From: Rubrivivax sp.
GTDB taxonomy: Bacteria; Pseudomonadota; Gammaproteobacteria; Burkholderiales; Burkholderiaceae_C
NCBI GenBank assembly: GCA_024641945.1
Contig: JAHECD010000002.1
Coordinates: 1-64,000 of the forward strand
Direction: 5' to 3'
Length of the DNA stretch: 64,000 bases
Below, piece after piece: positions 1-64,000 of this stretch; positions within the stretch are counted from its first letter, which is position 1, and every line of letters starts with the position of its first letter. Both the position numbers and the translations under genes were made by a program. Below the pieces are notes generated by a model. That model made no database searches, was not told where the DNA came from, and saw only the letters and a list, made by a program, of their open reading frames with translations.

Positions 1-88
1 CTCGTCGTGGGGTTCGGGAGCGCGGATTCTAGTTCGCGGCACCGGTGCCGCCGTTGCTTGGCAAGTACCCCCCGGAACAGGGTAAGAA

Positions 89-104
89 CCCCCGGATCCG
101 GGGG
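89..104. repeat. 16-bp perfect palindrome upstream of the PEP-CTERM gene
   Basis: Five C, GGATCC, five G: a perfect self-complementary 16-mer in the 208-bp leader of the PEP-CTERM gene. A related C-rich run lies just before it (about 66-75), so the two form an imperfect direct repeat. It could be an operator or a leader hairpin. No recognisable -35/-10 pair is seen next to it. Function not established. Confidence 0.5.
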
Positions 105-208
105 GCTCGGCATGTTGCGGCCATGCAGGGCTGGCTCGGACACTTCGGGTCACGGAGGCGCAAGGTTGCGTCCGAGTAGTTCAAACCACTCTTTTAGGGG
201 TCGAAACC

Positions 209-751
209 ATGTTCAAGCTTTCCTCCGTTGCGTTGGCCACCGCCTTCGTAGCGTTCTCCGCGCCGGCCATGGCGCTTACTTCGCCGGGCACCTGCAGCTT
301 CAGCGACGTGTCGGGCGCCGGTGTCACCGTGACCGGCTGCGCTGGCTACTTCACTGGCAACCTCAACAATGCGGCCGACTTTGCCGATGTCAGCGCGATG
401 CTGTCGACCGAGTTCCCGGGCATCACCCTGGGCACCGACCGCCTCGAGCAGGTCGACGTCAGCGCCAACCCGGTCAACTTCGCGCTGCCGGTCGGTGGCG
501 ACACCGTGATCGGCCTCCATTGGGGCGGCGGCGCCGGCGGCGGCACCAGCTCTTTCTACCGCGTCACGGTCGGTGCGGGCTTCGCGGGCTTCACCGTGGC
601 CATCCCCAACCCGGAACTCGGCAGGGGCGGCTTGTCCAATGCCGCGCTGTACTCGACCACCCCGGCCGTGCCGGAGCCCGAGTCGTACGCGATGATGCTG
701 GCCGGCCTGGGCGCCATCGGCCTGATGATGCGCCGCCGCCGTCGCGGCTGA
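209..751 (+). CDS. PEP-CTERM sorting domain protein
   Basis: A 180-residue exported protein. It has an N-terminal signal peptide (about residues 1-22, ending in a PAMA-like cleavage site), a glycine-rich, beta-rich middle and a classical C-terminal PEP-CTERM anchor: VPEPESYAM, a hydrophobic stretch of about 15 residues, then six arginines and a final glycine. In known systems this signal is recognised by exosortase (EpsH), cut, and the protein moves to the exopolysaccharide-rich surface. No exosortase or EPS genes lie in this window, so the sorting machinery must be elsewhere. The middle domain is not recognised. The start is supported by AGGGG about 10 nt upstream and by the signal peptide. 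The gene stands alone between a 208-bp leader and a strong terminator. Confidence 0.9.
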   Translation: MFKLSSVALATAFVAFSAPAMALTSPGTCSFSDVSGAGVTVTGCAGYFTGNLNNAADFADVSAMLSTEFPGITLGTDRLEQVDVSANPVNFALPVGGDTVIGLHWGGGAGGGTSSFYRVTVGAGFAGFTVAIPNPELGRGGLSNAALYSTTPAVPEPESYAMMLAGLGAIGLMMRRRRRG

Positions 752-788
752 TTGCTTCATTGCGCGGCGATAGCTGCGCCGCGTCTCG

Positions 789-812
789 AAACCCCGCTTC
801 GGCGGGGTTTTG
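789..812 (+). terminator. Rho-independent terminator after the PEP-CTERM gene
   Basis: AAACCCCGC, loop TTCG, GCGGGGTTT: a perfect 9-bp stem closed by a stable TTCG tetraloop and running into T-rich sequence, 38 bp after the stop codon. The A-rich 5' arm would also give a U-rich tail on the other strand, so it may also terminate the minus-strand gene ending at 844. Confidence 0.9.
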
Positions 813-843
813 TCGTTCTGGGCGGGCGGGCCTGCCCGGCGCG

Positions 844-1227
844 TCAGGTCTGGGGGCTGCGGCGTGTCAGTTCCCAACGGACACATCGGCCGCCGGCCAA
901 CTCGATGCGCACGCTGTCGCCTGCCGCATCGGACCAGACGAAGGTTTCGGGCTCGTCCGCCACCTTCACGCCGAGACTGCGCGTGAGCGGCAGGATCTCC
1001 ATCAGGCGCATGCCGGTCCTCAGCTTCGAGTGCAGCATCACGGCGTTGTCGACATGGCCAACCGGCGCTTCACCGGCCTGCCGCATGACACGCATCGCGC
1101 GGCTGAACTGCAGCAGCAACCAGAAGACAGCCAACGTGATGCCGACGATCGCACCCCGCCAGCCCCATTGTGCGTAACCCAGCGCCACGGCCACGACTGC
1201 CAGCGCCCATCCGACGGTGGAATTCAT
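844..1227 (-). CDS. Small membrane protein of unknown function
   Basis: 127 residues. Residues 3-20 and about 24-42 are hydrophobic (two membrane helices), followed by a soluble C-terminal domain of about 80 residues with beta-strand character. I do not recognise the family. The ATG at 1227 overlaps the stop of the upstream gene (1224-1619) as ATGA, so the two are translationally coupled and probably act together. A short membrane anchor with a cytoplasmic tail beside a membrane metalloprotease-like protein could be a partner or regulator; that is inference from position only. Confidence 0.75.
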   Translation of the reverse strand: MNSTVGWALAVVAVALGYAQWGWRGAIVGITLAVFWLLLQFSRAMRVMRQAGEAPVGHVDNAVMLHSKLRTGMRLMEILPLTRSLGVKVADEPETFVWSDAAGDSVRIELAGGRCVRWELTRRSPQT

Positions 1228-1619
1228 GCGCGGTGCGCCGCCTTCTCGAAAGGGTTGTCCAGGTACGGGTCGCGCCCGCGTGTCCAGGCCCAGGCGCTCG
1301 CGGCCAGGTAGGCCGGTACGAACAACAGGCCCCAGCGCTCGTACTGGCGCACGTGCACTCGTTCGTGGGCCCGCAACGCGTCGGTGGTTGCGCTGTCGCA
1401 CCCGAGGATCACGTGCCCGATCGTCACGGCGCCGAAGCGCCCGCGCGCGGCCAGCCGGCCGAGGACGCCGCCGCTGGCCTCCAGCGTGCCACCTCGAGCG
1501 CGGAGCCTGGCGCCCAGGGCCACCGCGACGAATGCCACGGCCAGGCCCACGGCTGTCCATGGGGCTGGCCAGAGGTACCGCACCAAGGTGGCGGCGTGAG
1601 CTGTGGGTCGTTTCGACAT
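1224..1619 (-). CDS. Putative small membrane metallopeptidase-like protein (HERVH motif)
   Basis: 131 residues. Two hydrophobic segments (about 15-37 and 98-113) flank a soluble part containing HERVHVRQYERWG, which fits the zinc-binding HExxH pattern with a conserved aromatic and charged tail. It is much shorter than M48 or M56 peptidases, and a third zinc ligand is not obvious. It is therefore either a minimal membrane metallopeptidase or a non-catalytic relative. It lies 19 bp downstream of radA on the same strand and overlaps the next gene by ATGA. The C-terminus (DNPFEKAA) is hydrophilic. Membrane location is confident; enzymatic activity is inference. Confidence 0.75.
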   Translation of the reverse strand: MSKRPTAHAATLVRYLWPAPWTAVGLAVAFVAVALGARLRARGGTLEASGGVLGRLAARGRFGAVTIGHVILGCDSATTDALRAHERVHVRQYERWGLLFVPAYLAASAWAWTRGRDPYLDNPFEKAAHRA

Positions 1620-1638
1620 GGGTTCTGCAAAGTGTCGC

Positions 1639-3009
1639 TCACAGCCCGCGCACGATGTCGATGACCTGCTCGATCCGTTCGACCGGGTGGATCGTCAGCC
1701 CTTCGATCGATTTCTTGGGTGCGTTCGCCTTCGGCACGATGGCCGTGCTGAAACCGAGCTTGGCGGCCTCCTTCAGCCGTTCCTGTCCGCGTGGCGCCGG
1801 CCGCACTTCGCCGGCCAGGCCCACTTCGCCGAACGCGATGAAGCCTCGCGGCAGCGCCCGCCCGCGCAGTGAGCTCTGGATGGCGAGCAATACCGCCAGG
1901 TCGGCGGCCGGCTCGCCGATGCGCACGCCACCGACGGCGTTGACGAAGACGTCCTGGTCCATGCAGGCCACGCCGGCATGCCGGTGCAGCACCGCCAGCA
2001 GCATCGCCAAGCGGTCCCGGTCGAGGCCGACCGACAGGCGGCGCGGGCTCGGTCCGCCGCTGTCGACCAACGCCTGCACCTCGACCAGCAACGGGCGGGT
2101 GCCCTCCAGCGTGACCATCACGCAAGAGCCCGGCACGGGCTCGCCACCGTGCGTCGACAGGAAGATCGCACTCGGGTTGCTCACCCCCTTGAGCCCGCGC
2201 TCGGTCATCGCGAAGACACCGATCTCGTTGACCGCCCCGAAGCGGTTCTTGATCGCACGCACGAGACGGAAGCTCGAGTGGGTGTCGCCCTCGAAATACA
2301 GCACCGTGTCGACGATGTGTTCGAGCACGCGCGGGCCGGCGAGTGCACCTTCCTTGGTGACGTGGCCCACGAGCACGAGCGACACGCCCGAGGTCTTGGC
2401 CACGCGCGTGAGCTGCGCCGCGCATTCGCGAACCTGCGCCACCGATCCCGGCGCGGACGTGAGCTGGTCGGAATAGACCGTCTGGATCGAATCGATCACG
2501 CAAAAGGCCGGCTGCTCGGCCTCGAGCGTGGCAACGATCTTCTCGAGTTGGATCTCTGCCAGCACCCGCACGCCGGTTCCGGCCAGGCCGAGCCGCCGCG
2601 CGCGCAGGGCCACCTGGGCGCCGCTTTCTTCGCCGGTCACGTAGAGGACCTTCATCTGCCCCGACAGCGCATCCAGCGCTTGCAGCAGCAACGTGCTCTT
2701 GCCGATGCCGGGGTCGCCGCCGATCAGCACCACCCCACCCGCGACGATGCCGCCTCCGAGTACCCGGTCGAGTTCTTCCTGGCCTGTGGGCGAGCGCGCC
2801 ACGTCGGCCGCGTCGATCTCGCTCAGCGTCGCCACCGGCAGGCTGCGGGCGAGTGACTGGAAGCGGTTCTTCGATGCGCCGGCGCTGGGCTCGGCCACCG
2901 TCTCGTCGAGCGAGTTCCATGCTGCGCACTGGGGGCACTTGCCGAGCCACTTGGCGCTGGTGCCGCCACACTCGCGGCAGGTATAGATCGTCTTGTCCTT
3001 GATCGCCAT
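1639..3009 (-). CDS. radA: DNA repair protein RadA (Sms)
   Basis: 456 residues, the usual RadA length. RadA is a RecA-like ATPase that promotes branch migration in recombinational repair. In order: a four-cysteine zinc finger (C11-x2-C14, C25-x2-C28), a RecA core with Walker A GGDPGIGKST (97-106), the RadA-specific KNRFG motif (about 255) and a C-terminal Lon-protease-like domain (about 290-456). The ATG at 3009 has no Shine-Dalgarno; a GACAAT hexamer (3016-3021) lies 6 nt before it, so the mRNA may be leaderless. It neighbours arfB and alr, as in other Burkholderiales. Confidence 0.97.
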   Translation of the reverse strand: MAIKDKTIYTCRECGGTSAKWLGKCPQCAAWNSLDETVAEPSAGASKNRFQSLARSLPVATLSEIDAADVARSPTGQEELDRVLGGGIVAGGVVLIGGDPGIGKSTLLLQALDALSGQMKVLYVTGEESGAQVALRARRLGLAGTGVRVLAEIQLEKIVATLEAEQPAFCVIDSIQTVYSDQLTSAPGSVAQVRECAAQLTRVAKTSGVSLVLVGHVTKEGALAGPRVLEHIVDTVLYFEGDTHSSFRLVRAIKNRFGAVNEIGVFAMTERGLKGVSNPSAIFLSTHGGEPVPGSCVMVTLEGTRPLLVEVQALVDSGGPSPRRLSVGLDRDRLAMLLAVLHRHAGVACMDQDVFVNAVGGVRIGEPAADLAVLLAIQSSLRGRALPRGFIAFGEVGLAGEVRPAPRGQERLKEAAKLGFSTAIVPKANAPKKSIEGLTIHPVERIEQVIDIVRGL

Positions 3010-3044
3010 CGGCCGATTGTCAGGCCGTGCTCAGGTCGGCGGAT

Positions 3045-3449
3045 TCACTCGTGAACCTTGCCGCGGCCTGCCTTGACTTTCGAGCGCTGGGTCTTCGATT
3101 CCAGCCGGCGCTGCTTCGACCCGAATGTCGGCTTCGTCGCGTGGCGCACCTTGGGCGGCGAGGCGGCGCTGTCGACCATGGCCTGTAGGCGCGCCAGCGC
3201 GTCGGCGCGGTTCATCGGCAGGCTGCGATGGTCCTGTGCCTTGATGACCACGACGCCTTCGCTCGTCAGGCGCTGGTCGGGCTGCGCAAGCAGTCGGGAC
3301 TTGACGTCATCCGGCAATGACGACGCGTGCACATCGAAACGCAGATGCGCTGCGCTGGACACCTTGTTGACGTTCTGCCCGCCGGCGCCCTGGGCGCGTA
3401 TGGCGGTGAAGTCGACCTGCGCGGGGTCCACCAGAACGCGCCGGCGCAT
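3045..3449 (-). CDS. arfB: Alternative ribosome-rescue factor ArfB (YaeJ)
   Basis: 134 residues, the normal ArfB size. ArfB enters the empty mRNA channel of stalled ribosomes and hydrolyses the peptidyl-tRNA ester. The release-factor-like catalytic domain contains GAGGQNVNKVSSA, with the GGQ loop at about residues 23-25. The last 40 residues are lysine/arginine-rich (RRLESKTQRSKVKAGRGK), the basic tail that inserts into the mRNA channel. It is much shorter than true class I release factors, which rules out PrfA/PrfB. It starts 21 bp after the GlsB-type gene on the same strand. Confidence 0.95.
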   Translation of the reverse strand: MRRRVLVDPAQVDFTAIRAQGAGGQNVNKVSSAAHLRFDVHASSLPDDVKSRLLAQPDQRLTSEGVVVIKAQDHRSLPMNRADALARLQAMVDSAASPPKVRHATKPTFGSKQRRLESKTQRSKVKAGRGKVHE

Positions 3450-3470
3450 GGGGCGGCCCGACGAAGGCGA

Positions 3471-3728
3471 CTATTGCGAAGCGGAGCCGCCGCGAACCTT
3501 CTGGACGACGAACAGAAGCACCACGGCCCCGAGGACCGAAGCGATCCAGCCCGCACCCTGCCCGGCCTGGTACCAGCCGAGCGCCTGGCCCACGAAGCCG
3601 GCCGCCATGGAGCCGCCGATGCCGAGCAGGCACGTCAGGATCCATCCCATCTTTTGTTCACCCGGCATCACGAAGCGTGCAAGCGCACCCACGATGAGGC
3701 CGAGGATGATGGTTCCGATAAGACCCAT
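3471..3728 (-). CDS. GlsB/YeaQ/YmgE family membrane protein
   Basis: 85 residues with three hydrophobic segments (about 3-20, 28-50, 58-76). The family signature is the start MGLIGTIILGLIVGALAR, a PGEQ turn, then glycine-rich helices with small-residue packing. The family (Transgly_assoc) is linked to general stress, but the molecular role is unknown. The start is fixed by a GGAG Shine-Dalgarno about 8 nt before the ATG. It lies between alr and arfB on the same strand. Confidence 0.93.
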   Translation of the reverse strand: MGLIGTIILGLIVGALARFVMPGEQKMGWILTCLLGIGGSMAAGFVGQALGWYQAGQGAGWIASVLGAVVLLFVVQKVRGGSASQ

Positions 3729-3795
3729 GAAGATGCTCCAGAAGGATTGAGAAGCTCGATGTTGACACCTTTGCGCGGTGCTGGGCCATTGGGGT

Positions 3796-4887
3796 TCATT
3801 CCGCCACCCGAACGTGTACCCGTGGCGCCAACGCGCACATGAGTTCGTATCCGATCGTGCCTGCGGCACGAGCGACCTCGTCGATCGGCAGCCGGCTGCC
3901 GGCCGCACCTTCGCCCCAGAGCGTGACTTCACTGCCGGTGTCTGCCTGTGGCACGGGCGTGAGGTCCACGGCCAGCATGTCCATCGAGACACGTCCGACC
4001 GTGCCGGTGCGCGTGCCCTCCACCAGCACGGGCGTTCCGGTGCCGGCATGCCGTGGATAGCCGTCGGCATAGCCGCAAGCGGCGATGCCGATGCGCATCG
4101 GTGCCGGCGCCGTGAATGCACTGCCGTAGCCGACCGTGTCGCCTTTCGCGAGGTGCTGCACGGCAATGAGACGCGTGCGCAACGTCATGGCGGGCCGCAA
4201 TTGCCAGTGGGCGGTGTCGTGGTCCGGAAAGTCGGGCGCACTGCCGTAGGCCACGATGCCGGCGCGCACCCAGTCGCTGCGCAACGCGGCGCCATGGCGC
4301 AGCGTGGCAGCGCTGTTCGACACGGACCGCTCGCCCGTCAGGTCATGCGTGGCGGCATCGAAGGCTGCCATCTGGTGGTCCACGCCACGCGCGCCATCGG
4401 CGTCGGAAAAGTGCGTCATCAGGGAGACCTCGCCGACCTGTGGCAGCGCATTCAGGCGGACCCACGCGGAACGAAATGCCTCGGGGCGGAATCCCAGACG
4501 ATTCATGCCGCTGTTCATCTTGAGGAAAACACGGTGCGGCGACTGTGTCTTGTGCGCTGCCAGCCAGTCGATCTGCTGTGCGCAGTGAACCACGTGCCAC
4601 AGGTCCAGACGCGAACAAAGCTCCAGGTCGCGAGGCTCGAAGGCGCCTTCGAGCAGCAGCACCGGCCCGCGCCAATCGAGCGCGCGCAGCCGTTCGGCCT
4701 CGGTCAGATCGAGCAGCGCAAACCCGTCCGCGCCACGCAGTCCGGCGAATGCGCGCTCGATGCCGTGACCGTAGGCGTCGGCCTTTACGACGGCCCAGAC
4801 TCGGGCGTCTGGCGTGGCCGCGCGCACGCGGCGCAGGTTGTGCGCCAGGGCATCCACGTGAATCACGGCTTCGATCGGGCGGGGCAA
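3796..4887 (-). CDS. alr: Alanine racemase
   Basis: Makes D-alanine for peptidoglycan with pyridoxal phosphate. 363 residues. The N-terminal TIM barrel carries [10 protein letters not shown], with K35 as the PLP-binding lysine; the C-terminal beta domain holds [10 protein letters not shown] and CGYADGYPR around the catalytic tyrosine. I place the start at TTG 4887 because GAGGAG lies 5-10 nt upstream and the protein then begins [13 protein letters not shown], as the family does. An upstream in-frame start (4917) would add ten proline-rich residues. The end [12 protein letters not shown] is typical. It is probably co-transcribed with the GlsB-type gene and diverges from lplT. Confidence 0.95.
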
Positions 4888-4942
4888 GGCAACTCCTCGA
4901 TTCGGGGGCGGGCACACCCTCGGGGGCCGCAGGGGCGCATGC

Positions 4943-4948
4943 TATAAC
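4943..4948 (+). promoter_or_regulatory. Candidate -10 box for lplT
   Basis: TATAAC in a GC-rich divergent region between alr and lplT, about 70 bp before the lplT ATG. GAGGAG follows at 4963-4968 but does not precede an obvious gene start. No convincing -35 element is visible. Confidence 0.3.
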
Positions 4949-5020
4949 CCGCGCGCCCCATAGAGGAGACAAGAGCCGACGCACCCGCGCCCGGCGAGAT
5001 GCGAGCACGGCGCCGAGCGA

Positions 5021-6298
5021 ATGAAAAAAGGCTTCTCCACCATCATGTCGGCGCAGTTCTTCAGCTCGCTGGCGGACAACGCGTTGTTCGTCGCGGCGGT
5101 CGAGCTGATCCGCACCGGTGGTGGCCCCGAATGGCAGCGCGCCGCCCTCGTGCCGATGTTCGCGCTGTTCTACGTGGTGCTCGCGCCCTTCGTCGGCGCA
5201 CTCGCCGATGCGCTGCCCAAGGGCAAGGTGATGTTCCTGTCGAACTCGATCAAGGTGGTCGGCTGCCTGATGATGTTGTTCGGCACGCACCCGTTGATGG
5301 CGTATGCGATTGTCGGCCTCGGGGCCGCGGCCTATTCGCCCGCCAAGTACGGCATCCTCACCGAGCTGCTGCCGCCGTCGCAGCTGGTCAAGGCCAATGG
5401 CTGGATCGAGGGGCTGACCATCGGCTCCATCATTCTTGGCGTGCTGCTCGGCGGGCAGCTCATCGGGCCGCACGTGGCGCCCACACTGCTCGGTATCGAC
5501 GTGCCGCTGATCACCACGAGCGTGGATACGCCGCCCGAGGCGGCGATCTCGGCCATCGTCTTCGTCTATATCCTGGCGGCCATCTTCAACCTCTACATCC
5601 CGCGCACCGAAGCGCCTTTGCAGCGCATCGAGGGCAATGTCCTGCACATGATGCGCGACTTCAGCCACTGCAATACTCGCCTGTGGGGCGACAAGCTGGG
5701 GCAGATCTCGCTGGCCACCACGACCTTGTTCTGGGGCGTCGGCGGCAACCTGCGCTACATCGTGCTGGCCTGGGCCGCGGTGGCACTGAGCTACGACACC
5801 ACCCAGGCCACTTCGCTCGTCGGCGTGGTGACGGTGGGCACCGCGGTCGGTGCCGTGATGGCGTCGCTGTACATGCGGCTGGACAAGGCCACGTCGGTCA
5901 TACCGCTCGGCGTCGCGATGGGCCTGTTGCTCGTGGGCATGGTGGCGATCCGCGATGTATGGATTGCCGCACCGTTTCTCGTGCTGCTGGGGGCGCTGGG
6001 CGGCTTCCTGGTGGTGCCGATGAATGCACTGTTGCAGCACCGCGGGCACAACCTCATGGGTGCCGGCCGCTCGATCGCCGTGCAGAATTTCAACGAGCAG
6101 GCCTGCATCCTGGGACTCGGCGCGTTCTACACGGGAATGTCCAAGCTCGGCCTGTCGGCCTTCGTGGCGATCTCGGTCTTCGGGGCCGTGGTGGCGGGCA
6201 CGATGTGGCTCATCGGCCACTGGCACCGGCGCAACTGCGTGATGCACCGCGACGAGGTCGAGCGCCTCCTGGTGATCGCACGCTCCGACCCGCATTGA
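5021..6298 (+). CDS. lplT: Lysophospholipid transporter LplT
   Basis: A 425-residue major facilitator family protein that flips lysophospholipids inward for re-acylation. The N-terminus MKKGFSTIMSAQFFSSLADNAL and the loop PKGKVMFLSNSIKV are characteristic of LplT. About 12 hydrophobic segments are visible. In E. coli LplT is paired with the acyltransferase/acyl-ACP synthetase Aas; no aas gene or Aas fusion is seen here. The divergent position next to alr recurs in Burkholderiales. The start has no strong ribosome-binding site. The stop codon is shared with the next gene by a TTGA overlap. Confidence 0.93.
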   Translation: MKKGFSTIMSAQFFSSLADNALFVAAVELIRTGGGPEWQRAALVPMFALFYVVLAPFVGALADALPKGKVMFLSNSIKVVGCLMMLFGTHPLMAYAIVGLGAAAYSPAKYGILTELLPPSQLVKANGWIEGLTIGSIILGVLLGGQLIGPHVAPTLLGIDVPLITTSVDTPPEAAISAIVFVYILAAIFNLYIPRTEAPLQRIEGNVLHMMRDFSHCNTRLWGDKLGQISLATTTLFWGVGGNLRYIVLAWAAVALSYDTTQATSLVGVVTVGTAVGAVMASLYMRLDKATSVIPLGVAMGLLLVGMVAIRDVWIAAPFLVLLGALGGFLVVPMNALLQHRGHNLMGAGRSIAVQNFNEQACILGLGAFYTGMSKLGLSAFVAISVFGAVVAGTMWLIGHWHRRNCVMHRDEVERLLVIARSDPH

Positions 6299-7182
6299 GC
6301 ACGCACGCCCTGCAGCGCGCCGTGTGGTTGCCGGTGCTGGCGTTGATGCTCAACGCTTTTACCTGGGGCGTGTCGTGGTGGCCCTTCCGCTGGCTCGAGG
6401 CGCGTGGCCTGCATGCACTTTGGGCCACTGCGATGATCTACCTGGTTGCGGTGGCCGCGATCACGGCAACACGCCCCGGCGCCTGGGCGCACCTGCGCCG
6501 CACACCGCGCCTGTGGTGGCTGGTGGTCGCCTCCGGCACCACCAACGCCACCTTCAACTGGGCCGTGACGCTGGGTGACGTGGTGCGCGTCGTTCTGCTC
6601 TTCTATCTGATGCCGGTCTGGGCGGTGCTGTTGTCGCGCGCACTGCTCGGCGAGCGGCTGACGGCGGTGTCGCTGCTGCGCGTCTTGCTTGCGCTCGCGG
6701 GCGCCTTGATCGTGCTCTGGCCGCAGGATGGCGGCGGGATGCCGATGCCGCGTACGCTGGCGGAGTGGCTCGGCGTGCTCGGCGGCTTCAGCTTCGCACT
6801 GAACAACGTGCTGCTGCGGCGCGAGGCCGCGCAACCCGAGTCAGCGCGCGCGTTGGCTATGTTCGGCGGCGGCGTGGCGGTGTCGCTCGTGCTGGCGCTG
6901 TGGCTCGGCGCTCGCGGGTCCGTGCCGCTGCCACCTGCGCCGCAGGTGGTGTGGATCGTGCCGGCGCTGGTGCTCGCGCTGGCCTTTCTGGCCGGCAACC
7001 TGGCGCTCCAGTACGGCGCGGCCCGGCTGCCCGCGAATACGACGGCCGCGGTGATGATCATGGAGGTCCTCTTCGCTTCGGCGTCGGCCATCGCGCTCGG
7101 CGCCGGAACGCTCACGCCCGCGTTGGCGCTGGGCGGCTCGCTCATCGTCACGGCAGCCCTGTTGGCGGCCTGGCGCGGCTGA
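6295..7182 (+). CDS. EamA-family (DMT) transporter
   Basis: 295 residues with ten predicted membrane helices in two EamA repeats; each repeat ends in a glycine/alanine-rich helix (RVLLALAGALIVLWP, ALGGSLIVTAALLAAWRG). These are typically metabolite or amino-acid exporters; the substrate is unknown. I take TTG 6295 as the start: it overlaps the lplT stop as TTGA and gives a normal family length. A downstream GTG (6321) or ATG (6346) would cut into helix 1. Coupling to lplT follows from the overlap. Confidence 0.85.
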   Translation: MSTHALQRAVWLPVLALMLNAFTWGVSWWPFRWLEARGLHALWATAMIYLVAVAAITATRPGAWAHLRRTPRLWWLVVASGTTNATFNWAVTLGDVVRVVLLFYLMPVWAVLLSRALLGERLTAVSLLRVLLALAGALIVLWPQDGGGMPMPRTLAEWLGVLGGFSFALNNVLLRREAAQPESARALAMFGGGVAVSLVLALWLGARGSVPLPPAPQVVWIVPALVLALAFLAGNLALQYGAARLPANTTAAVMIMEVLFASASAIALGAGTLTPALALGGSLIVTAALLAAWRG

Positions 7183-7245
7183 CCGCGGCAGGTCCTGTGG
7201 GCGGTTGCGGCGATACCATCGCGCATCCACTCCACAAGGTCCTTC

Positions 7246-7734
7246 ATGGCTGCACGATCCATCTACGACTTCGAAGCACTGTCCATCGAAGGCAAGCCCG
7301 CGCACCTGGGTACACAACGCGGCAAAGTGCTCCTGATCGTCAATACCGCAAGCGCCTGTGGCTTCACGCCGCAATTCGCGGGGCTGGAGTCGCTGTGGGA
7401 ACGCTACCGCGACCGCGGGCTCGTGATCGTCGGCTTTCCGAGCAACCAGTTCGGCGCGCAGGATCCGGGCAGCAACGACGAGATCGGCGCCTTCTGCCAG
7501 CGCAATTACGGCGTGAGTTTTCCGATGATGGCCAAGGTCGACGTCAAGGGCCCGCAGGCGCACCCGTTGTGGAAATGGCTCACCTCGGAGGCGCCCGGCG
7601 TGCTCGGCAGCCAGGCGGTGAAATGGAACTTCACCAAGTTCCTCGTCGGCCGTGACGGTCGGGTGCTCAAGCGTTATGCCCCCACGGACACCCCCGAATC
7701 GCTGGCGCAGGACATCGAATCCGCGCTCGGCTGA
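7246..7734 (+). CDS. Glutathione peroxidase family protein
   Basis: 162 residues, thioredoxin fold. It reduces peroxides with glutathione or thioredoxin. Catalytic residues are visible: C38 in NTASACGFTPQF (cysteine instead of selenocysteine), the glutamine of FPSNQFGAQDPG and the tryptophan of WNFTKFLV. An AAGG sequence precedes the ATG. It lies 16 bp before the aminotransferase gene on the same strand and is probably co-transcribed. No signal peptide, so cytoplasmic. BtuE-like by size. Confidence 0.95.
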   Translation: MAARSIYDFEALSIEGKPAHLGTQRGKVLLIVNTASACGFTPQFAGLESLWERYRDRGLVIVGFPSNQFGAQDPGSNDEIGAFCQRNYGVSFPMMAKVDVKGPQAHPLWKWLTSEAPGVLGSQAVKWNFTKFLVGRDGRVLKRYAPTDTPESLAQDIESALG

Positions 7735-7750
7735 CCAGGCAAGACCCATC

Positions 7751-8944
7751 ATGTTCCAGCACCTCGAGCCCTACGCGGGCGACCCGATCCTCAGCCTGAA
7801 CGACGCCTTCCAGAAGGACCCGCGTCCGGACAAGATCAACCTGTCCATCGGCATCTACTTCGATGACGCCGGGCGCATCCCGGTGCTCGGCTGCGTGCAC
7901 GAGGCCGAGTCACGCATGCTGGCCGCCAGCGGCGCCAAGCCCTATCTGCCGATCGACGGCTCGCCGGCGATGCGCAAGGCCGTGCAGGGCCTGCTCTTTG
8001 GCGCCGACCACGAAGCGCTTCGTAGCGGTCGCGTGGCCACGCTGCAGACGGTGGGCTCCAGCGGCGGGCTGAAGGTCGGTGCCGATTTCATCAAGCGCTG
8101 GTTTCCCGGCACGCAGGTCTGGGTCAGCGACCCGACGTGGGACAACCACCGCGCGATGTTCGAGGGCGCCGGCGTCCAGGTGAACACCTACCCCTATTAC
8201 GACCCGGCCACCGGCGGACTCCGGTTCGAAGCCATGCTCGAGACGCTGCGCAGCCTGCCCGCGCGCAGCGTGGTGTTGCTGCACGCCTGCTGCCACAACC
8301 CCACCGGCGTAGACCTCACGCGTGCGCAATGGGAGCAATTGGTCCCGGTGCTGCGCGAGCGTGAGCTGCTGCCGTATCTGGACCTGGCTTACCAGGGCTA
8401 CGGCGACGGCATCGACGAGGACGCCTTCGCGGTGCGTTTGCTGGCGACGTCGGGCCTGTCGTTTTTCATCGCCAATTCGTTTTCCAAGAGCATGAGCGTC
8501 TACGGCGAGCGCGCCGGCGCGCTGAGCGTGGTCTGCGGCTCTGCGGCCGAGGCCGCGCTCGTCGCCGGTCAGATGCAGGCGACTGTGCGGCGCAACTACT
8601 CGAGTCCGGCCATCCACGCCGCCGGCATCGTCAGCCAGGTGCTGGGCGACCCTGGGCTGCGTGCCTCCTGGGCTGCCGACGTCGCCGCGATGCGCGATCG
8701 CATCCTGACCATGCGGCGCGACCTGCACGGCGTGCTGTCGGCGCGAGTGCCGGGGCGCGACTTCAACTACTTTCTGTCGCAGCGCGGCATGTTCAGCTAT
8801 ACGGGCCTGTCGGCTGCGCAGGTAGACCGCCTGCGCGACGAGTTCGGTGTCTACCTGGTGCGCTCCGGGCGCATGTGCGTGGCCGGGCTGAACACCGGCA
8901 ATGTCGAGCGCACGGCAGCGGCCATGGCTGCGGTGATCAGCTAG
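7751..8944 (+). CDS. tyrB: Aromatic/aspartate aminotransferase (class I)
   Basis: 397 residues, fold-type I PLP enzyme. The start MFQHLEPYAGDPILSL and INLSIGIYFD match the TyrB/AspC subgroup. The PLP lysine is K246 in ANSFSKSMSVYGER; HACCHNPTGVDL and the final RMCVAGLN carry the conserved asparagine and the substrate arginine. It interconverts aspartate or aromatic amino acids and their 2-oxo acids; TyrB is favoured over AspC by overall similarity, but sequence alone does not fix specificity. It overlaps the convergent LysR gene tail-to-tail by 8 bp. Confidence 0.93.
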   Translation: MFQHLEPYAGDPILSLNDAFQKDPRPDKINLSIGIYFDDAGRIPVLGCVHEAESRMLAASGAKPYLPIDGSPAMRKAVQGLLFGADHEALRSGRVATLQTVGSSGGLKVGADFIKRWFPGTQVWVSDPTWDNHRAMFEGAGVQVNTYPYYDPATGGLRFEAMLETLRSLPARSVVLLHACCHNPTGVDLTRAQWEQLVPVLRERELLPYLDLAYQGYGDGIDEDAFAVRLLATSGLSFFIANSFSKSMSVYGERAGALSVVCGSAAEAALVAGQMQATVRRNYSSPAIHAAGIVSQVLGDPGLRASWAADVAAMRDRILTMRRDLHGVLSARVPGRDFNYFLSQRGMFSYTGLSAAQVDRLRDEFGVYLVRSGRMCVAGLNTGNVERTAAAMAAVIS

Positions 8945-9881
8945 GCGCGCGGGCGGCCTGCGCGGCTGCCAGCACCTGGGCGCGCAACCAGGCGTTGGCC
9001 GGGTCGGTGTCGTGGCGCCGGTGCCACAGCATTTCGCCCGTCACGGGGCCCAGCTCGAGCGGCAGGTCGCGGGTGACGAGTTCGCGCCGGTAGCCGGTCG
9101 CCTCGATGAAGCTTTCCGGCAGCACCGTGAGCAGGTCCGACCGGGTGACCACCCGGCCGGCGGTGAAGAACTGGTTCACCGTCAGCACGATGCGGCGCTG
9201 CCGTCCGAGGGCTGCCAGCGCCTGGTCGACATAGCCATGCGGCTTGCCCGAGAAGCTCACCAGCAGATGGTGAGCGTCGCAGTAGTCGTCCAGCGTCAGC
9301 GGGGCACCCGCGAGGGGGTGGCCGCGGCGCATGACGCAGACATAGCGTGTGCTGTACAGGCGCGCGTGGCGCAGCGGCGCTTGCGCACCCTGGCCGGCGA
9401 TGGCGGCAATGGCCTCGGGAAAGAAGCCCACCGCCAAGTCGGCTTCGCCACCCTCGAGCAGATTGCGCGGGTCCCGCGTGGTCAGCGGCAGGACGCGCAG
9501 GTTGGCGACCGCGCCCGCGCCTTCGATGGCGTCCACGAGCGCCGGTGTCAGCAGCGCAGCGGTGGCATCGGCCATCGCGAGGCGAAAGTTGGCCTCGTCC
9601 CGGCGGGGATCGAAATCGCCCGGCGACAGCGCCTGGCGCAGGACACCCAGCGCCTCGCGCACCTGTGGCCAGAGCTGCTCGGCGTACGCCGTCGGGCGCA
9701 TGCCGAAGGCGCTGCGGTTGAAGAGCTCCTCGCCGCACGTGTCACGCAGCCGTTTCATGGCGTGACTGACGGCCGGCTGTGTCATCGACAACGTCTCGGC
9801 GGCACGCGTCAGGCTGCCCTCCGCCATCACCGCGTCAAAGACGCGCAGCAGATTCAGGTCGAGGGTTCGGAAGTTCAGCAT
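8937..9881 (-). CDS. LysR-family transcriptional regulator
   Basis: 314 residues. The N-terminal winged HTH (about 8-65) contains SLTRAAETLSMTQPAVSHAMKRLRD; the rest is a LysR substrate-binding domain (about 90-305). The opening RTLDLNLLRVFDAVMAEGSL resembles the NodD/NocR branch. It diverges from the small gene at 10022 across a 140-bp AT-rich region that would hold its operator, so that gene pair is its most likely local target. The inducer is unknown. Confidence 0.93.
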   Translation of the reverse strand: MLNFRTLDLNLLRVFDAVMAEGSLTRAAETLSMTQPAVSHAMKRLRDTCGEELFNRSAFGMRPTAYAEQLWPQVREALGVLRQALSPGDFDPRRDEANFRLAMADATAALLTPALVDAIEGAGAVANLRVLPLTTRDPRNLLEGGEADLAVGFFPEAIAAIAGQGAQAPLRHARLYSTRYVCVMRRGHPLAGAPLTLDDYCDAHHLLVSFSGKPHGYVDQALAALGRQRRIVLTVNQFFTAGRVVTRSDLLTVLPESFIEATGYRRELVTRDLPLELGPVTGEMLWHRRHDTDPANAWLRAQVLAAAQAARAPS

Positions 9882-10021
9882 CGTTGGCAGAGATATCTAG
9901 TTCATTTATACCTTACGTGCGAAATATTCACTTGAAGCAACCTAGTATTAACCCTAATCTACGGCTCATCGCAATGGTTGAGCCGCCTCCCAGGGGTGGC
10001 GAACGAAAGGAGTTGCACCAC
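9882..10021. promoter_or_regulatory. AT-rich divergent regulatory region (LysR / small genes)
   Basis: One of the few AT-rich stretches in the window. It contains TTCACTTGAA (palindromic TTCA-N2-TGAA), TAGTATTAA and an inverted repeat GGCTCA/TGAGCC around 9963-9984. AAGGAG at about 10006-10011 is the ribosome-binding site for the gene at 10022. It probably holds both divergent promoters and the LysR operator; exact boxes cannot be assigned by eye. Confidence 0.5.
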
Positions 10022-10249
10022 ATGTCCGTCCTGAACCAAGCCCTTCCCACCCCAGCGCCGGGCCCACGCGCAGCCAGTCTGGGCCGCACGTTCAGTGCGT
10101 ACGTCCGGATCCTCTGGGATGCGCTCGAGCGCCAAGGCCAGCGCCGCGCTGCGGTCGAGCTGGCTCGTCAAGGCCGCCTTATGGCGGAGCAGAACCCGGA
10201 AGCGTCCGCTCACCTACTTGAACAGGCCCGCCTCTGGCAGGGCCGTTGA
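10022..10249 (+). CDS. Small protein of unknown function (75 aa)
   Basis: 75 residues starting MSVLNQALPTPAPGP, with an amphipathic helical body (YVRILWDALERQGQRRAAVELA and AEQNPEASAHLLEQARL) rich in Arg, Ala and Leu. No signal peptide or membrane helix. A strong AAGGAG lies about 10 nt before the ATG, which supports translation. It is divergent from the LysR gene and 22 bp upstream of another small helical protein. The composition recalls small DUF1127-like proteins of alphaproteobacteria, but I do not assign it. Confidence 0.7.
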   Translation: MSVLNQALPTPAPGPRAASLGRTFSAYVRILWDALERQGQRRAAVELARQGRLMAEQNPEASAHLLEQARLWQGR

Positions 10250-10271
10250 AACCCGATCAAAGGAATTCGTC

Positions 10272-10526
10272 ATGACCACTATCACCGTACAGAAGCCGGC
10301 CGTCGTTCGCGTGCCGCGGGCGGCGCCGATTGCGGCGGCGTTGTTCGCAAAACTCATTGCAATTTGGGAGCAAACACTCACTTCACGCCGCGAAGCCAGG
10401 GTCGTCGCCAGTCGGGCTGCCGAAGCGGAAGAGGTTCGGCGCTATGCGGAGACCGTCCGCAAGGCGGACCCGCGTTTTGCCGCCGACCTGTTTGCAGCGG
10501 CGGACCGCCACGAAATGGGGAACTGA
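10272..10526 (+). CDS. Small helical protein of unknown function (84 aa)
   Basis: 84 residues. A Val/Pro-rich start is followed by a hydrophobic helix (PIAAALFAKLIAIWEQTL) and a charged helix (SRREARVVASRAAEAEEVRRYAETV) ending with DPRFAADLFAAADRHE. AAAGGA precedes the ATG. It is in the same transcription unit as the preceding small gene and ends at a strong terminator. The tail resembles small Burkholderiales proteins of the DUF1127-like type, but function is unknown. Confidence 0.7.
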   Translation: MTTITVQKPAVVRVPRAAPIAAALFAKLIAIWEQTLTSRREARVVASRAAEAEEVRRYAETVRKADPRFAADLFAAADRHEMGN

Positions 10527-10538
10527 CCCACGACCTGG

Positions 10539-10574
10539 GGCCCGGCGATCCATGGTCGCCGGGCCGCCCCTTTT
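10539..10574 (+). terminator. Rho-independent terminator of the two-gene small-protein unit
   Basis: GGCCCGGCGA (10539-10548), loop TCCATGG, TCGCCGGGCC (10556-10565): a perfect 10-bp stem followed by GCCCC and TTTT. It lies 12 bp after the stop of the 84-aa gene, before the convergent SDR gene. Confidence 0.85.
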
Positions 10575-10619
10575 GCGCCCCGCAACCGCCGGGCGGCCGC
10601 AGCGCGGCACCGGCGGCAC

Positions 10620-11366
10620 TCAGATGCAGCGTCCGCCGTCCACCTCCATGCACACGCCGGTGATCAAGGACGCCTCGTCGCTGCACAGGAAACAGGCCGC
10701 ATTGCCCAAATCCTCGGGGGTCGAGAACCGGCCGAGCGGGATGGTGGAGAGGAACTTGGCGCGCATCTCGGGCGTGTCCTCGCCCATGAAGGTCTTCAGC
10801 ATCGGCGTATCGCCAGCGACGGGGTTGAGCGCATTCACGCGGATGCCGAACGGCGCGAGTTCGACGGCGCACGCACGCGTGGCCGTGATGACCCAGCCCT
10901 TGCTGGCGTTGTACCAGGCCAGGCGCGGGCGCGGGCTCACGCCGGCGGTGCTGGCCATGTTGAGCACGACACCCGATTTCTGCGCCTTGAAGCGCGGCAC
11001 CACCTCCTTCATCGCGAGGTAGATCGCCCGCATGTTGACCGCGGTGATGCGGTCCCATTCGTCTTCGGGCAGATCCTCGAGCGGCTGCGGCAGGTGGCCC
11101 ATCCCGGCGTTGTTGACGAGGATATCCAGGCGCCCGAAATGCAGCTCGGCGGCCTCTAGCATCAGCCGGACGTCCGCCGCTTGTGTCACGTCGACCCGCA
11201 GCGCGCGTGCCGCGGCGCCGACACCGGCGGCCACGTCCAGCGCGGCGTCGAGGTTCATGTCGGCCACGATGACCTGCGCGCCCTCGGCCGCGAACTTGCG
11301 CACCACGCCGGCGCCGAAGCCCGACCCGCCACCGGTGACCACCGCGACCTTGCCCTTGAGTCTCAT
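10620..11366 (-). CDS. Short-chain dehydrogenase/reductase
   Basis: 248 residues, classical SDR. NAD(P) glycine motif TGGGSGFG (11-18), NNAG (85-88), catalytic S139, Y152 and K156 (WYNASK), and a C-terminal family end (SLITGVCMEVDGGRCI). Acidic D36 after strand 2 favours NAD over NADP. FabG-like by length; the substrate is unknown. GGAGACGGGC precedes the ATG at 11366. It lies 26 bp downstream of the aldehyde dehydrogenase gene, so the pair could oxidise an alcohol to an aldehyde and then to an acid. Confidence 0.93.
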   Translation of the reverse strand: MRLKGKVAVVTGGGSGFGAGVVRKFAAEGAQVIVADMNLDAALDVAAGVGAAARALRVDVTQAADVRLMLEAAELHFGRLDILVNNAGMGHLPQPLEDLPEDEWDRITAVNMRAIYLAMKEVVPRFKAQKSGVVLNMASTAGVSPRPRLAWYNASKGWVITATRACAVELAPFGIRVNALNPVAGDTPMLKTFMGEDTPEMRAKFLSTIPLGRFSTPEDLGNAACFLCSDEASLITGVCMEVDGGRCI

Positions 11367-11392
11367 GCCCGTCTCCTGTCGTCTTCGTCCGA

Positions 11393-12847
11393 TCAATCGT
11401 GCTTGATGGCCACGGTCTTCAGCGACGAGAAACCGTACAGCGCCTCGAAGCCCTTCTCCCGCCCGTGGCCGGAATGCTTGACGCCGCCGAACGGCAGTTC
11501 GATGCCGCCGCCCGCGCCATAGTTGTTGATGAAGACCTGGCCACATTGCAGCCGGCGCGCCATGCGCAGCTGGCGCCCGCCGTCGCGGGTCCAGACGCCG
11601 GCGACCAGGCCGTAGGGCGTGCCGTTGGCGATCGCCAGCGCCTCGGCCTCGCCGTCGAACGGGATCACCACCTGCACCGGGCCGAAGATCTCCTCCTGCG
11701 CCATGCGGTGGTCGGGTGCCACATCGGCCACCAGCGTCGGGCGCACGTAGAAGCCGCCGCGCGGCACGTTCGGCGCCAGCGACGCCTGCGCGGCAACCTG
11801 CAGGCCGCTGTCCTTCACGAGCGCCAGGTAACCTTCGACGATCTCGCGCTGGCGCGCGGAGATCACCGGGCCGACGTCCAGATCGTCGAGCGCTGGGCCG
11901 ACACGCAGCGCGCGGTATCGCTCGGCCATGCGCGTCACCACCGCATCGAAGACGGGCCGCTCGACGAGGATGCGGCTGGCCGCCGAACAGGTCTGGCCGG
12001 CGTTCTGGATGCCGGCATTCACGAGAAACGGCAATGCGCCATCGAGATCGGCGTCGGCGAAGACGACCTGCGGGCTCTTGCCACCGAGCTCGAGCGTCAC
12101 CGGCACTGCGTTGCGCGCCGCCGCCGCCTGGATCAGCGCGCCCACCTGCACCGAGCCGGTGAAGGAGACGTGGCGCACGCCGGTGTGCGACGACAGCGCG
12201 GCGCCCGCCTCCTCGCCCAGGCCGGGCACGACGTTCAGCGCGCCGGCCGGCAGCCCGGCCGCCTGCGCAATGCGGGCGAAGGCGAGCGCCGTCAGGCAGG
12301 CCTCCTCGGCCGGCTTGAGCACGCAGGCGTTGCCCATCGCCAGCGCCGCGCCGACGCTGCGGCCGATGATCTGCATCGGGTAGTTCCAGGGCACGATATG
12401 GGCGGTCACGCCGTGCGGCTCTCGCAGCGTGAAGGCGGTATAGCCGTTGGCGAACGGGATCGTCTCGCCGTGCACCTTGTCGGCCGCGCCACCATAGAAC
12501 TCCAGGTAGCGTGCCAGCGCCACGGCGTCGGCGCGGCCCTGCTTGACCGGCTTGCCGACGTCCAGCGCCTCCAGGCGCGCCAGCTCGTCGGCCTGCTCGA
12601 GCACCAAGGTGCTCATCTTCAGCAGCACACGGCCGCGCTCGGCGGCCGCGAGGCCGCCCCAGGCGCCAGACTGTGCGGCCTCGGCCGCAGACACCGCGGC
12701 GTCGATATCCGATGCGGTGCCGCGCGCGATCGACGCCAGCAGGCTGCCGTCGGACGGGTTCAGCAAGGGCAGCGTCTCGGCGTTGTCGCCGGCGCGCCAT
12801 TGCCCGCCGATGAAGACCTGCGTGGTGTCGAACGGGATCGTGCTCAT
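11393..12847 (-). CDS. NAD(P)-dependent aldehyde dehydrogenase
   Basis: 484 residues. Rossmann fold plus catalytic domain of the ALDH superfamily: general base E253 in VTLELGGKSPQ, nucleophile C287 in NAGQTCSAAS, cofactor motif FTGSVQVG, and EEIFGPVQ near the C-terminus. Closest in style to betaine/aminobutyraldehyde-type ALDHs; the substrate is not fixed by sequence. The start at 12847 is preceded by GAGGGA. It is first in a two-gene unit with the SDR and divergent from the ABC transporter, with only 52 bp between the starts, suggesting joint control. Confidence 0.93.
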   Translation of the reverse strand: MSTIPFDTTQVFIGGQWRAGDNAETLPLLNPSDGSLLASIARGTASDIDAAVSAAEAAQSGAWGGLAAAERGRVLLKMSTLVLEQADELARLEALDVGKPVKQGRADAVALARYLEFYGGAADKVHGETIPFANGYTAFTLREPHGVTAHIVPWNYPMQIIGRSVGAALAMGNACVLKPAEEACLTALAFARIAQAAGLPAGALNVVPGLGEEAGAALSSHTGVRHVSFTGSVQVGALIQAAAARNAVPVTLELGGKSPQVVFADADLDGALPFLVNAGIQNAGQTCSAASRILVERPVFDAVVTRMAERYRALRVGPALDDLDVGPVISARQREIVEGYLALVKDSGLQVAAQASLAPNVPRGGFYVRPTLVADVAPDHRMAQEEIFGPVQVVIPFDGEAEALAIANGTPYGLVAGVWTRDGGRQLRMARRLQCGQVFINNYGAGGGIELPFGGVKHSGHGREKGFEALYGFSSLKTVAIKHD

Positions 12848-12899
12848 CGTGGGGTCCCTCGCAATGCGGGCGCGTCGCCGTGAGGCATGATAGTTCTCG

Positions 12900-13859
12900 A
12901 TGACGGTCTTTCTCCTCAAGCGGCTGGCTGCGCTGCTGGCCACGCTGCTGGTGGCCTCGGCGGTGGTCTTCGCGGTGCTCGAGCTGCTGCCGGGCAACGC
13001 GGCCGAGGTCATCCTCGGCGAGTCCGCCACGCCCGAGTCGCTGGCGGCCCTGCAGGCGAAGCTGGGCCTCGACCGCCCGCCGACGCAGCGCTACACGGAC
13101 TGGATCGGCGGGCTGGCGCGCGGGAAGACCGCGCAGAGCATCAGTTACGACACGCCGACCGCCGAGCTGATCGGCGAGCGCCTGCGCGTGTCATTGCCGC
13201 TGGCCGCGATGGCGATGACGATCACCGTGGTCCTTGCGCTATCGCTCGGTGTCTACGCGGCGTCGCGCCACAACCGGCTTGGCGACGTGGGCGTGATGGC
13301 CGCGGGCCAGCTCGGCATCGCGATTCCGAACTTCTGGTTCGCGATCCTGCTGATCCTGCTGTTCGCGGTGAAGCTGCAATGGGTCAGCGCGGGCGGCTTC
13401 CCGGGCTGGACGGAAGACGAGGGCGGCGGCCCGTGGGAAGGCCTGAAGGCGCTGATCCTGCCGGCCGTCGCGCTCGCGCTGGTGCAGGCCGCGATCCTGG
13501 CACGCGTCACCCGTTCGGCCGTGCTCGAGGTGATGCGCGAGGACTTCGTGCGCACCGCGCGCGCCAAGGGCCTGTCGCGCCGGCAGGCACTGTGGGGGCA
13601 TGTGCTGCGCAACGCGATGATCCCGGTGCTCACGGTGGCGGGCCTGCAGTTCGCCAACCTGATCACCGGCACGATCGTCGTCGAGAACGTCTTCGTGCTG
13701 CCTGGCGTCGGCCGGCTCGTCTTCCAGGCCATCAGCAACCGTGACCTGGTCGTCGTGCGTGACGTCGTGATGCTGCTCGCGGCCGTGGTGGTGCTGGTGA
13801 ATTTCGCCGTCGACCTGCTGTATGCGCTGATCGACCCGCGGCTGCGTCATGCACGTTGA
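12900..13859 (+). CDS. Dipeptide/nickel-type ABC transporter permease (DppB-like)
   Basis: 319 residues with six membrane helices. The first helix MTVFLLKRLAALLATLLVAS, the periplasmic domain and the EAA loop (VMREDFVRTARAKGLSRRQ, about residues 211-229) are typical of DppB/OppB permeases. It pairs with the DppC-like permease 27 bp downstream. No Shine-Dalgarno; GATAGT (12889-12894) sits 5 nt before the ATG. Peptide, opine, glutathione and nickel importers all use this fold, so the substrate is open. Confidence 0.92.
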   Translation: MTVFLLKRLAALLATLLVASAVVFAVLELLPGNAAEVILGESATPESLAALQAKLGLDRPPTQRYTDWIGGLARGKTAQSISYDTPTAELIGERLRVSLPLAAMAMTITVVLALSLGVYAASRHNRLGDVGVMAAGQLGIAIPNFWFAILLILLFAVKLQWVSAGGFPGWTEDEGGGPWEGLKALILPAVALALVQAAILARVTRSAVLEVMREDFVRTARAKGLSRRQALWGHVLRNAMIPVLTVAGLQFANLITGTIVVENVFVLPGVGRLVFQAISNRDLVVVRDVVMLLAAVVVLVNFAVDLLYALIDPRLRHAR

Positions 13860-13886
13860 TCGCGATCTTGGCAGGGTGACGGGATC

Positions 13887-14738
13887 GTGCTGGTGACCGG
13901 CGCGCCGTCGTGGTGGCAGCGTGCGCGCGGGCACAAGAGCTTCGTCGTCGGCGGCGCACTGTCGGCGCTGCTCGTGCTGCTGGCCGCGCTGTCGCTGGTC
14001 TGGTCGCCCTACCCGCCGGCCGACATCGACATTCCGGGCAAGCTGCAGGCGCCGTCGGCCGCGCACTGGTTCGGCACCGACAGCCTCGGCCGCGACATCG
14101 CGTCGCAGTTGCTGGTGGGCTCGCAGAACAGCATCGTGGTGGGTTTCGTCGCGGTGGGCATCGGGCTGGCCGTGGGCGTGTGCCTCGGTTGCCTGGCGTC
14201 GGCGCGCCGCGGCTGGGTGGAAGAGGTCGTCATGCGCGCAAGCGACTTCACGTTCGCTTTTCCAGCGCTGCTGTCGGCCATCATGCTCACGGCGATCTAC
14301 GGGCCCGGGCTGCTGATGAGCATCGTCGCCATCGGCATCTTCAATATCCCGGTCTTTGCGCGCATCACGCGTGGTGCCTCCAATGCGGTCTGGGCGCGCG
14401 AATACGTGCTCGCCGCACGCGCCGCAGGCAAGGGCGCCTGGCGCATCACGCTCGACCACGTGCTGCCGAATATCGCCAGCACGCTCATCGTGCAGGCGAC
14501 GATCTCGTTCGCCACCGCGATCCTGGCCGAAGCCGCGCTGTCGTACCTGGGGCTGGGCACGCAGCCGCCGCAGCCGAGCTGGGGCCGCATGCTCAACGAG
14601 GCGCAGACGCAGATGTTCCAGGCGCCGATGCTTGCGGTCTACCCCGGCGTCGCGATCGTGCTGAGCGTGCTCGGACTAAACCTGATGGGCGACGGCCTGC
14701 GCGATCTCATGGATCCGAAACTCGCACGCCAGCGCTGA
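13887..14738 (+). CDS. Dipeptide/nickel-type ABC transporter permease (DppC-like)
   Basis: 283 residues. An N-terminal helix (about 20-40) precedes HWFGTDSLGRDIASQLL, the hallmark of DppC/OppC permeases, and five further helices. The EAA loop reads REYVLAARAAGKGAWRITLDHVLPN. The start is GTG 13887. It forms the membrane heterodimer with the preceding permease. The ATPases and binding protein of the same importer follow only after two unrelated genes (14797-15949). Confidence 0.92.
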   Translation: MLVTGAPSWWQRARGHKSFVVGGALSALLVLLAALSLVWSPYPPADIDIPGKLQAPSAAHWFGTDSLGRDIASQLLVGSQNSIVVGFVAVGIGLAVGVCLGCLASARRGWVEEVVMRASDFTFAFPALLSAIMLTAIYGPGLLMSIVAIGIFNIPVFARITRGASNAVWAREYVLAARAAGKGAWRITLDHVLPNIASTLIVQATISFATAILAEAALSYLGLGTQPPQPSWGRMLNEAQTQMFQAPMLAVYPGVAIVLSVLGLNLMGDGLRDLMDPKLARQR

Positions 14739-14796
14739 GGCGGTGCCGAATGCCCTGCGCGGTGCAGTGCGCAACCATCGTCGCTAGACTCGGCGC

Positions 14797-15426
14797 ATGA
14801 AAATCGACTTCGTCTCCGACGTGGCCTGCCCGTGGTGCGCGGTGGGCCTGAATTCACTCGAGATCGCGCTCGGCCGCGTTGCCGGCGAGATACCGGTCGA
14901 GGTGCACTTCCAGCCCTTCGAGCTGAATCCGGCGATGCCGCCCGAAGGCGAAGACACGGTGCAGCATCTGTCTCGCAAGTACGGCATCGACGCGCAGCAG
15001 ATCGCCAGGAACCAGGAAGGCATTCGGGCGCGCGGTGCGGCGGTGGGTTTCACCTTCGGCCAGCGGCCGCGCATCTGGAATACCTTCGACGCCCATCGCC
15101 TGCTGCACTGGGCCGGCACGCAGGGCAAGCAGCGCGAGCTGAAGCATGCGCTGTTGCAGGCGTATCACGGCGAGGGCCGCAACCCGGGCGCGCACGATGT
15201 GCTGATCGAGCTCGCCGGCGCCGTCGGTCTGGACGTGGAACGTGCACGCGCCATCCTCGAGAGTGACGAATTCGGCCTCGACGTGCGCCAGGCCGAGACC
15301 TTCTGGCAGCAAGCGGGCATCCACTCGGTGCCGGCCATCGTCGTGAACGACCGCCACCTGATCTCGGGCGGGCAGCCGCCCGAGGTCTTCGAGCAGGCCC
15401 TGCGGCAGATCGCTGCGGAATCCTGA
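14797..15426 (+). CDS. DsbA-family oxidoreductase (FrnE-like)
   Basis: 209 residues, thioredoxin fold with helical insertion. The active site CPWC (C11, C14) directly follows the first strand MKIDFVSDVA, and the cis-proline loop is HSVPAIVV (about 171-178). No signal peptide, so cytoplasmic, as for FrnE-type proteins, which act as thiol oxidoreductases or isomerases (compare 2-hydroxychromene-2-carboxylate isomerase). The CxxC argues for redox function. TAGACT lies 6 nt before the ATG with no Shine-Dalgarno. It interrupts the ABC transporter cluster on the same strand. Confidence 0.9.
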   Translation: MKIDFVSDVACPWCAVGLNSLEIALGRVAGEIPVEVHFQPFELNPAMPPEGEDTVQHLSRKYGIDAQQIARNQEGIRARGAAVGFTFGQRPRIWNTFDAHRLLHWAGTQGKQRELKHALLQAYHGEGRNPGAHDVLIELAGAVGLDVERARAILESDEFGLDVRQAETFWQQAGIHSVPAIVVNDRHLISGGQPPEVFEQALRQIAAES

Positions 15427-15430
15427 GCCC

Positions 15431-15949
15431 GTGCCGCGCAATATCGAGGTCAAGGCGCGCATCGGCAGCGTCGACGCCGTGCTGCCGCGTGCGCGTGCGC
15501 TGGCCGACTTCGATGCGCAGGTGATCGACCAGGACGACACCTTCTTTGCCGTCACGCGCGGGCGTCTCAAGCTGCGCCGCTTCGCCGACGGCACGGCCGA
15601 ACTGATCCATTACCACCGCCCCGATACCTGCGACGCCAAGGCGTCGGACTACGTGCGGGTGCCCGCGCCCGACCCCGACGCGCTGGCCGCGGCCCTCGAG
15701 CGCGGCTGCGGTTTGCTCGGGCGGGTGCGCAAGCGCCGCCTGCTGCTGCTGGCGGGGCCGACGCGCATCCATCTCGACCGTGTCGAAGGGCTGGGCGACT
15801 TCATGGAACTCGAGGTCGTGTTGCGCGACGGCCAGGCCGACGCCGAAGGCGTGACGATGGCTGAAGACCTGATGCGGCGACTCGGCTTGTTCGACGCGCC
15901 GCGCATCGATGGGGCCTACCTGGACCTGTTGCAACGCCTTGCCCGATAG
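15431..15949 (+). CDS. CYTH-domain protein (class IV adenylate cyclase-like)
   Basis: 172 residues forming a single CYTH tunnel-barrel domain: PRNIEVKARI at the start, TFFAVTRGRLKLRR in the middle, then alternating acidic and basic strands (IHLDRVEGLGDFMELEVVL). CYTH proteins bind triphosphates; members include CyaB adenylate cyclases, thiamine triphosphatase and inorganic triphosphatases. The NIEVKAR opening is CyaB-like, but sequence does not decide the reaction. GTG start 4 bp after the DsbA-like stop, so probably coupled. Confidence 0.88.
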   Translation: MPRNIEVKARIGSVDAVLPRARALADFDAQVIDQDDTFFAVTRGRLKLRRFADGTAELIHYHRPDTCDAKASDYVRVPAPDPDALAAALERGCGLLGRVRKRRLLLLAGPTRIHLDRVEGLGDFMELEVVLRDGQADAEGVTMAEDLMRRLGLFDAPRIDGAYLDLLQRLAR

Positions 15950-15982
15950 AGCCCGCCGATTTCGGCGGTATCGTCGGCGCAT

Positions 15983-16971
15983 GTGTATCCTGACGCCAGC
16001 TGCAGCTTGAACCTGCTCGAAGTCACGGACCTGCGGGTCACCCTGCAGACCTCGCGCGGCGCGGTCGAGGCGTTGCGCGGCCTGAGCTTCTCGGTCGAGC
16101 GCGGCGGCACGCTCGGGCTGATCGGCGAGTCGGGCTGTGGCAAGTCGCTCACGGCGCTCGCGCTGATGGGGCTGCTGCCGGAAGGTGCGCGTGTGCAGGG
16201 CTCGATCCGGCTGGCGGGCACCGAACTCACTTCGCTCGACGACGCTGCGATGTGCGCGGTACGCGGCCTGCGCATGGGCATGGTGTTTCAGGAGCCGATG
16301 ACGGCGCTGAACCCGCTGCACACGGTGGGCCGGCAGATCGCGGAGTCGCTGCGCCTGCACAGGTCGATGGCCGCGCAGGACGCGCGCGCCGAGGCGCTGC
16401 GCCTGCTGCAGCGGGTGCAACTTCCGCAGGCCGCGCAGCGGTTCGACGCCTATCCGCACCAGCTTTCCGGCGGCCAGCGGCAGCGGGTCGTGATCGCCAT
16501 CGCGCTGGCCTGCGGGCCCGAGCTGTTGATTGCCGACGAACCCACCACCGCCCTCGACGTGACCACACAGCGCGAGGTGCTCGACCTGATCGCCGAGCTC
16601 GTGGCGGAGGACGGCATGGGCCTGCTGCTGATCAGCCACGACCTGGGCGTGATGGCCGACACCGTGCAGCGCATGCTCGTGATGTATGCCGGCACGGTGG
16701 TCGAAAGCGGGCCCACGGCCGCCGTCTTCGCGCAACGCGCGCACCCCTACACCCGCGGCCTGTTCGCCGCCCGGCCGCGCCTGGGGCTGCCGCGTGGCAC
16801 GCGCCTGGCCACGATCCCCGGCCGCGTGCCCGAACTCGCCGACATGCCGCGCGGCTGCCCGTTCGCGGCGCGCTGCGACATCGCCGTCGATGCGTGCAAG
16901 GCGGCCGACCCACCGAACGTGACGGTCGCGCCCGGTCACACGTCGCGCTGCCTGAAGGCGGTGCCCGTCTC

Positions 16972-16975
<4 letters not shown>
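15983..16975 (+). CDS. Oligopeptide-type ABC transporter ATP-binding protein (DppD-like)
   Basis: About 330 residues. Walker [10 protein letters not shown]-loop [12 protein letters not shown], signature LSGGQRQRV, Walker [14 protein letters not shown]-loop SHD, and the C-terminal oligopeptide/dipeptide extension with four cysteines ([16 protein letters not shown] ... RC), as in DppD/OppD. The start is uncertain: GTG 15983 or, more like the family, TTG 16007 ([12 protein letters not shown]). It ends with a GTGA overlap onto the second ATPase. It energises the permeases at 12900-14738. Confidence 0.92.
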
Positions 16976-17790
<815 letters not shown>

Positions 17791-17801
17791 AGGAGCACGA
17801 C

Positions 17802-19310
17802 ATGAAGATTGCACGACGTCCGTTCACGCTGTTGGCCGCCACACTGGCGATCGCCGTCACGCTGGCACCCGCCGCGCACGCCCAGGCGCGCAAGGACCGC
17901 GTGGTGCTCGGCATGACGCTCGAGCCTGCGACGCTCGACCCGACGATGGCGGCCGCTGCCGCCATCGGCGAGGTCGTGCACTACAACATCCTCGAGGGCC
18001 TGACCAGGATCACGCCCGATGGCGCCGTGCTGCCGCTGCTCGCCGAATCGTGGACGCTCTCGCCGGACGGCAAGAGCTACACGTTCCGCTTGCGCACGGG
18101 CGTCAAGTTCTCCGACGGCGCGCCGCTCGACGCCTCGGTGGTCAAGTTCGCATTCGACCGCGCGCGCGCCGAAGGCAGCACCAACAAGGCGAAGAAGGCG
18201 CTCTTCAACAACATCTCCAGCGTGACGGCGCACGATGCGCGCACGGTGATCCTCACGCTCGACCACGCCGACGGCACGCTGCCGTTCCGGCTGGGCGAGA
18301 ACACGGCCGTGATCCTGCACCCGAACAGCGCCGCCACGGCCGCCACCAAGCCGATCGGCACCGGGCCGTATGTGCTCGAGAGCTGGAACAAGGGCTCGTC
18401 GATCACGCTCGCCAAGTGGGACGGTTACCGCGATGCCGGCAAGGTCAAGCTGAAGAAGGTGATGTTCCGCTTCATCAACGACCCGGCGGCGCAAGTGGCC
18501 GCGCTGCTGGCAGGTGACATCGACGGCATGCCACGCTTCGGCGCCGCGCAGGCGCTCAAGCAGTTCCAGGCCGACAAGCGCTTCACGGTGGAGATCGGCA
18601 GCACCGCCGGCAAGGGCCTGCTGGCCCTCAACAACAAGCGCAAGCCGTTCGACGATGTGCGTGTGCGCCGCGCCATCATGCATGCGATCGACCGCAAGGC
18701 CTTCATCGATGGCGCGCAGGAAGGCCTGGGCACGCCCATCGGCAGCCACTTCGCGCCCACCGACCATGGGTATGTCGATCTCACCGGCCTGTACCCGTAC
18801 AACCCGGAGAAGTCCAAGGCCCTGCTGCGCGAGGCCGGCGTGGCCACGCCGCTGAACGTGACGCTCACGCTGCCGCCGCCCCAGTACGCGCGCAAGGGCG
18901 GCGAGATCGTGGCGGCACAACTGGCCAAGGTGGGCATCGTCGCGAAGATCGAGAACGTCGAATGGGCGCAGTGGCTGTCGGGGCCGTTCAAGGGCAATTT
19001 CGACCTGACGATCATCAATCACGTGGAGCCGCTCGACTACGCCACCGCCTATGCCGACCCGAAGTACTACTTCGGCTACGACAGCGCGCCCTTCCGTACC
19101 CTGGTGGCCGACTACGCCGAGACGAGCAACGCGCGCGAGAAAGCCCGGCTGTGGGGCGCGATCCAGCGCCAGTTGGCCGAGGATTCGGTGAATGCGTGGA
19201 TCTGGAACCCGGCGCAGGTGGCAGTCTTCCGCAAGGGGCTGGTCGGGCTGTGGAACAGCTCGCCGATCTTCGCCAACGACATGGCCGCGGTCGGCTGGGT
19301 CGGCAAGTGA
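17802..19310 (+). CDS. ABC transporter substrate-binding protein (SBP_bac_5 / DppA type)
   Basis: 502 residues. Signal peptide of about 27 residues ending AAHAQA (no lipobox, so soluble periplasmic), then the family 5 binding domain: VVLGMTLEPATLDP, WTLSPDGKSYTFRLRTGVKFSDG, and VRRAIMHAIDRKAFIDG. Binds oligopeptides or similar solutes and delivers them to the two permeases. AAGGAG precedes the ATG. The ligand cannot be read from sequence; the neighbouring amidase suggests an amide or peptide. Confidence 0.94.
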   Translation: MKIARRPFTLLAATLAIAVTLAPAAHAQARKDRVVLGMTLEPATLDPTMAAAAAIGEVVHYNILEGLTRITPDGAVLPLLAESWTLSPDGKSYTFRLRTGVKFSDGAPLDASVVKFAFDRARAEGSTNKAKKALFNNISSVTAHDARTVILTLDHADGTLPFRLGENTAVILHPNSAATAATKPIGTGPYVLESWNKGSSITLAKWDGYRDAGKVKLKKVMFRFINDPAAQVAALLAGDIDGMPRFGAAQALKQFQADKRFTVEIGSTAGKGLLALNNKRKPFDDVRVRRAIMHAIDRKAFIDGAQEGLGTPIGSHFAPTDHGYVDLTGLYPYNPEKSKALLREAGVATPLNVTLTLPPPQYARKGGEIVAAQLAKVGIVAKIENVEWAQWLSGPFKGNFDLTIINHVEPLDYATAYADPKYYFGYDSAPFRTLVADYAETSNAREKARLWGAIQRQLAEDSVNAWIWNPAQVAVFRKGLVGLWNSSPIFANDMAAVGWVGK

Positions 19311-19810
19311 GTCTGCAGACCATCGAGGCGTTGTACGCCGCGTTCGCGCGGCTCGACGGCGCCGCGATGCAGGCGTGTTACGCCGCCGACGCGCAGTTCG
19401 ACGACGAAGTTTTCTCGCTGCGCGGCGCACGCGAGATCGGCGGCATGTGGCGCATGCTCTGTGCCGCCACGCAGTCGCAGCCCGCCTCGCGCGCGGCCTG
19501 GCGGCTCGAAGTGAGCGGCCTTCAGGCCGCCGGCGGGCGTGGCGCGGCGCACTGGGAGGCGCATTACCTGTTCTCGGCCACCGGCCGCCCGGTGCACAAC
19601 GTCATCGATGCCGAGTTCCAGTTCGACGACGCAGGCCGGATCTCGCGCCATCGCGACCGCTTCGAATTCTGGCGCTGGTCGCGCCAGGCGCTTGGCTTGC
19701 CAGGCCTGCTGCTCGGGTGGACGCCCCTGCTGCGCAACCAGGTGCGCACCAAGGCCGCAGGCAATCTGCAGCGTTATCTGGCGTCCCAAGGCGATGGCCG
19801 CGCCGCATGA
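19307..19810 (+). CDS. NTF2/SnoaL-like protein
   Basis: 167 residues. It begins SLQTIEALYAAFARLDGAAMQACYAADAQFDD, the typical opening of the cone-shaped NTF2/SnoaL fold, and shows the matching later strands (HNVIDAEFQFDDAGRISRHRDRFEFW). Family members are small-molecule isomerases, cyclases, dehydratases or binding proteins; no activity can be assigned. GTG start overlaps the binding-protein stop (GTGA), and its end overlaps the amidase start by 17 bp, so it belongs to the transporter operon. Confidence 0.85.
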   Translation: MSLQTIEALYAAFARLDGAAMQACYAADAQFDDEVFSLRGAREIGGMWRMLCAATQSQPASRAAWRLEVSGLQAAGGRGAAHWEAHYLFSATGRPVHNVIDAEFQFDDAGRISRHRDRFEFWRWSRQALGLPGLLLGWTPLLRNQVRTKAAGNLQRYLASQGDGRAA

Positions 19811-21185
19811 GTTGACGGCGTCGGCGCTTGCCGAGGCCTACCGCGCCCACGCGCTGTCGCCGGTGGAGGCGGTGCGCGAGATCGTGGCGCATATCGAACG
19901 CTGGGAGCCGCACCTGTGCGCCACCTATGCTTTCGACCCCGAGTCCGCGCTCGAAGCCGCGCGTGCATCCGAAGCGCGCTGGCAGCGCGGTGCGCCCCTC
20001 GGCGCGCTCGACGGCGTGCCGTGCACGATCAAGGAAAACACGGCGACCAAGGGTGTGCCGGTGCCGGCCGGCACGGCCGCCACGACCCTCGTGCCAGCAA
20101 GCGCCGATGCGCCGCCGTCCGCGCGGTTGCGCGAAGCGGGCGCGGTGATCCTGGGCAAGACCACGATGCCCGACTGGGGCATGCTGTCGTCCGGCCTGTC
20201 GAGCTTCCACAAGCTTGCGCGCAACCCGTGGGACCTGCGCATGACGCCGGGCGGCAGCAGTGCCGGCGCCGGCGCCGCGGCGGCGGCCGGCTACGGCCCG
20301 CTGCACCTGGGCACCGACATCGGCGGGTCGATCCGCCTGCCGGCTGCGTGGTGCGGGGTCGTCGGCCTGAAGCCCAGTCATGGCCGGGTGCCGGTGCATC
20401 CGCCGTATGCCGGCCGCGTGGCCGGGCCGATGACCCGCACGGTGCTCGACGCCGCCCTGATGATGGCCGCATTGAGCCAGTCCGATGCACGCGACGCGAC
20501 GAGCCTGCCGCCGCAGCCCATCGACTGGACCGACCTCGGCCTCGACCTGCGCGGACTGAAGCTCGGCCTGCTGATGGATGCGGGCTGGGGCCTGCCGGCG
20601 GAGCCGCAGACGGCCGCAGCGGTGCAGGCCGCCGCGCGTGCCTTCGAGGCCGCGGGTGCAATCGTCGAACCGCTGGCGGCGTTCAGCACCCGCGAGATGG
20701 CCGACGGCATGGACCGCTTCTGGCGCATGCGCTCCTGGCTCGACCTGAGTGCATTGCCGCCGCAGCGCCAGGCACTCGTGCTGCCCTATATCCGCGCGTG
20801 GGTGGCGAGTGGTGCCACGCTCACGGGCGCGCAGGTCTTCCACGGCTACAGCCAGATGGCTGCGCTGCGCGACGCGGCTCTCGCTGCGTGCGAGCGCTAC
20901 GATTTCGTGCTCTCTCCGGTGAGTCCCGTGCCCACCTATCCAGCCGAATGGGCGAGCCCCGTCAACGACCCGCAGCGCCCGTTCGAGCACATCGCCTTCA
21001 CGCTGCCGTACAACATGAGCGGGCAGCCGGCTATCGGCATCGACTGCGGGCATACCGCTGACGGGCTGCCGATCGGCCTGCAGATCGCGGGCCGCCGGCA
21101 TGACGACCTGGGGGTGCTGCGCATGGCGCAAGCCTGGGAGCAACTGCGTCCTGCACCGCGGCCCTGGCCGCGTCCGCCGGGCTGA
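19794..21185 (+). CDS. Amidase (amidase-signature family)
   Basis: 463 residues. It carries the Ser-cisSer-Lys triad: lysine in GVPCTIKENTATKG, cis-serine in PGGSSAGAGAAAAAG and nucleophilic serine in GTDIGGSIRLPAAWCG. It hydrolyses an amide to acid and ammonia; GatA, indoleacetamide and aryl amidases share the motif. It lacks a neighbouring gatB/gatC and is therefore not the tRNA amidotransferase subunit. No signal peptide. Last catabolic gene of the transporter unit, probably acting on the imported compound. Confidence 0.92.
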   Translation: MAAPHELTASALAEAYRAHALSPVEAVREIVAHIERWEPHLCATYAFDPESALEAARASEARWQRGAPLGALDGVPCTIKENTATKGVPVPAGTAATTLVPASADAPPSARLREAGAVILGKTTMPDWGMLSSGLSSFHKLARNPWDLRMTPGGSSAGAGAAAAAGYGPLHLGTDIGGSIRLPAAWCGVVGLKPSHGRVPVHPPYAGRVAGPMTRTVLDAALMMAALSQSDARDATSLPPQPIDWTDLGLDLRGLKLGLLMDAGWGLPAEPQTAAAVQAAARAFEAAGAIVEPLAAFSTREMADGMDRFWRMRSWLDLSALPPQRQALVLPYIRAWVASGATLTGAQVFHGYSQMAALRDAALAACERYDFVLSPVSPVPTYPAEWASPVNDPQRPFEHIAFTLPYNMSGQPAIGIDCGHTADGLPIGLQIAGRRHDDLGVLRMAQAWEQLRPAPRPWPRPPG

Positions 21186-21243
21186 CGCGCGGTCGCCGGC
21201 AGCGCGAAGCGAACGGCCTTCTCGACCGCGCTACATTCGCGCC

Positions 21244-22605
21244 ATGAACAGCCCCGACCTGCGCGGCAATGTCACCGGGACGTCGTCCACGGCGGCGCGC
21301 GACAGCGTGGAGCGCGCGCTGTGGCGAATGATGTCGTTCTACGACGTGCCGCTGCCCGACCTCGACGCGGCGATCGAGTCCGACGATGGCTGGGCCCTGC
21401 CGCACGTGATGAAGGCGGGTTTCCTGCTGAGCCTGACCGAACCTGCGCTGGTGCCCGAGGCGGCCGCGCATCTCGACGCCGCGCGTGCCCGCGAAGCCTC
21501 GTGCACGCCGCGCGAGCGTGCACATCTCGAGGCCACCCAGCAGGTGCTGGAAGGGCGCTGGGCGGCGGCCTGCCGCACGTGGGACGAACTGCTCGTCGAA
21601 CACCCGCGCGACGCACTCGCGCTGCAATGGGCGCAGCTCTGGGACTTCTACCGCGGCGATACGCCGGGCCTGCGCCTGCGCCCCGCGCGCGCGCTGCCCG
21701 AATGGGACGAGGCGGACCCGCTGTATGCCTACGTGATGGCGCTTTATGCCTTCGGGCTGGAGGAATCGAACCTCTATCCGCAGGCCGAAGATGTCGGCCG
21801 GCGCGCTTTGCAGGCGAACCCGCGGGTGCCCTGGGCGGTGCACGCGGTGGCCCATGTGATGGAGATGCAGGGCCGTTTCGAGGAAGGTGCCGCCTGGTTG
21901 AACCAGCACCAGGTGGCGTGGGCCGAAGGCAACGGATTCGCCTGCCACCTGTGGTGGCACAAGGCGCTATTCCGGCTCGAGGCGCTCGACATCGCCGGTG
22001 TCTTGCGGCTGGTGGACAAGCACCTCAGCGGCGATGCGGTGCAGATCTCGTTGCAGCGTGTCGACGCGGCCGCCCTGCTCTGGCGCATGCACCTGCTCGG
22101 CCAGGACATGAGCGCCGCCTGCCGCGCGTTGCTGGAGGGCTGGGCGCCCGACGACGCACACGCCGGGTACTACGCGTTCAACGACGTGCACGTGCTGATC
22201 GCCATGCTCGGCTGCGACGAGGTGACACGCGGCGAGGCCTGGCTGGCGCGCTGCGCCGAGCGCGCGATGCAACCCGACGACATGCGACGCGCCAACCACC
22301 AGATGGCGCGCGACGTGGGCCTGCCATTGATGCGCGGCCTGCTGGCCTTCGCACGCGGCGACCGTGACGGCGCTGCCGAGGCGCTGTACCCGGTGCGTGC
22401 GCTGGCGCAGCGCTTTGGCGGCAGCCACGCGCAGCGTGACCTGATCGACCAGACGTTGCTGGCCGCTGCGGCGCGCGGCTGCGAACACACGCGCGCCACG
22501 CTGGGGCGTGCGCTGATCAACGAGCGCGTGCTCGCGAAGCCCGTGTCGCCACTCACCCGGCACTGGCAGGAAATGGTGGGCATCGGCGCCAGGGACCGCG
22601 CATGA
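21244..22605 (+). CDS. TTC38-like tetratricopeptide protein
   Basis: 453 residues of alpha-helical repeats. The region HAVAHVMEMQGRFEEGAAWL ... FACHLWWHKALF resembles the eukaryotic TTC38 family; bacterial homologues are of unknown function. No signal peptide or membrane helix. No Shine-Dalgarno; TACATT (21232-21237) lies 6 nt before the ATG. It ends with an ATGA overlap to the DUF1992 gene. It follows the amidase gene by 58 bp and may be transcribed separately. Confidence 0.85.
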   Translation: MNSPDLRGNVTGTSSTAARDSVERALWRMMSFYDVPLPDLDAAIESDDGWALPHVMKAGFLLSLTEPALVPEAAAHLDAARAREASCTPRERAHLEATQQVLEGRWAAACRTWDELLVEHPRDALALQWAQLWDFYRGDTPGLRLRPARALPEWDEADPLYAYVMALYAFGLEESNLYPQAEDVGRRALQANPRVPWAVHAVAHVMEMQGRFEEGAAWLNQHQVAWAEGNGFACHLWWHKALFRLEALDIAGVLRLVDKHLSGDAVQISLQRVDAAALLWRMHLLGQDMSAACRALLEGWAPDDAHAGYYAFNDVHVLIAMLGCDEVTRGEAWLARCAERAMQPDDMRRANHQMARDVGLPLMRGLLAFARGDRDGAAEALYPVRALAQRFGGSHAQRDLIDQTLLAAAARGCEHTRATLGRALINERVLAKPVSPLTRHWQEMVGIGARDRA

Positions 22606-23009
22606 CCGCCGGGCAAATACCGGCGTCGCCTGCGCCAACGGATGCACCGGCGGTGCCGGAAGAAAAGCGCCTGCGGCGTCTGCAGATGCTGGAGGACCAT
22701 ATCGGCGACGCGTTGCGCGAGAGCGAGCGGCAGGGTGAATTGCGGTCGGCGCCGAGCTTCGGCAAGCCGATGGACTTCGGCGACGGCTACGCACAGACGC
22801 CGGCCGAGCTGCGCATGCCGATGAAGGTGTTGAAGGACGCCGGGGTGGTGCCAGCCGAGGTCGAGGCGATGCAGCAGCTTGCCGCACTGCGCCACGCCGC
22901 GCTGGACGCCGCCGATCCTGCCGAGGCGCGGCGCCTGTCGCAGCGTGCGAGCGAGCTCCAGCAGGCCATCGCGCTGCGCCTGGAGCGCCTGCGATCCGGC
23001 AACTGGTGA
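22602..23009 (+). CDS. DUF1992 (DnaJ homologue C28-like) protein
   Basis: 135 residues. The core LEDHIGDALRESERQGELRSAPSFGKP, then LRMPMKVLKDAGVVPAEVEAM, is the DUF1992 domain that also occurs in DNAJC28. C-terminal coiled-coil-like helix (residues about 100-130). Function unknown; no J domain is present. Start overlaps the TTC38-like stop (ATGA). Confidence 0.88.
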   Translation: MTAGQIPASPAPTDAPAVPEEKRLRRLQMLEDHIGDALRESERQGELRSAPSFGKPMDFGDGYAQTPAELRMPMKVLKDAGVVPAEVEAMQQLAALRHAALDAADPAEARRLSQRASELQQAIALRLERLRSGNW

Positions 23010-23038
23010 CTGGCGGAAACCGTCGCCGGCGGCATCCG

Positions 23039-23716
23039 CTAACGTTTCACCGCACGCAGCAGATCGGCCAATGTGCGGCCGGGCTCGTCGCGGAACGACG
23101 TGTCGAGCAGGTCCATGGTGTCGATGCGGTCGATTCGGAAGTTGCGGAACCCCTGGCGCATTTCGCACCATGCGGCGAGGGTCCACACGGCGTCCCAGTA
23201 GAAGCACCCGAGAGGCCGCACGGTGCGTTCGCTCGGCGCGCCCTTCAGGTCTCGGTAGAGCATCGTCACCTTGTGTCTGGTGTCGATCGCCTCGCGCAGC
23301 CGGGCCAGCCGACTTCGTGTGGCGTCGTCCACGGCGCTTGCCGGCGCAAAGACGGCCAGGCTCTCGGCGGCCGCGCGGGCGGCCGGCGGCAGGACGGCGA
23401 GGATCTTGGACAACGCATCCTCGGCCCCTGCGGCAAGCACCGCATCGAGCCGGGGCCGCGCAATGCGCACGGCAGCCACGAGCGCCTGGGCCTCGTCGGT
23501 CGTGAACATCAGCGGCGGCAGGTCGAAGCCCGCCCGCATGCGATAACCGACACCAGCCGCCCCCTCGATGGGCACGCCCTGCGCAACCAGGTCGGCCACG
23601 TCTCGGTAGACCGTGCGCACCGACACCTCGAGCCGACGTGCCAGCCAGTCCGCGGTCGACAAACGCCGGCCCCGGATGAGTTGGACGATGCGGAACAGAC
23701 GGTCTGCGCGGCGCAT
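23039..23716 (-). CDS. YafY-type HTH-WYL transcriptional regulator
   Basis: 225 residues. N-terminal HTH (about 1-60: RADRLFRIVQLIRGRR, VSVRTVYRDVADLVAQG) and a WYL domain (about 135-210) with RTVRPLGCFYWDAVWTLAAWC and FRNFRIDRI. Proteins of this type sense small ligands or nucleic acids. CACAAT (23723-23728) lies 6 nt before the ATG and there is no Shine-Dalgarno. The VOC gene lies 36 bp upstream on the same strand and may be its partner. Confidence 0.92.
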   Translation of the reverse strand: MRRADRLFRIVQLIRGRRLSTADWLARRLEVSVRTVYRDVADLVAQGVPIEGAAGVGYRMRAGFDLPPLMFTTDEAQALVAAVRIARPRLDAVLAAGAEDALSKILAVLPPAARAAAESLAVFAPASAVDDATRSRLARLREAIDTRHKVTMLYRDLKGAPSERTVRPLGCFYWDAVWTLAAWCEMRQGFRNFRIDRIDTMDLLDTSFRDEPGRTLADLLRAVKR

Positions 23717-23752
23717 ATTGGCATTGTGGGCGCGCCGGCGTTGCGTAGCGGG

Positions 23753-24127
23753 TCAGCCCGGCGCGTGCAGTCCGATGCGGTTGCCTTCGCTGTCGGCCAC
23801 GTGGGCGAAGCACCCCATGCCGGGGGGCAACGGCGTGCGACCGAGCAGTACGCGCCCGCCTGCCGCCACGGCACGCTCGAGCGCAGCGTCGAGCAGCGGC
23901 GCGGCGTCCAGGTACACGAGCGTGCCCAGCGGTGCGGCCGGCGTATCGGCGGGGACGGCCATCAGGCATCCGGCGACAGCGCCCTCCGGCGCCGGAAAGA
24001 CCTCCATGCGCGAAGCCCCCATCGTTTCGTGGCGCAGGGTTTTCTGGAGCACCGTTTCGTAGAACGCCTTGGCGCGGTCGAGGTCGCGGGCGGGGATTTC
24101 GAACCAGGTGATGGAATCGCGGGTCAT
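23753..24127 (-). CDS. VOC (glyoxalase/bleomycin resistance) superfamily protein
   Basis: 124 residues, two beta-alpha-beta-beta-beta modules: ITWFEIPARDLDRAKAFYETVL at the start and GCFAHVADSEGNRIGLHAP at the end. Metal-ligand-like positions are visible in the last strand. It is of the PhnB/YdcJ-like small VOC type without an assignable reaction. Start chosen at ATG 24127 with AAAGG upstream; a longer start to 24202 would add unsupported residues. Confidence 0.88.
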   Translation of the reverse strand: MTRDSITWFEIPARDLDRAKAFYETVLQKTLRHETMGASRMEVFPAPEGAVAGCLMAVPADTPAAPLGTLVYLDAAPLLDAALERAVAAGGRVLLGRTPLPPGMGCFAHVADSEGNRIGLHAPG

Positions 24128-24255
24128 GGCAGGGCCTTTCTGGTGGAGGATGATGGTGGCAACGAAGCAGGTGCCATGCTGCGCCGGGGCTGCTGACAGC
24201 ATCGTGTCAGCAGCGTGCCGCGTCCCAGTGATGGGCGGCGGCGGGCGGGACGGCC

Positions 24256-24642
24256 TTGTCGGTGTTTGACAGTGATCAATCGGACCTTCGCCTTGCAGGC
24301 GATGATTGGCACGTGACCCATCCGATCATTCCGATCCATGTCGAGGGGGCCTGCAACGGGTCTCCGGCCTTGCGCATCGTCGAGCCCAGTCTGGACGGTC
24401 CGCAGCAGCAGTTGCAATCGATCGTCAGCACGCTGAAGCCGCTTGTCGATGCCGAGTTCGGCAATGAGTTGCCCGCGGGTGCGTGGCTGCGGGGGCTTCA
24501 CCTGAGCGAAGGTGAAGCCACGCTCACGATCGCGCCCGACCTGGCCTGCCGCGGACACGCCGTGGCCACGCTGGCGTTCGACGTGATGCGCCGGCTCTTG
24601 CCGAATACCGACATCTACGTCGGTGCCGCGCCCGACGCCTGA
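24256..24642 (+). CDS. Conserved hypothetical protein, MIP18/DUF59-like tail
   Basis: Up to 128 residues. The C-terminal half (LRGLHLSEGEATLTIAPDLACRG ... AFDVMRRLLPNTDIYV) has the beta-alpha-beta pattern of the MIP18/DUF59 fold used in Fe-S and metal-cluster assembly, with one cysteine, but the match is weak. The start is uncertain: TTG 24256, GTG 24262 or GTG 24313; none has a good Shine-Dalgarno. Coding bias over the second half is convincing. Stands alone between a divergent VOC gene and an EamA gene. Confidence 0.6.
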   Translation: MSVFDSDQSDLRLAGDDWHVTHPIIPIHVEGACNGSPALRIVEPSLDGPQQQLQSIVSTLKPLVDAEFGNELPAGAWLRGLHLSEGEATLTIAPDLACRGHAVATLAFDVMRRLLPNTDIYVGAAPDA

Positions 24643-24704
24643 CGCGCGCGGCGGCGCGGGTCGCGCGGTGCGCCGCCCGGCCGTGCACCGATACTCTGAG
24701 CGAA

Positions 24705-25691
24705 ATGCCCCATCGCGCCGCACTGATTTCGGGAACCTTCTTCGCACTCGGTGCCGGCCTCATGTGGGGGCTGGTCTTCGTCGCCCCGCTGTTGCTGCCG
24801 GACTATCCGGCGGCGTTGCTGTCGATGGCGCGCTACCTGGCGTTCGGGCTCATTGCATTGCCGCTCGCCTGGCTGGACCGTGTGGCATTGCGCCGGCTCA
24901 CACGGGCCGACTGGGTCGAAGCCCTCAAGCTCAGCACCGTTGGCAACCTGCTGTATTACCTGTTCCTCGCGGCGGCGATCCAGCGTGCCGGCGGCCCGCT
25001 GCCCACGATGATCATCGGCACGCTGCCGGTGGTGATTGCAGTCACCTCCAACCTTCGTGATGCACGGCGCGACGGACGCTTGCCGTGGGCCCGGCTCGCA
25101 CCGTCGCTGGCGCTCATCGCCACCGGCATCGCGCTCGTGAACCGCGCCGAGTTCGAGCACCTGCGCGGCGGATCGACGGCGAGCGTCGAGCAGTTCGCCG
25201 CGGGTGCATTTCTTGCCGTGGCCGCGGTGGCTTGCTGGACCTGGTACCCAATCCGCAACGCCGACTGGCTGCGGGCCCATGCGGACCGAAGCCCGCGCAG
25301 CTGGGCCACCGCGCAGGGTGTCGCCACGCTGCCGCTGGCGGCGACCGGCTTCCTGTTGTTCTGGGCCTGGAATTCGGCGGCGGGTCGGGCCTTCGTCATG
25401 CCCTTCGGCCCGACGCCGACGCTTTTCGTGGGGTTGATGTTCTCGATCGGCCTGTTTGCATCCTGGCTCGGTACGCTGTGCTGGAACGAAGCCAGCCAGC
25501 GTCTGCCGACCACCCTGGCGGGCCAGCTCATCGTGTTCGAGACGCTGTCGGCGCTGGCGTACGCCTTTGTTCTGCGAGGAACTGCGCCGGGTGCCGCTAC
25601 GTTGGCCGGTATCGCGCTGCTGGTGTGCGGCGTGATCTGGGCACTGCGGGTACGGTCGGAGCCGCTGGCGGCCGAAGGGCATGCCGCGTAG
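24705..25691 (+). CDS. EamA-family (DMT) transporter
   Basis: 328 residues with ten membrane helices; the first reads ISGTFFALGAGLMWGLVFVAP, the end is a helix plus a short tail (EPLAAEGHAA). Two EamA repeats. Longer than the EamA protein at 6295 and distinct from it in sequence. Substrate unknown; such proteins often export amino acids or metabolites. A GATACT hexamer (24690-24695) precedes the start by 9 nt. Confidence 0.88.
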   Translation: MPHRAALISGTFFALGAGLMWGLVFVAPLLLPDYPAALLSMARYLAFGLIALPLAWLDRVALRRLTRADWVEALKLSTVGNLLYYLFLAAAIQRAGGPLPTMIIGTLPVVIAVTSNLRDARRDGRLPWARLAPSLALIATGIALVNRAEFEHLRGGSTASVEQFAAGAFLAVAAVACWTWYPIRNADWLRAHADRSPRSWATAQGVATLPLAATGFLLFWAWNSAAGRAFVMPFGPTPTLFVGLMFSIGLFASWLGTLCWNEASQRLPTTLAGQLIVFETLSALAYAFVLRGTAPGAATLAGIALLVCGVIWALRVRSEPLAAEGHAA

Positions 25692-25748
25692 CGCCTGGCG
25701 ATCCGCCGGCGAGCCTGCAGGTCGATGCGGGTGGTGGCGAGGGATGTG

Positions 25749-26147
25749 ATGACGAACGTCGCGCGCGCCGCCTGTGCCTATGCCGGCGCGGTATTCGCAC
25801 TCGGGTTCCTGCTCGGCATGTTGCGGGCGCTGGTGCTGGCGCCCCGCTGGGGCGAGCTCGCCGCCGTCGGCGCCGAATTGCCACCGATGCTGCTCGCGTC
25901 CTGGTTCATCTGCCGCGCGTTGCTGCGGCGCTGGCCGTTGGCGCGTGCCGGTCGGTACGCGACCATGGGTGCCCTGGCCTTCGTGCTGCTGATGACGCTG
26001 GAGCTGGGATTGGCGGCGACGTTCGGCGAGTCGCCGTCGTCGTACCTCGGCAGGCTCGCCGATCCCGCGGGCGCGCTCGGCCTGGTGGGGCAACTGGGCT
26101 TCGGGCTGATCCCGTGGCTGCAGGCGGTCCTGGCGCGCCGGCACTGA
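25749..26147 (+). CDS. Small four-helix membrane protein of unknown function
   Basis: 132 residues from ATG 25749 (or 140 from ATG 25725). Four hydrophobic segments with short loops: residues about 11-31, 42-63, 72-92 and 105-125 of the shorter form. No recognised family. Convergent with glcF (22 bp between stops). Confidence 0.7.
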   Translation: MTNVARAACAYAGAVFALGFLLGMLRALVLAPRWGELAAVGAELPPMLLASWFICRALLRRWPLARAGRYATMGALAFVLLMTLELGLAATFGESPSSYLGRLADPAGALGLVGQLGFGLIPWLQAVLARRH

Positions 26148-26169
26148 CGCGTCAGCGCGCGGTGCGTGC

Positions 26170-27417
26170 TCAGCCTGCGAGCGCCTCGTCCACCACTTCG
26201 ACCCAGTGTTTCACCGGTGTGGACGTGCCGCTCTGCAGGTGCTGGATGCAACCGACATTGGCCGAAACGATGGCCTGCGCCTGCAGGGGCTCCAGATGGG
26301 CGAGCTTGCGGTCGCGCAGCTGGTAGGCCAGCTCGGGTTGCAGCACGCTGTAGGTGCCGGCCGATCCGCAGCACAGATGGCTCTCGCTCGACGCAATGCT
26401 GACCTCGAAACCCAGCGCGTTGAGATGTTGCTCGACCCCGCCGCGCAGCTGCTGGCCATGCTGCAGCGAACACGGCGGGTGGAAGGCCACCTTGTGGGTC
26501 CGCAGGTTGCGCAGCCGCGGTTTCAGCGGGCCCACCAGGTCGGGCAGCAGTTCGCTCAGGTCGCGCGTCAACTCGCTGACGCGGCGCGCCTTTTCGGCGT
26601 AGTGCGGGTCGTGTGCGAGGGCGTGGCCGTAGTCCTTGACGGTGGCGCCGCAGCCCGACGCGTTCATCACGATCGACTCCACCTTGCCCTGCGAGGTGAG
26701 CCCCTCGACCAGCGGCCACCAGGCGTCGATGTTGCGGCGCATGTCGGCGAGGCCGCCGTCGATGTCGTTCAGGTGCGTGCGCAGCGCGCCGCAGCAACCT
26801 GCACCGTCGGCCACCAGCGTCTGGATGCCGGCGGCGTCGAGCACGCGTGCGGTGGCGCTGTTGATGTTGGGCATCATCGCGGGCTGCACGCAGCCCAGGA
26901 GCATCAACACCTTGCGCGGGTGCTCGCGCGTGGGCCATAGCTTCGCGCGTGCGCCGGCGTTCGCCGGCACCTTGTTCTTCAGCGTGGCAGGCAACAACGG
27001 GCGCACGAACTGGCCGACCTTCATCGCCGGGCCGAACAGCGACGAAGTCAGGCCCTCCTTGAGCAACCAGCGCACCGCCTTCTCACCGGCCGGGCGCTCG
27101 ACACGTTGCTCCACGATCTTGCGGCCTATGTCGACGAGGTGCCCGTATTGCACGCCGCTCGGACATGTGCTCTCGCAGTTGCGGCAGGTGAGGCAGCGGT
27201 CGAGGTGCAGCTGCGTGCTGCGCGTGACCGGCGCACCCTCGAGGACCTGCTTCATCAGGTAGATGCGCCCGCGTGGGCCGTCGAGCTCGTCCCCGAGCAA
27301 CTGGTAGGTCGGGCAGGTGGCGGTGCAGAAGCCGCAGTGCACGCACTTGCGCAGGATGGCCTCGGCCGCCTCGCCGTCGCGCGTGCCTTTGAATTCGGGT
27401 GCCAGTGTGGTTTGCAT
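26170..27417 (-). CDS. glcF: Glycolate oxidase iron-sulfur subunit GlcF
   Basis: 415 residues. Two 4Fe-4S motifs, CVHCGFCTATCP (about 25-36) and CLTCRNCESTCP (about 77-88), then two CCG domains (LGCVQPAM ... GAGCCGALR and HPPCSLQH ... LCCGSAGTY). It takes electrons from GlcD/GlcE to the quinone pool. Last gene of the glcD-glcE-methyltransferase-lrgA-lrgB-glcF series, 20 bp after lrgB; in E. coli glcF follows glcE directly, so here it has been separated by three genes. Confidence 0.95.
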   Translation of the reverse strand: MQTTLAPEFKGTRDGEAAEAILRKCVHCGFCTATCPTYQLLGDELDGPRGRIYLMKQVLEGAPVTRSTQLHLDRCLTCRNCESTCPSGVQYGHLVDIGRKIVEQRVERPAGEKAVRWLLKEGLTSSLFGPAMKVGQFVRPLLPATLKNKVPANAGARAKLWPTREHPRKVLMLLGCVQPAMMPNINSATARVLDAAGIQTLVADGAGCCGALRTHLNDIDGGLADMRRNIDAWWPLVEGLTSQGKVESIVMNASGCGATVKDYGHALAHDPHYAEKARRVSELTRDLSELLPDLVGPLKPRLRNLRTHKVAFHPPCSLQHGQQLRGGVEQHLNALGFEVSIASSESHLCCGSAGTYSVLQPELAYQLRDRKLAHLEPLQAQAIVSANVGCIQHLQSGTSTPVKHWVEVVDEALAG

Positions 27418-27436
27418 GGAGTGGGTGCGTGGGAGA

Positions 27437-28150
27437 TCAGAGGAGACGCAGGGCGAACGGCATCAGCAGCGATGCGAGCACCACCTGTAACCCGAGCGCC
27501 AGCGCGGCATAAGCGCCGGCATCGGGATGCACCTGCATTGCACGTGCGGCGCCTATGCCGTGGGAGGCTGTGCCGAGGGCAAAGCCACGCACGATCGGGT
27601 TGGTGATGTGCAGTGCATCGAAAAGGTATTTGCCGCTCACCGCGCCGACCAGGCCCGACAGCACGGCAAAAACCGCAGCGAGCGCGGGAATGCCGCCGAT
27701 CTGCGCGGCAATGCCCATGGCCACTGGCGCCGTCACCGACTTGGGCGCGAGTGAAGCGAGCAGGTCAGGCGGCAGGCCGAGGGCCCAGCCGATGCCCACC
27801 GCGGACCCCGCCGATGCAGCGCCGCCGGCCAACGCCGCCGCCAGCAGCGGCCACACGCGCGCGCGCAATTCGGCACGCCTTTGCCAAAGGGGCCACGCGA
27901 GCGCCACCACCGCCGGGCCGAGCAGGAAATGGATGAACTGCGCACCCGAGAAATAGGTCGGGTACGGCACGCCCGTGGCCGTCAGCAGGGCGCCAAGCGT
28001 CAGCACGGTCCAGAGCACGGGGTTGGCCCAAGGCGGTTGGCCCCAACGCAGGTAAATGCCTTGCGCCAGTACGTACAGCGTGAGCGTGGCCGTCAAGCCG
28101 AACAACGGCGTGGCCGACAGGTAGACCCAGAGTTCGACGAAGCTTTGCAC
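27437..28150 (-). CDS. lrgB: LrgB/CidB-family membrane protein
   Basis: 237 residues with about six to seven hydrophobic helices. Diagnostic segments: LAPKSVTAPVAMGIAAQIGG and GFALGTASHGIGAARAM. LrgB pairs with LrgA as a two-component transporter; the plant homologue PLGG1 (an LrgA-LrgB fusion) carries glycolate and glycerate, and B. subtilis PftAB carries pyruvate. Between lrgA and glcF in a glycolate oxidase operon, a role in glycolate or lactate transport is a reasonable inference; the older holin/antiholin view comes from Staphylococcus. Confidence 0.93.
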   Translation of the reverse strand: MQSFVELWVYLSATPLFGLTATLTLYVLAQGIYLRWGQPPWANPVLWTVLTLGALLTATGVPYPTYFSGAQFIHFLLGPAVVALAWPLWQRRAELRARVWPLLAAALAGGAASAGSAVGIGWALGLPPDLLASLAPKSVTAPVAMGIAAQIGGIPALAAVFAVLSGLVGAVSGKYLFDALHITNPIVRGFALGTASHGIGAARAMQVHPDAGAYAALALGLQVVLASLLMPFALRLL

Positions 28151-28201
28151 GGTCGGTCGCCGCTCAGGCGCGTGCGTCGCGGCCGCGACGTTCGAGCCGG
28201 G

Positions 28202-28555
28202 TCATGCCTGCGCCCCGGTACGGGCAAGCGCGGCGCGCAAGACCAGCGCCCCCACGGCCAGGCCGGCCCAGGTCGACAACACGATGGCGGCCAGCATGCG
28301 CACGCCGTACTCACCCACGAGCGCCAGGTGCGTGATCACGCCCACGCCGACCGGCACGAAGAGCAGTGACAGATGGGCGAGCAAGGGCTCGGCCGCCGCG
28401 GCCACCGGCGTGTGCGACGCGCGCACCCGAAGCAGCAGGAAGAGCAACAGCAGGCCGATCACGGGACCGGGCAGCGGTACGTGGGCCAGGCGGGCGAGCG
28501 CCTCCCCGGCCGACTGGCACAGCAGCAAGAGGGCGAGGCCACGCAGCAGATTCAT
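28202..28555 (-). CDS. lrgA: LrgA/CidA-family membrane protein
   Basis: 117 residues with four helices. The signature VPLPGPVIGLLLLFLLL and LLFVPVGVGVITHLALV are those of the LrgA/CidA family. It precedes lrgB by 51 bp and follows the methyltransferase gene with 9 bp between. The pair is expected to form one membrane complex. Confidence 0.92.
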   Translation of the reverse strand: MNLLRGLALLLLCQSAGEALARLAHVPLPGPVIGLLLLFLLLRVRASHTPVAAAAEPLLAHLSLLFVPVGVGVITHLALVGEYGVRMLAAIVLSTWAGLAVGALVLRAALARTGAQA

Positions 28556-28564
28556 GGCAGTTCT

Positions 28565-29227
28565 TCAGCGCAGGCGGTAGCTCAACTGCCAGTAGTGGCG
28601 GTGGTCGGCCCACCGTGCATCCTCGGCACGCGGTCCCAATGCGGCAAAGGCTTCTTCGCGCGTCGGGAAATTCTTCAGCACCTCGTGCACCGAACCATCG
28701 TCGAGGGTCCGGCACTGGTAGGTGTTGCCGTCGGGATCGCGCCGCGACAGCGGCGTGCTGCTCGTCTGCACGTAGCGGTTGTCCAGAAAGACGACGCGCG
28801 CGCCCGCTTCGAGCCTCGAGTGCAGCAGGTCGAGCCAGCCGGACAGCCGCTGCAGCGGCACGTGGCTCCACCAGCAGCCCGCAAACGCCGCGTCGAAGGT
28901 CTCACCCGGCAGGCCGTGCAGGGTGTAGGCGTCGACCGTCGCGAAACGCACCTTGCCCGCGGGCATCGGCTTTTCGCGCGCCAGGGCCATCGTCTCGGGG
29001 TTCAGGTCGGTCGCGAGCCAGCTCTCGCAATCGCGCGCGCCGTGGGGTGTCCACCAGCCCGTGCCGCAGGCGATCTCCAGCACACGGCGGCCGGAAAAGG
29101 GCGCGGCCATGCCGGCTTCCATCACCCGAAGGTCGGCCTGCCGTTCGGGCTTGAGATAGACCCGCTCGTAGTACGCGGCGCGCTGCGCGTAGTAGGCGCG
29201 CATGTCGTCGACGACGTCGCTGCGCAT
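28565..29227 (-). CDS. SAM-dependent methyltransferase
   Basis: 220 residues, Rossmann-type class I methyltransferase: motif I VLEIACGTGWWTP, motif II LATDLNPETM, motif III/IV AAFAGCWWSHVPL and SRLEAGARVVFLDNRYV. The substrate is unknown; it resembles small-molecule methyltransferases with an unusual FDAAFAGCWWSH segment. It starts 2 bp after the glcE stop and sits inside the glycolate oxidase operon. Confidence 0.88.
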   Translation of the reverse strand: MRSDVVDDMRAYYAQRAAYYERVYLKPERQADLRVMEAGMAAPFSGRRVLEIACGTGWWTPHGARDCESWLATDLNPETMALAREKPMPAGKVRFATVDAYTLHGLPGETFDAAFAGCWWSHVPLQRLSGWLDLLHSRLEAGARVVFLDNRYVQTSSTPLSRRDPDGNTYQCRTLDDGSVHEVLKNFPTREEAFAALGPRAEDARWADHRHYWQLSYRLR

Positions 29228-29229
29228 GC

Positions 29230-30318
29230 TCACAGGCCCGGGAACAGCCGGCCGGGGTTGAAAAGGCCGTCCGGGTCGAAGGCCGTCTTCAGGTTGCGGT
29301 GGATGCGTTCGAGCGGTGCGGACAGCGGCGCGAAGGTGCCTGCGCTCTTGTCCTGCGCACGGAAGAGAACGGCGTGGCCGCCGGCGGCGGCTGCCGCCTG
29401 GCGCACCAACGCCGGCGCCAGGGGGGTGCAGAGCCAGCGTTGCGCGCCGCCCCACTCGATGAGCTGCTGGCCTGCCAGCTTGAGCGGCGGCGCGATGCCC
29501 GGCACCGACAGGCGCCACAGGGCTGCGCCGCTCTGCGCCGCGTTCGCGGCACCGACGAAGAATTCGTCGGTCTGGTCGCGCAGCCCGTTCCAGAAGACGC
29601 CAGCCATGGAGGGTTCGATGGGTTCGCCGCCAAGGCGTGTGTGGGCCGCGTCGACGGCGGCCGCGGCGCCGGCCAGGCGCACGACGAGCGTGCCGTCCCA
29701 CCAGGCACTCGCGTTCAGCGGCAGCGGCTGGCCGCTCCACCGGTTGAGCTGCTCGAGCGCACGCGCCTCGTCCACATCGAAGCGCAGCGTGCGCGTGGCC
29801 ACGGGACGCGGCAGCACCTTCAGCGACACCTCGCAGATCACGCCCAGGATGCCCATGGACCCGGCGAACGAGCGCGCGGCGTCGTACCCGGCCACGTTCT
29901 TCATCACCTGGCCGCCGAAGCTCAGCACTTCGGCGCGGCCGTTGAGCACGGTGGCGCCGAGCACGTGGTCACGCACGCTGCCCACGGCCGCCCGCGCCGG
30001 CCCGCTCAACCCGGCGGCCACCATGCCGCCGACCGTGCCCGCCGCGCCGAAGCGAGGCGGCTCGAAAGGCAGGCACTGGCCCTTTTCGGCGAGGACGGCT
30101 TCCATTTCGGCCAACCGCGTGCCCGCGCGCACGGTGACCACCAGCTCGCTCGGCTCGTAGCTGCTGATGCCGCATAGCGGTGTGATGTCGAGGGGTTCGC
30201 CCCGAGGGGCTTCGCCATAGAAGACCTTGGTCTGGCCACCGCGGATGTCGAGCGGTGCGCGCTGCGCGCGCGCGGTCTGCACCTGATCGACCAGGCGGGC
30301 AAGCGCGGCATCGGCCAT
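29230..30318 (-). CDS. glcE: Glycolate oxidase FAD-binding subunit GlcE
   Basis: 362 residues with a FAD-binding PCMH fold: the N-terminal domain (about 1-170) with FGAAGTVGGMVAAGLSGP and GQVMKNVAGYDAARSFAGSMG, then a cap region and short tail (DPDGLFNPGRLFPGL). It forms GlcDEF with the flanking genes and oxidises glycolate to glyoxylate. The start overlaps the glcD stop by 1 nt (TGATG). Confidence 0.95.
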   Translation of the reverse strand: MADAALARLVDQVQTARAQRAPLDIRGGQTKVFYGEAPRGEPLDITPLCGISSYEPSELVVTVRAGTRLAEMEAVLAEKGQCLPFEPPRFGAAGTVGGMVAAGLSGPARAAVGSVRDHVLGATVLNGRAEVLSFGGQVMKNVAGYDAARSFAGSMGILGVICEVSLKVLPRPVATRTLRFDVDEARALEQLNRWSGQPLPLNASAWWDGTLVVRLAGAAAAVDAAHTRLGGEPIEPSMAGVFWNGLRDQTDEFFVGAANAAQSGAALWRLSVPGIAPPLKLAGQQLIEWGGAQRWLCTPLAPALVRQAAAAAGGHAVLFRAQDKSAGTFAPLSAPLERIHRNLKTAFDPDGLFNPGRLFPGL

Positions 30319-31808
30319 CAGAATCGCTCCAGCTCAGGGAACGGCAGCAGCCCCTTGCGCACGTGCATCTTCCCGTATTCCGCGCAGCGTTGCAGGGTGG
30401 GGATCACCTTGCCGGGGTTGAGCAGTTCCTCCGGATCGAAGGCCCGTTTGAGCGCAAACATCTGCTCGCGCTCCTCGGGCGAGAACTGCACGCACATCGA
30501 ACTGAGCTTCTCGATGCCCACGCCATGTTCGCCGGTGACGGTGCCACCGAACTGCACGCTGGTCTCCAGGATGTCGGCACCGAACTGCTCGCACCGGTGC
30601 AGTTGATCGGGGTCGTTGGCGTCGAACAGGATCAGCGGGTGCAGGTTGCCGTCGCCGGCATGGAAGACGTTGCAGCACTTCAACCCGTATTTCTGCTCCA
30701 TCGCGCCGATCGCCAGCAGGATGTCGGCCAGGCGCTTGCGCGGGATGGTCGAGTCCATGCACATGTAGTCGGGGCTGATGCGCCCGCTGGCCGGGAAGGC
30801 GTTCTTGCGCCCGCTCCAGAATTTCAGGCGTTGCGCCTCGTCCTTGCTCACTTCCATGCGCGTGGCGCCGGCGCCGGCCAGCACGTCGAGCATGCGGCCG
30901 ATCTCCTCGGCCACCTCTTCCGGCGTGCCATCGCTCTCGCACAGCAGGATCGCCTGCGCGTCGAGGTCGTAGCCGGCGTGCACGAAGTCCTCCACCGCGG
31001 CCGTCATCGGCTTGTCCATCATCTCCAGCCCGGCCGGGATGATGCCGGCGGCGATGATGTCCGCCACGGCGTCGCCGGCTTTGCGGATGTCGTCGAAGCT
31101 GGCCATGATGCAGCGCGCCAGCTGCGGCTTGGGAACGAGCTTGACCGTGACCTCGGTGGTCACCGCGAGCATGCCTTCGCTGCCGACGATGAGCGGCATG
31201 AGGTCCAGCCCGGCGCAATCGAGCGCCGCCGAACCGAACTCCACGGCCTCGCCCTCGACGGTGAAGCCGCGCACGCGCAGCACGTTGTGCAGCGTCAGGC
31301 CGTATTTGAGGCAATGCACGCCGCCGGAGTTCTCGGCCACGTTGCCGCCGATCGTGCAGGCGATCTGGCTGCTCGGGTCCGGCGCGTAGTACAGGCCGTG
31401 CGGCGCCGCCGCCTCGCTGATGGCCAGGTTTCGCACGCCGCACTGCACGGTCGCCGTGCGGCTGTAAGCATCGACCGTCAGGATCTTGTTGAAACGCGCC
31501 AGCGACAGCGTCACGCCCTGGGTGTGTGGCAGCGCGCCGCCCGAAAGGCCGGTACCGGCGCCGCGCGCCACCACGGGCACGCGCAACGCGTGGCAAGCCT
31601 TCAGCACCGCAGCGACCTGCGCTTCGGTTTCCGGCAGCACGACCACGAGCGGCTGGGCGCGGTACGCGGTCAGCCCGTCGCACTCGTAGGGGACCGTGTC
31701 CTCGGTCTGCCAGAGCAGGGCATGGGCAGGCAGCAGCGGGGCAAGCTGCGCGACGACCTCGCGCTGGCGGTCGCCGCGCGTGACGGCCTCGGGGTTCATT
31801 GCACTCAT
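30318..31808 (-). CDS. glcD: Glycolate oxidase catalytic subunit GlcD
   Basis: 496 residues. FAD-linked oxidase: FAD-binding segment ARGAGTGLSGGALPHTQG, IACTIGGNVAENSGG, active-site region GDGNLHPLILFD and GEHGVGIEKL, and C-terminal LNPGKVIPT. It catalyses glycolate (and D-lactate) oxidation with FAD. Start ATG 31808 or, three codons later, ATG 31799. TAAAGT (31816-31821) lies 7 nt before the first ATG, so this probably marks the operon promoter. First gene of the operon. Confidence 0.96.
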   Translation of the reverse strand: MSAMNPEAVTRGDRQREVVAQLAPLLPAHALLWQTEDTVPYECDGLTAYRAQPLVVVLPETEAQVAAVLKACHALRVPVVARGAGTGLSGGALPHTQGVTLSLARFNKILTVDAYSRTATVQCGVRNLAISEAAAPHGLYYAPDPSSQIACTIGGNVAENSGGVHCLKYGLTLHNVLRVRGFTVEGEAVEFGSAALDCAGLDLMPLIVGSEGMLAVTTEVTVKLVPKPQLARCIMASFDDIRKAGDAVADIIAAGIIPAGLEMMDKPMTAAVEDFVHAGYDLDAQAILLCESDGTPEEVAEEIGRMLDVLAGAGATRMEVSKDEAQRLKFWSGRKNAFPASGRISPDYMCMDSTIPRKRLADILLAIGAMEQKYGLKCCNVFHAGDGNLHPLILFDANDPDQLHRCEQFGADILETSVQFGGTVTGEHGVGIEKLSSMCVQFSPEEREQMFALKRAFDPEELLNPGKVIPTLQRCAEYGKMHVRKGLLPFPELERF

Positions 31809-31896
31809 GGCGGCGACTTTAGCGCCCGGCACCGGCCGGGCAAGCCCGTTCGCTTGCTGTGGCCCGTCATTTCGGCTTTGACCCGGATGCGGGCAA

Positions 31897-33060
31897 TCAG
31901 CCCTGGGTAAAGACCGTGAGCACGCCGGTGTAGCCGTAGAGGTGATGGCGCGCGATTTCGCCCCCGGCGAAGAAACCGACCAGCGGCACGTCCCCGAGCG
32001 CATGGCGAACGATCTGCAATTCGGCCGACGGCGCGCCGAAGTGCGGGCCGCCCCGCCCGGCGCAGCTGACGTAGACCGCGCCGGCGATGCGGGCGGCGCC
32101 GTCTCCCTCGGCGTCGACCTCGTCGCGGATTTCGCTGCAGATGCGGACCAGGTCTCGACGCGCGGCGTGCACGTCGCGGGTGCAGAACGTCAGGTGCATA
32201 CCGGCTTCCACCTGATCCGCGACCGCCACGGCGTGCCGCCCCGGGTCCAGCCCGATGAGGTGGCGGACGCGGACGTCCGGGCCGAATTGCCCACCACGGC
32301 CGAATGCCGTGTCGCCGGCATCGGTCAGGCCGGCGAGCGTGGCACGCAACCGGGGCAGGGCATCACGCGGGTTGTCCAGGCCGACACCCAGGTCGTCCAG
32401 CAAGCACGGCAGCGCGGGGCGGCCGTCGAGTTCGAGCACGATGTTGCGCTCGGCCGCCGTCACCACCCGTTGCGTGCCGGCGGGCTGGCAGCCCTGGGTC
32501 ACACGGGATACGAACCCCACCTCCCGTGTGAACGCCACCCCCGACAGGCCGCCCTGCCACACCCCTGCGGCCAGCTGGGCAGGCGCAGTGCGCGAGGAGA
32601 CCAGACCACCGAAGAGATAGCCGCTGCGCATGCGGCCGGCAAGCTCGTGGATCAGTTCCTGCATGTCGGGTGCCGATGCGTCCGCGTGCACCAATGCGGC
32701 ATGCGGGTCGATTCGACCGAGCGGCGAGGCACCCGAAAACACCTCGAATTGCGACGCTGGCAGCGGGCAGATCATGAGGACGAGCGCAGGTTCGTCGAAG
32801 TACTCGACGCCTTCCGCGGCCACGCCCACACCCGTGCAGCCGGCCCAGGTGCAATGTGGCCATTGCTCTCGCAAGGCCTGATGCAAGGCGCCGGCCTGCG
32901 CGGCGTAGTGATCCGTCAGGTAGACCAGACCGAGTCCGGCGGGCGCGCCCTGGCCGACCGCGGCGGCCCGCGCATCGATCTGCGCCGCGGCGAGCGCCAG
33001 CGCCATGCGCCAGTCGGGGTGCGTGGCATGGCCTGCAAGAAAGCGGCCGGCATGGCTCAT
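31897..33060 (-). CDS. FIST N/C-domain protein
   Basis: 387 residues: FIST_N (about 35-225; QALREQWPHCTWAGCTGVGV) and FIST_C (about 230-375; ending GDVPLVGFFAGGEIARHHLYGYTGVLTVFTQG). FIST domains are thought to sense small molecules such as amino acids. No membrane helix, so cytosolic. It lies 17 bp after phaM on the same strand. Function unknown. Confidence 0.9.
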   Translation of the reverse strand: MSHAGRFLAGHATHPDWRMALALAAAQIDARAAAVGQGAPAGLGLVYLTDHYAAQAGALHQALREQWPHCTWAGCTGVGVAAEGVEYFDEPALVLMICPLPASQFEVFSGASPLGRIDPHAALVHADASAPDMQELIHELAGRMRSGYLFGGLVSSRTAPAQLAAGVWQGGLSGVAFTREVGFVSRVTQGCQPAGTQRVVTAAERNIVLELDGRPALPCLLDDLGVGLDNPRDALPRLRATLAGLTDAGDTAFGRGGQFGPDVRVRHLIGLDPGRHAVAVADQVEAGMHLTFCTRDVHAARRDLVRICSEIRDEVDAEGDGAARIAGAVYVSCAGRGGPHFGAPSAELQIVRHALGDVPLVGFFAGGEIARHHLYGYTGVLTVFTQG

Positions 33061-33077
33061 CGCTGCTCTCGCCGGGT

Positions 33078-33707
33078 TCAGGCGCGCCGACGCGACCGCG
33101 CGGCGCGGGCCGGCTTGGCTGTCGATTTCTCGGTTTTGCCCGCGGCGGCGCCATCGGCCGTCTGCACCGCTTTGCCGCCGCCGTTCGCGCCGGTGTCCTT
33201 CAGCGCCTGGGCTGCGAGCTGGGTGAATTGTTGGGTCAGGGCACCCCACCACTGCATCGGGTCGACGACGCCGGCGGGGACGGCCCCTGCCCCGGCCGGA
33301 CCGGACGCGCCGGCAGCAGGTTTTGCCGATGTCTTGCGCTTCGCTGCAGGCATTTCGGGCGGTGCCGCCGCAGGCGCCGGCGCGGCCGGCCGCCCGACTG
33401 GCGCGGGGGCGTGGATCTTGAAGGCCTCGGCCATGTCGGCCACTGGCATGTTCATCGTCTTCAAGGTCGACAGCGTCATTCGCTGGACTTCGAGCGCCTG
33501 GATCGTCGCGGCCAACATGCGTGCGTTCTGCTCGAGCCAGAACTGGACGGTGCGCAACTCCTCGATCCGCTTGTCGAGTTCGTCCGGATCCAGGGTGGGT
33601 GCAATCCACTGTCCCATCGCAGGCAGGGCAGAGCCCGCCGTCTTCATGAGTCCCTGCAGGAAATCGAAGCCGGGAACCATTTTCGAAAAATCGCCGCCTG
33701 TCGCCAT
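33078..33707 (-). CDS. phaM: PhaM-type polyhydroxyalkanoate granule protein
   Basis: 209 residues. The N-terminus with FSKMVPGFDFLQGLMKTA and the helical region RIEELRTVQFWLEQNARMLAATIQALEVQRMTL match PhaM of Cupriavidus. PhaM activates PHB synthase and links granules to the nucleoid. A Pro/Ala linker (about 100-150) leads to a Lys/Arg-rich tail (KSTAKPARAARSRRR), the DNA-binding part. GAGGAG precedes the ATG at 33707. PHA synthesis genes themselves are not in this window. Confidence 0.88.
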   Translation of the reverse strand: MATGGDFSKMVPGFDFLQGLMKTAGSALPAMGQWIAPTLDPDELDKRIEELRTVQFWLEQNARMLAATIQALEVQRMTLSTLKTMNMPVADMAEAFKIHAPAPVGRPAAPAPAAAPPEMPAAKRKTSAKPAAGASGPAGAGAVPAGVVDPMQWWGALTQQFTQLAAQALKDTGANGGGKAVQTADGAAAGKTEKSTAKPARAARSRRRA

Positions 33708-33954
33708 GGATCGTCTCCTCGGGTTGATTTCAGACGATTGTGTGCCTGCCGCAAGGGCGCGTCATCGGATTTTCCTGACACGCCGATCGGGCTGTGCCGA
33801 TTGTCGAAAGGTGTGGCAGCCCATACGCTCTCATTTGCTCAGGGAAGAGTACGGGCTGCGCCCAGGCATCCGCCACAGAGCGGCGGGTCGGACCGTTATG
33901 GATGGACAGGGGAGGCCGGGGACCGTGGGGTCGCGCAGGCCTCCCCTTGTCGTC
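33708..33954. promoter_or_regulatory. Gene-free stretch holding the phaM promoter region
   Basis: Between the response-regulator stop (33955) and phaM start (33707), both minus strand. Only the GAGGAG ribosome-binding site of phaM and the hairpin listed at 33908-33947 are recognised; CACAAT- and GACAAT-like hexamers occur on the minus strand but without a clear -35. No small open reading frame is convincing. Confidence 0.4.
33908..33947 (-). terminator. Hairpin after the NarL-type regulator gene
   Basis: AGGGGAGGCC (33908-33917) and GGCCTCCCCT (33938-33947): a perfect 10-bp stem with a 20-nt GC-rich loop, starting 7 bp after the regulator's stop. No clear U-tract follows on the minus strand, so it may be a Rho-assisted or structural end rather than a textbook intrinsic terminator. 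Confidence 0.5.
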
Positions 33955-34599
33955 TCAAAGGCCGGCCCCGTCGCCGGTCAGTCCGTTGCTGATGGCATAT
34001 CGGACGAGGTCTGCGTTGTTGTCGATGCGCAACTTTTGCATCAGCCGGGTCTTGTGTGTGCTCACCGTCTTTGCGCTCACGTGCAGCCGATCGGCGATGT
34101 CTCCCAGGCGCACGCCGGCCACGATCAGGCCGAGCACCTGACGTTCGCGTGCCGACAGCGTGTCGTGCAGCGGCATCGGCATCGACGCGTGATCGAACAC
34201 CACGCCCTCGACCAGCGACGGGTCGATGAAGCGCCCGCCATCGACCACCCGTGCGATCGCTTCGAGCAGCACGTCGATGCTGCTGCCCTTGGCGACATAG
34301 CCGTTGGCCCCTGCCCGCAATGCCCTCGAGACGACCTGCCCGTCGATATGCATCGACAGCACCAGGATCGGCAGCGTCGGCCGCAGTTCGCGCAGGGCCT
34401 TGACCAGCGTCACCCCGCTCGGCCCCGGCATCTTCATGTCGAGCAGAACGAGATCGACGTTGCTGTCGACGGCGCGCTCCAGCGTGGCCGCGGCGCTGGC
34501 GGCCTCGGCCGCCACGACCAGGTCGGGCCGGTCCGACAGGAGCTGCACCAGGCCACTGCGGACGATCGCGTGATCATCGGCGATGAGCAGGCGGATCAT
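33955..34599 (-). CDS. NarL/LuxR-family response regulator
   Basis: 214 residues. Receiver domain with acidic D8/D9, phosphorylation site D54 (LVLLDMKMPG), and K105 (VAKGSS); LuxR HTH in the C-terminus (LSARERQVLGLIVAGVRLGDIADRLHVSAKTVSTHK). The start overlaps the upstream kinase stop (ATGA). Cognate partner of the four-PAS kinase. Target genes cannot be read from sequence. Confidence 0.95.
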   Translation of the reverse strand: MIRLLIADDHAIVRSGLVQLLSDRPDLVVAAEAASAAATLERAVDSNVDLVLLDMKMPGPSGVTLVKALRELRPTLPILVLSMHIDGQVVSRALRAGANGYVAKGSSIDVLLEAIARVVDGGRFIDPSLVEGVVFDHASMPMPLHDTLSARERQVLGLIVAGVRLGDIADRLHVSAKTVSTHKTRLMQKLRIDNNADLVRYAISNGLTGDGAGL

Positions 34600-36947
34600 G
34601 GGCGGGCTCCTGGCTCGGCAGGGGGTGGCAAGCGCACGCTGATGGTCGTGCCCGCACCGGGCCGGCTCTGGACATGGCATTGCGCGCCCAGCCGCAGCGC
34701 CCGCTCGCGCATGCCGAGCAGGCCGAAGTGCCCCAGCGCGCGGGCGCGCTGGGCGTCGAAGCCGCAGCCGTCGTCCCGCACCCGCATGCACAGGGCGCCG
34801 TCGATCCTCTGCAGCGACACCCAGACCTCGTTGGCACCTGCATGGCGCGCAATGTTGGTCAGCGACTCCTGGGCAATGCGGAAGAGTTCGATCGACGCCT
34901 TTTCGTCGAGGTCGACGTCGCCAATCGTCGTCTCCACGCGGCAAGGGGTCTCGGTGCGCAGCGTGAAGTCTTCGGCAAGCCATTCGAGCGCGGGAACCAG
35001 CCCGAGGTCGAGTGCGGCCGGCCGCAGGCTGAGGGCCACGTTGCGCGTGATTTCTATCGTGTCCTCGACCAGGCCGCGCAGCCTTTCGGCGGACGTTGCC
35101 ACCGCGCGCATGTTGCCGATCCGCGATTGCAGGATGTCGAGCTGGAGTTTCATGGCGGTGAGCATCTGGCCGACTTCGTCGTGCACATCGAGTGCGATGC
35201 GCTTGCGTTCCTGGTCGAGTTCGTCCTCTCGGTGGCTGGAAAGCTCGCGCACCTGATCGCGTGCCTCGCGCAGCTCGATTTCGCCACGCTTGCGCTCGGT
35301 GATGTCCTGCAGCGTGCCAAAGAGCCGCAGCGCACGCCCGGGCCGCGCGCGTGCGGCCTCTCCGCGGGCGGTACCCCAGCCGGTGCTGCCGTCGGTGCGC
35401 ATGAACTCGACTTCCACCTCGTAGGGCTGGCCCTGATCGATCGAATCCCGGACGGCGGCCTGCAGCCGCTGCCAGCTCTGTGGCCTGAAGAAACGCTCGC
35501 ATGCCACGACAGCCAGATCGAGCGATGACAGGTCCACACGCAGGATTCGGCGGAGTTCGGGCGACAGGCTCAGGCGGTTGGCATCCTGCTGCCACGACCA
35601 ACTCCCCAACTGGGCGATGCGTTGGGCCTGCGCGAGTTCGGCCGCGCTGGTGCGCAGCGCCGATTCGGCGTGCCGGCGCTCGGTGACGTCCTGTAGCGTT
35701 CCGGTCAGCCCGCGCACGACGCCGGTATCGGTGCGAACCACGCGGATCTGCATGTGCAGATGTCGCACGCCGCCCGGCAATACCAGGCGCATGTCTTCGT
35801 CGGTGGGCTTCCAGTCGCCCTCGATCGCCCGGAACGTCCGGCTCACCCGCGGCAGGTCGTCGGCATGCACCCGCGCCAGGAAACGTGCGGTCGACGGCTC
35901 GCACTCGCCCGGTTCGTAACCCAGCAGCCTGAATGCCTCGTCGGACCAATGCTGGCGCATCGAGGGAAGGTCGACACGCCAGTCGCCCAGGCGCGCGATC
36001 GTCTGGGCCTGCTGCAGGCGCGCGCGGCTCTCCCGAACCAGACGCTCATCCCGGCGCGGCTTGTCGATGTCGTTCAGCGTGCTGACGGCCCGCGTGGGTC
36101 GACCGTCGACGTCTTTCTGGAAGGTACGGCCCTGGGCGCGCAGCCAGATCCATCGACCGTCGCGGTGCATGCGGCGCGCTTCGAGATGAAAGGTTTCCGA
36201 ATCGCCGCTGCGGATGCGTTCGCGTCCGGCCGCGAGAGCCGCGGCATCGTCCGGATGCACCAAGGGCTCCCAGCCGGCCACGAACCACTCGCGCTCTTCG
36301 GGCCCGTACCCGAAGATGCGCAGGTACTCGTCGGAGTAGTAGCCACTTCGGCGGGGTAGCTCGATGTCGTACAGCCCGAGACCTGCGGTCATCAGGGCCA
36401 CGCGCAGGCGTTGCTCGCTCGTCGCGAGCATCTCTTCGGCCTGCACGGCCGCGGTGACGTCCCGCGAGGCCGACAGCACCGAGGTGACCCTGGTCGGGTC
36501 GGCGGGATCCTCGTGCAGCGGCACGGCCAGGGTTTCGAGCCACGCCCAGGATCCGTCGTGGCGCCTGAACCGGTAGCGGGCCGTCTGCTGCGTGAAGCCC
36601 GCGAGCACACGGTCGCGCACGGCGTGACGCAGGCGGGCACGGTCGTCGTGGTGGTAGTAGTCGCTGGGATCGGCGCCGATCAATTCCTCTGGGGGGTACC
36701 CCAGAATGGCAAGCGACGACGGGCTGACGTACAGGTACCGTGATGAAGGTGCGTGCAGGGCCAGCAGATCGCGCCCTTGCTCGACGATGGCGCGGAACCG
36801 GTGCGCAATCACGGTGTCCACTGCACCGTTTGCGCCGCCCGGCCGCAGCGTCACCTCGCCGTTAGGCAGTGGTTGCGAATCAGGTGGCGAGTCGGCGGAG
36901 TTTTCGCGCTCGACACGGGCCGCCGGCGCAGTTTTTTGTTCTCCCAT
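34596..36947 (-). CDS. Cytosolic sensor histidine kinase with four PAS domains (NarL-type)
   Basis: 783 residues without any membrane helix. Four PAS/PAC units (about 48-170, 182-300, 310-430, 440-555), then HisKA_3 with phospho-acceptor H589 (KRIALDVHDEVGQM) and an HATPase domain (about 680-775; VRDDGCGFDAQR, HFGLLGMRERALRLG). It would detect an internal signal, such as redox state, light or a ligand; no heme or flavin motif was confirmed. CATAAT (36953-36958) lies 5 nt before the ATG and no Shine-Dalgarno is seen. Confidence 0.93.
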   Translation of the reverse strand: MGEQKTAPAARVERENSADSPPDSQPLPNGEVTLRPGGANGAVDTVIAHRFRAIVEQGRDLLALHAPSSRYLYVSPSSLAILGYPPEELIGADPSDYYHHDDRARLRHAVRDRVLAGFTQQTARYRFRRHDGSWAWLETLAVPLHEDPADPTRVTSVLSASRDVTAAVQAEEMLATSEQRLRVALMTAGLGLYDIELPRRSGYYSDEYLRIFGYGPEEREWFVAGWEPLVHPDDAAALAAGRERIRSGDSETFHLEARRMHRDGRWIWLRAQGRTFQKDVDGRPTRAVSTLNDIDKPRRDERLVRESRARLQQAQTIARLGDWRVDLPSMRQHWSDEAFRLLGYEPGECEPSTARFLARVHADDLPRVSRTFRAIEGDWKPTDEDMRLVLPGGVRHLHMQIRVVRTDTGVVRGLTGTLQDVTERRHAESALRTSAAELAQAQRIAQLGSWSWQQDANRLSLSPELRRILRVDLSSLDLAVVACERFFRPQSWQRLQAAVRDSIDQGQPYEVEVEFMRTDGSTGWGTARGEAARARPGRALRLFGTLQDITERKRGEIELREARDQVRELSSHREDELDQERKRIALDVHDEVGQMLTAMKLQLDILQSRIGNMRAVATSAERLRGLVEDTIEITRNVALSLRPAALDLGLVPALEWLAEDFTLRTETPCRVETTIGDVDLDEKASIELFRIAQESLTNIARHAGANEVWVSLQRIDGALCMRVRDDGCGFDAQRARALGHFGLLGMRERALRLGAQCHVQSRPGAGTTISVRLPPPAEPGARP

Positions 36948-36970
36948 GTCTCATTATGGGCTTCGACTTC

Positions 36971-37963
36971 TCAATGTGTGAAGCGGATGCGGTCGACCGA
37001 AAAGCCGCGTGCTGCCATCAACGCAGGCAGCGCGTTAGGCCCCGTCATGTGGAGCGCACCGACGGCCGCGAACAGCCGCCTGCCGTCGGCATGCAGTGAG
37101 GCAATTCGGTCCGCCATGGCGGGGTTGCGGTCGTCGTTGAGCCGGCGCAGCGCAGCGCGGTCCTGCTCGGTGGCGACACATTCGCACCAGCGTTCGTAGT
37201 GCGCCAGTTCGTCCAGCCGGCCGGTGGCCCATGAGGTTGCGAGTCGCGCCGCACCACGCTGCGCGGCACCGGTTTCGATCTGCGCCAGCGTCTGATCGAG
37301 CATGTCGAGGGCCAGCGCCGGATCGCGCGGGATCAGGCTCGCCAGCTGCAACGTCACCGTCTCGAGGGCGACGATCGGCATCTGGCGCGCGCGGGCGGTG
37401 CTGGCCAGCATCGTTTCCTGCCCGAAGGCCGGTTCGAGCCCGGCGCGTCGCGCCGCAAGCATCGACAGCGTGACGGCGCGCATCAGCGGATGCTGGGGCG
37501 CCAGGGCCGCCGGGGCGACGCATGCGGCGGTCATCTGTTGCGCCAGACGGGTCTCGAGCGCCGGTGGGAGCGCGGGACTCTGCGGGTCGGCGGCAGTCCC
37601 CGCGGCGATGGTCTGCAGCGTGGCGGGGTCGGAGATATCGAGCTCGAGCGCGAGCGTGTCTGCTTCAAGCAAAGCGCGCCGTACCGTCGACCCCGGAAAG
37701 ACCCATTCGAGCTTGCCGACATGAAGGGTGCCGTAAAGGTACGAGCTGTGACCGTCGCGGGTGATGCGCCAGAGAAAGCCGCGGTCGCGCGCGTTCCGTT
37801 GCGCCACCTGCAACGCTGCCGGCGTGGGCGCTTGTGACACGGGCGGGCAGTCTGGCGCTGCCACGGCGGTACCACCGCCGCAGCACAGCGCCAGCGTCGT
37901 CGCCAAGACGCCGACGGCGCGCCCGAGGCGATCTTTGGAACGGTGGCGGCCAGGCCGGGTCAC
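36971..37963 (-). CDS. TraB/GumN-family protein (putative metallopeptidase, secreted)
   Basis: 330 residues. An N-terminal export segment (about 9-29, GRAVGVLATTLALCCGGGTAVAA) contains two Cys; after it come the TraB/GumN motifs SYLYGTLHVGK (GxxH, about 60-65) and FAAVGALHMTGPNAL near the C-terminus. The family includes the enterococcal pheromone shutdown protein TraB and proteins linked to polysaccharide gum production; metallopeptidase activity is predicted. GTG start overlaps the retropepsin stop (GTGA), so the pair is coupled. Confidence 0.85.
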   Translation of the reverse strand: MTRPGRHRSKDRLGRAVGVLATTLALCCGGGTAVAAPDCPPVSQAPTPAALQVAQRNARDRGFLWRITRDGHSSYLYGTLHVGKLEWVFPGSTVRRALLEADTLALELDISDPATLQTIAAGTAADPQSPALPPALETRLAQQMTAACVAPAALAPQHPLMRAVTLSMLAARRAGLEPAFGQETMLASTARARQMPIVALETVTLQLASLIPRDPALALDMLDQTLAQIETGAAQRGAARLATSWATGRLDELAHYERWCECVATEQDRAALRRLNDDRNPAMADRIASLHADGRRLFAAVGALHMTGPNALPALMAARGFSVDRIRFTH

Positions 37964-38451
37964 GGACGCCCCCGGTCTGGGGGGTCGAGCCGCATCACGT
38001 CGTCGTGCAGCGTGATCCGCATCTTCGACAGCACGTCCATGCCGAGCAGCGGCTTGCCGAGCGCCGGCAGGACCGCGATGCGCAGGGCGGTGGCGCGGAC
38101 CCCACCGTCGAGGTCGACATCGCCGGTGCTCAGGCGACCGTCGACGATGCCGCCGGCCGTGTCGGACGACACGCGGCCGCGTGTGCGCAGCCCCGCCCGA
38201 TCTGCAAGCGCCTGCGGAACGGCGGTTGACGTGGCACCCGTGTCGACGAGGAAGTCCACCGCCACACCGTTGAGACGGCCCGGCCAGTGGTAGTGGCCAT
38301 CGTCCGCGCGACGCAGTTCGATCGTCTGGCCGTCGATCCGTATGCGGCTGGCCGCGGCTTGTCGCTGCCACCAAGAGATGCCCAAGAACAGCGCCAACCC
38401 GATCAACATCCAGACGGTGGCATGTTTCAGGCGCGCGGGCATTTCAGACAT
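37960..38451 (-). CDS. Retropepsin-like aspartic protease (TIGR02281 type)
   Basis: 163 residues from ATG 38451 (alternative ATG 38514 gives 184, starting 2 bp after the FAH stop). One membrane helix (about 12-28), then a retropepsin domain with FLVDTGATSTAVP (catalytic Asp in DTG) and LLGMDVLSKM. A single-domain enzyme must dimerise to be active, as retroviral protease does. The active site probably faces the periplasm. Coupled by GTGA to the TraB/GumN gene downstream. Confidence 0.87.
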   Translation of the reverse strand: MSEMPARLKHATVWMLIGLALFLGISWWQRQAAASRIRIDGQTIELRRADDGHYHWPGRLNGVAVDFLVDTGATSTAVPQALADRAGLRTRGRVSSDTAGGIVDGRLSTGDVDLDGGVRATALRIAVLPALGKPLLGMDVLSKMRITLHDDVMRLDPPDRGRP

Positions 38452-38516
38452 GCCGCCGAGGGTCCGCGATCGACGCAAACGGGGGGCTCGTGAGGAAAGA
38501 CTGCGGCCGGTCATGC

Positions 38517-39500
38517 TCACGTCGAAACGCGCACCGTCTGCTCGATGGCACCGAACACGGTCTGGCCATCGCGTCCTTTCATCTCGATGCGAATCGTGTC
38601 GCCTGCGCGCATGAATCCGGTCTTGGGCTCGCCGCCTTCGATCGTTTCGATCGCGCGCTTCTCGGCGATGCACGAATAGCCGCGGCTCCAGTCCTTGTTG
38701 CTCACCGTGCCCGAGCCGACGATGGACCCGGCCCGCACGCGCCGCGTCTTGCACAGGTGCGCGACGAGTTGGCCGAAGTGAAAGGTCATTTCGTCGCCGG
38801 CATTGCAGAGGCCGACGCGCTTGCCGTTCCAGGCCGATTCCAGGTTCAGGTGCAGACGGCCGCCATGCCATGCGTCGCCGAGTTCGTCGGGCGTCACCGC
38901 GACCGGGCCGAAGGCAGTCGCTGGCTTGCCCTGCACAAAGCCGAACCCCTTGGCCAGCTCCGCCGGGATCAGGTGGCGCAGGCTCCAGTCGTTGACCAGC
39001 ATCAGCAGGCGCACGCCCTCCAATGCGGCCTCGGGCGTCACGCCCATCGGCAGGTCGCCCGTGACGACGGCGATCTCGGACTCGAAGTCGATTCCCCAGT
39101 CCTCGCTGGCGAAGACAGCATCGTCGCGCGGGCCCAGGAAGTCGTCGCTGCCACCCTGGTAGAGCAGTGGATCTTCATAGAACGTCTGCGGCAGCTCGGC
39201 ACCGCGTGCACGCCGGACGAGTTCGACATGATTGACGAAGGCAGACCCGTCCGCCCACTGGTACGCACGCGGCAGGGGCGACATGCAAATGCGAGGGTCG
39301 AAGCTGAAGGCGTGGCGCGCCTTGCCGTCGTTGAGTGTGGCGTACAGGTCTTCGAGCTGGGGGGACAGGAAATTCCAGTCGTCGAGCAGCTGCTGCATGC
39401 GGGTGACGGTGCCGGTCGCAAAGTGCGCGCTCGACAGGTCGCGCGACACGACGACCAGTTGGCCGTCGCGGGAGCCGTCCTTGTAGGTGGCGAGTTTCAT
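38517..39500 (-). CDS. Fumarylacetoacetate hydrolase family protein
   Basis: 327 residues. FAH fold: EDWGIDFESEIAVVTGDLP and VRLLMLVNDWSLR; the metal-binding EIA motif is present, as is the end motif GSGTVSNKD. FAH-type enzymes cleave C-C bonds of 1,3-diketo acids or isomerise catechol meta-cleavage products; the exact reaction is open. The start MKLATYKDGSRDGQLVVVS is typical. Divergent from the DUF3108 gene (45 bp between). Confidence 0.9.
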   Translation of the reverse strand: MKLATYKDGSRDGQLVVVSRDLSSAHFATGTVTRMQQLLDDWNFLSPQLEDLYATLNDGKARHAFSFDPRICMSPLPRAYQWADGSAFVNHVELVRRARGAELPQTFYEDPLLYQGGSDDFLGPRDDAVFASEDWGIDFESEIAVVTGDLPMGVTPEAALEGVRLLMLVNDWSLRHLIPAELAKGFGFVQGKPATAFGPVAVTPDELGDAWHGGRLHLNLESAWNGKRVGLCNAGDEMTFHFGQLVAHLCKTRRVRAGSIVGSGTVSNKDWSRGYSCIAEKRAIETIEGGEPKTGFMRAGDTIRIEMKGRDGQTVFGAIEQTVRVST

Positions 39501-39545
39501 TCTCTTGGGGGTGGTCCGTGCTGCCTTCGGTGGCACTATTGTGCG

Positions 39546-40640
39546 GTGCCTGCCCGCGTGTCGCCCTCTACCGCCAAGCCCCTGCGCCGTGGCTGGCGCG
39601 ACGCCGCGCTGGCCGGCGTGCTGGTGACGACCGCCCACGCGTTGCTTCTCACCGAGGGCGCGGTCGGTCTGCGCCGCTTCGATGCCGCGCCTCCTGCGCC
39701 GGCCGCCACGGCGCTGCGGGTGCGCACGATTGCCATGCCCGGGCATGTCCTGCCCGCGCCAGATCCGCTGGACTCGAAGGCGCCGGCCACCGTGCCGGGG
39801 CCCGAGGGGCGCACGGGGCCTGTTCTCCCTCGCGTGTCCGCAGCCGGCCCGGGCGCCCGGCGATCTGGCGCGTCAGGGCCGGCGAAGCCCGCATCTTCGA
39901 CGGCGCTGGCTGCGGCGCCAGATCGTGAATCGCCACGCGGCGCGACCGAATCGACGGCGACACCGCCGTCCCTGCCCGACGACGGCCGCATCCTGCCGCC
40001 TGTGTACGCCACGCAGGTGGCGCCGCCCTTCGTCGCGCGTTTCGGGTTGTTTCGTGGCTCCCAAACCGGCTCGGGCGAACTCGCCTTCAGTGCCAGCGCC
40101 GACGGCTACGAGCTCACGATCCAGGGCGAGCTGGGGGGCCTCGAGGCGATCGCCCTTGCCAGTCGCGGCACCGTCGATGTACACGGGCTGGCACCCGTCC
40201 GATTCACCGAAAGGCGACGAGGCCGCGACCGCCAAGCGGCCAACTTCGACCGGGTGGCCGGACGTATCACCTACTCCGGCCCGCAGACCGTGCACGGGCT
40301 GCCCCACGGCACGCAGGATCGGTTGAGCTGGATGGTGCAGTTGCCCGCGATCGTGCAGGCCGACCCCGCCAGGTGGACCCAGGGAGCGACGATCGTGATG
40401 TTCGTTTCCGGCGCTCGGGGCGAGGCCGATGCCTGGACCTTCGAGGTGAAAGGCCTCGAGGACATCGGCGCCATGTCTGGGCTCGCAAGCCGCGCCCTGC
40501 ACTTGTCTCGACAGCCCACAAGGCCCTACGACACCCGCGTCGAGATCTGGCTCGACCCGGAGCGCCACCATCTGCCGGCGCTGGTGCAGCTGACGACGGT
40601 GCCGGGCGGCGAAACCGTGAAAATGCGGCGCACCAACTGA
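39546..40640 (+). CDS. DUF3108 domain protein
   Basis: About 364 residues from GTG 39546 (alternative GTG 39558). One N-terminal hydrophobic helix (RDAALAGVLVTTAHALLLT), a Pro/Ala-rich linker (about 35-145) and a C-terminal DUF3108 beta-rich domain (about 160-364; ELAFSASADGYELTIQGEL and LDPERHHLPALVQLTTVPGG). The layout suggests an inner-membrane-anchored periplasmic protein. Function unknown. Confidence 0.82.
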   Translation: MPARVSPSTAKPLRRGWRDAALAGVLVTTAHALLLTEGAVGLRRFDAAPPAPAATALRVRTIAMPGHVLPAPDPLDSKAPATVPGPEGRTGPVLPRVSAAGPGARRSGASGPAKPASSTALAAAPDRESPRGATESTATPPSLPDDGRILPPVYATQVAPPFVARFGLFRGSQTGSGELAFSASADGYELTIQGELGGLEAIALASRGTVDVHGLAPVRFTERRRGRDRQAANFDRVAGRITYSGPQTVHGLPHGTQDRLSWMVQLPAIVQADPARWTQGATIVMFVSGARGEADAWTFEVKGLEDIGAMSGLASRALHLSRQPTRPYDTRVEIWLDPERHHLPALVQLTTVPGGETVKMRRTN

Positions 40641-40703
40641 GCGCCGGTGCGCCACTTGAAATTGTCCTGCGGGGTGCCAGCTAGGGGAGACGGAGGTCAC
40701 TCG

Positions 40704-40973
40704 ATGCAGATGCTCTACAACTCGGACAGTTTTGTCGTGGTGCAGATGGACGTGCCCGCGGTGAAGGGGGATGCGCCCGCGCCGGCGCGCGGCGGCTATG
40801 AAATCGTCGACAAGACTGCGCGCAAGGAGATCTTCATCGAAGGCGCGCTGGCCGAAAGGTTCAAGCAGGGCGTCGAGGCCCTGGTCGAGCAGGGTGACTC
40901 CACCGAGGAGGCCTTCGACGATTACATCGCCGGCTTTGCTGGTCTGGCGCAGCAGCCCGTCGTGCTGCATTGA
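40704..40973 (+). CDS. DUF3567 family protein
   Basis: 89 residues: MQMLYNSDSFVVVQMDVP, GGYEIVDKTARKEIFIEGALAERFKQGVEALVE and LAQQPVVLH at the end match the short DUF3567 family, which is largely limited to Burkholderiales. GGAGG about 7 nt before the ATG fixes the start. Cytosolic; function unknown. It supports the taxonomic placement. Confidence 0.93.
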   Translation: MQMLYNSDSFVVVQMDVPAVKGDAPAPARGGYEIVDKTARKEIFIEGALAERFKQGVEALVEQGDSTEEAFDDYIAGFAGLAQQPVVLH

Positions 40974-41080
40974 CGGTCTGGCTCGGTTGACCGGGGCAAC
41001 CCGGGGGCAACAGGGCTTGCCGTCTAGCCGATGCTGCGGCAGGATGACTCGCAACGGGGGTCACCTGATGCGGGGTTGCC

Positions 41081-43396
41081 ATGGCCAGGACGAACGACGA
41101 GCGTTGGGTGCTGTCCCCCGGGGCGGCCGACGCGGCCGTGCTCGACCGGCTGTGCACGCACTTCGTGCTCACGCTGACGCTCAAGCAGGCCGGCCGTTTC
41201 AACCTGCGGCGTGACTGCAACAGTCTGCTGGGCCTGACAGGGCGCCATCTCGTCTGGCCGGTGCCGGTACTCAATCGGCTTCGAAACTTCCTCAACCGGC
41301 GCTGCAAGGGCAACGAACATTGGCGCGGCCACGACGGGCTGGCCGACCAGGCCTTCATCGACCGCCACGGCCTGTGGCGCGGGCCGTACGAAGAAGGCAC
41401 GCTGTTCTTCTACATCGACGAGTACGTCAAGGACGCGCCCAAGGACCTGCTTGCCGTCCTCGGCGCCACCCGCGAGTGGCTCGAGCGCCGGCTGAAGAAG
41501 GAGTCGACACTCGTCGAGAAGAATATCGATGCCCTGGCTGGGCTGCTGCAGCTGAATCCCGCCGAGCGTGCGCTGCTGCTCTACGGCACGCTGGCGCGCT
41601 ACCAGCGCGACTTGCGTGGTTTGCTCGTCGAGTTCAAGGTGTCCAGCGCGCAGGAAGCTTACGCCGCGATCGCGGCCGTCGCCGGCGTCGAGGCGGGAGA
41701 CGTGGCCGAGGCGCTGCGTGCCGGTTCGCGGCTCGAGCGCATCGGCATGGTCGAGAACCTGATCTCCGAACACAACATCACGGACCTGGCCGACCTGATG
41801 AAGGTCAGCGAACAGCTGCCCCCGGTGCTGATGCGCGAATACCGCGGCCCGAACGACCTGATGGCGGTCTTCACGCGGCCCGCGACGAAGAGCGAGTTGC
41901 AGCCGGCAGATTTCAATTTCGTCGTCGACGATGTGTCCGTGCTCACCGCGCTGCTGAAGAACGCCGTCTCGCGCCAGGAGCCAGGCATCAACGTGCTGTT
42001 GTACGGGCCGCCGGGCACCGGAAAGACCGAGCTGGCCAAGGTGTGCGCGCAGGCCGCCGGGCTCGACCTGTACGAAGTGGAATATGCCGACCGTGACGGC
42101 AATTCCCTGTCCGGGCGCGACCGCTACCGCAGCCTGCAGATCAGCCAGGTCTTCCTCAAGGGCAGCCATGACGTGGCCTTGCTTTTCGACGAGGTGGAGG
42201 ACGTCTTCCCGCCGATCTCGAGCGACGCCGCGCAACTCATCGCCAGGCTCGACAGCAGCGACGCCGCACCCAGCGGCAGCGTCAGCGGCAAGGCGTGGGT
42301 GAACCAGATCCTCGAGACAAATCCGGTGCCGGTGATCTGGGTCACGAACCGGGTCGAGCAGATCGATCCCGCCTTCCGGCGCCGCTTCCAGTACCACCTT
42401 CAGCTGAAGTCCCCGCCGCCCGGTGCGCGCGAGGGTCTCGTCACGCGGGCCTTGGCGGGTGCAGAGGTGAGCGCCGGCTTCGCCAGCCGGCTTTCCGAGC
42501 GGCGCGGGCTCACGCCGGCGCAGATCCGCACGGCGGTGCGCTTTGCACGCCTGGCCGGCAGCGACCACGCGTCCTCCGGGATGGAGGCCCTGATCGAGCG
42601 ACAGCTCGGCAATGCCGATCGGGCATTGGGCGGCAGCGTGTCGCGCGAGCGCGGGGCACGCCCTGTGGTGACGTCGTACGACCTGGACCTTCTGAACGTC
42701 GAAGCGCGCTTCGAGGTGCCACGCATCGTCGAGGCGCTGAAGCGCCGTGGCCATGGGACGCTGTGTTTCCACGGGGCGCCGGGCACGGGCAAGACGGCGC
42801 TGGCGGAACATATCGCGCAGGCGCTGCAGCGCCCGTTGATGGTCCGCCAGGCCAGCGACCTGGCGAGCAAGTACGTGGGTGAGACCGAGCAGAACATGGC
42901 CCGGATGTTCGAGGAGGCACAGAGCGAAGAGGCCGTGCTGCTGCTCGACGAGGCCGACAGCTTCCTGCGCAGCCGTCGCATGGCCGAGCGCAACTACGAG
43001 GTGACCGAAGTCAACGAGATGCTGCAAGGCATGGAGCGTTTCGCGGGCATCTTCATCTGCACCACCAACCTCTTCGACGAGCTCGACGAGGCGGCGTTGC
43101 GGCGGTTCACCTTCAAGATCAGGTTCCACCCGCTGAAGGCCGGGCAACGTGAGCGCATGTTCGTGGCCGAGGCGCTGTCGGGCGACAGCGCACGGCTCAC
43201 CGCCGAGCAGCGGTCCCGCCTCGACGCGCTGGATCACCTCGTGCCGGGCGACTTTGCGGCCGTGAAACGCCAGGTGGAAATCCTGGCCGAACCGTTCGAG
43301 CCGGACGAGTTTCTCGCCCAGCTCGAAGGCGAGCATCGCGTCAAGCCGGAAGTCAGACTGCGCCGCAGCGTGGGTTTCGTCGCACTTCAGCGCTGA
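41081..43396 (+). CDS. Tandem AAA+ ATPase
   Basis: 771 residues. An N-terminal alpha-helical region (about 1-270) of unknown fold is followed by two AAA+ modules. Module 1 has Walker A GPPGTGKTE (about 308-316), Walker B LLFDEVEDVF and an arginine-finger-like RRRFQYH. Module 2 has Walker A GAPGTGKTA (about 565-573), Walker B LLLDEADSF, and sensor TTNLFDELDEAALRRFTFK. Both sites look intact. Module 2 resembles the classic AAA (Vps4/ClpX-like) type. Cytoplasmic; substrates and partners unknown. No distinctive partner gene adjoins it. Confidence 0.9.
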   Translation: MARTNDERWVLSPGAADAAVLDRLCTHFVLTLTLKQAGRFNLRRDCNSLLGLTGRHLVWPVPVLNRLRNFLNRRCKGNEHWRGHDGLADQAFIDRHGLWRGPYEEGTLFFYIDEYVKDAPKDLLAVLGATREWLERRLKKESTLVEKNIDALAGLLQLNPAERALLLYGTLARYQRDLRGLLVEFKVSSAQEAYAAIAAVAGVEAGDVAEALRAGSRLERIGMVENLISEHNITDLADLMKVSEQLPPVLMREYRGPNDLMAVFTRPATKSELQPADFNFVVDDVSVLTALLKNAVSRQEPGINVLLYGPPGTGKTELAKVCAQAAGLDLYEVEYADRDGNSLSGRDRYRSLQISQVFLKGSHDVALLFDEVEDVFPPISSDAAQLIARLDSSDAAPSGSVSGKAWVNQILETNPVPVIWVTNRVEQIDPAFRRRFQYHLQLKSPPPGAREGLVTRALAGAEVSAGFASRLSERRGLTPAQIRTAVRFARLAGSDHASSGMEALIERQLGNADRALGGSVSRERGARPVVTSYDLDLLNVEARFEVPRIVEALKRRGHGTLCFHGAPGTGKTALAEHIAQALQRPLMVRQASDLASKYVGETEQNMARMFEEAQSEEAVLLLDEADSFLRSRRMAERNYEVTEVNEMLQGMERFAGIFICTTNLFDELDEAALRRFTFKIRFHPLKAGQRERMFVAEALSGDSARLTAEQRSRLDALDHLVPGDFAAVKRQVEILAEPFEPDEFLAQLEGEHRVKPEVRLRRSVGFVALQR

Positions 43397-43439
43397 TCCG
43401 ATCCCCCATCCGTGGGGCCGGAGCGCCGATACTGCCGTG

Positions 43440-44936
43440 ATGGTCGTAGGGACGGGATTGGCAGCGCTGGGAGCGTTGGTCGCATTGGCGGCCGGCGCCG
43501 CCGCAGGCGCGCTTTTTGTCCTTCGTGGCGCACGTGGCAAGGCGCATCCCCTCGTGCCGCCTGCCTCATCGCGGGGCGACACGGCGCACTCCAACGACGA
43601 TGCCGCCGTCTCGGCGGCGCGAGCGGCCTTCGATGACGCCCTCGGCGTGGCCATTCAGCGCGCCGACCGCCACGGCGGTGCGGTGTGCGTGCTCTGCGTG
43701 GGCATCGACAACTTCCAACTCCTGAACGATACCTACGGGCACGAGGTCGGCGACGGCGTGCTGCGGGTGATCGGCGAGCGCATCGCCGCGGCCGGCGATG
43801 GGCGCTGCCCGATGGTCCGTCTGGGCGGGACCGAATTCCTGATCGCAACCGACGGCGACCTGGAGGCCGGCCGTGCGCTGGCGAGTCTGTTGCTGGCCGA
43901 ACTGAGCCGGGCGATCGACCTCAAGGACAACATCACCCAGGTGGCATGCTCGGTGGGGATTGCCTGCTATCCCAAGCACGGTGCCCGGCCGTTGCTGGTG
44001 AACCTGGCGGTGATGGCCATGCGTGCAGCGCGGGAAGGTGGCGGCAGCGCCCACGCCGAGTACCAGCCGCAGATGGGCGACGACCAGCGCGAGCACGCCG
44101 AACTCGCGCGCGACCTTCGAACGGCCGTCGAGCGGGGGCAGCTGTTGCTGTATTACCAGCCCAAGGTGGACGCGGTGAGCCTCCAGATCACCGCGGCCGA
44201 GGCGCTGCTGCGATGGCAGCACCCGACACGGGGCATCGTGAGCCCGACCATCTTCATCCCGATTGCAGAGCGCCACGGGCTGATCGGCGTGATCGGCAAC
44301 TGGGTTCTCGAAGAGGCGGCGCGGCAGGCGGCGCTCTGGCGCGACAAGGGCCTGCGCATGCGCGTGGCGATCAACGTCTCGGGCTACCAGATGCGCCAGG
44401 ACGATTTCATCGACCGGCTCGATCAGGCGCTGAGTGCCTACCGGTTGGTGCCGGGCCGTTTCACCTGCGAGATCACCGAGACGGTGGCCATGGAAGACAC
44501 GCGCGTGACGCAGCGGGCCTTCCAGCGGCTGGGCCAGCTGGGCGTGCACGTGTCGATCGATGATTTCGGCACCGGCCATTCGAGCCTGGCCGTGCTGCGG
44601 CGCCTGCCTGCGGCGGAGCTCAAGATCGACCGGGCCTTTGTCACGGACCTTGGCACGAGCGCCGATGCGCTGGCTGTGGCCAAGGCGGTCGTGCAGCTGG
44701 CGCATTCGCTCGACCTGCACGTCGTTGCCGAAGGCGTCGAGACGGAGGAACAGCGTGACCTGCTCCTCGAACTGGGTTGCGACGAGCTGCAGGGCTTTCT
44801 GTTCGCGCGCCCGATGACGGCCGCCGCGCTCGAACTCTGGGCGTTGAACGAGGACGATGGCGGCGACGATGGGTCCGAACGCCTGGGTTTCCGTGAATCG
44901 CTCTTTGCCGAGACGCGCACCGCCGACCTGGGCTGA
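43440..44936 (+). CDS. GGDEF (degenerate)-EAL protein, predicted c-di-GMP phosphodiesterase
   Basis: About 498 residues from ATG 43440. One N-terminal helix (3-24), a GGDEF domain whose signature reads GGTEF (about 129-133), which should abolish cyclase activity, and an EAL domain with conserved residues present: [38 protein letters not shown] and AEGVET. So it is a predicted phosphodiesterase that lowers c-di-GMP. A GTG at 43437 precedes the ATG. GATACT lies 6 nt before the ATG. Confidence 0.92.
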
Positions 44937-44956
44937 TCGACCGGGTTCACGCGCTG

Positions 44957-44980
44957 GTAGGGCGTTGCGCTCCCTACAAT
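44957..44980 (+). promoter_or_regulatory. Hairpin/palindrome and -10 box before metH
   Basis: GTAGGG (44957-44962) and CCCTAC (44972-44977) form a 6-bp inverted repeat that overlaps the -10-like TACAAT (44975-44980). TACAAT ends 6 nt before the metH ATG. No -35 box or Shine-Dalgarno is convincing. A repressor on the palindrome would block the polymerase; which protein this could be is unknown. Confidence 0.45.
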
Positions 44981-44986
44981 TCCGGC

Positions 44987-46066
44987 ATGAATGCTCCTCT
45001 CAGCGCACGTGCCGGCGCACAACGTCCCGTCTATACCCGAGCAGCGGAATTGCCGTCGATCCTGGAGCAGCGGATCGTCGTCATCGATGGCGCCATGGGC
45101 ACCATGATCCAGCGCCACCGGTTGGGCGAAGGCGACTTTCGCGGCGAACGTTTTGCCACCCATGGCAAGGACCTCAAGGGCAACAACGACCTGCTCGTGC
45201 TGACCCGGTCTGACGTGGTTCGCGAGATTCACGAGCAGTACCTTGGCGCGGGCGCCGACATCATCGAGACCAACACCTTCGGTGCCACGTCGATTGCGCA
45301 GGAGGACTATGGCCTGGGTCCGCTGGCGCGGGAAATGAACGTCGCCGCAGCGCGCATCGCGCGCGAGGCCTGCGACCGGTTCAGCACGCCGGAAAAGCCC
45401 CGCTTCGTCGCGGGCGCCCTGGGCCCGACGCCGCGTACGGCCAGCATCAGCCCGGACGTGAACGACCCGGCGGCGCGCAACGTCAACTTCGATGAGTTGC
45501 GAGCGGCCTATCGCGAGCAGGCCGAGGGGCTGCTTGAAGGCGGCTGCGATCTCTTCATCGTCGAGACCATCTTCGATACGCTCAATGCCAAGGCCGCGTT
45601 GTTTGCGCTCGACGAATTGATGGACGACACGGGGGAGCGCCTGCCCGTCATCGTCAGCGGCACCGTCACCGATGCATCGGGCCGCATCCTGTCGGGGCAG
45701 ACGGTCGGGGCCTTCTGGCACTCGGTGCGGCACGCCAGGCCACTGGCCGTGGGCCTGAATTGCGCGCTGGGCGCCGCACTGATGCGCCCGTATGTCGAAG
45801 AGTTGTCCAAGCTGGCGGGTGACACGTTCGTGAGCTGCTATCCGAATGCGGGACTGCCCAACCCGATGAGCGAGACCGGCTTCGACGAAACGCCCGACGT
45901 CACCGGCGGCCTGATGGAGGGCTTCGTCAAGAGCGGCTTCCTCAATATCGCCGGCGGTTGCTGCGGCACGACGCCGGAACATATCGCCGAAATCGCGCGC
46001 CGGGTGTCGGCCTACCGGCCGCGTTCGCGCCACGACCCGCTGTTCAGCCCGCCACGGGTCACCTGA
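44987..46066 (+). CDS. metH: Methionine synthase MetH, homocysteine-binding N-terminal unit (split protein)
   Basis: 359 residues covering the homocysteine S-methyltransferase domain of cobalamin-dependent Met[32 protein letters not shown], and the three zinc cysteines in GLNCALGA and [10 protein letters not shown]. It stops where full MetH (about 1,200 residues) would enter the folate and cobalamin domains. In Burkholderiales these are commonly encoded by a separate gene; here that gene is not adjacent, since the next gene lies on the other strand. The BHMT family is an alternative, but the MetH-type segments favour MetH. Confidence 0.92.
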
Positions 46067-46090
46067 AGGCGCCGCGGACCCCCGTTCCGG

Positions 46091-46924
46091 TCAAGGGTCG
46101 ACCACTGACGTGAGCGGTGCGTAGTTCGCGGGGCGCTTGGCTTTCCAGGCCTCGATCGCAGTGGCCATCTCGCCGATGTCGAAGATCGCGCTCTGCAGCA
46201 ATGTCATCTGATCGAGCGACTCGGCCGTGCCGTGATCGCGGGCAAAGTTCAGCGCACGCTTGCTCCCGCTGATGGCCAGTGGGCTCTTCGCGGCGATGCT
46301 CACGGCCAGGGCCTGGGCGTGTGCATTCGCGGAGGCGGCATCAGGCAGCACGGCGTTGACAAGGCCGGTCGCCAACGCGCGCTCGGCACCCAGGCGCTCG
46401 CCGGTGTAGGCCATTTCGCGGGCCACTGCGCCGGGAACGATCCTGGGCAGGCGCTGCAGCACGCCGAGGTCGGCCACCATCCCGATCTGGATCTCCTGGA
46501 CGGTGAAGAACGCATCGGCCGTGCAGACCCGCAGGTCGCAGGCGGCGGCGAGGTCGAGCGCCCCGCCGATGCATCCGCCTTGCACCACGCAAAGCGTGGG
46601 GAAGCGCGCCTCGTCGAGCGCGTCGATGCAGGCCATCAGCCGGCGCAGACCGTCCTGAAAGGACAGCCGCTTGCGGGCGTCTGTCAGGTCGAGCAGGCCG
46701 AAGTTGCCCGCGAAGACATCGAGGGCCATGCCGGCGCTGAAATGCTTGCCGGTGGAGCGCACGACGAGCGCACGTGTCCGGCCCTCGTCGCTCAGGCGAC
46801 AGACCGCGTCGCGCAGGGCCGGGAAGAACGGGGGCGCAAGGGTGTTCATCCGGGCGGGCTGGTTGAGCTCGAGGGTGGCGATGTGCGTGGCGGGGTCCAG
46901 ATCGAGGGTAAAGAATTCGTTCAT
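46091..46924 (-). CDS. Enoyl-CoA hydratase/isomerase family protein
   Basis: 277 residues, crotonase fold. Oxyanion-hole loops GKHFSAGMALDVF and GGCIGGALDLAAACDLRV are intact; acidic E at EIQIGMVADLG fits a delta(3,5)-delta(2,4)-dienoyl-CoA isomerase-like arrangement. Substrate not fixed. AAAGGA precedes the ATG at 46924. Convergent with metH, divergent from the lipase gene. Confidence 0.9.
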   Translation of the reverse strand: MNEFFTLDLDPATHIATLELNQPARMNTLAPPFFPALRDAVCRLSDEGRTRALVVRSTGKHFSAGMALDVFAGNFGLLDLTDARKRLSFQDGLRRLMACIDALDEARFPTLCVVQGGCIGGALDLAAACDLRVCTADAFFTVQEIQIGMVADLGVLQRLPRIVPGAVAREMAYTGERLGAERALATGLVNAVLPDAASANAHAQALAVSIAAKSPLAISGSKRALNFARDHGTAESLDQMTLLQSAIFDIGEMATAIEAWKAKRPANYAPLTSVVDP

Positions 46925-47038
46925 GGCGCTGTCCTTTCGTGAAAACTCGAGGCTGCCCGTGCGGTGTCCCCTTTGCGCGTGCTCACGGCTGCGCCCGCAG
47001 TGTGCCAGTGTGACGCAGCGCACCTACACTTGCCGACG

Positions 47039-47887
47039 ATGGGCTCACTCACCGCGTTCGACGGCACCAGCCTGCACCTGACCGGCTGGCCTGGGCCCCG
47101 GCCGGCGCGAGGCACGGTATTGCTGGTGCATGGTCTGGGCGAACATGCGGGCCGCTACGCCTGGCTTGCGGGTCAGTTGAATGCCGTGGGCTTGGACGTC
47201 GCGGCCTTCGACCACCGCGGCCATGGCCGCTCCGGCGGGCCGCGGGGCGGCCTGCCGGCGGATGACGCGCTGCTGCGTGACCTGTCCCAGGTGGTCGACC
47301 ATGTTCGACAGGCCTGCCCCGGCGCGCTCGTGATGCTCGGCCACAGCATGGGCGGGCTGATCGCGGCACGTTTCGTCGCCGAATCGCTCAGCGCTGCACC
47401 TGCCGCCTGGTCGCGCCCAGTCGATGCCCTCGTCCTGTCGTCACCCGCCCTGGCGCTGGGACTGAGCAGCGTCCAACGGTTCCTGCTCAAGGTCGGCATG
47501 GCGCTTCGGCCAGATGGTGCACAAGGCAACGGGTTGAAGCCCGAGTGGGTCAGCCGCGATGCGGCGGTTGTCAAGGCGTACCTCGATGACCCACTGGTAC
47601 ACGACCGGATCACCCCGCGCCTGGTGCAATTCATTCTGCTGGGCGGCGAACGCGTGCGCGCGCTGGCGCCACGCTGGTCGACGCCCACGCTGTTGCTCTG
47701 GGCCGGAGCCGACCGTTGCGTGGTGCCGGCCGGCAGTGCGGAATTTGCAGCGGCGGCGCCGCGGCCCATTCTTCAGGCGCGTTGCTTCGGCGCGCTTTTC
47801 CACGAGATCTTCAACGAGCCCGAAAAGGGCGACGTGGTGTCCGAATTGCGGCGCTGGCTCGGCCAGTTGCCATTTGCCGGCCATTGA
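47039..47887 (+). CDS. Alpha/beta hydrolase (monoacylglycerol lipase-like)
   Basis: 282 residues. Nucleophile serine in MLGHSMGGLIAARF, acid in LLWAGADRCVVP and histidine in FGALFHEIFNEPEKG: the Ser-Asp-His triad of the Hydrolase_4/lysophospholipase family. Opening FDGTSLHLTGWPGPRPARGTVLLVHGLGEHAGRY shows the oxyanion-hole HGLGEH. No signal peptide. TACACT lies 8 nt before the ATG. Confidence 0.9.
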   Translation: MGSLTAFDGTSLHLTGWPGPRPARGTVLLVHGLGEHAGRYAWLAGQLNAVGLDVAAFDHRGHGRSGGPRGGLPADDALLRDLSQVVDHVRQACPGALVMLGHSMGGLIAARFVAESLSAAPAAWSRPVDALVLSSPALALGLSSVQRFLLKVGMALRPDGAQGNGLKPEWVSRDAAVVKAYLDDPLVHDRITPRLVQFILLGGERVRALAPRWSTPTLLLWAGADRCVVPAGSAEFAAAAPRPILQARCFGALFHEIFNEPEKGDVVSELRRWLGQLPFAGH

Positions 47888-47940
47888 CGCCGATGGGGCA
47901 AGTCCTTGCCGAACGCAGACATCCGCATGGGGTACTCCGA

Positions 47941-49416
47941 ATGAACGCACGCGATCCGAACCCGCCGATGCCTGGTGACGCCATCGAAGCGCTGGCCGCC
48001 TACTCGCGGCGCGCCTGGGACGAGCAGATCGTGCCGGCCCTGACCGACTACATCGCCATACCGGCGAAGAGCCCGATGTTCGATGTCGACTGGGCGCGCA
48101 ACGGCCACATCGAGAGAGTCGTGGGCGACGCGGCGTCGTGGGTCGAGAGCCGCCAGGTGGCCGGTCTGACGCTCGAGGTGGTTCGCATCGAGGGGCGAAC
48201 GCCGGTGATCTTCTTCGAGATCCCCGCCACCAAGGTCGGCTGCGACGACACCGTCGTCTTCTACGGCCACCTGGACAAGCAGCCCGAGTTCGATGGCTGG
48301 CGCGCGGACCTGGGCCCATGGACACCCAAGCTCGAAGACGAGAAGCTCTATGGCCGCGGCGGTGCCGACGACGGTTATGCGATCTACGCCGCGCTCACGT
48401 CGATCATGGCGCTCGATGCACAAGGGTTGCCGCGCCCGCGGTGCGTCGGCCTGATCGAGACCTGCGAGGAAAGTGGCTCCGGCGACCTGCCGGCCTACCT
48501 GGATGCCTTGCGTGCCCGGCTCGGCCGGGTGAGTCTGGTCGTCTGCCTCGACTCCGGCGCCGGCAACTACGACCAGCTCTGGCTCACGACCAGCCTGCGT
48601 GGCAACGTGACGGGAACGCTGAAGGTCGAGATCCTGACCGAAGGCGTGCACTCCGGCGACGCCAGTGGACTGGTGCCGTCGAGCTTTCGCATCCTGCGGC
48701 ACGTGCTGGACCGGCTGGAAGATTCGCGCACCGGGCTGCTGCTGCCCGAAAGCTTCCACTGCGCGATCCCGGCGTCGCGCGTGGCGCAGGCCCGTGCGAC
48801 GGCTGACATCCTGCGCGACGAGGTCTGGAAACGGTTTCCCTGGGCTTGCGGTGCGGACGGCATGGCCACATTGCCAACCACGACCGACCCCGTGGAGGCG
48901 CTTCTCAACCGGACCTGGCGGCCGACGCTGAGCGTCACCGGTGTCGACGGGATGCCGGCGCTCGGCAATGCCGGCAATGTGCTGCGCCCCTACACCGCGT
49001 TCAAGCTCAGCCTGCGCCTGCCGCCGCTGGTGGCGGGGCACGAGGCGGCCGTGCGGCTCAAGGCACTGCTCGAGGACAACGCGCCGTACAACGCCCGGGT
49101 GACCTTCGTGCCCGATGGCCGCGTCGGGGCCTGGGGCGCCACCGGATGGGATGCGCCGGCGTTGGCGCCGTGGCTCGAGAAGGCGCTCGATGCGGCGTCA
49201 CAAGCACACTTCGGTGCGCCCCTCGGCTACATCGGACAAGGCGGCACGATTCCGTTGATGAGCATGCTCGCACTGGGCTTTCCAGGTGCGCAGATGATGG
49301 TCTGTGGTGTGCTCGGACCCAAGAGCAATGCCCACGGCCCCAACGAGTTCCTGCACGTGCCCTACGGCACGCGGCTGACGGCTGCGGTGGCACACGTCAT
49401 CGCGGCGCATCCCTGA
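47941..49416 (+). CDS. M20-family metallopeptidase
   Basis: 491 residues. Zinc ligands visible: FYGHLDKQPE (His), YGRGGADDGYA (bridging Asp), TCEESGSGDL (Glu pair) and NAHGPNEFLH (His). Dimerisation domain in the middle. Its size and GHLDKQPE/HSGDASGLVPSSFR segments fit the ArgE/DapE-related M20 dipeptidase group (carnosinase-like). Cytosolic. Downstream of the lipase gene with 53 bp between. Confidence 0.92.
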   Translation: MNARDPNPPMPGDAIEALAAYSRRAWDEQIVPALTDYIAIPAKSPMFDVDWARNGHIERVVGDAASWVESRQVAGLTLEVVRIEGRTPVIFFEIPATKVGCDDTVVFYGHLDKQPEFDGWRADLGPWTPKLEDEKLYGRGGADDGYAIYAALTSIMALDAQGLPRPRCVGLIETCEESGSGDLPAYLDALRARLGRVSLVVCLDSGAGNYDQLWLTTSLRGNVTGTLKVEILTEGVHSGDASGLVPSSFRILRHVLDRLEDSRTGLLLPESFHCAIPASRVAQARATADILRDEVWKRFPWACGADGMATLPTTTDPVEALLNRTWRPTLSVTGVDGMPALGNAGNVLRPYTAFKLSLRLPPLVAGHEAAVRLKALLEDNAPYNARVTFVPDGRVGAWGATGWDAPALAPWLEKALDAASQAHFGAPLGYIGQGGTIPLMSMLALGFPGAQMMVCGVLGPKSNAHGPNEFLHVPYGTRLTAAVAHVIAAHP

Positions 49417-49684
49417 GCCGATTGCGCTGAGCCGCCCTGGCGCCGCCGGGCGGCGCGGGTCGCCGCCGTTCCCATCGCCCCTTTTCGCGTCCGCGAAAGT
49501 CCGCGCGCGGGAGCCTGCCTGGCGCTGTGCATTTCAACGCGCCGACGACCAGATTGCGCCATGGTTACTGAAAAGTCTTGTTACGACCATATAGTCACTA
49601 AGGTGAACTGTACGGTCTATTATTTCGACTCGAGAGTTCATTTGCCCGGTGCCTTGCGCCTCAACTCACAGGAGTACCAGACCC
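49417..49684 (+). promoter_or_regulatory. AT-rich upstream region of the fasciclin genes
   Basis: 268 bp without a real gene. AT-rich from 49560 on. TATTAT (49618-49623) is a good -10; a -35-like TCACTA lies about 17-18 bp upstream, a weak match. AGGAG at about 49670 serves the fasciclin gene. A 66-codon reading frame (49561-49761) is not considered real. Confidence 0.45.
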
Positions 49685-50611
49685 ATGTTTGCGAAATTCC
49701 GAAACCTGCTGGCCGCCGGCAGCGTGGCCATCTTGGCCGCCTGTGGCGGTGGCGGCGATGATCAAAGCGTCCTCGAAATCGCCCAGTCCGACACACGCTT
49801 CAGCATCCTGGCCGAGGCCGTGGTGGCTGCCGACCTGACGGCCACCGTGGGAGGGTCCGATCCGATCACCTTGTTCGCGCCGACGAACGATGCTTTCGTG
49901 GCCTTGCTGGGCGAGCTCGGTCTGACGAAAGACCAACTCCTGGCGGACAAGGCGTTGCTCACGACGGTACTCACCTATCACGTCGTACCGGGCAAGGTGG
50001 CCAAGTCGGCCGTTCCGGTCGGCAAGGCGATCACGACAGCGCAGGGCGGCATCTTCAAGGCCGAGGTTGGAGGATCTGCATTGACGATCCAGGATGGTCG
50101 CAACCGGGTGGCCAATGTCGTCGAAACGGACATTGGTGCCAGCAATGGCGTCGTGCATGTTCTCGACAAAGTGCTGTTGCCCGCGGACAAGAATGTGGTC
50201 GAAACGGCCCAGTCTTTGCCCGACTTCAGCATCCTTGTCGAGGCCGTCGTGGCGGCCGATCTGCAAGGTGCGCTGTCGGCAGACGGCCCGTTGACGGTCT
50301 TTGCACCCACCAACGCGGCCTTCGCCGCGCTGCTGGACGAGATCGGGATGACCAAGGACGCGCTCCTCGCCGACAAGACACTGTTGACCAGCGTGCTGCG
50401 TTACCACGTGGTGGGGTCGCGGACGCTGAAGGCGGATGTGCCGATAGGCATGCCGATCGGCACGCTGGAACCCGGCAAGACGTTCACCGTCGGAAGCAGC
50501 CTCGCGATCACCGATGGCAGCGGTCGCATCTCGAACATCACGGCGACCGACGTGCTCACGAGCAATGGCGTGATCCACGTCATCGACAAGGTGTTGTTGC
50601 CTTCGCCCTGA
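49685..50611 (+). CDS. Lipoprotein with two fasciclin (FAS1) domains
   Basis: 308 residues. Lipoprotein signal with lipobox LAAC (about residues 16-19) followed by GGGGDD. Two FAS1 domains (about 25-165 and 170-308), each with FAPTNDAF/FAPTNAAF, YHVVPG/YHVVGS and a closing [29 protein letters not shown]1 domains bind cell-surface polymers or ligands. Asp after the lipid Cys is absent, so outer membrane location is likely. AGGAG precedes the ATG at about 12 nt. Confidence 0.92.
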   Translation: MFAKFRNLLAAGSVAILAACGGGGDDQSVLEIAQSDTRFSILAEAVVAADLTATVGGSDPITLFAPTNDAFVALLGELGLTKDQLLADKALLTTVLTYHVVPGKVAKSAVPVGKAITTAQGGIFKAEVGGSALTIQDGRNRVANVVETDIGASNGVVHVLDKVLLPADKNVVETAQSLPDFSILVEAVVAADLQGALSADGPLTVFAPTNAAFAALLDEIGMTKDALLADKTLLTSVLRYHVVGSRTLKADVPIGMPIGTLEPGKTFTVGSSLAITDGSGRISNITATDVLTSNGVIHVIDKVLLPSP

Positions 50612-50660
50612 ACGGCGGCCTTTCTCTCGACAGTTTTATCCAACCCCTTAGGAGTCAATC

Positions 50661-51113
50661 ATGAAAAAGTTCGTTGCCATCATCGCCATCGCCTCGGCTT
50701 CGCTCGGCGTTCAAGCCAAGGACATCGTCGACACCGCCGTCGCGGCCGGCAGCTTCAAGACGCTGGCCGCCGCGCTGCAGGCCGCTGGGCTCGTCGATAC
50801 CCTCAAGGGCAAGGGGCCGTTCACGGTCTTCGCGCCGACCGACGACGCCTTCGCAAAGATTCCGAAAGCCGATCTCGACGCGTTGCTCAAGGACAAGGCC
50901 AAGTTGACGGCCGTGCTGACCTACCACGTGGTGCCGGCGGCCGTGATGGCCAAGGACGTCAAGGCCGGCATGGTCAAGACCGTGCAGGGCTCGGAGCTCA
51001 CGATCGGCACGTCGGGAGGCGTCACGGTCGACGGCGCCAAGGTCGTGCAGGCGGATGTCGTGGCGGACAACGGCGTCATCCACGTCATCGATTCGGTCGT
51101 GATGCCGAAGTAA
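50661..51113 (+). CDS. Secreted single fasciclin-domain protein
   Basis: 150 residues. Signal peptide of about 19 residues (ending GVQA), then one FAS1 domain with [21 protein letters not shown] and [19 protein letters not shown] about 6 nt before the ATG fixes the start. It lies 49 bp after the double-domain lipoprotein; the two are probably co-transcribed and derived from a duplication of the domain. Convergent with amgK (7 bp between). Confidence 0.94.
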
Positions 51114-51120
51114 CCCCGTC

Positions 51121-52179
51121 CTAGAACGTGTAGCCCGCAGCGAGCCGGCGTTCAGACATCGGCTCGATGAGGGTCAACAACGGCTGCAGCGGGCGGTATC
51201 GCAGCCCGACCTTCGTCATGTACGCGAAGAAGCGCGGCAAGTCGGTCGAATAGGCCGGCTTGCCGTCGCGATGTTTCAGGCGGCAGAAGATGCCGGCCAC
51301 CTTGAGGTGGCGCTGCAAACCCATCCACTCGAGTTGTCGCCAGAACTCGCCAAAGTCATCCTCTACCGGCAACGAGGCGCGGCGAGCCTGATCCCACCAG
51401 CGGACGGCCCAGTCGATCTCGCGCGCTTCGTCCCACGAGACGAAGGCGTCTCGCAGCAGACAAGCCAGGTCGTAGGTGATGGGCCCTTGCACGGCGTCCT
51501 GGAAATCGAGGATCCCCGGGTTCGGATCGGCCACCATCAGGTTGCGCGGCATCCAGTCACGGTGGACGGGTACCACGGGCTGCGCGAGCGCACTGTCGAT
51601 CAGAAGGCGACAAAGGACGTCCCACTGCGCACGCTGGTTCGCGTCCCACACGATGCCGAACTCATGCTGGACGCACCACTCCGGGAACAACGCGAGCTCG
51701 CGAGCCAGCATCGCTTCGTCGTAAACAGGCAGGCTGCTGCCGTCGACCTGCTGCTGAAACTGCACCAGGGCGAGCACGGCGTCCCGCATCAGCGTATCCG
51801 CGCCTTCCGGCGTGGCATCCTGCAGCGCCTTGAGGTACGGAACGTTGCCGAGATCTGCCAACAACAGGAAGCCCTGCGCGGCATCACATTCGAGAACCGC
51901 CGGCGCATGCAATCCAGCGTCGCGGATCAGCCCCGCGATATGGACGAACGGGCGCACGTCTTCCTGCGGTGGCGGAGCATCCATCACGATGAAGCTGCTC
52001 GTTGCCGAATGGACGCGAAGATAGCGCCTGAAACTTGCATCGGCGGAGGCCGGCGCGATCGATTCGACCCGCAGCGCGTGGCGGGGAGCGATCTGGTCGA
52101 GCCAGGCGTAGAAGGCCGATCGGCGCGCAGGATCCGGCCAGGCGATGGCTGCTGGGTCGGTGGAGGGAATTGCCGTCAA
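51121..52179 (-). CDS. amgK: N-acetylmuramate/N-acetylglucosamine kinase AmgK
   Basis: 352 residues, aminoglycoside phosphotransferase fold: catalytic VVPVHRDWMPRNLMV and metal-binding GILDFQDAVQGPITYDLA. AmgK phosphorylates recycled MurNAc/GlcNAc at C1 in the peptidoglycan-recycling bypass that feeds UDP-MurNAc. Start TTG 52179 (MTAIPSTDP) is the only option near the start; no upstream ATG. Divergent from lptD as in Pseudomonas. The usual downstream partner murU is not next to it; fasciclin genes are. Confidence 0.92.
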   Translation of the reverse strand: MTAIPSTDPAAIAWPDPARRSAFYAWLDQIAPRHALRVESIAPASADASFRRYLRVHSATSSFIVMDAPPPQEDVRPFVHIAGLIRDAGLHAPAVLECDAAQGFLLLADLGNVPYLKALQDATPEGADTLMRDAVLALVQFQQQVDGSSLPVYDEAMLARELALFPEWCVQHEFGIVWDANQRAQWDVLCRLLIDSALAQPVVPVHRDWMPRNLMVADPNPGILDFQDAVQGPITYDLACLLRDAFVSWDEAREIDWAVRWWDQARRASLPVEDDFGEFWRQLEWMGLQRHLKVAGIFCRLKHRDGKPAYSTDLPRFFAYMTKVGLRYRPLQPLLTLIEPMSERRLAAGYTF

Positions 52180-52229
52180 GTGCGGTCCAGTGCAGGCAGT
52201 TGTCGAGGGGCCCGGCGCGCGTCACGCGC

Positions 52230-52261
52230 TTGCACCCCTCGTGGATAATCAATTCTACAAA
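52230..52261 (+). promoter_or_regulatory. Candidate lptD promoter
   Basis: TTGCAC (52230-52235), GATAAT (52244-52249) and TACAAA (52256-52261). No pair has ideal spacing. TACAAA lies 6 nt before the lptD ATG at 52268. It lies in the 88-bp amgK-lptD divergent region. Confidence 0.4.
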
Positions 52262-52267
52262 CCGTCC

Positions 52268-54745
52268 ATGTGGCAAATTGCCGCACCGCCTCGCGGCCTT
52301 CGGCGCGCCGGTGAGGACGCCGACCCGCCCGTGCCCACGTCAGCGAAAAAATCCCTGCCCCAGCGTCATCGCTCTTCACGTACTCGCACGTTCGGGCGGC
52401 TGGCGCCGCTGGGGGCTGCGGTGCTTGCGTCGATGGGCGTGTTCGCGGCCGAGGACGAGCATTTTGCGCCGCTGAAGGTGCAGCAGTCCTTGACACCGCC
52501 AGACCGGCGCGACGCTGCCGCCGCACCGGCCATCATCAGCGCGGATGCGCTCAGCGGACGCCCCGAAATCGATAGCGTCGCCGAGGGAAACGTCGAGTTC
52601 CGGCGTGCCGGCGTCGTGCTGCGCGCCGACCGCCTGTCGTACTCGAGCGCCGACGACACTGCGGTCGCGCGCGGGCACGTCAGGATTTCGCGTGAAGGCG
52701 CCATCTATTCCGGTCCTGAACTGCAGTTGAAGGTGCAGCGCTTCGAGGGGTACTTCCTGCAGCCGGTTTTCGACTTCCCGCGCATTGGCGCTGGCGGCCG
52801 TGCCGACCGCATCGACTTCATCGACAGCACGCGCGCAACGGCTACCAACGCCCTTTACACGAGTTGCCCGCGCGATGGCTCGGGCGACCCCGACTGGTTG
52901 CTCACGACGCGCAGCATTCGCCTTGATTTCGCCGCCAACGAGGGTGTGGCCCAGGGAGCCGTGTTGCGCTTTCTGGGTGTACCGATCCTCGCGGCGCCCA
53001 GCTTGAGCTTCCCCCTCACCGACGCGCGCAAGTCGGGGTGGTTGCCGCCCAACCTGAATATCGACAACCGGGGCGGCGTCGAACTGTCGGTGCCGTACTA
53101 CTGGAATATCGCGCCGAACCGTGACGCGACCATCACGCCGCGCGTGGCGACGCGCCGGGGGCTCGGCGTGGATACCGAGTTCCGCTATCTGGAGCGTCGG
53201 TTCGAAGGCAACATCGGGCTGGATCTGCTGCCGTACGACCGCGTGGCGGGCCAGAGTCGACATTTGCTGCGCATCAAGCACGAAGGCGAGGTCGGCGGGG
53301 CCAGTGGAAACTGGGGGACCACCCGCTACCAACTCGGTGGCGTCAGGGTCTCCGACGACGATTGGTGGAAAGACTTCCCGCGCACCACCCCGTCGGTGTC
53401 GCCGCGCCTGCTGCCACAACGGGCCGAAATCGTGCGCCCGTTTGTCTGGGCGACGGGCGAAGGGCAGGTTTACGCCAAGGCGGCCCATTGGCAAGTGCTG
53501 CAGTCCGCCGATGCCATCGTCTCCCCGTACCAACGCAGCCCGCAGCTGGGTATGCGCGTGAAGTCGGCTTTTGGGCCGGGGCTCGAGTTCGATGCGGAAA
53601 CCGAGTTCAACCGGTTCACGCTGCCGGGCATGCATGCGGCCGACGTGGGCCGGCCAGAGGGTTCGCGCTGGCACCTGCTGGGTTCGTTGTCACGCCCCTG
53701 GCGCGAAGCCGCGTGGTGGATCGTGCCCCGGCTCGCCGTCAATTCCGCGATCTACGCGGCAGACGGCCGACCGAACGTGACACGCACGATTCCCACGATC
53801 AGCCTCGATGCGGGTGCGGAATTCGAGCGCGAGACCACAGCGTTCGGCCGCTCGCTGCGGCAGACGCTGGAGCCGCGCGTGCACTACACGCGCACACCGT
53901 TTCGTGACCAGAGCGGACTCCCGAACTTCGATGCGGCCGGCAAGGATTTCAACTTCTCGTCGATCTATTCCGACAACGCGTGGTCGGGTATCGACCGTGT
54001 TTCGGATTCGCACCAACTCACGGTCGGCGCGGTCACGCGGCTCGTCGGCGCCAACGATGGAGCCGAGCTGCTTCGCCTGGGGCTGGTGCAGCGGATATTG
54101 TTCCGGCCCCAGCAGGTGACGCCTGACGATACGAACCCTGCTGCCGATGCGGCCCTGCCGCTGACGCGCAGGCTGTCGGACGTGCTGCTGATCGGCTCGA
54201 CGAATGTGATCCCGCGCTGGACCTTCGATGCATCGTTGCGATACAACGCAGACAGCCAACGTCCTGTCCGCTCGATCTTGTCGGCGCGATATTCGCCCGG
54301 CGAGTTCCGTACGGTCAGCGCCACCTATCGCTACACACGCGGGCAAAGCGAACTCATCGATGTCGGTTGGCAGTGGCCGATTGCGGGCTCTGGCGCAGAA
54401 AGGGCAAGCACCGACTCGGCGCCGAAAGCCGCTTCGTCCAGCGCCAGTTGCTCTGGGCGGCTGTACAGCGTCGGTCGGGTGAACTACAGCATGCGCGACA
54501 GCCGGATCACCGATTCGCTGCTCGGCCTCGAATACGACGCCGGCTGCTGGATCGGCCGGATCGTTGCCGAGCGGCTGTCGACGGGCCGGGCAGAGGCGAC
54601 GACACGCTTGCTGCTGCAGCTCGAGCTCGTCGGGCTGTCTCGGCTGGGGTCGAACCCCCTGCGGGTCTTGAAGGACAATATCCCCGGATACCGGCTGCTC
54701 CGCGATGAGCGCATCGATCCTTCCGGACTAACGACCTATGACTGA
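52268..54745 (+). CDS. lptD: LPS-assembly protein LptD
   Basis: About 825 residues from ATG 52268 (or 804 from GTG 52331, which leaves a shorter export signal). Hydrophobic export segment (about 48-62, LAPLGAAVLASMGVFAAE), then an OstA/LptA-like beta-jellyroll (about 80-220) with GNVEFRRAGVVLRAD, and a large C-terminal beta-barrel (about 250-825). The paired cysteines of LptD are present (TSCPRDG; ASCSGRLYS; DAGCWIGR). Places lipopolysaccharide in the outer leaflet with LptE. Followed by surA, overlapping by 8 bp. Confidence 0.95.
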   Translation: MWQIAAPPRGLRRAGEDADPPVPTSAKKSLPQRHRSSRTRTFGRLAPLGAAVLASMGVFAAEDEHFAPLKVQQSLTPPDRRDAAAAPAIISADALSGRPEIDSVAEGNVEFRRAGVVLRADRLSYSSADDTAVARGHVRISREGAIYSGPELQLKVQRFEGYFLQPVFDFPRIGAGGRADRIDFIDSTRATATNALYTSCPRDGSGDPDWLLTTRSIRLDFAANEGVAQGAVLRFLGVPILAAPSLSFPLTDARKSGWLPPNLNIDNRGGVELSVPYYWNIAPNRDATITPRVATRRGLGVDTEFRYLERRFEGNIGLDLLPYDRVAGQSRHLLRIKHEGEVGGASGNWGTTRYQLGGVRVSDDDWWKDFPRTTPSVSPRLLPQRAEIVRPFVWATGEGQVYAKAAHWQVLQSADAIVSPYQRSPQLGMRVKSAFGPGLEFDAETEFNRFTLPGMHAADVGRPEGSRWHLLGSLSRPWREAAWWIVPRLAVNSAIYAADGRPNVTRTIPTISLDAGAEFERETTAFGRSLRQTLEPRVHYTRTPFRDQSGLPNFDAAGKDFNFSSIYSDNAWSGIDRVSDSHQLTVGAVTRLVGANDGAELLRLGLVQRILFRPQQVTPDDTNPAADAALPLTRRLSDVLLIGSTNVIPRWTFDASLRYNADSQRPVRSILSARYSPGEFRTVSATYRYTRGQSELIDVGWQWPIAGSGAERASTDSAPKAASSSASCSGRLYSVGRVNYSMRDSRITDSLLGLEYDAGCWIGRIVAERLSTGRAEATTRLLLQLELVGLSRLGSNPLRVLKDNIPGYRLLRDERIDPSGLTTYD

Positions 54746-56111
54746 ATTGAACGCCCGGTTCCGCAAGACCGCGCTCGCGCTGGCTGCCATGGTGGCTTTC
54801 ATGGGGGCGGGCGAGGCATCCGCGCAGACGCGACCGACGGCCACCGACCGTGCGGCGACGCGTGCCGCCGACCGCGCCACCAGCCGTCCCGGCGATTACA
54901 TCGTCGCCATCGTCAACCAGGAGTTGGTCACGGCGGTCGAGGTCGAGCTGCGCACGAAGCGCGTGCGCGAGGAAGCTGCCCGTACCGGGCAGCGGTTGCC
55001 ATCCGACGATGTGCTGCGGCAGCAGGTCGTGGACGCGCTGGTCGAGGAGCGTGTGATCCTGACTTTTTCGCGCGAGAGTGGCGCACGTGTCGACGATGCG
55101 GAGCTCGATCGCGCGGTCCAGACGGTGGCGGCGCAGAACCAGCTGACGACCATCGATCAACTGCGCGAACGCCTTCGTTCCGAAGGCATCGACTTCGCGC
55201 GTTTTCGCTCCAACCTGAGCGACCAGATGCTCGTGGAGCGCACCCGAGAGCGCGAGGTGTATCAGCGCATCCGGGTCACCGATGCCGACATCGACAAGTT
55301 GCTCGACGAGCAGCGTGCGGCGGCATCGTCGGACATTGCATTGAACATCGCACAGATTCTCGTGACGGTGCCAGAGGGCGCGAGCGACGCCGTGGTCGCC
55401 GAACGCCGCGCCCGCGCCGAGGCGGCACTCGCTCGCGTTCAGGGCGGCGAGGCCTTCGACGCGGTGGCGCGTGATGTCTCCGAGGACAGCAACCGCCAGC
55501 GCGGCGGCGAGATCGGGGCAAGGCCGGCTTCGCGCCTTCCCGACCTGTTCGTGGAAGCCACGCGAACCCTCAAGGAGGGCGAGATCGCGCCCGCGCTGGC
55601 GCGCAGCGGCGCGGGCTTCCACGTGCTAAAGGTGGTGGCCCGCGAGGACGGCAGCGGGCCCCGCGTGACGCAGACCCATGCCCGACATATTCTGCTGCGG
55701 CCATCGGCACAGATGAGCGCGGAGCAAGCACAGGCCCGACTTGCCCAATACCGTTTGCAGATCGAAAGCGGCGCACGCAAGTTCGAAGACCTGGCGCGCC
55801 AATTCTCGGAAGACGGATCGGCCTCGCAGGGAGGGGATCTCGGGTGGGCATCGCCCGGCGTGATGGTTCCCGAATTCGAGGACGCGATGAACCGCTTGCC
55901 GATCGGCGGGTTGTCGGAGCCCGTCGCGTCACGATTCGGCGTGCACCTGTTGCAGGTGCTCGAACGGCGCCAGATCAGTGTCGACCCGAAACAACTGCGT
56001 GAGCAGGCGCGCAATACCTTGCGTGAGCAGAAGTTTGATGCAGCCTATAACGAATGGGTGCGAGAACTGCGTGCGCGCGCCTATATCGAGATGCGCGACC
56101 CGCCACTCTGA
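54738..56111 (+). CDS. surA: Periplasmic chaperone/isomerase SurA
   Basis: 457 residues. Signal peptide (about 1-28, ending ASAQ), N-terminal chaperone domain (about 45-180; [41 protein letters not shown]), and two parvulin PPIase domains (about 190-290 and 310-410; [11 protein letters not shown] and [11 protein letters not shown]). It assists outer-membrane protein folding, including LptD. The ATG overlaps the lptD stop by 8 bp, supporting one operon. Confidence 0.96.
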
Positions 56112-56125
56112 GCGCCCATGATCTG

Positions 56126-56887
56126 GTGAAACACGCTCCCAGAAAGCGATTCGGGCAGCATTTCCTGACGGACCAGGCCGTCATCGGGGCCATCGTCGAT
56201 ACGATCGATCCACGTGCCGGCCAGGCGCTGGTCGAGATCGGTCCCGGTCTCGGTGCGATGACGTTTCCCCTGCTGGCGCGTTGTCGGTTGTTGACCGTGG
56301 TCGAACTGGATCGCGACCTGGCCGCCCGGCTTCGCAATCGTGCCGGCCTGACGGTCGTCGAGGCCGACGTGTTGAAGGTGGACTTCTCCGCGTTGGCGAC
56401 ACAGGCCGGACAGCCCCTGAGAGTCGTGGGGAACTTGCCGTACAACATCTCGACGCCGATCTTGTTCCACCTCCTGGAGGCCGCCGCGGGTGTGGTGGAC
56501 CAGCATTTCATGCTCCAGGCCGAAGTCGTCGACCGAATGGCCGCCGGGCCCGGCAGCAAGACTTATGGCCGACTGAGCGTGATGCTGCAATGGCGTTATG
56601 ACATCGAACGTGTGCTCGACGTGCCGCCAGAGGCGTTCGAGCCGCCGCCGGCAGTGGAGTCGGCCGTCGTCCGGATGGTGCCGCTGGCGTCGCCGCCGCT
56701 GCGCGACGACACGCTGCTGTCGGAAATCGTGACGAGTGCCTTCTCGCAGAGGCGCAAGCTGTTGCGCCACACACTCGGGCGATTGCTCGATCAAAAAAAC
56801 TTCACCGGCAGCTTCGATACACAAAGACGTGCCGAAGAAGTGCCGGTGAGTGAATTTGTCGCGCTCGCGCGCGACCTCGAGAGGTAA
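56126..56887 (+). CDS. rsmA: 16S rRNA (A1518/A1519) dimethyltransferase RsmA (KsgA)
   Basis: 253 residues. Motif [11 protein letters not shown], motif IV NLPYNIS, and the start [13 protein letters not shown] are those of KsgA. It dimethylates two adjacent adenines at the 3' end of 16S rRNA. Start GTG 56126 ([13 protein letters not shown]); an ATG at 56118 is out of frame. It lies 14 bp after surA; pdxA, which often sits between them, is absent. Confidence 0.96.
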
Positions 56888-57040
56888 CGACTACGCTGCG
56901 TTGAGCCACGCCGCCGTGTCGAAGGCGCTGCTCATCATCGGCATGTTCATTCCGAAGTTGGGGTTGACGCCATTCTTGGGCGCAACCACCTTGGGGGTGG
57001 GCTTCGCCACGATTGCGTTGTCTGCCTGGGCCGTCTCAGC
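56888..57040. other. Gene-free interval after rsmA
   Basis: No convincing gene. A 68-codon minus-strand frame (56891-57097) overlaps the end of the barstar gene; it has no ribosome-binding site and is not called. Confidence 0.5.
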
Positions 57041-57077
57041 AGCCCGCTCCCATGACCCGATTTCCAGGGAGCGGGCT
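57041..57077. terminator. Hairpin between rsmA and the barstar gene
   Basis: AGCCCGCTCCC (57041-57051) and GGGAGCGGGCT (57067-57077): a perfect 11-bp stem with a 15-nt loop. It overlaps the barstar stop codon. On the plus strand it is followed by ACTGAAAAG, on the minus strand by GCTGAG, so no U-tract in either direction; a structural or Rho-linked end for the two convergent genes. Confidence 0.6.
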
Positions 57078-57471
57078 ACTGAAAAGAATAGAAACATCGG
57101 AACGGTATTCGTCGTTCGGCCCAGAAGTCGGCCGCATCGCGGAAGACGTCGAGCAACTGCTCCCGGGCTTCGCGATCGAAGCGGGGGTTGTCGGGCAGTT
57201 GCTCAAGCACGACGACAAAGCCCGGTTGCTGGCCCGCCTTGTTCACGAGGTCGGTCATGCAGTCGTACAAGGCGTCGAGATTCTTGCCGAAGTGCTCCGG
57301 GAAGGTAAAGGCCTTCGCGATGCTCTCCAGCGCGTCCTGCTTGCCCTGGGCGTTTGCCAGGTTGGCATATAGGAAATGTTGGCCGGCTGCCTGCGCGGCT
57401 TCCATCAGATCTTCGACCCGGTACGCCCGTATGGACTGGACGATATTGGGCCGGATGGTCTGCAACTGCAT
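57076..57471 (-). CDS. Barstar-family ribonuclease inhibitor
   Basis: 131 residues. Barstar fold: FPEHFGKNLDALYDCMTDL carries the conserved Asp/Tyr of the barnase interface. Barstars neutralise microbial ribonucleases in the producing cell. Directly downstream (54 bp) of a secreted RNase Sa-like gene on the same strand, so it most likely protects the cell from it. Cytoplasmic. Confidence 0.93.
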   Translation of the reverse strand: MQLQTIRPNIVQSIRAYRVEDLMEAAQAAGQHFLYANLANAQGKQDALESIAKAFTFPEHFGKNLDALYDCMTDLVNKAGQQPGFVVVLEQLPDNPRFDREAREQLLDVFRDAADFWAERRIPFRCFYSFQ

Positions 57472-57525
57472 GGTCGCGTTCCCCCTTCAAGTCATCAAAG
57501 AAATCTGTGATTCGATCCCCGTCGG

Positions 57526-57936
57526 TCACTGCACGATGCGGTTGAAGCTCGTGTAGTGGTCGCCGGTGTAGTAACAAGCATCGGGCTGCGCAGGCGCCGA
57601 GCCGCCGCAAACGATGCGCCGCGCTCCGCGGTCGCGCGACCCCGGTGTCTTGACGGTGTACTCGCGGTAATAGCCCCGGCGCTGTCGCGGCAGCAATCGC
57701 TCACGATTTCCGAATACGACGCCGTCCTTGGCAAAAGGAAATGGGCCGCCGCCCAGAATGAGCCGATGCGTCTGCTGTGCTTCCGCGGGCAACGACGACA
57801 GCGTCACGCCGTCTGAATTCCGAAGTGTGTCTTTGCCCCATGCCGCGGGTGCCAAGCCGAATGGCGACACCAAGAGAAGAGCGAGCGCTAACTTTGGAAG
57901 AGACCGCCTCGTCGCCGAATTGCCTGACCGGACCAC
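57526..57936 (-). CDS. Secreted guanyl-specific ribonuclease (RNase Sa/barnase type)
   Basis: 136 residues from GTG 57936. Signal peptide (about 14-34, PKLALALLLVSPFGLAPAAWG), then a small ribonuclease domain: LPAEAQQTHRLILGGGPFPF, YYREYTVKTPGSRDRGARRIVCGG and CYYTGDHYTSFNRI. The catalytic glutamate (REYTV), arginines (SRDRGARR) and histidine (GDHY) match RNase Sa of Streptomyces. A disulfide between the two late Cys is likely. Barstar follows. A longer start at 58005 would add residues before the signal peptide. Confidence 0.9.
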   Translation of the reverse strand: MVRSGNSATRRSLPKLALALLLVSPFGLAPAAWGKDTLRNSDGVTLSSLPAEAQQTHRLILGGGPFPFAKDGVVFGNRERLLPRQRRGYYREYTVKTPGSRDRGARRIVCGGSAPAQPDACYYTGDHYTSFNRIVQ

Positions 57937-58141
57937 GGGGTAACCCTCAAAACAAGACTGTGGATGGTACCGGATCGGCCGAATTTCCTCAATAGCCCGC
58001 CTCAATTTGGGGCGGACGCAAGAAGATTATCAGTGAATGCTTACATCCCGCGAGATTCCGCCATGTTGTGGCTGCCCCACGATCGCGTCGCCAATGCACC
58101 CTTACACGCCGCATCTGCAATTCGATATACCTGAACGGTCG
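57937..58141. promoter_or_regulatory. Region between the ribonuclease and maeB genes
   Basis: 205 bp. On the minus strand GATAAT (in CTGATAATC, about 58027-58035) could be the -10 for the ribonuclease gene; an imperfect inverted repeat CCGCC...GGCGG lies around 57996-58014. No gene and no clear maeB terminator seen. Confidence 0.4.
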
Positions 58142-60436
58142 TCATCGGACCGCATTCGCATCTGCGACGGTGAGGGCGGTCATGTTCACGATACGGCGTA
58201 CGGTGGCCGACGGCGTCAGGATGTGCACCGGCTTGGCAGCGCCCAGCAGCACGGGGCCTATGGCGATCCCGCCACCGGCGGCCGTCTTCAGCAGGTTGTA
58301 GCTGATGTTGGCGGCATCGATGTTCGGCAGTACCAGCAAGTTGGCCTCCCCCGTGAGCGCACTGCGGGGCATCAGTTCGCGCCGATAGGGGGCATCCAGG
58401 GCCGTGTCGCCATGCATTTCGCCGTCGACCTCCAGCCAGGGTGCGCGTTGCTGAACAAGCGCCAGCGCCTCGCGCATCTTGACGGCCGAGGGTTGATTGC
58501 TGGAGCCGAAGTTGCTGTGTGAGAGCAGCGCCGCCTTGGGGAGCAACCCGAACCGGCGCATCTCCTCGGCAGCCAGCACGGTGATTTCGGCCAACTGACT
58601 GGCACTCGGGTCGTAGTTGATGTGCGTATCGACCAGGAAGACCTGTCGCCCGGGCAGGATCAGCCCGTTCATGCACGCGTACGTGTCCACACCTGCGCGC
58701 TTGCCGATGATCTGGTCGATGTGCTGCAGGTGTTGCGCGGTCGTGCCCCAGGTCCCGCAGATCAACCCGTCCACCTCCCCCTTGTGGAGCAACATGGATC
58801 CGACCAATGTCAGGCGCCTGCGCATTTCGATCTTGGCGAGTTGGGTCGTGACGCCCTTTCGCTCGGTCAGGCGGTGGTAGGTCATCCAGTAGTCGCGATA
58901 TCGAGGGTCGTCGTCGATGTTGACGACCTCGTAGTCGCGGCCGGCCTGGAGCCGGAGTCCCAGCATGTCGATGCGGGCCGCGATCTGGGCTGCGCGCCCG
59001 ACCAGCCACGGGCGCGCGAGGCCTTCGTCCACCATGACCTGCACGGCACGCAGCACACGTCGGTCCTCGCCTTCGGCGAACGCCACATTCTTGCGCTCGG
59101 CGCGCTTGGCGACGGCATAGATCGGCTTCATCGTCGTGCCCGAGGCATAGACGAAGGCCTGCAGCTTGTCGCGATAGGCGTCGAAGTCGGCCACGGGGCG
59201 CCGGGCCACGCCCGAATCTGCCGCGGCCTTCGCCACGGCCGGCGCGATCATCATCATCAGGCGCGGATCAAACGGCTTGGGAATGAGGTATTCCGGGCCA
59301 AAGCTCAGCGTGGCCCCGGCATAGGCCGACGCGACGACGTCGTTCTGCTCGGCCTGTGCCAATTCGGCGATGGCGTGCACCGCCGCGATTTCCATCGCGT
59401 CCGTGATCGTGGTGGCGCCGCAATCGAGGGCACCACGGAAGATGTACGGGAAGCACAGGACGTTGTTGACCTGGTTCGGGTAGTCGGTGCGCCCGGTGGC
59501 CATGATGGCGTCGTCACGAACGGTCTTGACAAGTTCCGGCATGATTTCGGGCGTCGGATTGGCCAGCGCAAAGATCAGCGGCTGTGCCGCCATCGCGGCC
59601 ACCATGGTCGGCTTGAGGACACCCGCGGCCGAGAGGCCGAGAAAGACGTCCGCGCCAGCGATCACTTCTGCGAGCGTGCGCTGCGAAGTGGCCTGTGCAA
59701 ACTCGACCTTGTCGGGGTCCATCAGCTCGGTGCGGCCCTTCCACACGACACCGGCCAGATCAGTGACCCAGATGTTTTCCCGCGGGACCCCCAACTTGAG
59801 CAGTAGATTCAGGCACGCCAACGCCGCGGCTCCGGCGCCCGAAGTCACCAGCTTGATGTTCTTGATGTCCTTGCCGACGACCTTCAGGCCATTGAGCAAG
59901 GCCGCGCCGACCACGATGGCCGTGCCATGCTGGTCGTCGTGGAACACCGGGATCTTCATGCGCTCGCGCAGCTTGCGCTCGACGTAGAAGCAATCCGGCG
60001 CCTTGATGTCTTCAAGATTGACGCCACCGAACGTCGGTTCGAGCGCGGCGATGATGTCGACCAGCTTGTCGACGTCCCGTTCCTGGATTTCCAGATCGAA
60101 GACATCGATGCCGGCGAACTTCTTGAAAAGTACGCCTTTGCCCTCCATCACCGGCTTGGCGGCAAGCGGGCCGATATCGCCAAGACCCAACACTGCCGTC
60201 CCGTTGGTGACGACGGCCACCAGATTGCCACGAGACGTATAGCGGTAGGCGTTGGCCGGGTCCGTCACGATCTCCTCGCAGGCGGCGGCGACGCCGGGCG
60301 AATAGGCCAGTGCGAGGTCACGTTGATTCACGAGTTGCTTGGTCGGCGCAATCGCGATTTTCCCCGGCGTCGGGAATTCGTGATATTCCAGCGCAGCCTT
60401 GCGCAGTTCGTCGCGGGGTTCCAGATCGTTTGGCAT
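58142..60436 (-). CDS. maeB: NADP-dependent malic enzyme MaeB (malic domain plus phosphotransacetylase-like domain)
   Basis: 764 residues. N-terminal malic enzyme domains: [45 protein letters not shown], catalytic Lys region, NAD(P) fold [15 protein letters not shown], and a C-terminal phosphotransacetylase-like region (about 430-764; [18 protein letters not shown]). The latter is regulatory in the E. coli enzyme (acetyl-CoA inhibition). Converts malate to pyruvate, CO2 and NADPH. Start chosen at ATG 60436 with AGAGA upstream; ATG 60460 is possible. Divergent from the dctS-like kinase. Confidence 0.95.
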
Positions 60437-60605
60437 GGGATGTCTCTTTGGGCGGTCCAAGCATCAGGTCACACGAATCGAGTTCCTGGCGTGGTGTTCG
60501 AATGGGGCGCGGATTGTAGGGCGCAGTGTCCTGCGCCAGCGCCGCTTTGACCATGCGCGAAACTGCGTAGCGGCCCGCGCGCCGTACGCCGAATACTGAT
60601 CCTGG

Positions 60606-62675
60606 ATGAGTACCGTGCCCGCAATGACACTTACTCCGGGTCCGCGCCCCACGCGCGCCCGGCGCCTGCTGCTGTGGGGCGCCTTGGTGCTTCTGCTGCT
60701 GGTGGCGCAAAGCCTGCTGGTGGTGATGACCGCGGCCTACGAGGCCGCCCGAATCCAGGACCTGGCAGACACGGCCGCTGCCGAAGCCGCCGCAGACGTG
60801 CGGCGGGATGCTCTGCGCGCCGTCCAGGATCTGCAGGCGCTGACCTGGAGCGACGCCACGTTGCCCGGTTGGTCCGATCGTGCTGTCGCCCAGATGCGGG
60901 CCAGACGCGAGGTCCTGCATGTCGAGCGGCGTGACCCGTCGATGGCCGTGCTCGAATCCGCAACCACGCCCTACGGCCCACCATTGTTTGCGCGCATGGC
61001 CCGCAACGACCTTGCGCTTGCGGCCGAACTGGCCTGTACTTCGGCGCGCCGGGCCGCCGCGCCGACCTTCTCGCCCAGCTATTTCGTGCCGCTCGCGGGG
61101 GGTGGCGGTACGGAAGTGATGGACCTGTGCCTGCCGGTGCAGGTCGCCGGTCGCGAGACGGGCTTCGTCGTCGCCATCTTTTCCCTGGCGCAGATGCTCG
61201 ACGGCGCGCTCGCGCCGGCGATGGCGCGCCGGCACGAGCTGACCTTTGTCGAAAGCGACGGGGCCCGCCTGGCACGTGCCGGGGCAAAGCGTGGCGCAGG
61301 GGTTTACGTGGCCGAGCGGGTGGTCGACCTCCCTGGCAGGGCGCTGCAACTCAGGGCAGACAGCACGGCCGGCCGGCCGAGCCTGATCCCGAACGTCGCT
61401 GTGGCGCTGGTGCTCGGGCTGTCGATCGCACTGTTTGGCGTCGTCCTGTTGCTGGCGCGCGATGTGCGTCGGCGCGCGCTGGCCGAACGTGCGCTCGCAG
61501 AATCGCTCGCGTTCCGCAAGGCGATGGAGGACTCGTTGTCGACCGGCATGCGCGCACGCGACCTCGACGGCCGGATCACCTACGTGAACCCTGCGTTCTG
61601 CGCGATGGTGGGCTACTCGGCAGACGAGCTCGGTGGGCAGTCGCCGCCGCCGTACTGGCCGCCGGAGCGGGTGGCGGAATATACCCAGCGCCAGACGGCT
61701 CGACTGGCTGGCAAATCCGGTGCCCCAGCGTCCGAAGCGGAGGTCGAAGGGCCTTCGCGCGCCGGCTTCGAGACGCTGTTCGTGCGACGCGGCGGGGAAA
61801 GGTTTCCCGTCATGATCTACGAGGCACCGCTCGTGGATGGCCACGGACGGCAGACCGGATGGATGAGCGCAGTCGTCGACGTGAGCGAGCAGCGCAAGGT
61901 CGAGGACCTTTCGCGCCAGCAACAGGAACGGCTGCAGGCGACCGCGCGCCTGGCCACTGTGGGTGAAATGGCTTCTCTGCTCAGCCATGAGTTGAACCAG
62001 CCCCTTTCGGCCATTGCGAGCTATGCGAGTGGATCGCTCAACCTCGTCGAAGCGCCTGACGCACAAACGCCCGCCCTGCTGAAGCAGGCGTTCGAGCGCA
62101 TCGCCGAACAGGCCGAGCGTGCGGGGCGCGTGATCAAGAGCGTGCATGACTTCGTTCGCCGACGCGAGCAGCATCTCGAGGCGATCGGCGCCGATCGCCT
62201 GTTCGATTCGGTCCTGCCACTGATCCGGTTGCAGGCGCGCAAGAGTGGAGCGAACATTGCCATCGACCTCCCGGCGCGTGCCCCAGTGGTCCGATGCGAC
62301 CGCACGATGGTCGAGCAGGTCTTGCTCAACTTGGCACGCAACGGCATCCAGGCCATGGAATCGGCGACACCGCTGGGACAGCGCGTCTTGACATTGAGCG
62401 CCCGGCGCACCCACGATCGCTGGGTCACGTTCAGTGTCACCGATGCAGGCGCAGGCATTGCGCCGGAGGTGGCCGCACGACTCTTCACGCCCTTCTATTC
62501 CACGCGAAGCGAGGGCATGGGCCTGGGGCTCAGCCTGTGTCGAACGGTCATCGAGCAACACGGAGGGGCGCTGGATTTCGTGTCGCCTTTCCCCGCTGGC
62601 TCGCCGTCAGGCTGCCAGTTCCGGTTTACGCTACCGGCTGTCGGCGAGCCCAAGGTGCCGCCGGCCCATTCTTGA
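60606..62675 (+). CDS. dctS: Membrane sensor histidine kinase (DctS-like)
   Basis: 689 residues. Two membrane helices (about 21-43 and 263-285) enclose a periplasmic sensor domain of about 215 residues; a PAS domain (about 305-430) and a transmitter follow, with phospho-acceptor H461 (LLSHELNQPLSA) and ATPase motifs NLARNGIQAM and GMGLGLSLCRTVIEQHGG. The layout and the FixJ-type partner match DctS/DctR, which sense C4-dicarboxylates. AATACT (60592-60597) lies 8 nt before the ATG. Confidence 0.87.
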   Translation: MSTVPAMTLTPGPRPTRARRLLLWGALVLLLLVAQSLLVVMTAAYEAARIQDLADTAAAEAAADVRRDALRAVQDLQALTWSDATLPGWSDRAVAQMRARREVLHVERRDPSMAVLESATTPYGPPLFARMARNDLALAAELACTSARRAAAPTFSPSYFVPLAGGGGTEVMDLCLPVQVAGRETGFVVAIFSLAQMLDGALAPAMARRHELTFVESDGARLARAGAKRGAGVYVAERVVDLPGRALQLRADSTAGRPSLIPNVAVALVLGLSIALFGVVLLLARDVRRRALAERALAESLAFRKAMEDSLSTGMRARDLDGRITYVNPAFCAMVGYSADELGGQSPPPYWPPERVAEYTQRQTARLAGKSGAPASEAEVEGPSRAGFETLFVRRGGERFPVMIYEAPLVDGHGRQTGWMSAVVDVSEQRKVEDLSRQQQERLQATARLATVGEMASLLSHELNQPLSAIASYASGSLNLVEAPDAQTPALLKQAFERIAEQAERAGRVIKSVHDFVRRREQHLEAIGADRLFDSVLPLIRLQARKSGANIAIDLPARAPVVRCDRTMVEQVLLNLARNGIQAMESATPLGQRVLTLSARRTHDRWVTFSVTDAGAGIAPEVAARLFTPFYSTRSEGMGLGLSLCRTVIEQHGGALDFVSPFPAGSPSGCQFRFTLPAVGEPKVPPAHS

Positions 62676-63346
62676 CAGTCCAACTCGACCCCTCGCTCGG
62701 TATCCCGACGGTCTACCTCGTCGATGACGAAGACGTCGTGCGCGATGCATTGGCATGGCTCCTTCGCTCACGCAGGCTGTTGTCCGAAGGCTTCGGAAGT
62801 GGCGAGGCGTTTGAAGAATGGCTCGCGGTTCGAGCCGCTGTCCCCGGCCAGGACTGGCCGTCGTCGCCGAGTTGCCTTCTGCTGGACGTGCGCATGCCGG
62901 GGCTGAGCGGGCTGGCCCTCTTCGACCGCCTGATCGAGCGCGGGCTGACGGACGCGCTGCCTGTCATCTTCCTCACCGGCCACGGCGACGTACCGACCGC
63001 CGTGGCTGCCGTCAAGCGCGGGGCCTTCGACTTCGTCGAGAAGCCGTTTTCCAACAATGCGCTGGTCGACCGCGTCGAACTGGCGCTGGAGAAGAGCGCG
63101 GCTGCGCTCACTGCGCGCCGGGCGAGGACGCAGCGCGATGACCTGGTTGCCGATCTGACGGAGCGTGAACGGGACGTGATGCAACTCGTCGTCGAGGGGC
63201 GGCCGAACAAGCTGATCGCCGATTCGCTGGGCATCAGCGTGCGCACCGTCGAGGTTCATCGGGCGCGGGTGTTCGAGAAGATGGGCGTGAAGTCCGCGGT
63301 CGAACTGGCGAACCTGCTGCGCGGTGCCAACGCCGGGCCTGCATGA
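62672..63346 (+). CDS. dctR: FixJ/DctR-type response regulator
   Basis: 224 residues. Receiver with D72 (CLLLDVRMPG) and conserved Lys (FVEKPFS), and a LuxR-type HTH (LTERERDVMQLVVEGRPNKLIADSLGISVRTVEVH). TTG 62672 overlaps the kinase stop (TTGA), so translation is coupled. The N-terminus has about ten extra residues before the first strand. Probably controls transport or metabolism of C4-dicarboxylates; no dctPQM genes are adjacent, but maeB is. Confidence 0.88.
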   Translation: MTVQLDPSLGIPTVYLVDDEDVVRDALAWLLRSRRLLSEGFGSGEAFEEWLAVRAAVPGQDWPSSPSCLLLDVRMPGLSGLALFDRLIERGLTDALPVIFLTGHGDVPTAVAAVKRGAFDFVEKPFSNNALVDRVELALEKSAAALTARRARTQRDDLVADLTERERDVMQLVVEGRPNKLIADSLGISVRTVEVHRARVFEKMGVKSAVELANLLRGANAGPA

Positions 63347-63405
63347 GCTACGTTGTCCATGGCGCCACAGCGTGTCGGCACCGCGCCCGTAGCGGGTGTT
63401 GAAAG

Positions 63406-64000
63406 ATGAGCGTGGGCGAATTCGACCTCATCGCGCGCTGGTTCACGCGACCTGCGCGGCGCGCCGTGCTCGGCGTGGGCGACGACTGCGCGCTGCTGCT
63501 GCCCGCGCCCGGCATGCAGCTCGCGATATCGAGCGACATGCTCGTGGAGGGCAGGCACTTCCTGCCGACGGTGCCGCCCGAGCGTCTGGGACACAAGGCA
63601 CTCGCGGTCAACCTCAGCGACCTCGCCGCTTGCGGTGCGCGGCCGGTGGCGTTTACGCTTGCGCTTTCGATGCCACGCGTCGACGAGGCCTTCGTCGAAG
63701 GTTTCGCGCGCGGGATGTGGGCGTTGGCGGATGCACAGGGGGTCGACCTCGTGGGGGGCGACACGACCGCGGGCCCGCTGAACATCTGCATCACCGTGAT
63801 TGGCGAGGTGCCGGCTGGGCAGGCCCTGCTGCGCAGCGGTGCCCACTCCGGCGATGAGCTTTGGGTCAGTGGCGCGCTCGGCGATGCGCGGCTGGCGCTC
63901 GAGGCGTTTCGCAACCACGTGACGCTCGGGGCCGAGCCCTTTGCGCAGGTGCGGGCCGCCATGGAATGTCCGCAGCCGCGTGTGGCGCTGGGACAGGCTT
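63406..64000 (+). CDS. thiL: Thiamine-monophosphate kinase ThiL (partial, runs past window end)
   Basis: 198 codons seen, no stop. Opening SVGEFDLIARWFTRPARRAVLGVGDDCALL, SSDMLVEGRHF, LGHKALAVNLSDLAACGARP and VDLVGGDTTAGPL are the ATP/Mg-binding segments of ThiL, which makes thiamine diphosphate from the monophosphate. ATG at 63406. The full protein is about 320-330 residues, so about 40% lies outside the window. Confidence 0.94.
   Translation, partial: MSVGEFDLIARWFTRPARRAVLGVGDDCALLLPAPGMQLAISSDMLVEGRHFLPTVPPERLGHKALAVNLSDLAACGARPVAFTLALSMPRVDEAFVEGFARGMWALADAQGVDLVGGDTTAGPLNICITVIGEVPAGQALLRSGAHSGDELWVSGALGDARLALEAFRNHVTLGAEPFAQVRAAMECPQPRVALGQA

Follow-up and report, generated by a model that had tools for sequence, protein, structure and literature searches.

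An lrgAB pair lying inside a glycolate oxidation operon raises the question of what these two membrane proteins do there, and of whether the methyltransferase gene that accompanies them belongs to the same pathway. It is still disputed whether LrgAB proteins act as holins or transport small acids, and the LrgA-LrgB family includes PLGG1, the glycolate/glycerate transporter of plant plastids (chloroplasts). A bacterial lrgAB pair tied to glycolate oxidation would offer a setting for genetic tests of plant PLGG1 function, and could supply a glycolate carrier in genomes devoid of a GlcA/LldP-type permease. The locus was examined in a window (the whole stretch of DNA analysed) of 64,000 nucleotides from a Rubrivivax sp. 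contig (JAHECD010000002.1).

Six genes follow one another on the minus strand in the order glcD-glcE-methyltransferase-lrgA-lrgB-glcF, with intergenic gaps of -1 to 51 bp, in the order and range described in the sequence-only reading. The first, glcD (30318..31808), encodes the FAD subunit of a glycolate (D-lactate) dehydrogenase with domains PF01565 and PF02913 (best NCBIfam model NF008408, GlcD, E 8.7e-226), and overlaps by 1 bp the gene of the second FAD-binding subunit, glcE (29230..30318). The methyltransferase gene (28565..29227) starts with an ATG 2 bp past the glcE stop and is followed after 9 bp by lrgA (28202..28555), coding for a small membrane subunit, after a further 51 bp by lrgB (27437..28150), which has a GTG start and codes for a putative carrier subunit, and finally after 19 bp by the gene of the iron-sulphur subunit, glcF (26170..27417). 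By scanning positions 25700-32300 we found no promoter-like site (0.2 expected) and four terminator-like sites (3.0 expected, sd 1.9), two of them on the operon strand, one within glcE and one within lrgB, and none of these two between genes.

GlcE and GlcF pass the cut-offs of their NCBIfam equivalogs (NF008439, 506.6 bits vs 284; NF008434, 685 bits vs 333). GlcD falls under both of its own (750.2 of 897 bits for NF008408 and 507.3 of 567.9 for TIGR00387), the GlcD family being still the top match of a gene that is linked to glcE and glcF. Judged from these matches, the operon would serve the oxidation of glycolate (and D-lactate) by a dehydrogenase of the GlcDEF type. It shares with the E. 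coli glcDEFGBA operon the grouping of glcD, glcE and glcF, adjacent there, on one strand. However, in E. coli glcG, glcB and the permease gene glcA come downstream, whereas here lrgAB and the methyltransferase gene stand between glcE and glcF, and a search of the host genome for the importer family PF02652 (GlcA/LldP-type permeases) returned no match. Cupriavidus necator, a related member of the order, likewise has a glcDEF operon (glcD-kch-glcE-glcF), whose deletion abolishes growth on glycolate (PMC7486775). The main text of that paper contains no word beginning with "lrg", whereas the present operon carries lrgAB.

Both Pfam domains of the LrgA/LrgB family were detected above their curated cut-offs in the two adjacent genes (PF03788, 85 bits vs 28, in lrgA; PF04172, 242.7 bits vs 25, in lrgB), and each of the two proteins is matched only once in the host genome. 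The NCBIfam equivalogs TIGR00659, NF003155 and NF003291 were not reached (186.2 of 249.7, 48.3 of 136 and 109.5 of 264 bits, respectively), and a sequence search for a solved structure of an LrgB relative gave none at E up to 1. Being encoded by two separate genes, the pair is not a fusion of the PLGG1 type; the likeness to PLGG1, which most likely evolved when bacterial homologues of lrgA and lrgB fused (PMC5626966), rests on family membership, the carrier role here being putative.

The same two families comprise PftAB of Bacillus subtilis, a pyruvate facilitator, and the LrgAB proteins of Staphylococcus aureus and Streptococcus mutans, for which pyruvate transport has been reported as well (PMC5626966, PMC12632267, PMC8805020), with a contribution of S. 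aureus LrgAB to 14C-pyruvate uptake (PMC12632267); LrgB has been placed in the CPA/AT clan (PMC8396727). PftAB/LrgAB pyruvate transporters are under LytST/LytSR control (PMC5626966, PMC12630350), whereas the present pair is inside glcDEF with the methyltransferase gene and glcF as immediate neighbours: no lytST/lytSR-type pair adjoins it, no LytTR-type regulator was found among the neighbouring genes scanned, and the kinase/regulator pair at 33955-36947 is of the HisKA_3/GerE and not of the LytTR kind. In the Fusobacterium nucleatum lct cluster, lrgAB accompanies a D-lactate dehydrogenase, an electron transfer flavoprotein and Bcd, and its authors speculate that LrgAB moves pyruvate and/or lactate (PMC12630350); that cluster combines lactate with an electron transfer flavoprotein, whereas the host operon has GlcDEF.

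The sequence-only reading had staked itself beforehand on the linkage recurring in related genomes, and it does recur. In a family sample of 150 genomes, LrgB was present in 75, and 35 of these have its gene no more than 5 kb from glcD, glcE or glcF, in several gene orders: glcE-lrgAB-glcF with or without the methyltransferase gene after glcE, glcE-glcF-lrgAB, and glcD-lrgAB with glcE-glcF elsewhere. By our own arithmetic, a distance of 5 kb or less between LrgB and glcD or glcF would arise by chance in about 0.4 of the 75 genomes, to be compared with the 35 counted for glcD, glcE or glcF in genomes that are related by descent; the linkage is not due to chance. In the split operons lrgAB stays with glcD, and 18 of the 19 glcF regions fetched show glcE-glcF with no glcD in the stretch, the remaining one ending at a contig edge. 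Outside the family the linkage is rare. Among 43 genomes of an order sample having both LrgB and GlcF, three were linked, two of them in the host's own family, leaving a single linked genome beyond a family to which the arrangement is almost confined. Among the papers that our literature searches listed, no title or start of abstract concerned this operon, and the 2013 PLGG1 paper may contain an earlier mention.

Because this pairing with glycolate operons recurs in related bacteria, LrgAB is here probably a small-acid transporter and not a cell-lysis protein. Among the 48 LrgBs of the family sample that are at least 60% identical to that of the window, 31 have glc genes and four have lactate-type dehydrogenases no further than 6 kb away, while 13 have no marker gene nearby; of the 38 more distant LrgBs, four lie near glc genes and 34 have no marker gene nearby. 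The lactate-type dehydrogenases argue against a strictly glycolate carrier and suggest one for small hydroxy or oxo acids. On balance we lean towards reading the whole locus as an operon for glycolate/D-lactate oxidation, where LrgA and LrgB together would make up a membrane carrier of small 2-hydroxy/2-oxo monocarboxylates serving GlcDEF. The carrier would most likely admit glycolate or D-lactate into the cell, and GlcDEF would then oxidise them to glyoxylate or pyruvate. A bolder version, tentative and with the chances against it, is that one clade of bacterial LrgAB is a dedicated glycolate-pathway carrier and PLGG1 counterpart, perhaps an antiporter of glycolate or lactate against glyoxylate or pyruvate, and that a methyltransferase clade is a new GlcDEF accessory.

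An alternative that we consider rather unlikely makes LrgAB an outlet or exchanger, releasing glyoxylate, pyruvate or surplus RuBisCO-derived glycolate so as to protect the cell or to trade product against substrate. Loci L131, L039 and L068 combine glcDEF and lrgAB with a GlcA-type permease, so that lrgAB need not be the importer, and a GlcA/LctP-type permease is found with lrgAB and a lactate-type dehydrogenase at L124, L140 and L075; uptake may thus already be covered at all these loci. Export is also the role described for E. coli YohJK, whose up-regulation lowers intracellular 3-hydroxypropionate and which was termed a 3-hydroxypropionate exporter (PMC7642389). YohJK, annotated as putative 3-hydroxypropanoate export proteins and encoded outside any glc operon, shows 38% identity over 79 residues with the window's LrgA and 37% over 211 residues with its LrgB, YohK being the LrgB counterpart. 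Furthermore, the host carries RuBisCO and can therefore make 2-phosphoglycolate. However, an overall association of linked lrgAB with RuBisCO, and hence with photorespiration, was not supported (15/35 linked genomes vs 36/115 others, p=0.23). These calls retain 51 of the 60 genomes matching PF00016 at E up to 1e-60, nine with a best match of 1e-60 to 1e-75 having been dropped, and including the weaker matches gave 17/35 vs 43/115 (p=0.24). Only genomes linked in the glcE/F manner had RuBisCO more often (7/11 vs 44/139, p=0.046, uncorrected and post hoc; 8/11 vs 52/139, p=0.027, with the weaker matches). The host's lack of a PF02652 permease, the one importer family searched for, also speaks against an outlet and for the import reading. 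That linked lrgAB takes the place of GlcA/LldP-type permeases was not supported, PF02652 being found in 13/35 linked genomes vs 49/115 others (p=0.70). The difference seen among the 75 LrgB-bearing genomes (13/35 linked vs 27/40 unlinked, p=0.011) arises because the permease is enriched in unlinked LrgB genomes (27/40 vs 22/75 genomes without LrgB, p=0.0001). In a hand-compiled set of 12 genomes with a permease within 10 kb of glcF, the overlap with linked lrgAB was one genome (p=0.30). The proposal that LrgAB is the glycolate or lactate transporter feeding GlcDEF keeps its carrier role, which fits the experiments on LrgAB relatives (PMC5626966, PMC12632267, PMC7642389), whereas its choice of glycolate as substrate and of import over export is tentative, given the lactate-type neighbours and the permease-bearing loci.

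It is quite improbable that the linkage is neutral, an ancestral insertion of lrgAB retained through inertia. The linkage is indeed largely inherited and concentrated in one family, and the 13 similar LrgBs with no marker gene nearby are compatible with such neutrality, but the several gene orders and the persistence of lrgAB beside glcD in split operons speak against it. Moreover, a single clade was rejected for the 24 glcE/F-linked LrgBs (p-AU 0.00026), as would be expected if association or loss had occurred more than once. It is very improbable that the pair is a lysis or cell-death system of the holin/antiholin kind sitting in the operon by happenstance, for although the nearest NCBIfam models are named autolysis modulator and antiholin and S. 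aureus CidA and LrgA show holin action in a lysis cassette (PMC8805020), two of these equivalogs (TIGR00659 and NF003155) score below cut-off, a scan of 11 neighbouring genes revealed no recognisable lysis gene, and the pair is repeatedly linked with hydroxy-acid dehydrogenases.

GlcDEF itself often works without LrgB, LrgB being missing from 74 of the 142 family-sample genomes that carry GlcF, and the operon's other insert follows the dehydrogenase and not the carrier. The product is a class I SAM-dependent methyltransferase (PF13649, 44.7 bits vs 27; also PF08241) whose best solved-structure match, 3ou2 (E 2.9e-11), reflects general class I similarity, and which misses the cut-off of the corrinoid protein-associated methyltransferase CpaM (NF043040, 40.3 of 180 bits). 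Ten relatives not linked to glc genes showed no common neighbourhood when the surrounding ORFs were read, seven of the ten having at most about 1.5 kb per side. A tie to lrgAB is rejected, because nine operons have the methyltransferase and glcDEF without lrgAB: the methyltransferase is tied to glcDEF and joined it separately. Its predicted membership of the pathway is borne out as far as a recurrent partnership with glcDEF goes, and it did not arrive together with lrgAB. The operon points to an uncharacterised methyltransferase that may be a lineage-specific accessory of glcDEF, and the 15 glc-linked copies (that of the window and 14 others) group together.

The six genes of the operon lie on the minus strand of the window in the order glcD (31808-30318), glcE (30318-29230), a class I SAM-dependent methyltransferase gene (29227-28565), lrgA (28555-28202), lrgB (28150-27437, with a GTG start) and glcF (27417-26170), with successive gaps of -1, 2, 9, 51 and 19 bp. 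Family scans backed the names of glcE, the methyltransferase and glcF, gave GlcD as the best match of the first gene, under the equivalog cut-offs, and placed LrgA and LrgB well over their Pfam cut-offs and under those of the equivalog models named antiholin and autolysis modulator. These two are the single LrgA match and the single LrgB match in the host genome. A scan of the operon region returned no promoter-like sites, and no terminator-like sites between any of the six genes. The start of the operon is uncertain because a FIST-domain (sensory) gene (31897-32931) precedes glcD by 88 bp in the same orientation; this gene could be part of the operon transcript. A multi-PAS histidine kinase (HisKA_3) and a LuxR-type response regulator form a pair at 33955-36947.

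Among the best 80 of 324 confirmed LrgB relatives in the genome contigs searched, a set skewed to near relatives, glcD, glcE or glcF was found within 6 kb of LrgB in 57, a lactate-type dehydrogenase in six (two being an LldD-like gene on the opposite strand) and no marker gene in 17, of which L013, L043 and L046 end at a contig edge just upstream. Locus L049, from a metagenome bin titled Bordetella parapertussis, a doubtful species label, has the six genes ordered as in the window. A less biased sample comprised 150 evenly drawn genomes of the family Burkholderiaceae_C, each at least 95% complete, of which 75 carried LrgB, 142 GlcF and 68 both. We fetched 87 regions around LrgB places, counting a second copy near the first as the same region, dropping one sub-cut-off match and using the window for the host genome. 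In 35 of the 75 LrgB-bearing genomes at least one of glcD, glcE and glcF was no more than 5 kb from LrgB; this hand-compiled list was cross-checked against the neighbour classification and excludes G261, where the distance is 5.1 kb. The arrangement glcD-lrgA-lrgB accounted for 24 of these linked genomes (glcD and lrgA standing about 1.2 kb apart in L149 and L159); in eight, the window counted, lrgAB separated glcF from glcE or from glcE plus the methyltransferase, and in three it followed glcF. Across 150 genomes sampled from the whole order, with GlcD accepted only at E ≤1e-120, LrgB and GlcF co-occurred in 43 and were linked in three: the window, G048 from the same family and G149 from another. 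The linkage thus belongs largely to a single family.

Of the 24 glcD-lrgAB genomes, 19 had their glcF region retrieved as well (L208-L226). In 18 of them glcE-glcF formed a separate locus with no glcD in the 14-15 kb stretch; L220, the remaining one, is cut within glcE by the end of its contig. Hence lrgAB stays with glcD when the operon is split. In contrast, genome G205 keeps a GlcA-type permease, glcD, glcE and glcF together and lrgAB at another site. On a quick tree of 124 LrgBs we counted at least 17 switches between linked and unlinked states, the details being unsure given long branches, 47 open forks and the three contig-cut unlinked labels (L013, L043, L046). A single clade of all 24 LrgBs linked to glcE/glcF was rejected (p-AU 0.00026), as was a second grouping picked after seeing the tree (p 5.7e-06). 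These rejections fit either repeated association or a few associations followed by many losses; we favour repeated association because the gene orders differ.

The neighbourhoods of LrgB suggest that glycolate alone does not account for its associations. Outside the window, 86 of the 87 family-sample regions had a classifiable LrgB match, that of L192 being too weak. With a threshold of 60% identity to the window's LrgB, set post hoc, the 48 proteins at or above it had glc genes within 6 kb in 31 cases, a lactate-type dehydrogenase in four and no marker in 13; the 38 below it had glc genes within that distance in four cases and no marker in 34. Among the neighbours of lactate type are LutB/LldF-type iron-sulphur proteins (the TIGR00273 cut-off was passed in L066 and missed by 10 bits in L007). 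LutB-type lactate genes lie within 6 kb of lrgAB in L007, L066, L161 and L190, accompanied in three by LutA-type genes, the probe names LutA and D-lactate dehydrogenase being our own reading and not curated assignments. In L124, L140 and L075, lrgAB accompanies an FAD/Fe-S hydroxyacid dehydrogenase-like protein and an LctP-type permease; the large FAD protein found with this permease has GlcD as its best family, under cut-off, and in L124 malate synthase G flanks the opposite side.

By analogy, LrgAB is likely to be a carrier of small hydroxy or oxo acids coupled to GlcDEF. We favour this reading because LrgB is placed among the CPA/AT carriers, its family being named the LrgB/CidB holin-like glycolate/glycerate transporter in the transport classification (PMC8396727), pyruvate transport is reported for LrgAB/PftAB (PMC5626966, PMC12632267), YohJK affects 3-hydroxypropionate (PMC7642389), and LrgAB sits within a Fusobacterium lactate cluster, its authors speculating on pyruvate and/or lactate (PMC12630350). 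Import of glycolate or D-lactate would be the most likely direction, to which we give roughly an even chance. A role in lysis, recalling the holin behaviour described for S. aureus CidA and LrgA (PMC8805020), is very improbable; nothing in the genes examined demands one. The components of the operon are known; none of the titles and abstract openings searched reported this variant or its recurrence.

A search limited to the PF02652 type (GlcA/LldP/LctP) found no such permease in the host genome. In E. coli, a sodium-solute symporter is another importer. The idea that linked lrgAB excludes a PF02652 permease across the family was not borne out (13/35 linked versus 49/115 other family-sample genomes, p=0.70), and some loci carry both. 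Stop-codon-bearing fragments of a PF02652 permease occur in G222 (C1:1769-2645), a genome with lrgAB inside the glc operon. The host encodes a RuBisCO large subunit (L228, G000:C190:666-1586); a frame resembling the small subunit and a divergently oriented LysR gene were recognised by eye next to it. RuBisCO was not significantly enriched with linked lrgAB in the family sample (15/35 versus 36/115, p=0.23; 17/35 versus 43/115, p=0.24, including weaker matches); the type with lrgAB beside glcE/glcF gave a weak enrichment (p=0.046 or 0.027, uncorrected and post hoc).

Relatives of the methyltransferase at E ≤1e-20 were present in 21 of the 150 family-sample genomes, 11 of which carry the gene within the glc operon. 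These 11, four loci from the close-relative set and 10 unlinked copies were placed on an unrooted tree, in which a branch with support 99/96 parts all 15 glc-linked methyltransferases from 10/10 unlinked copies. Nine of the 15 methyltransferase-bearing glc operons lack lrgAB, and larger stretches (L194-L202) agree; lrgAB and the methyltransferase are therefore each associated with glcDEF independently of the other. G224 (stretch L202), a different species of the same genus as the window, has a methyltransferase gene that reads through as one open frame and carries about 20 inserted residues.
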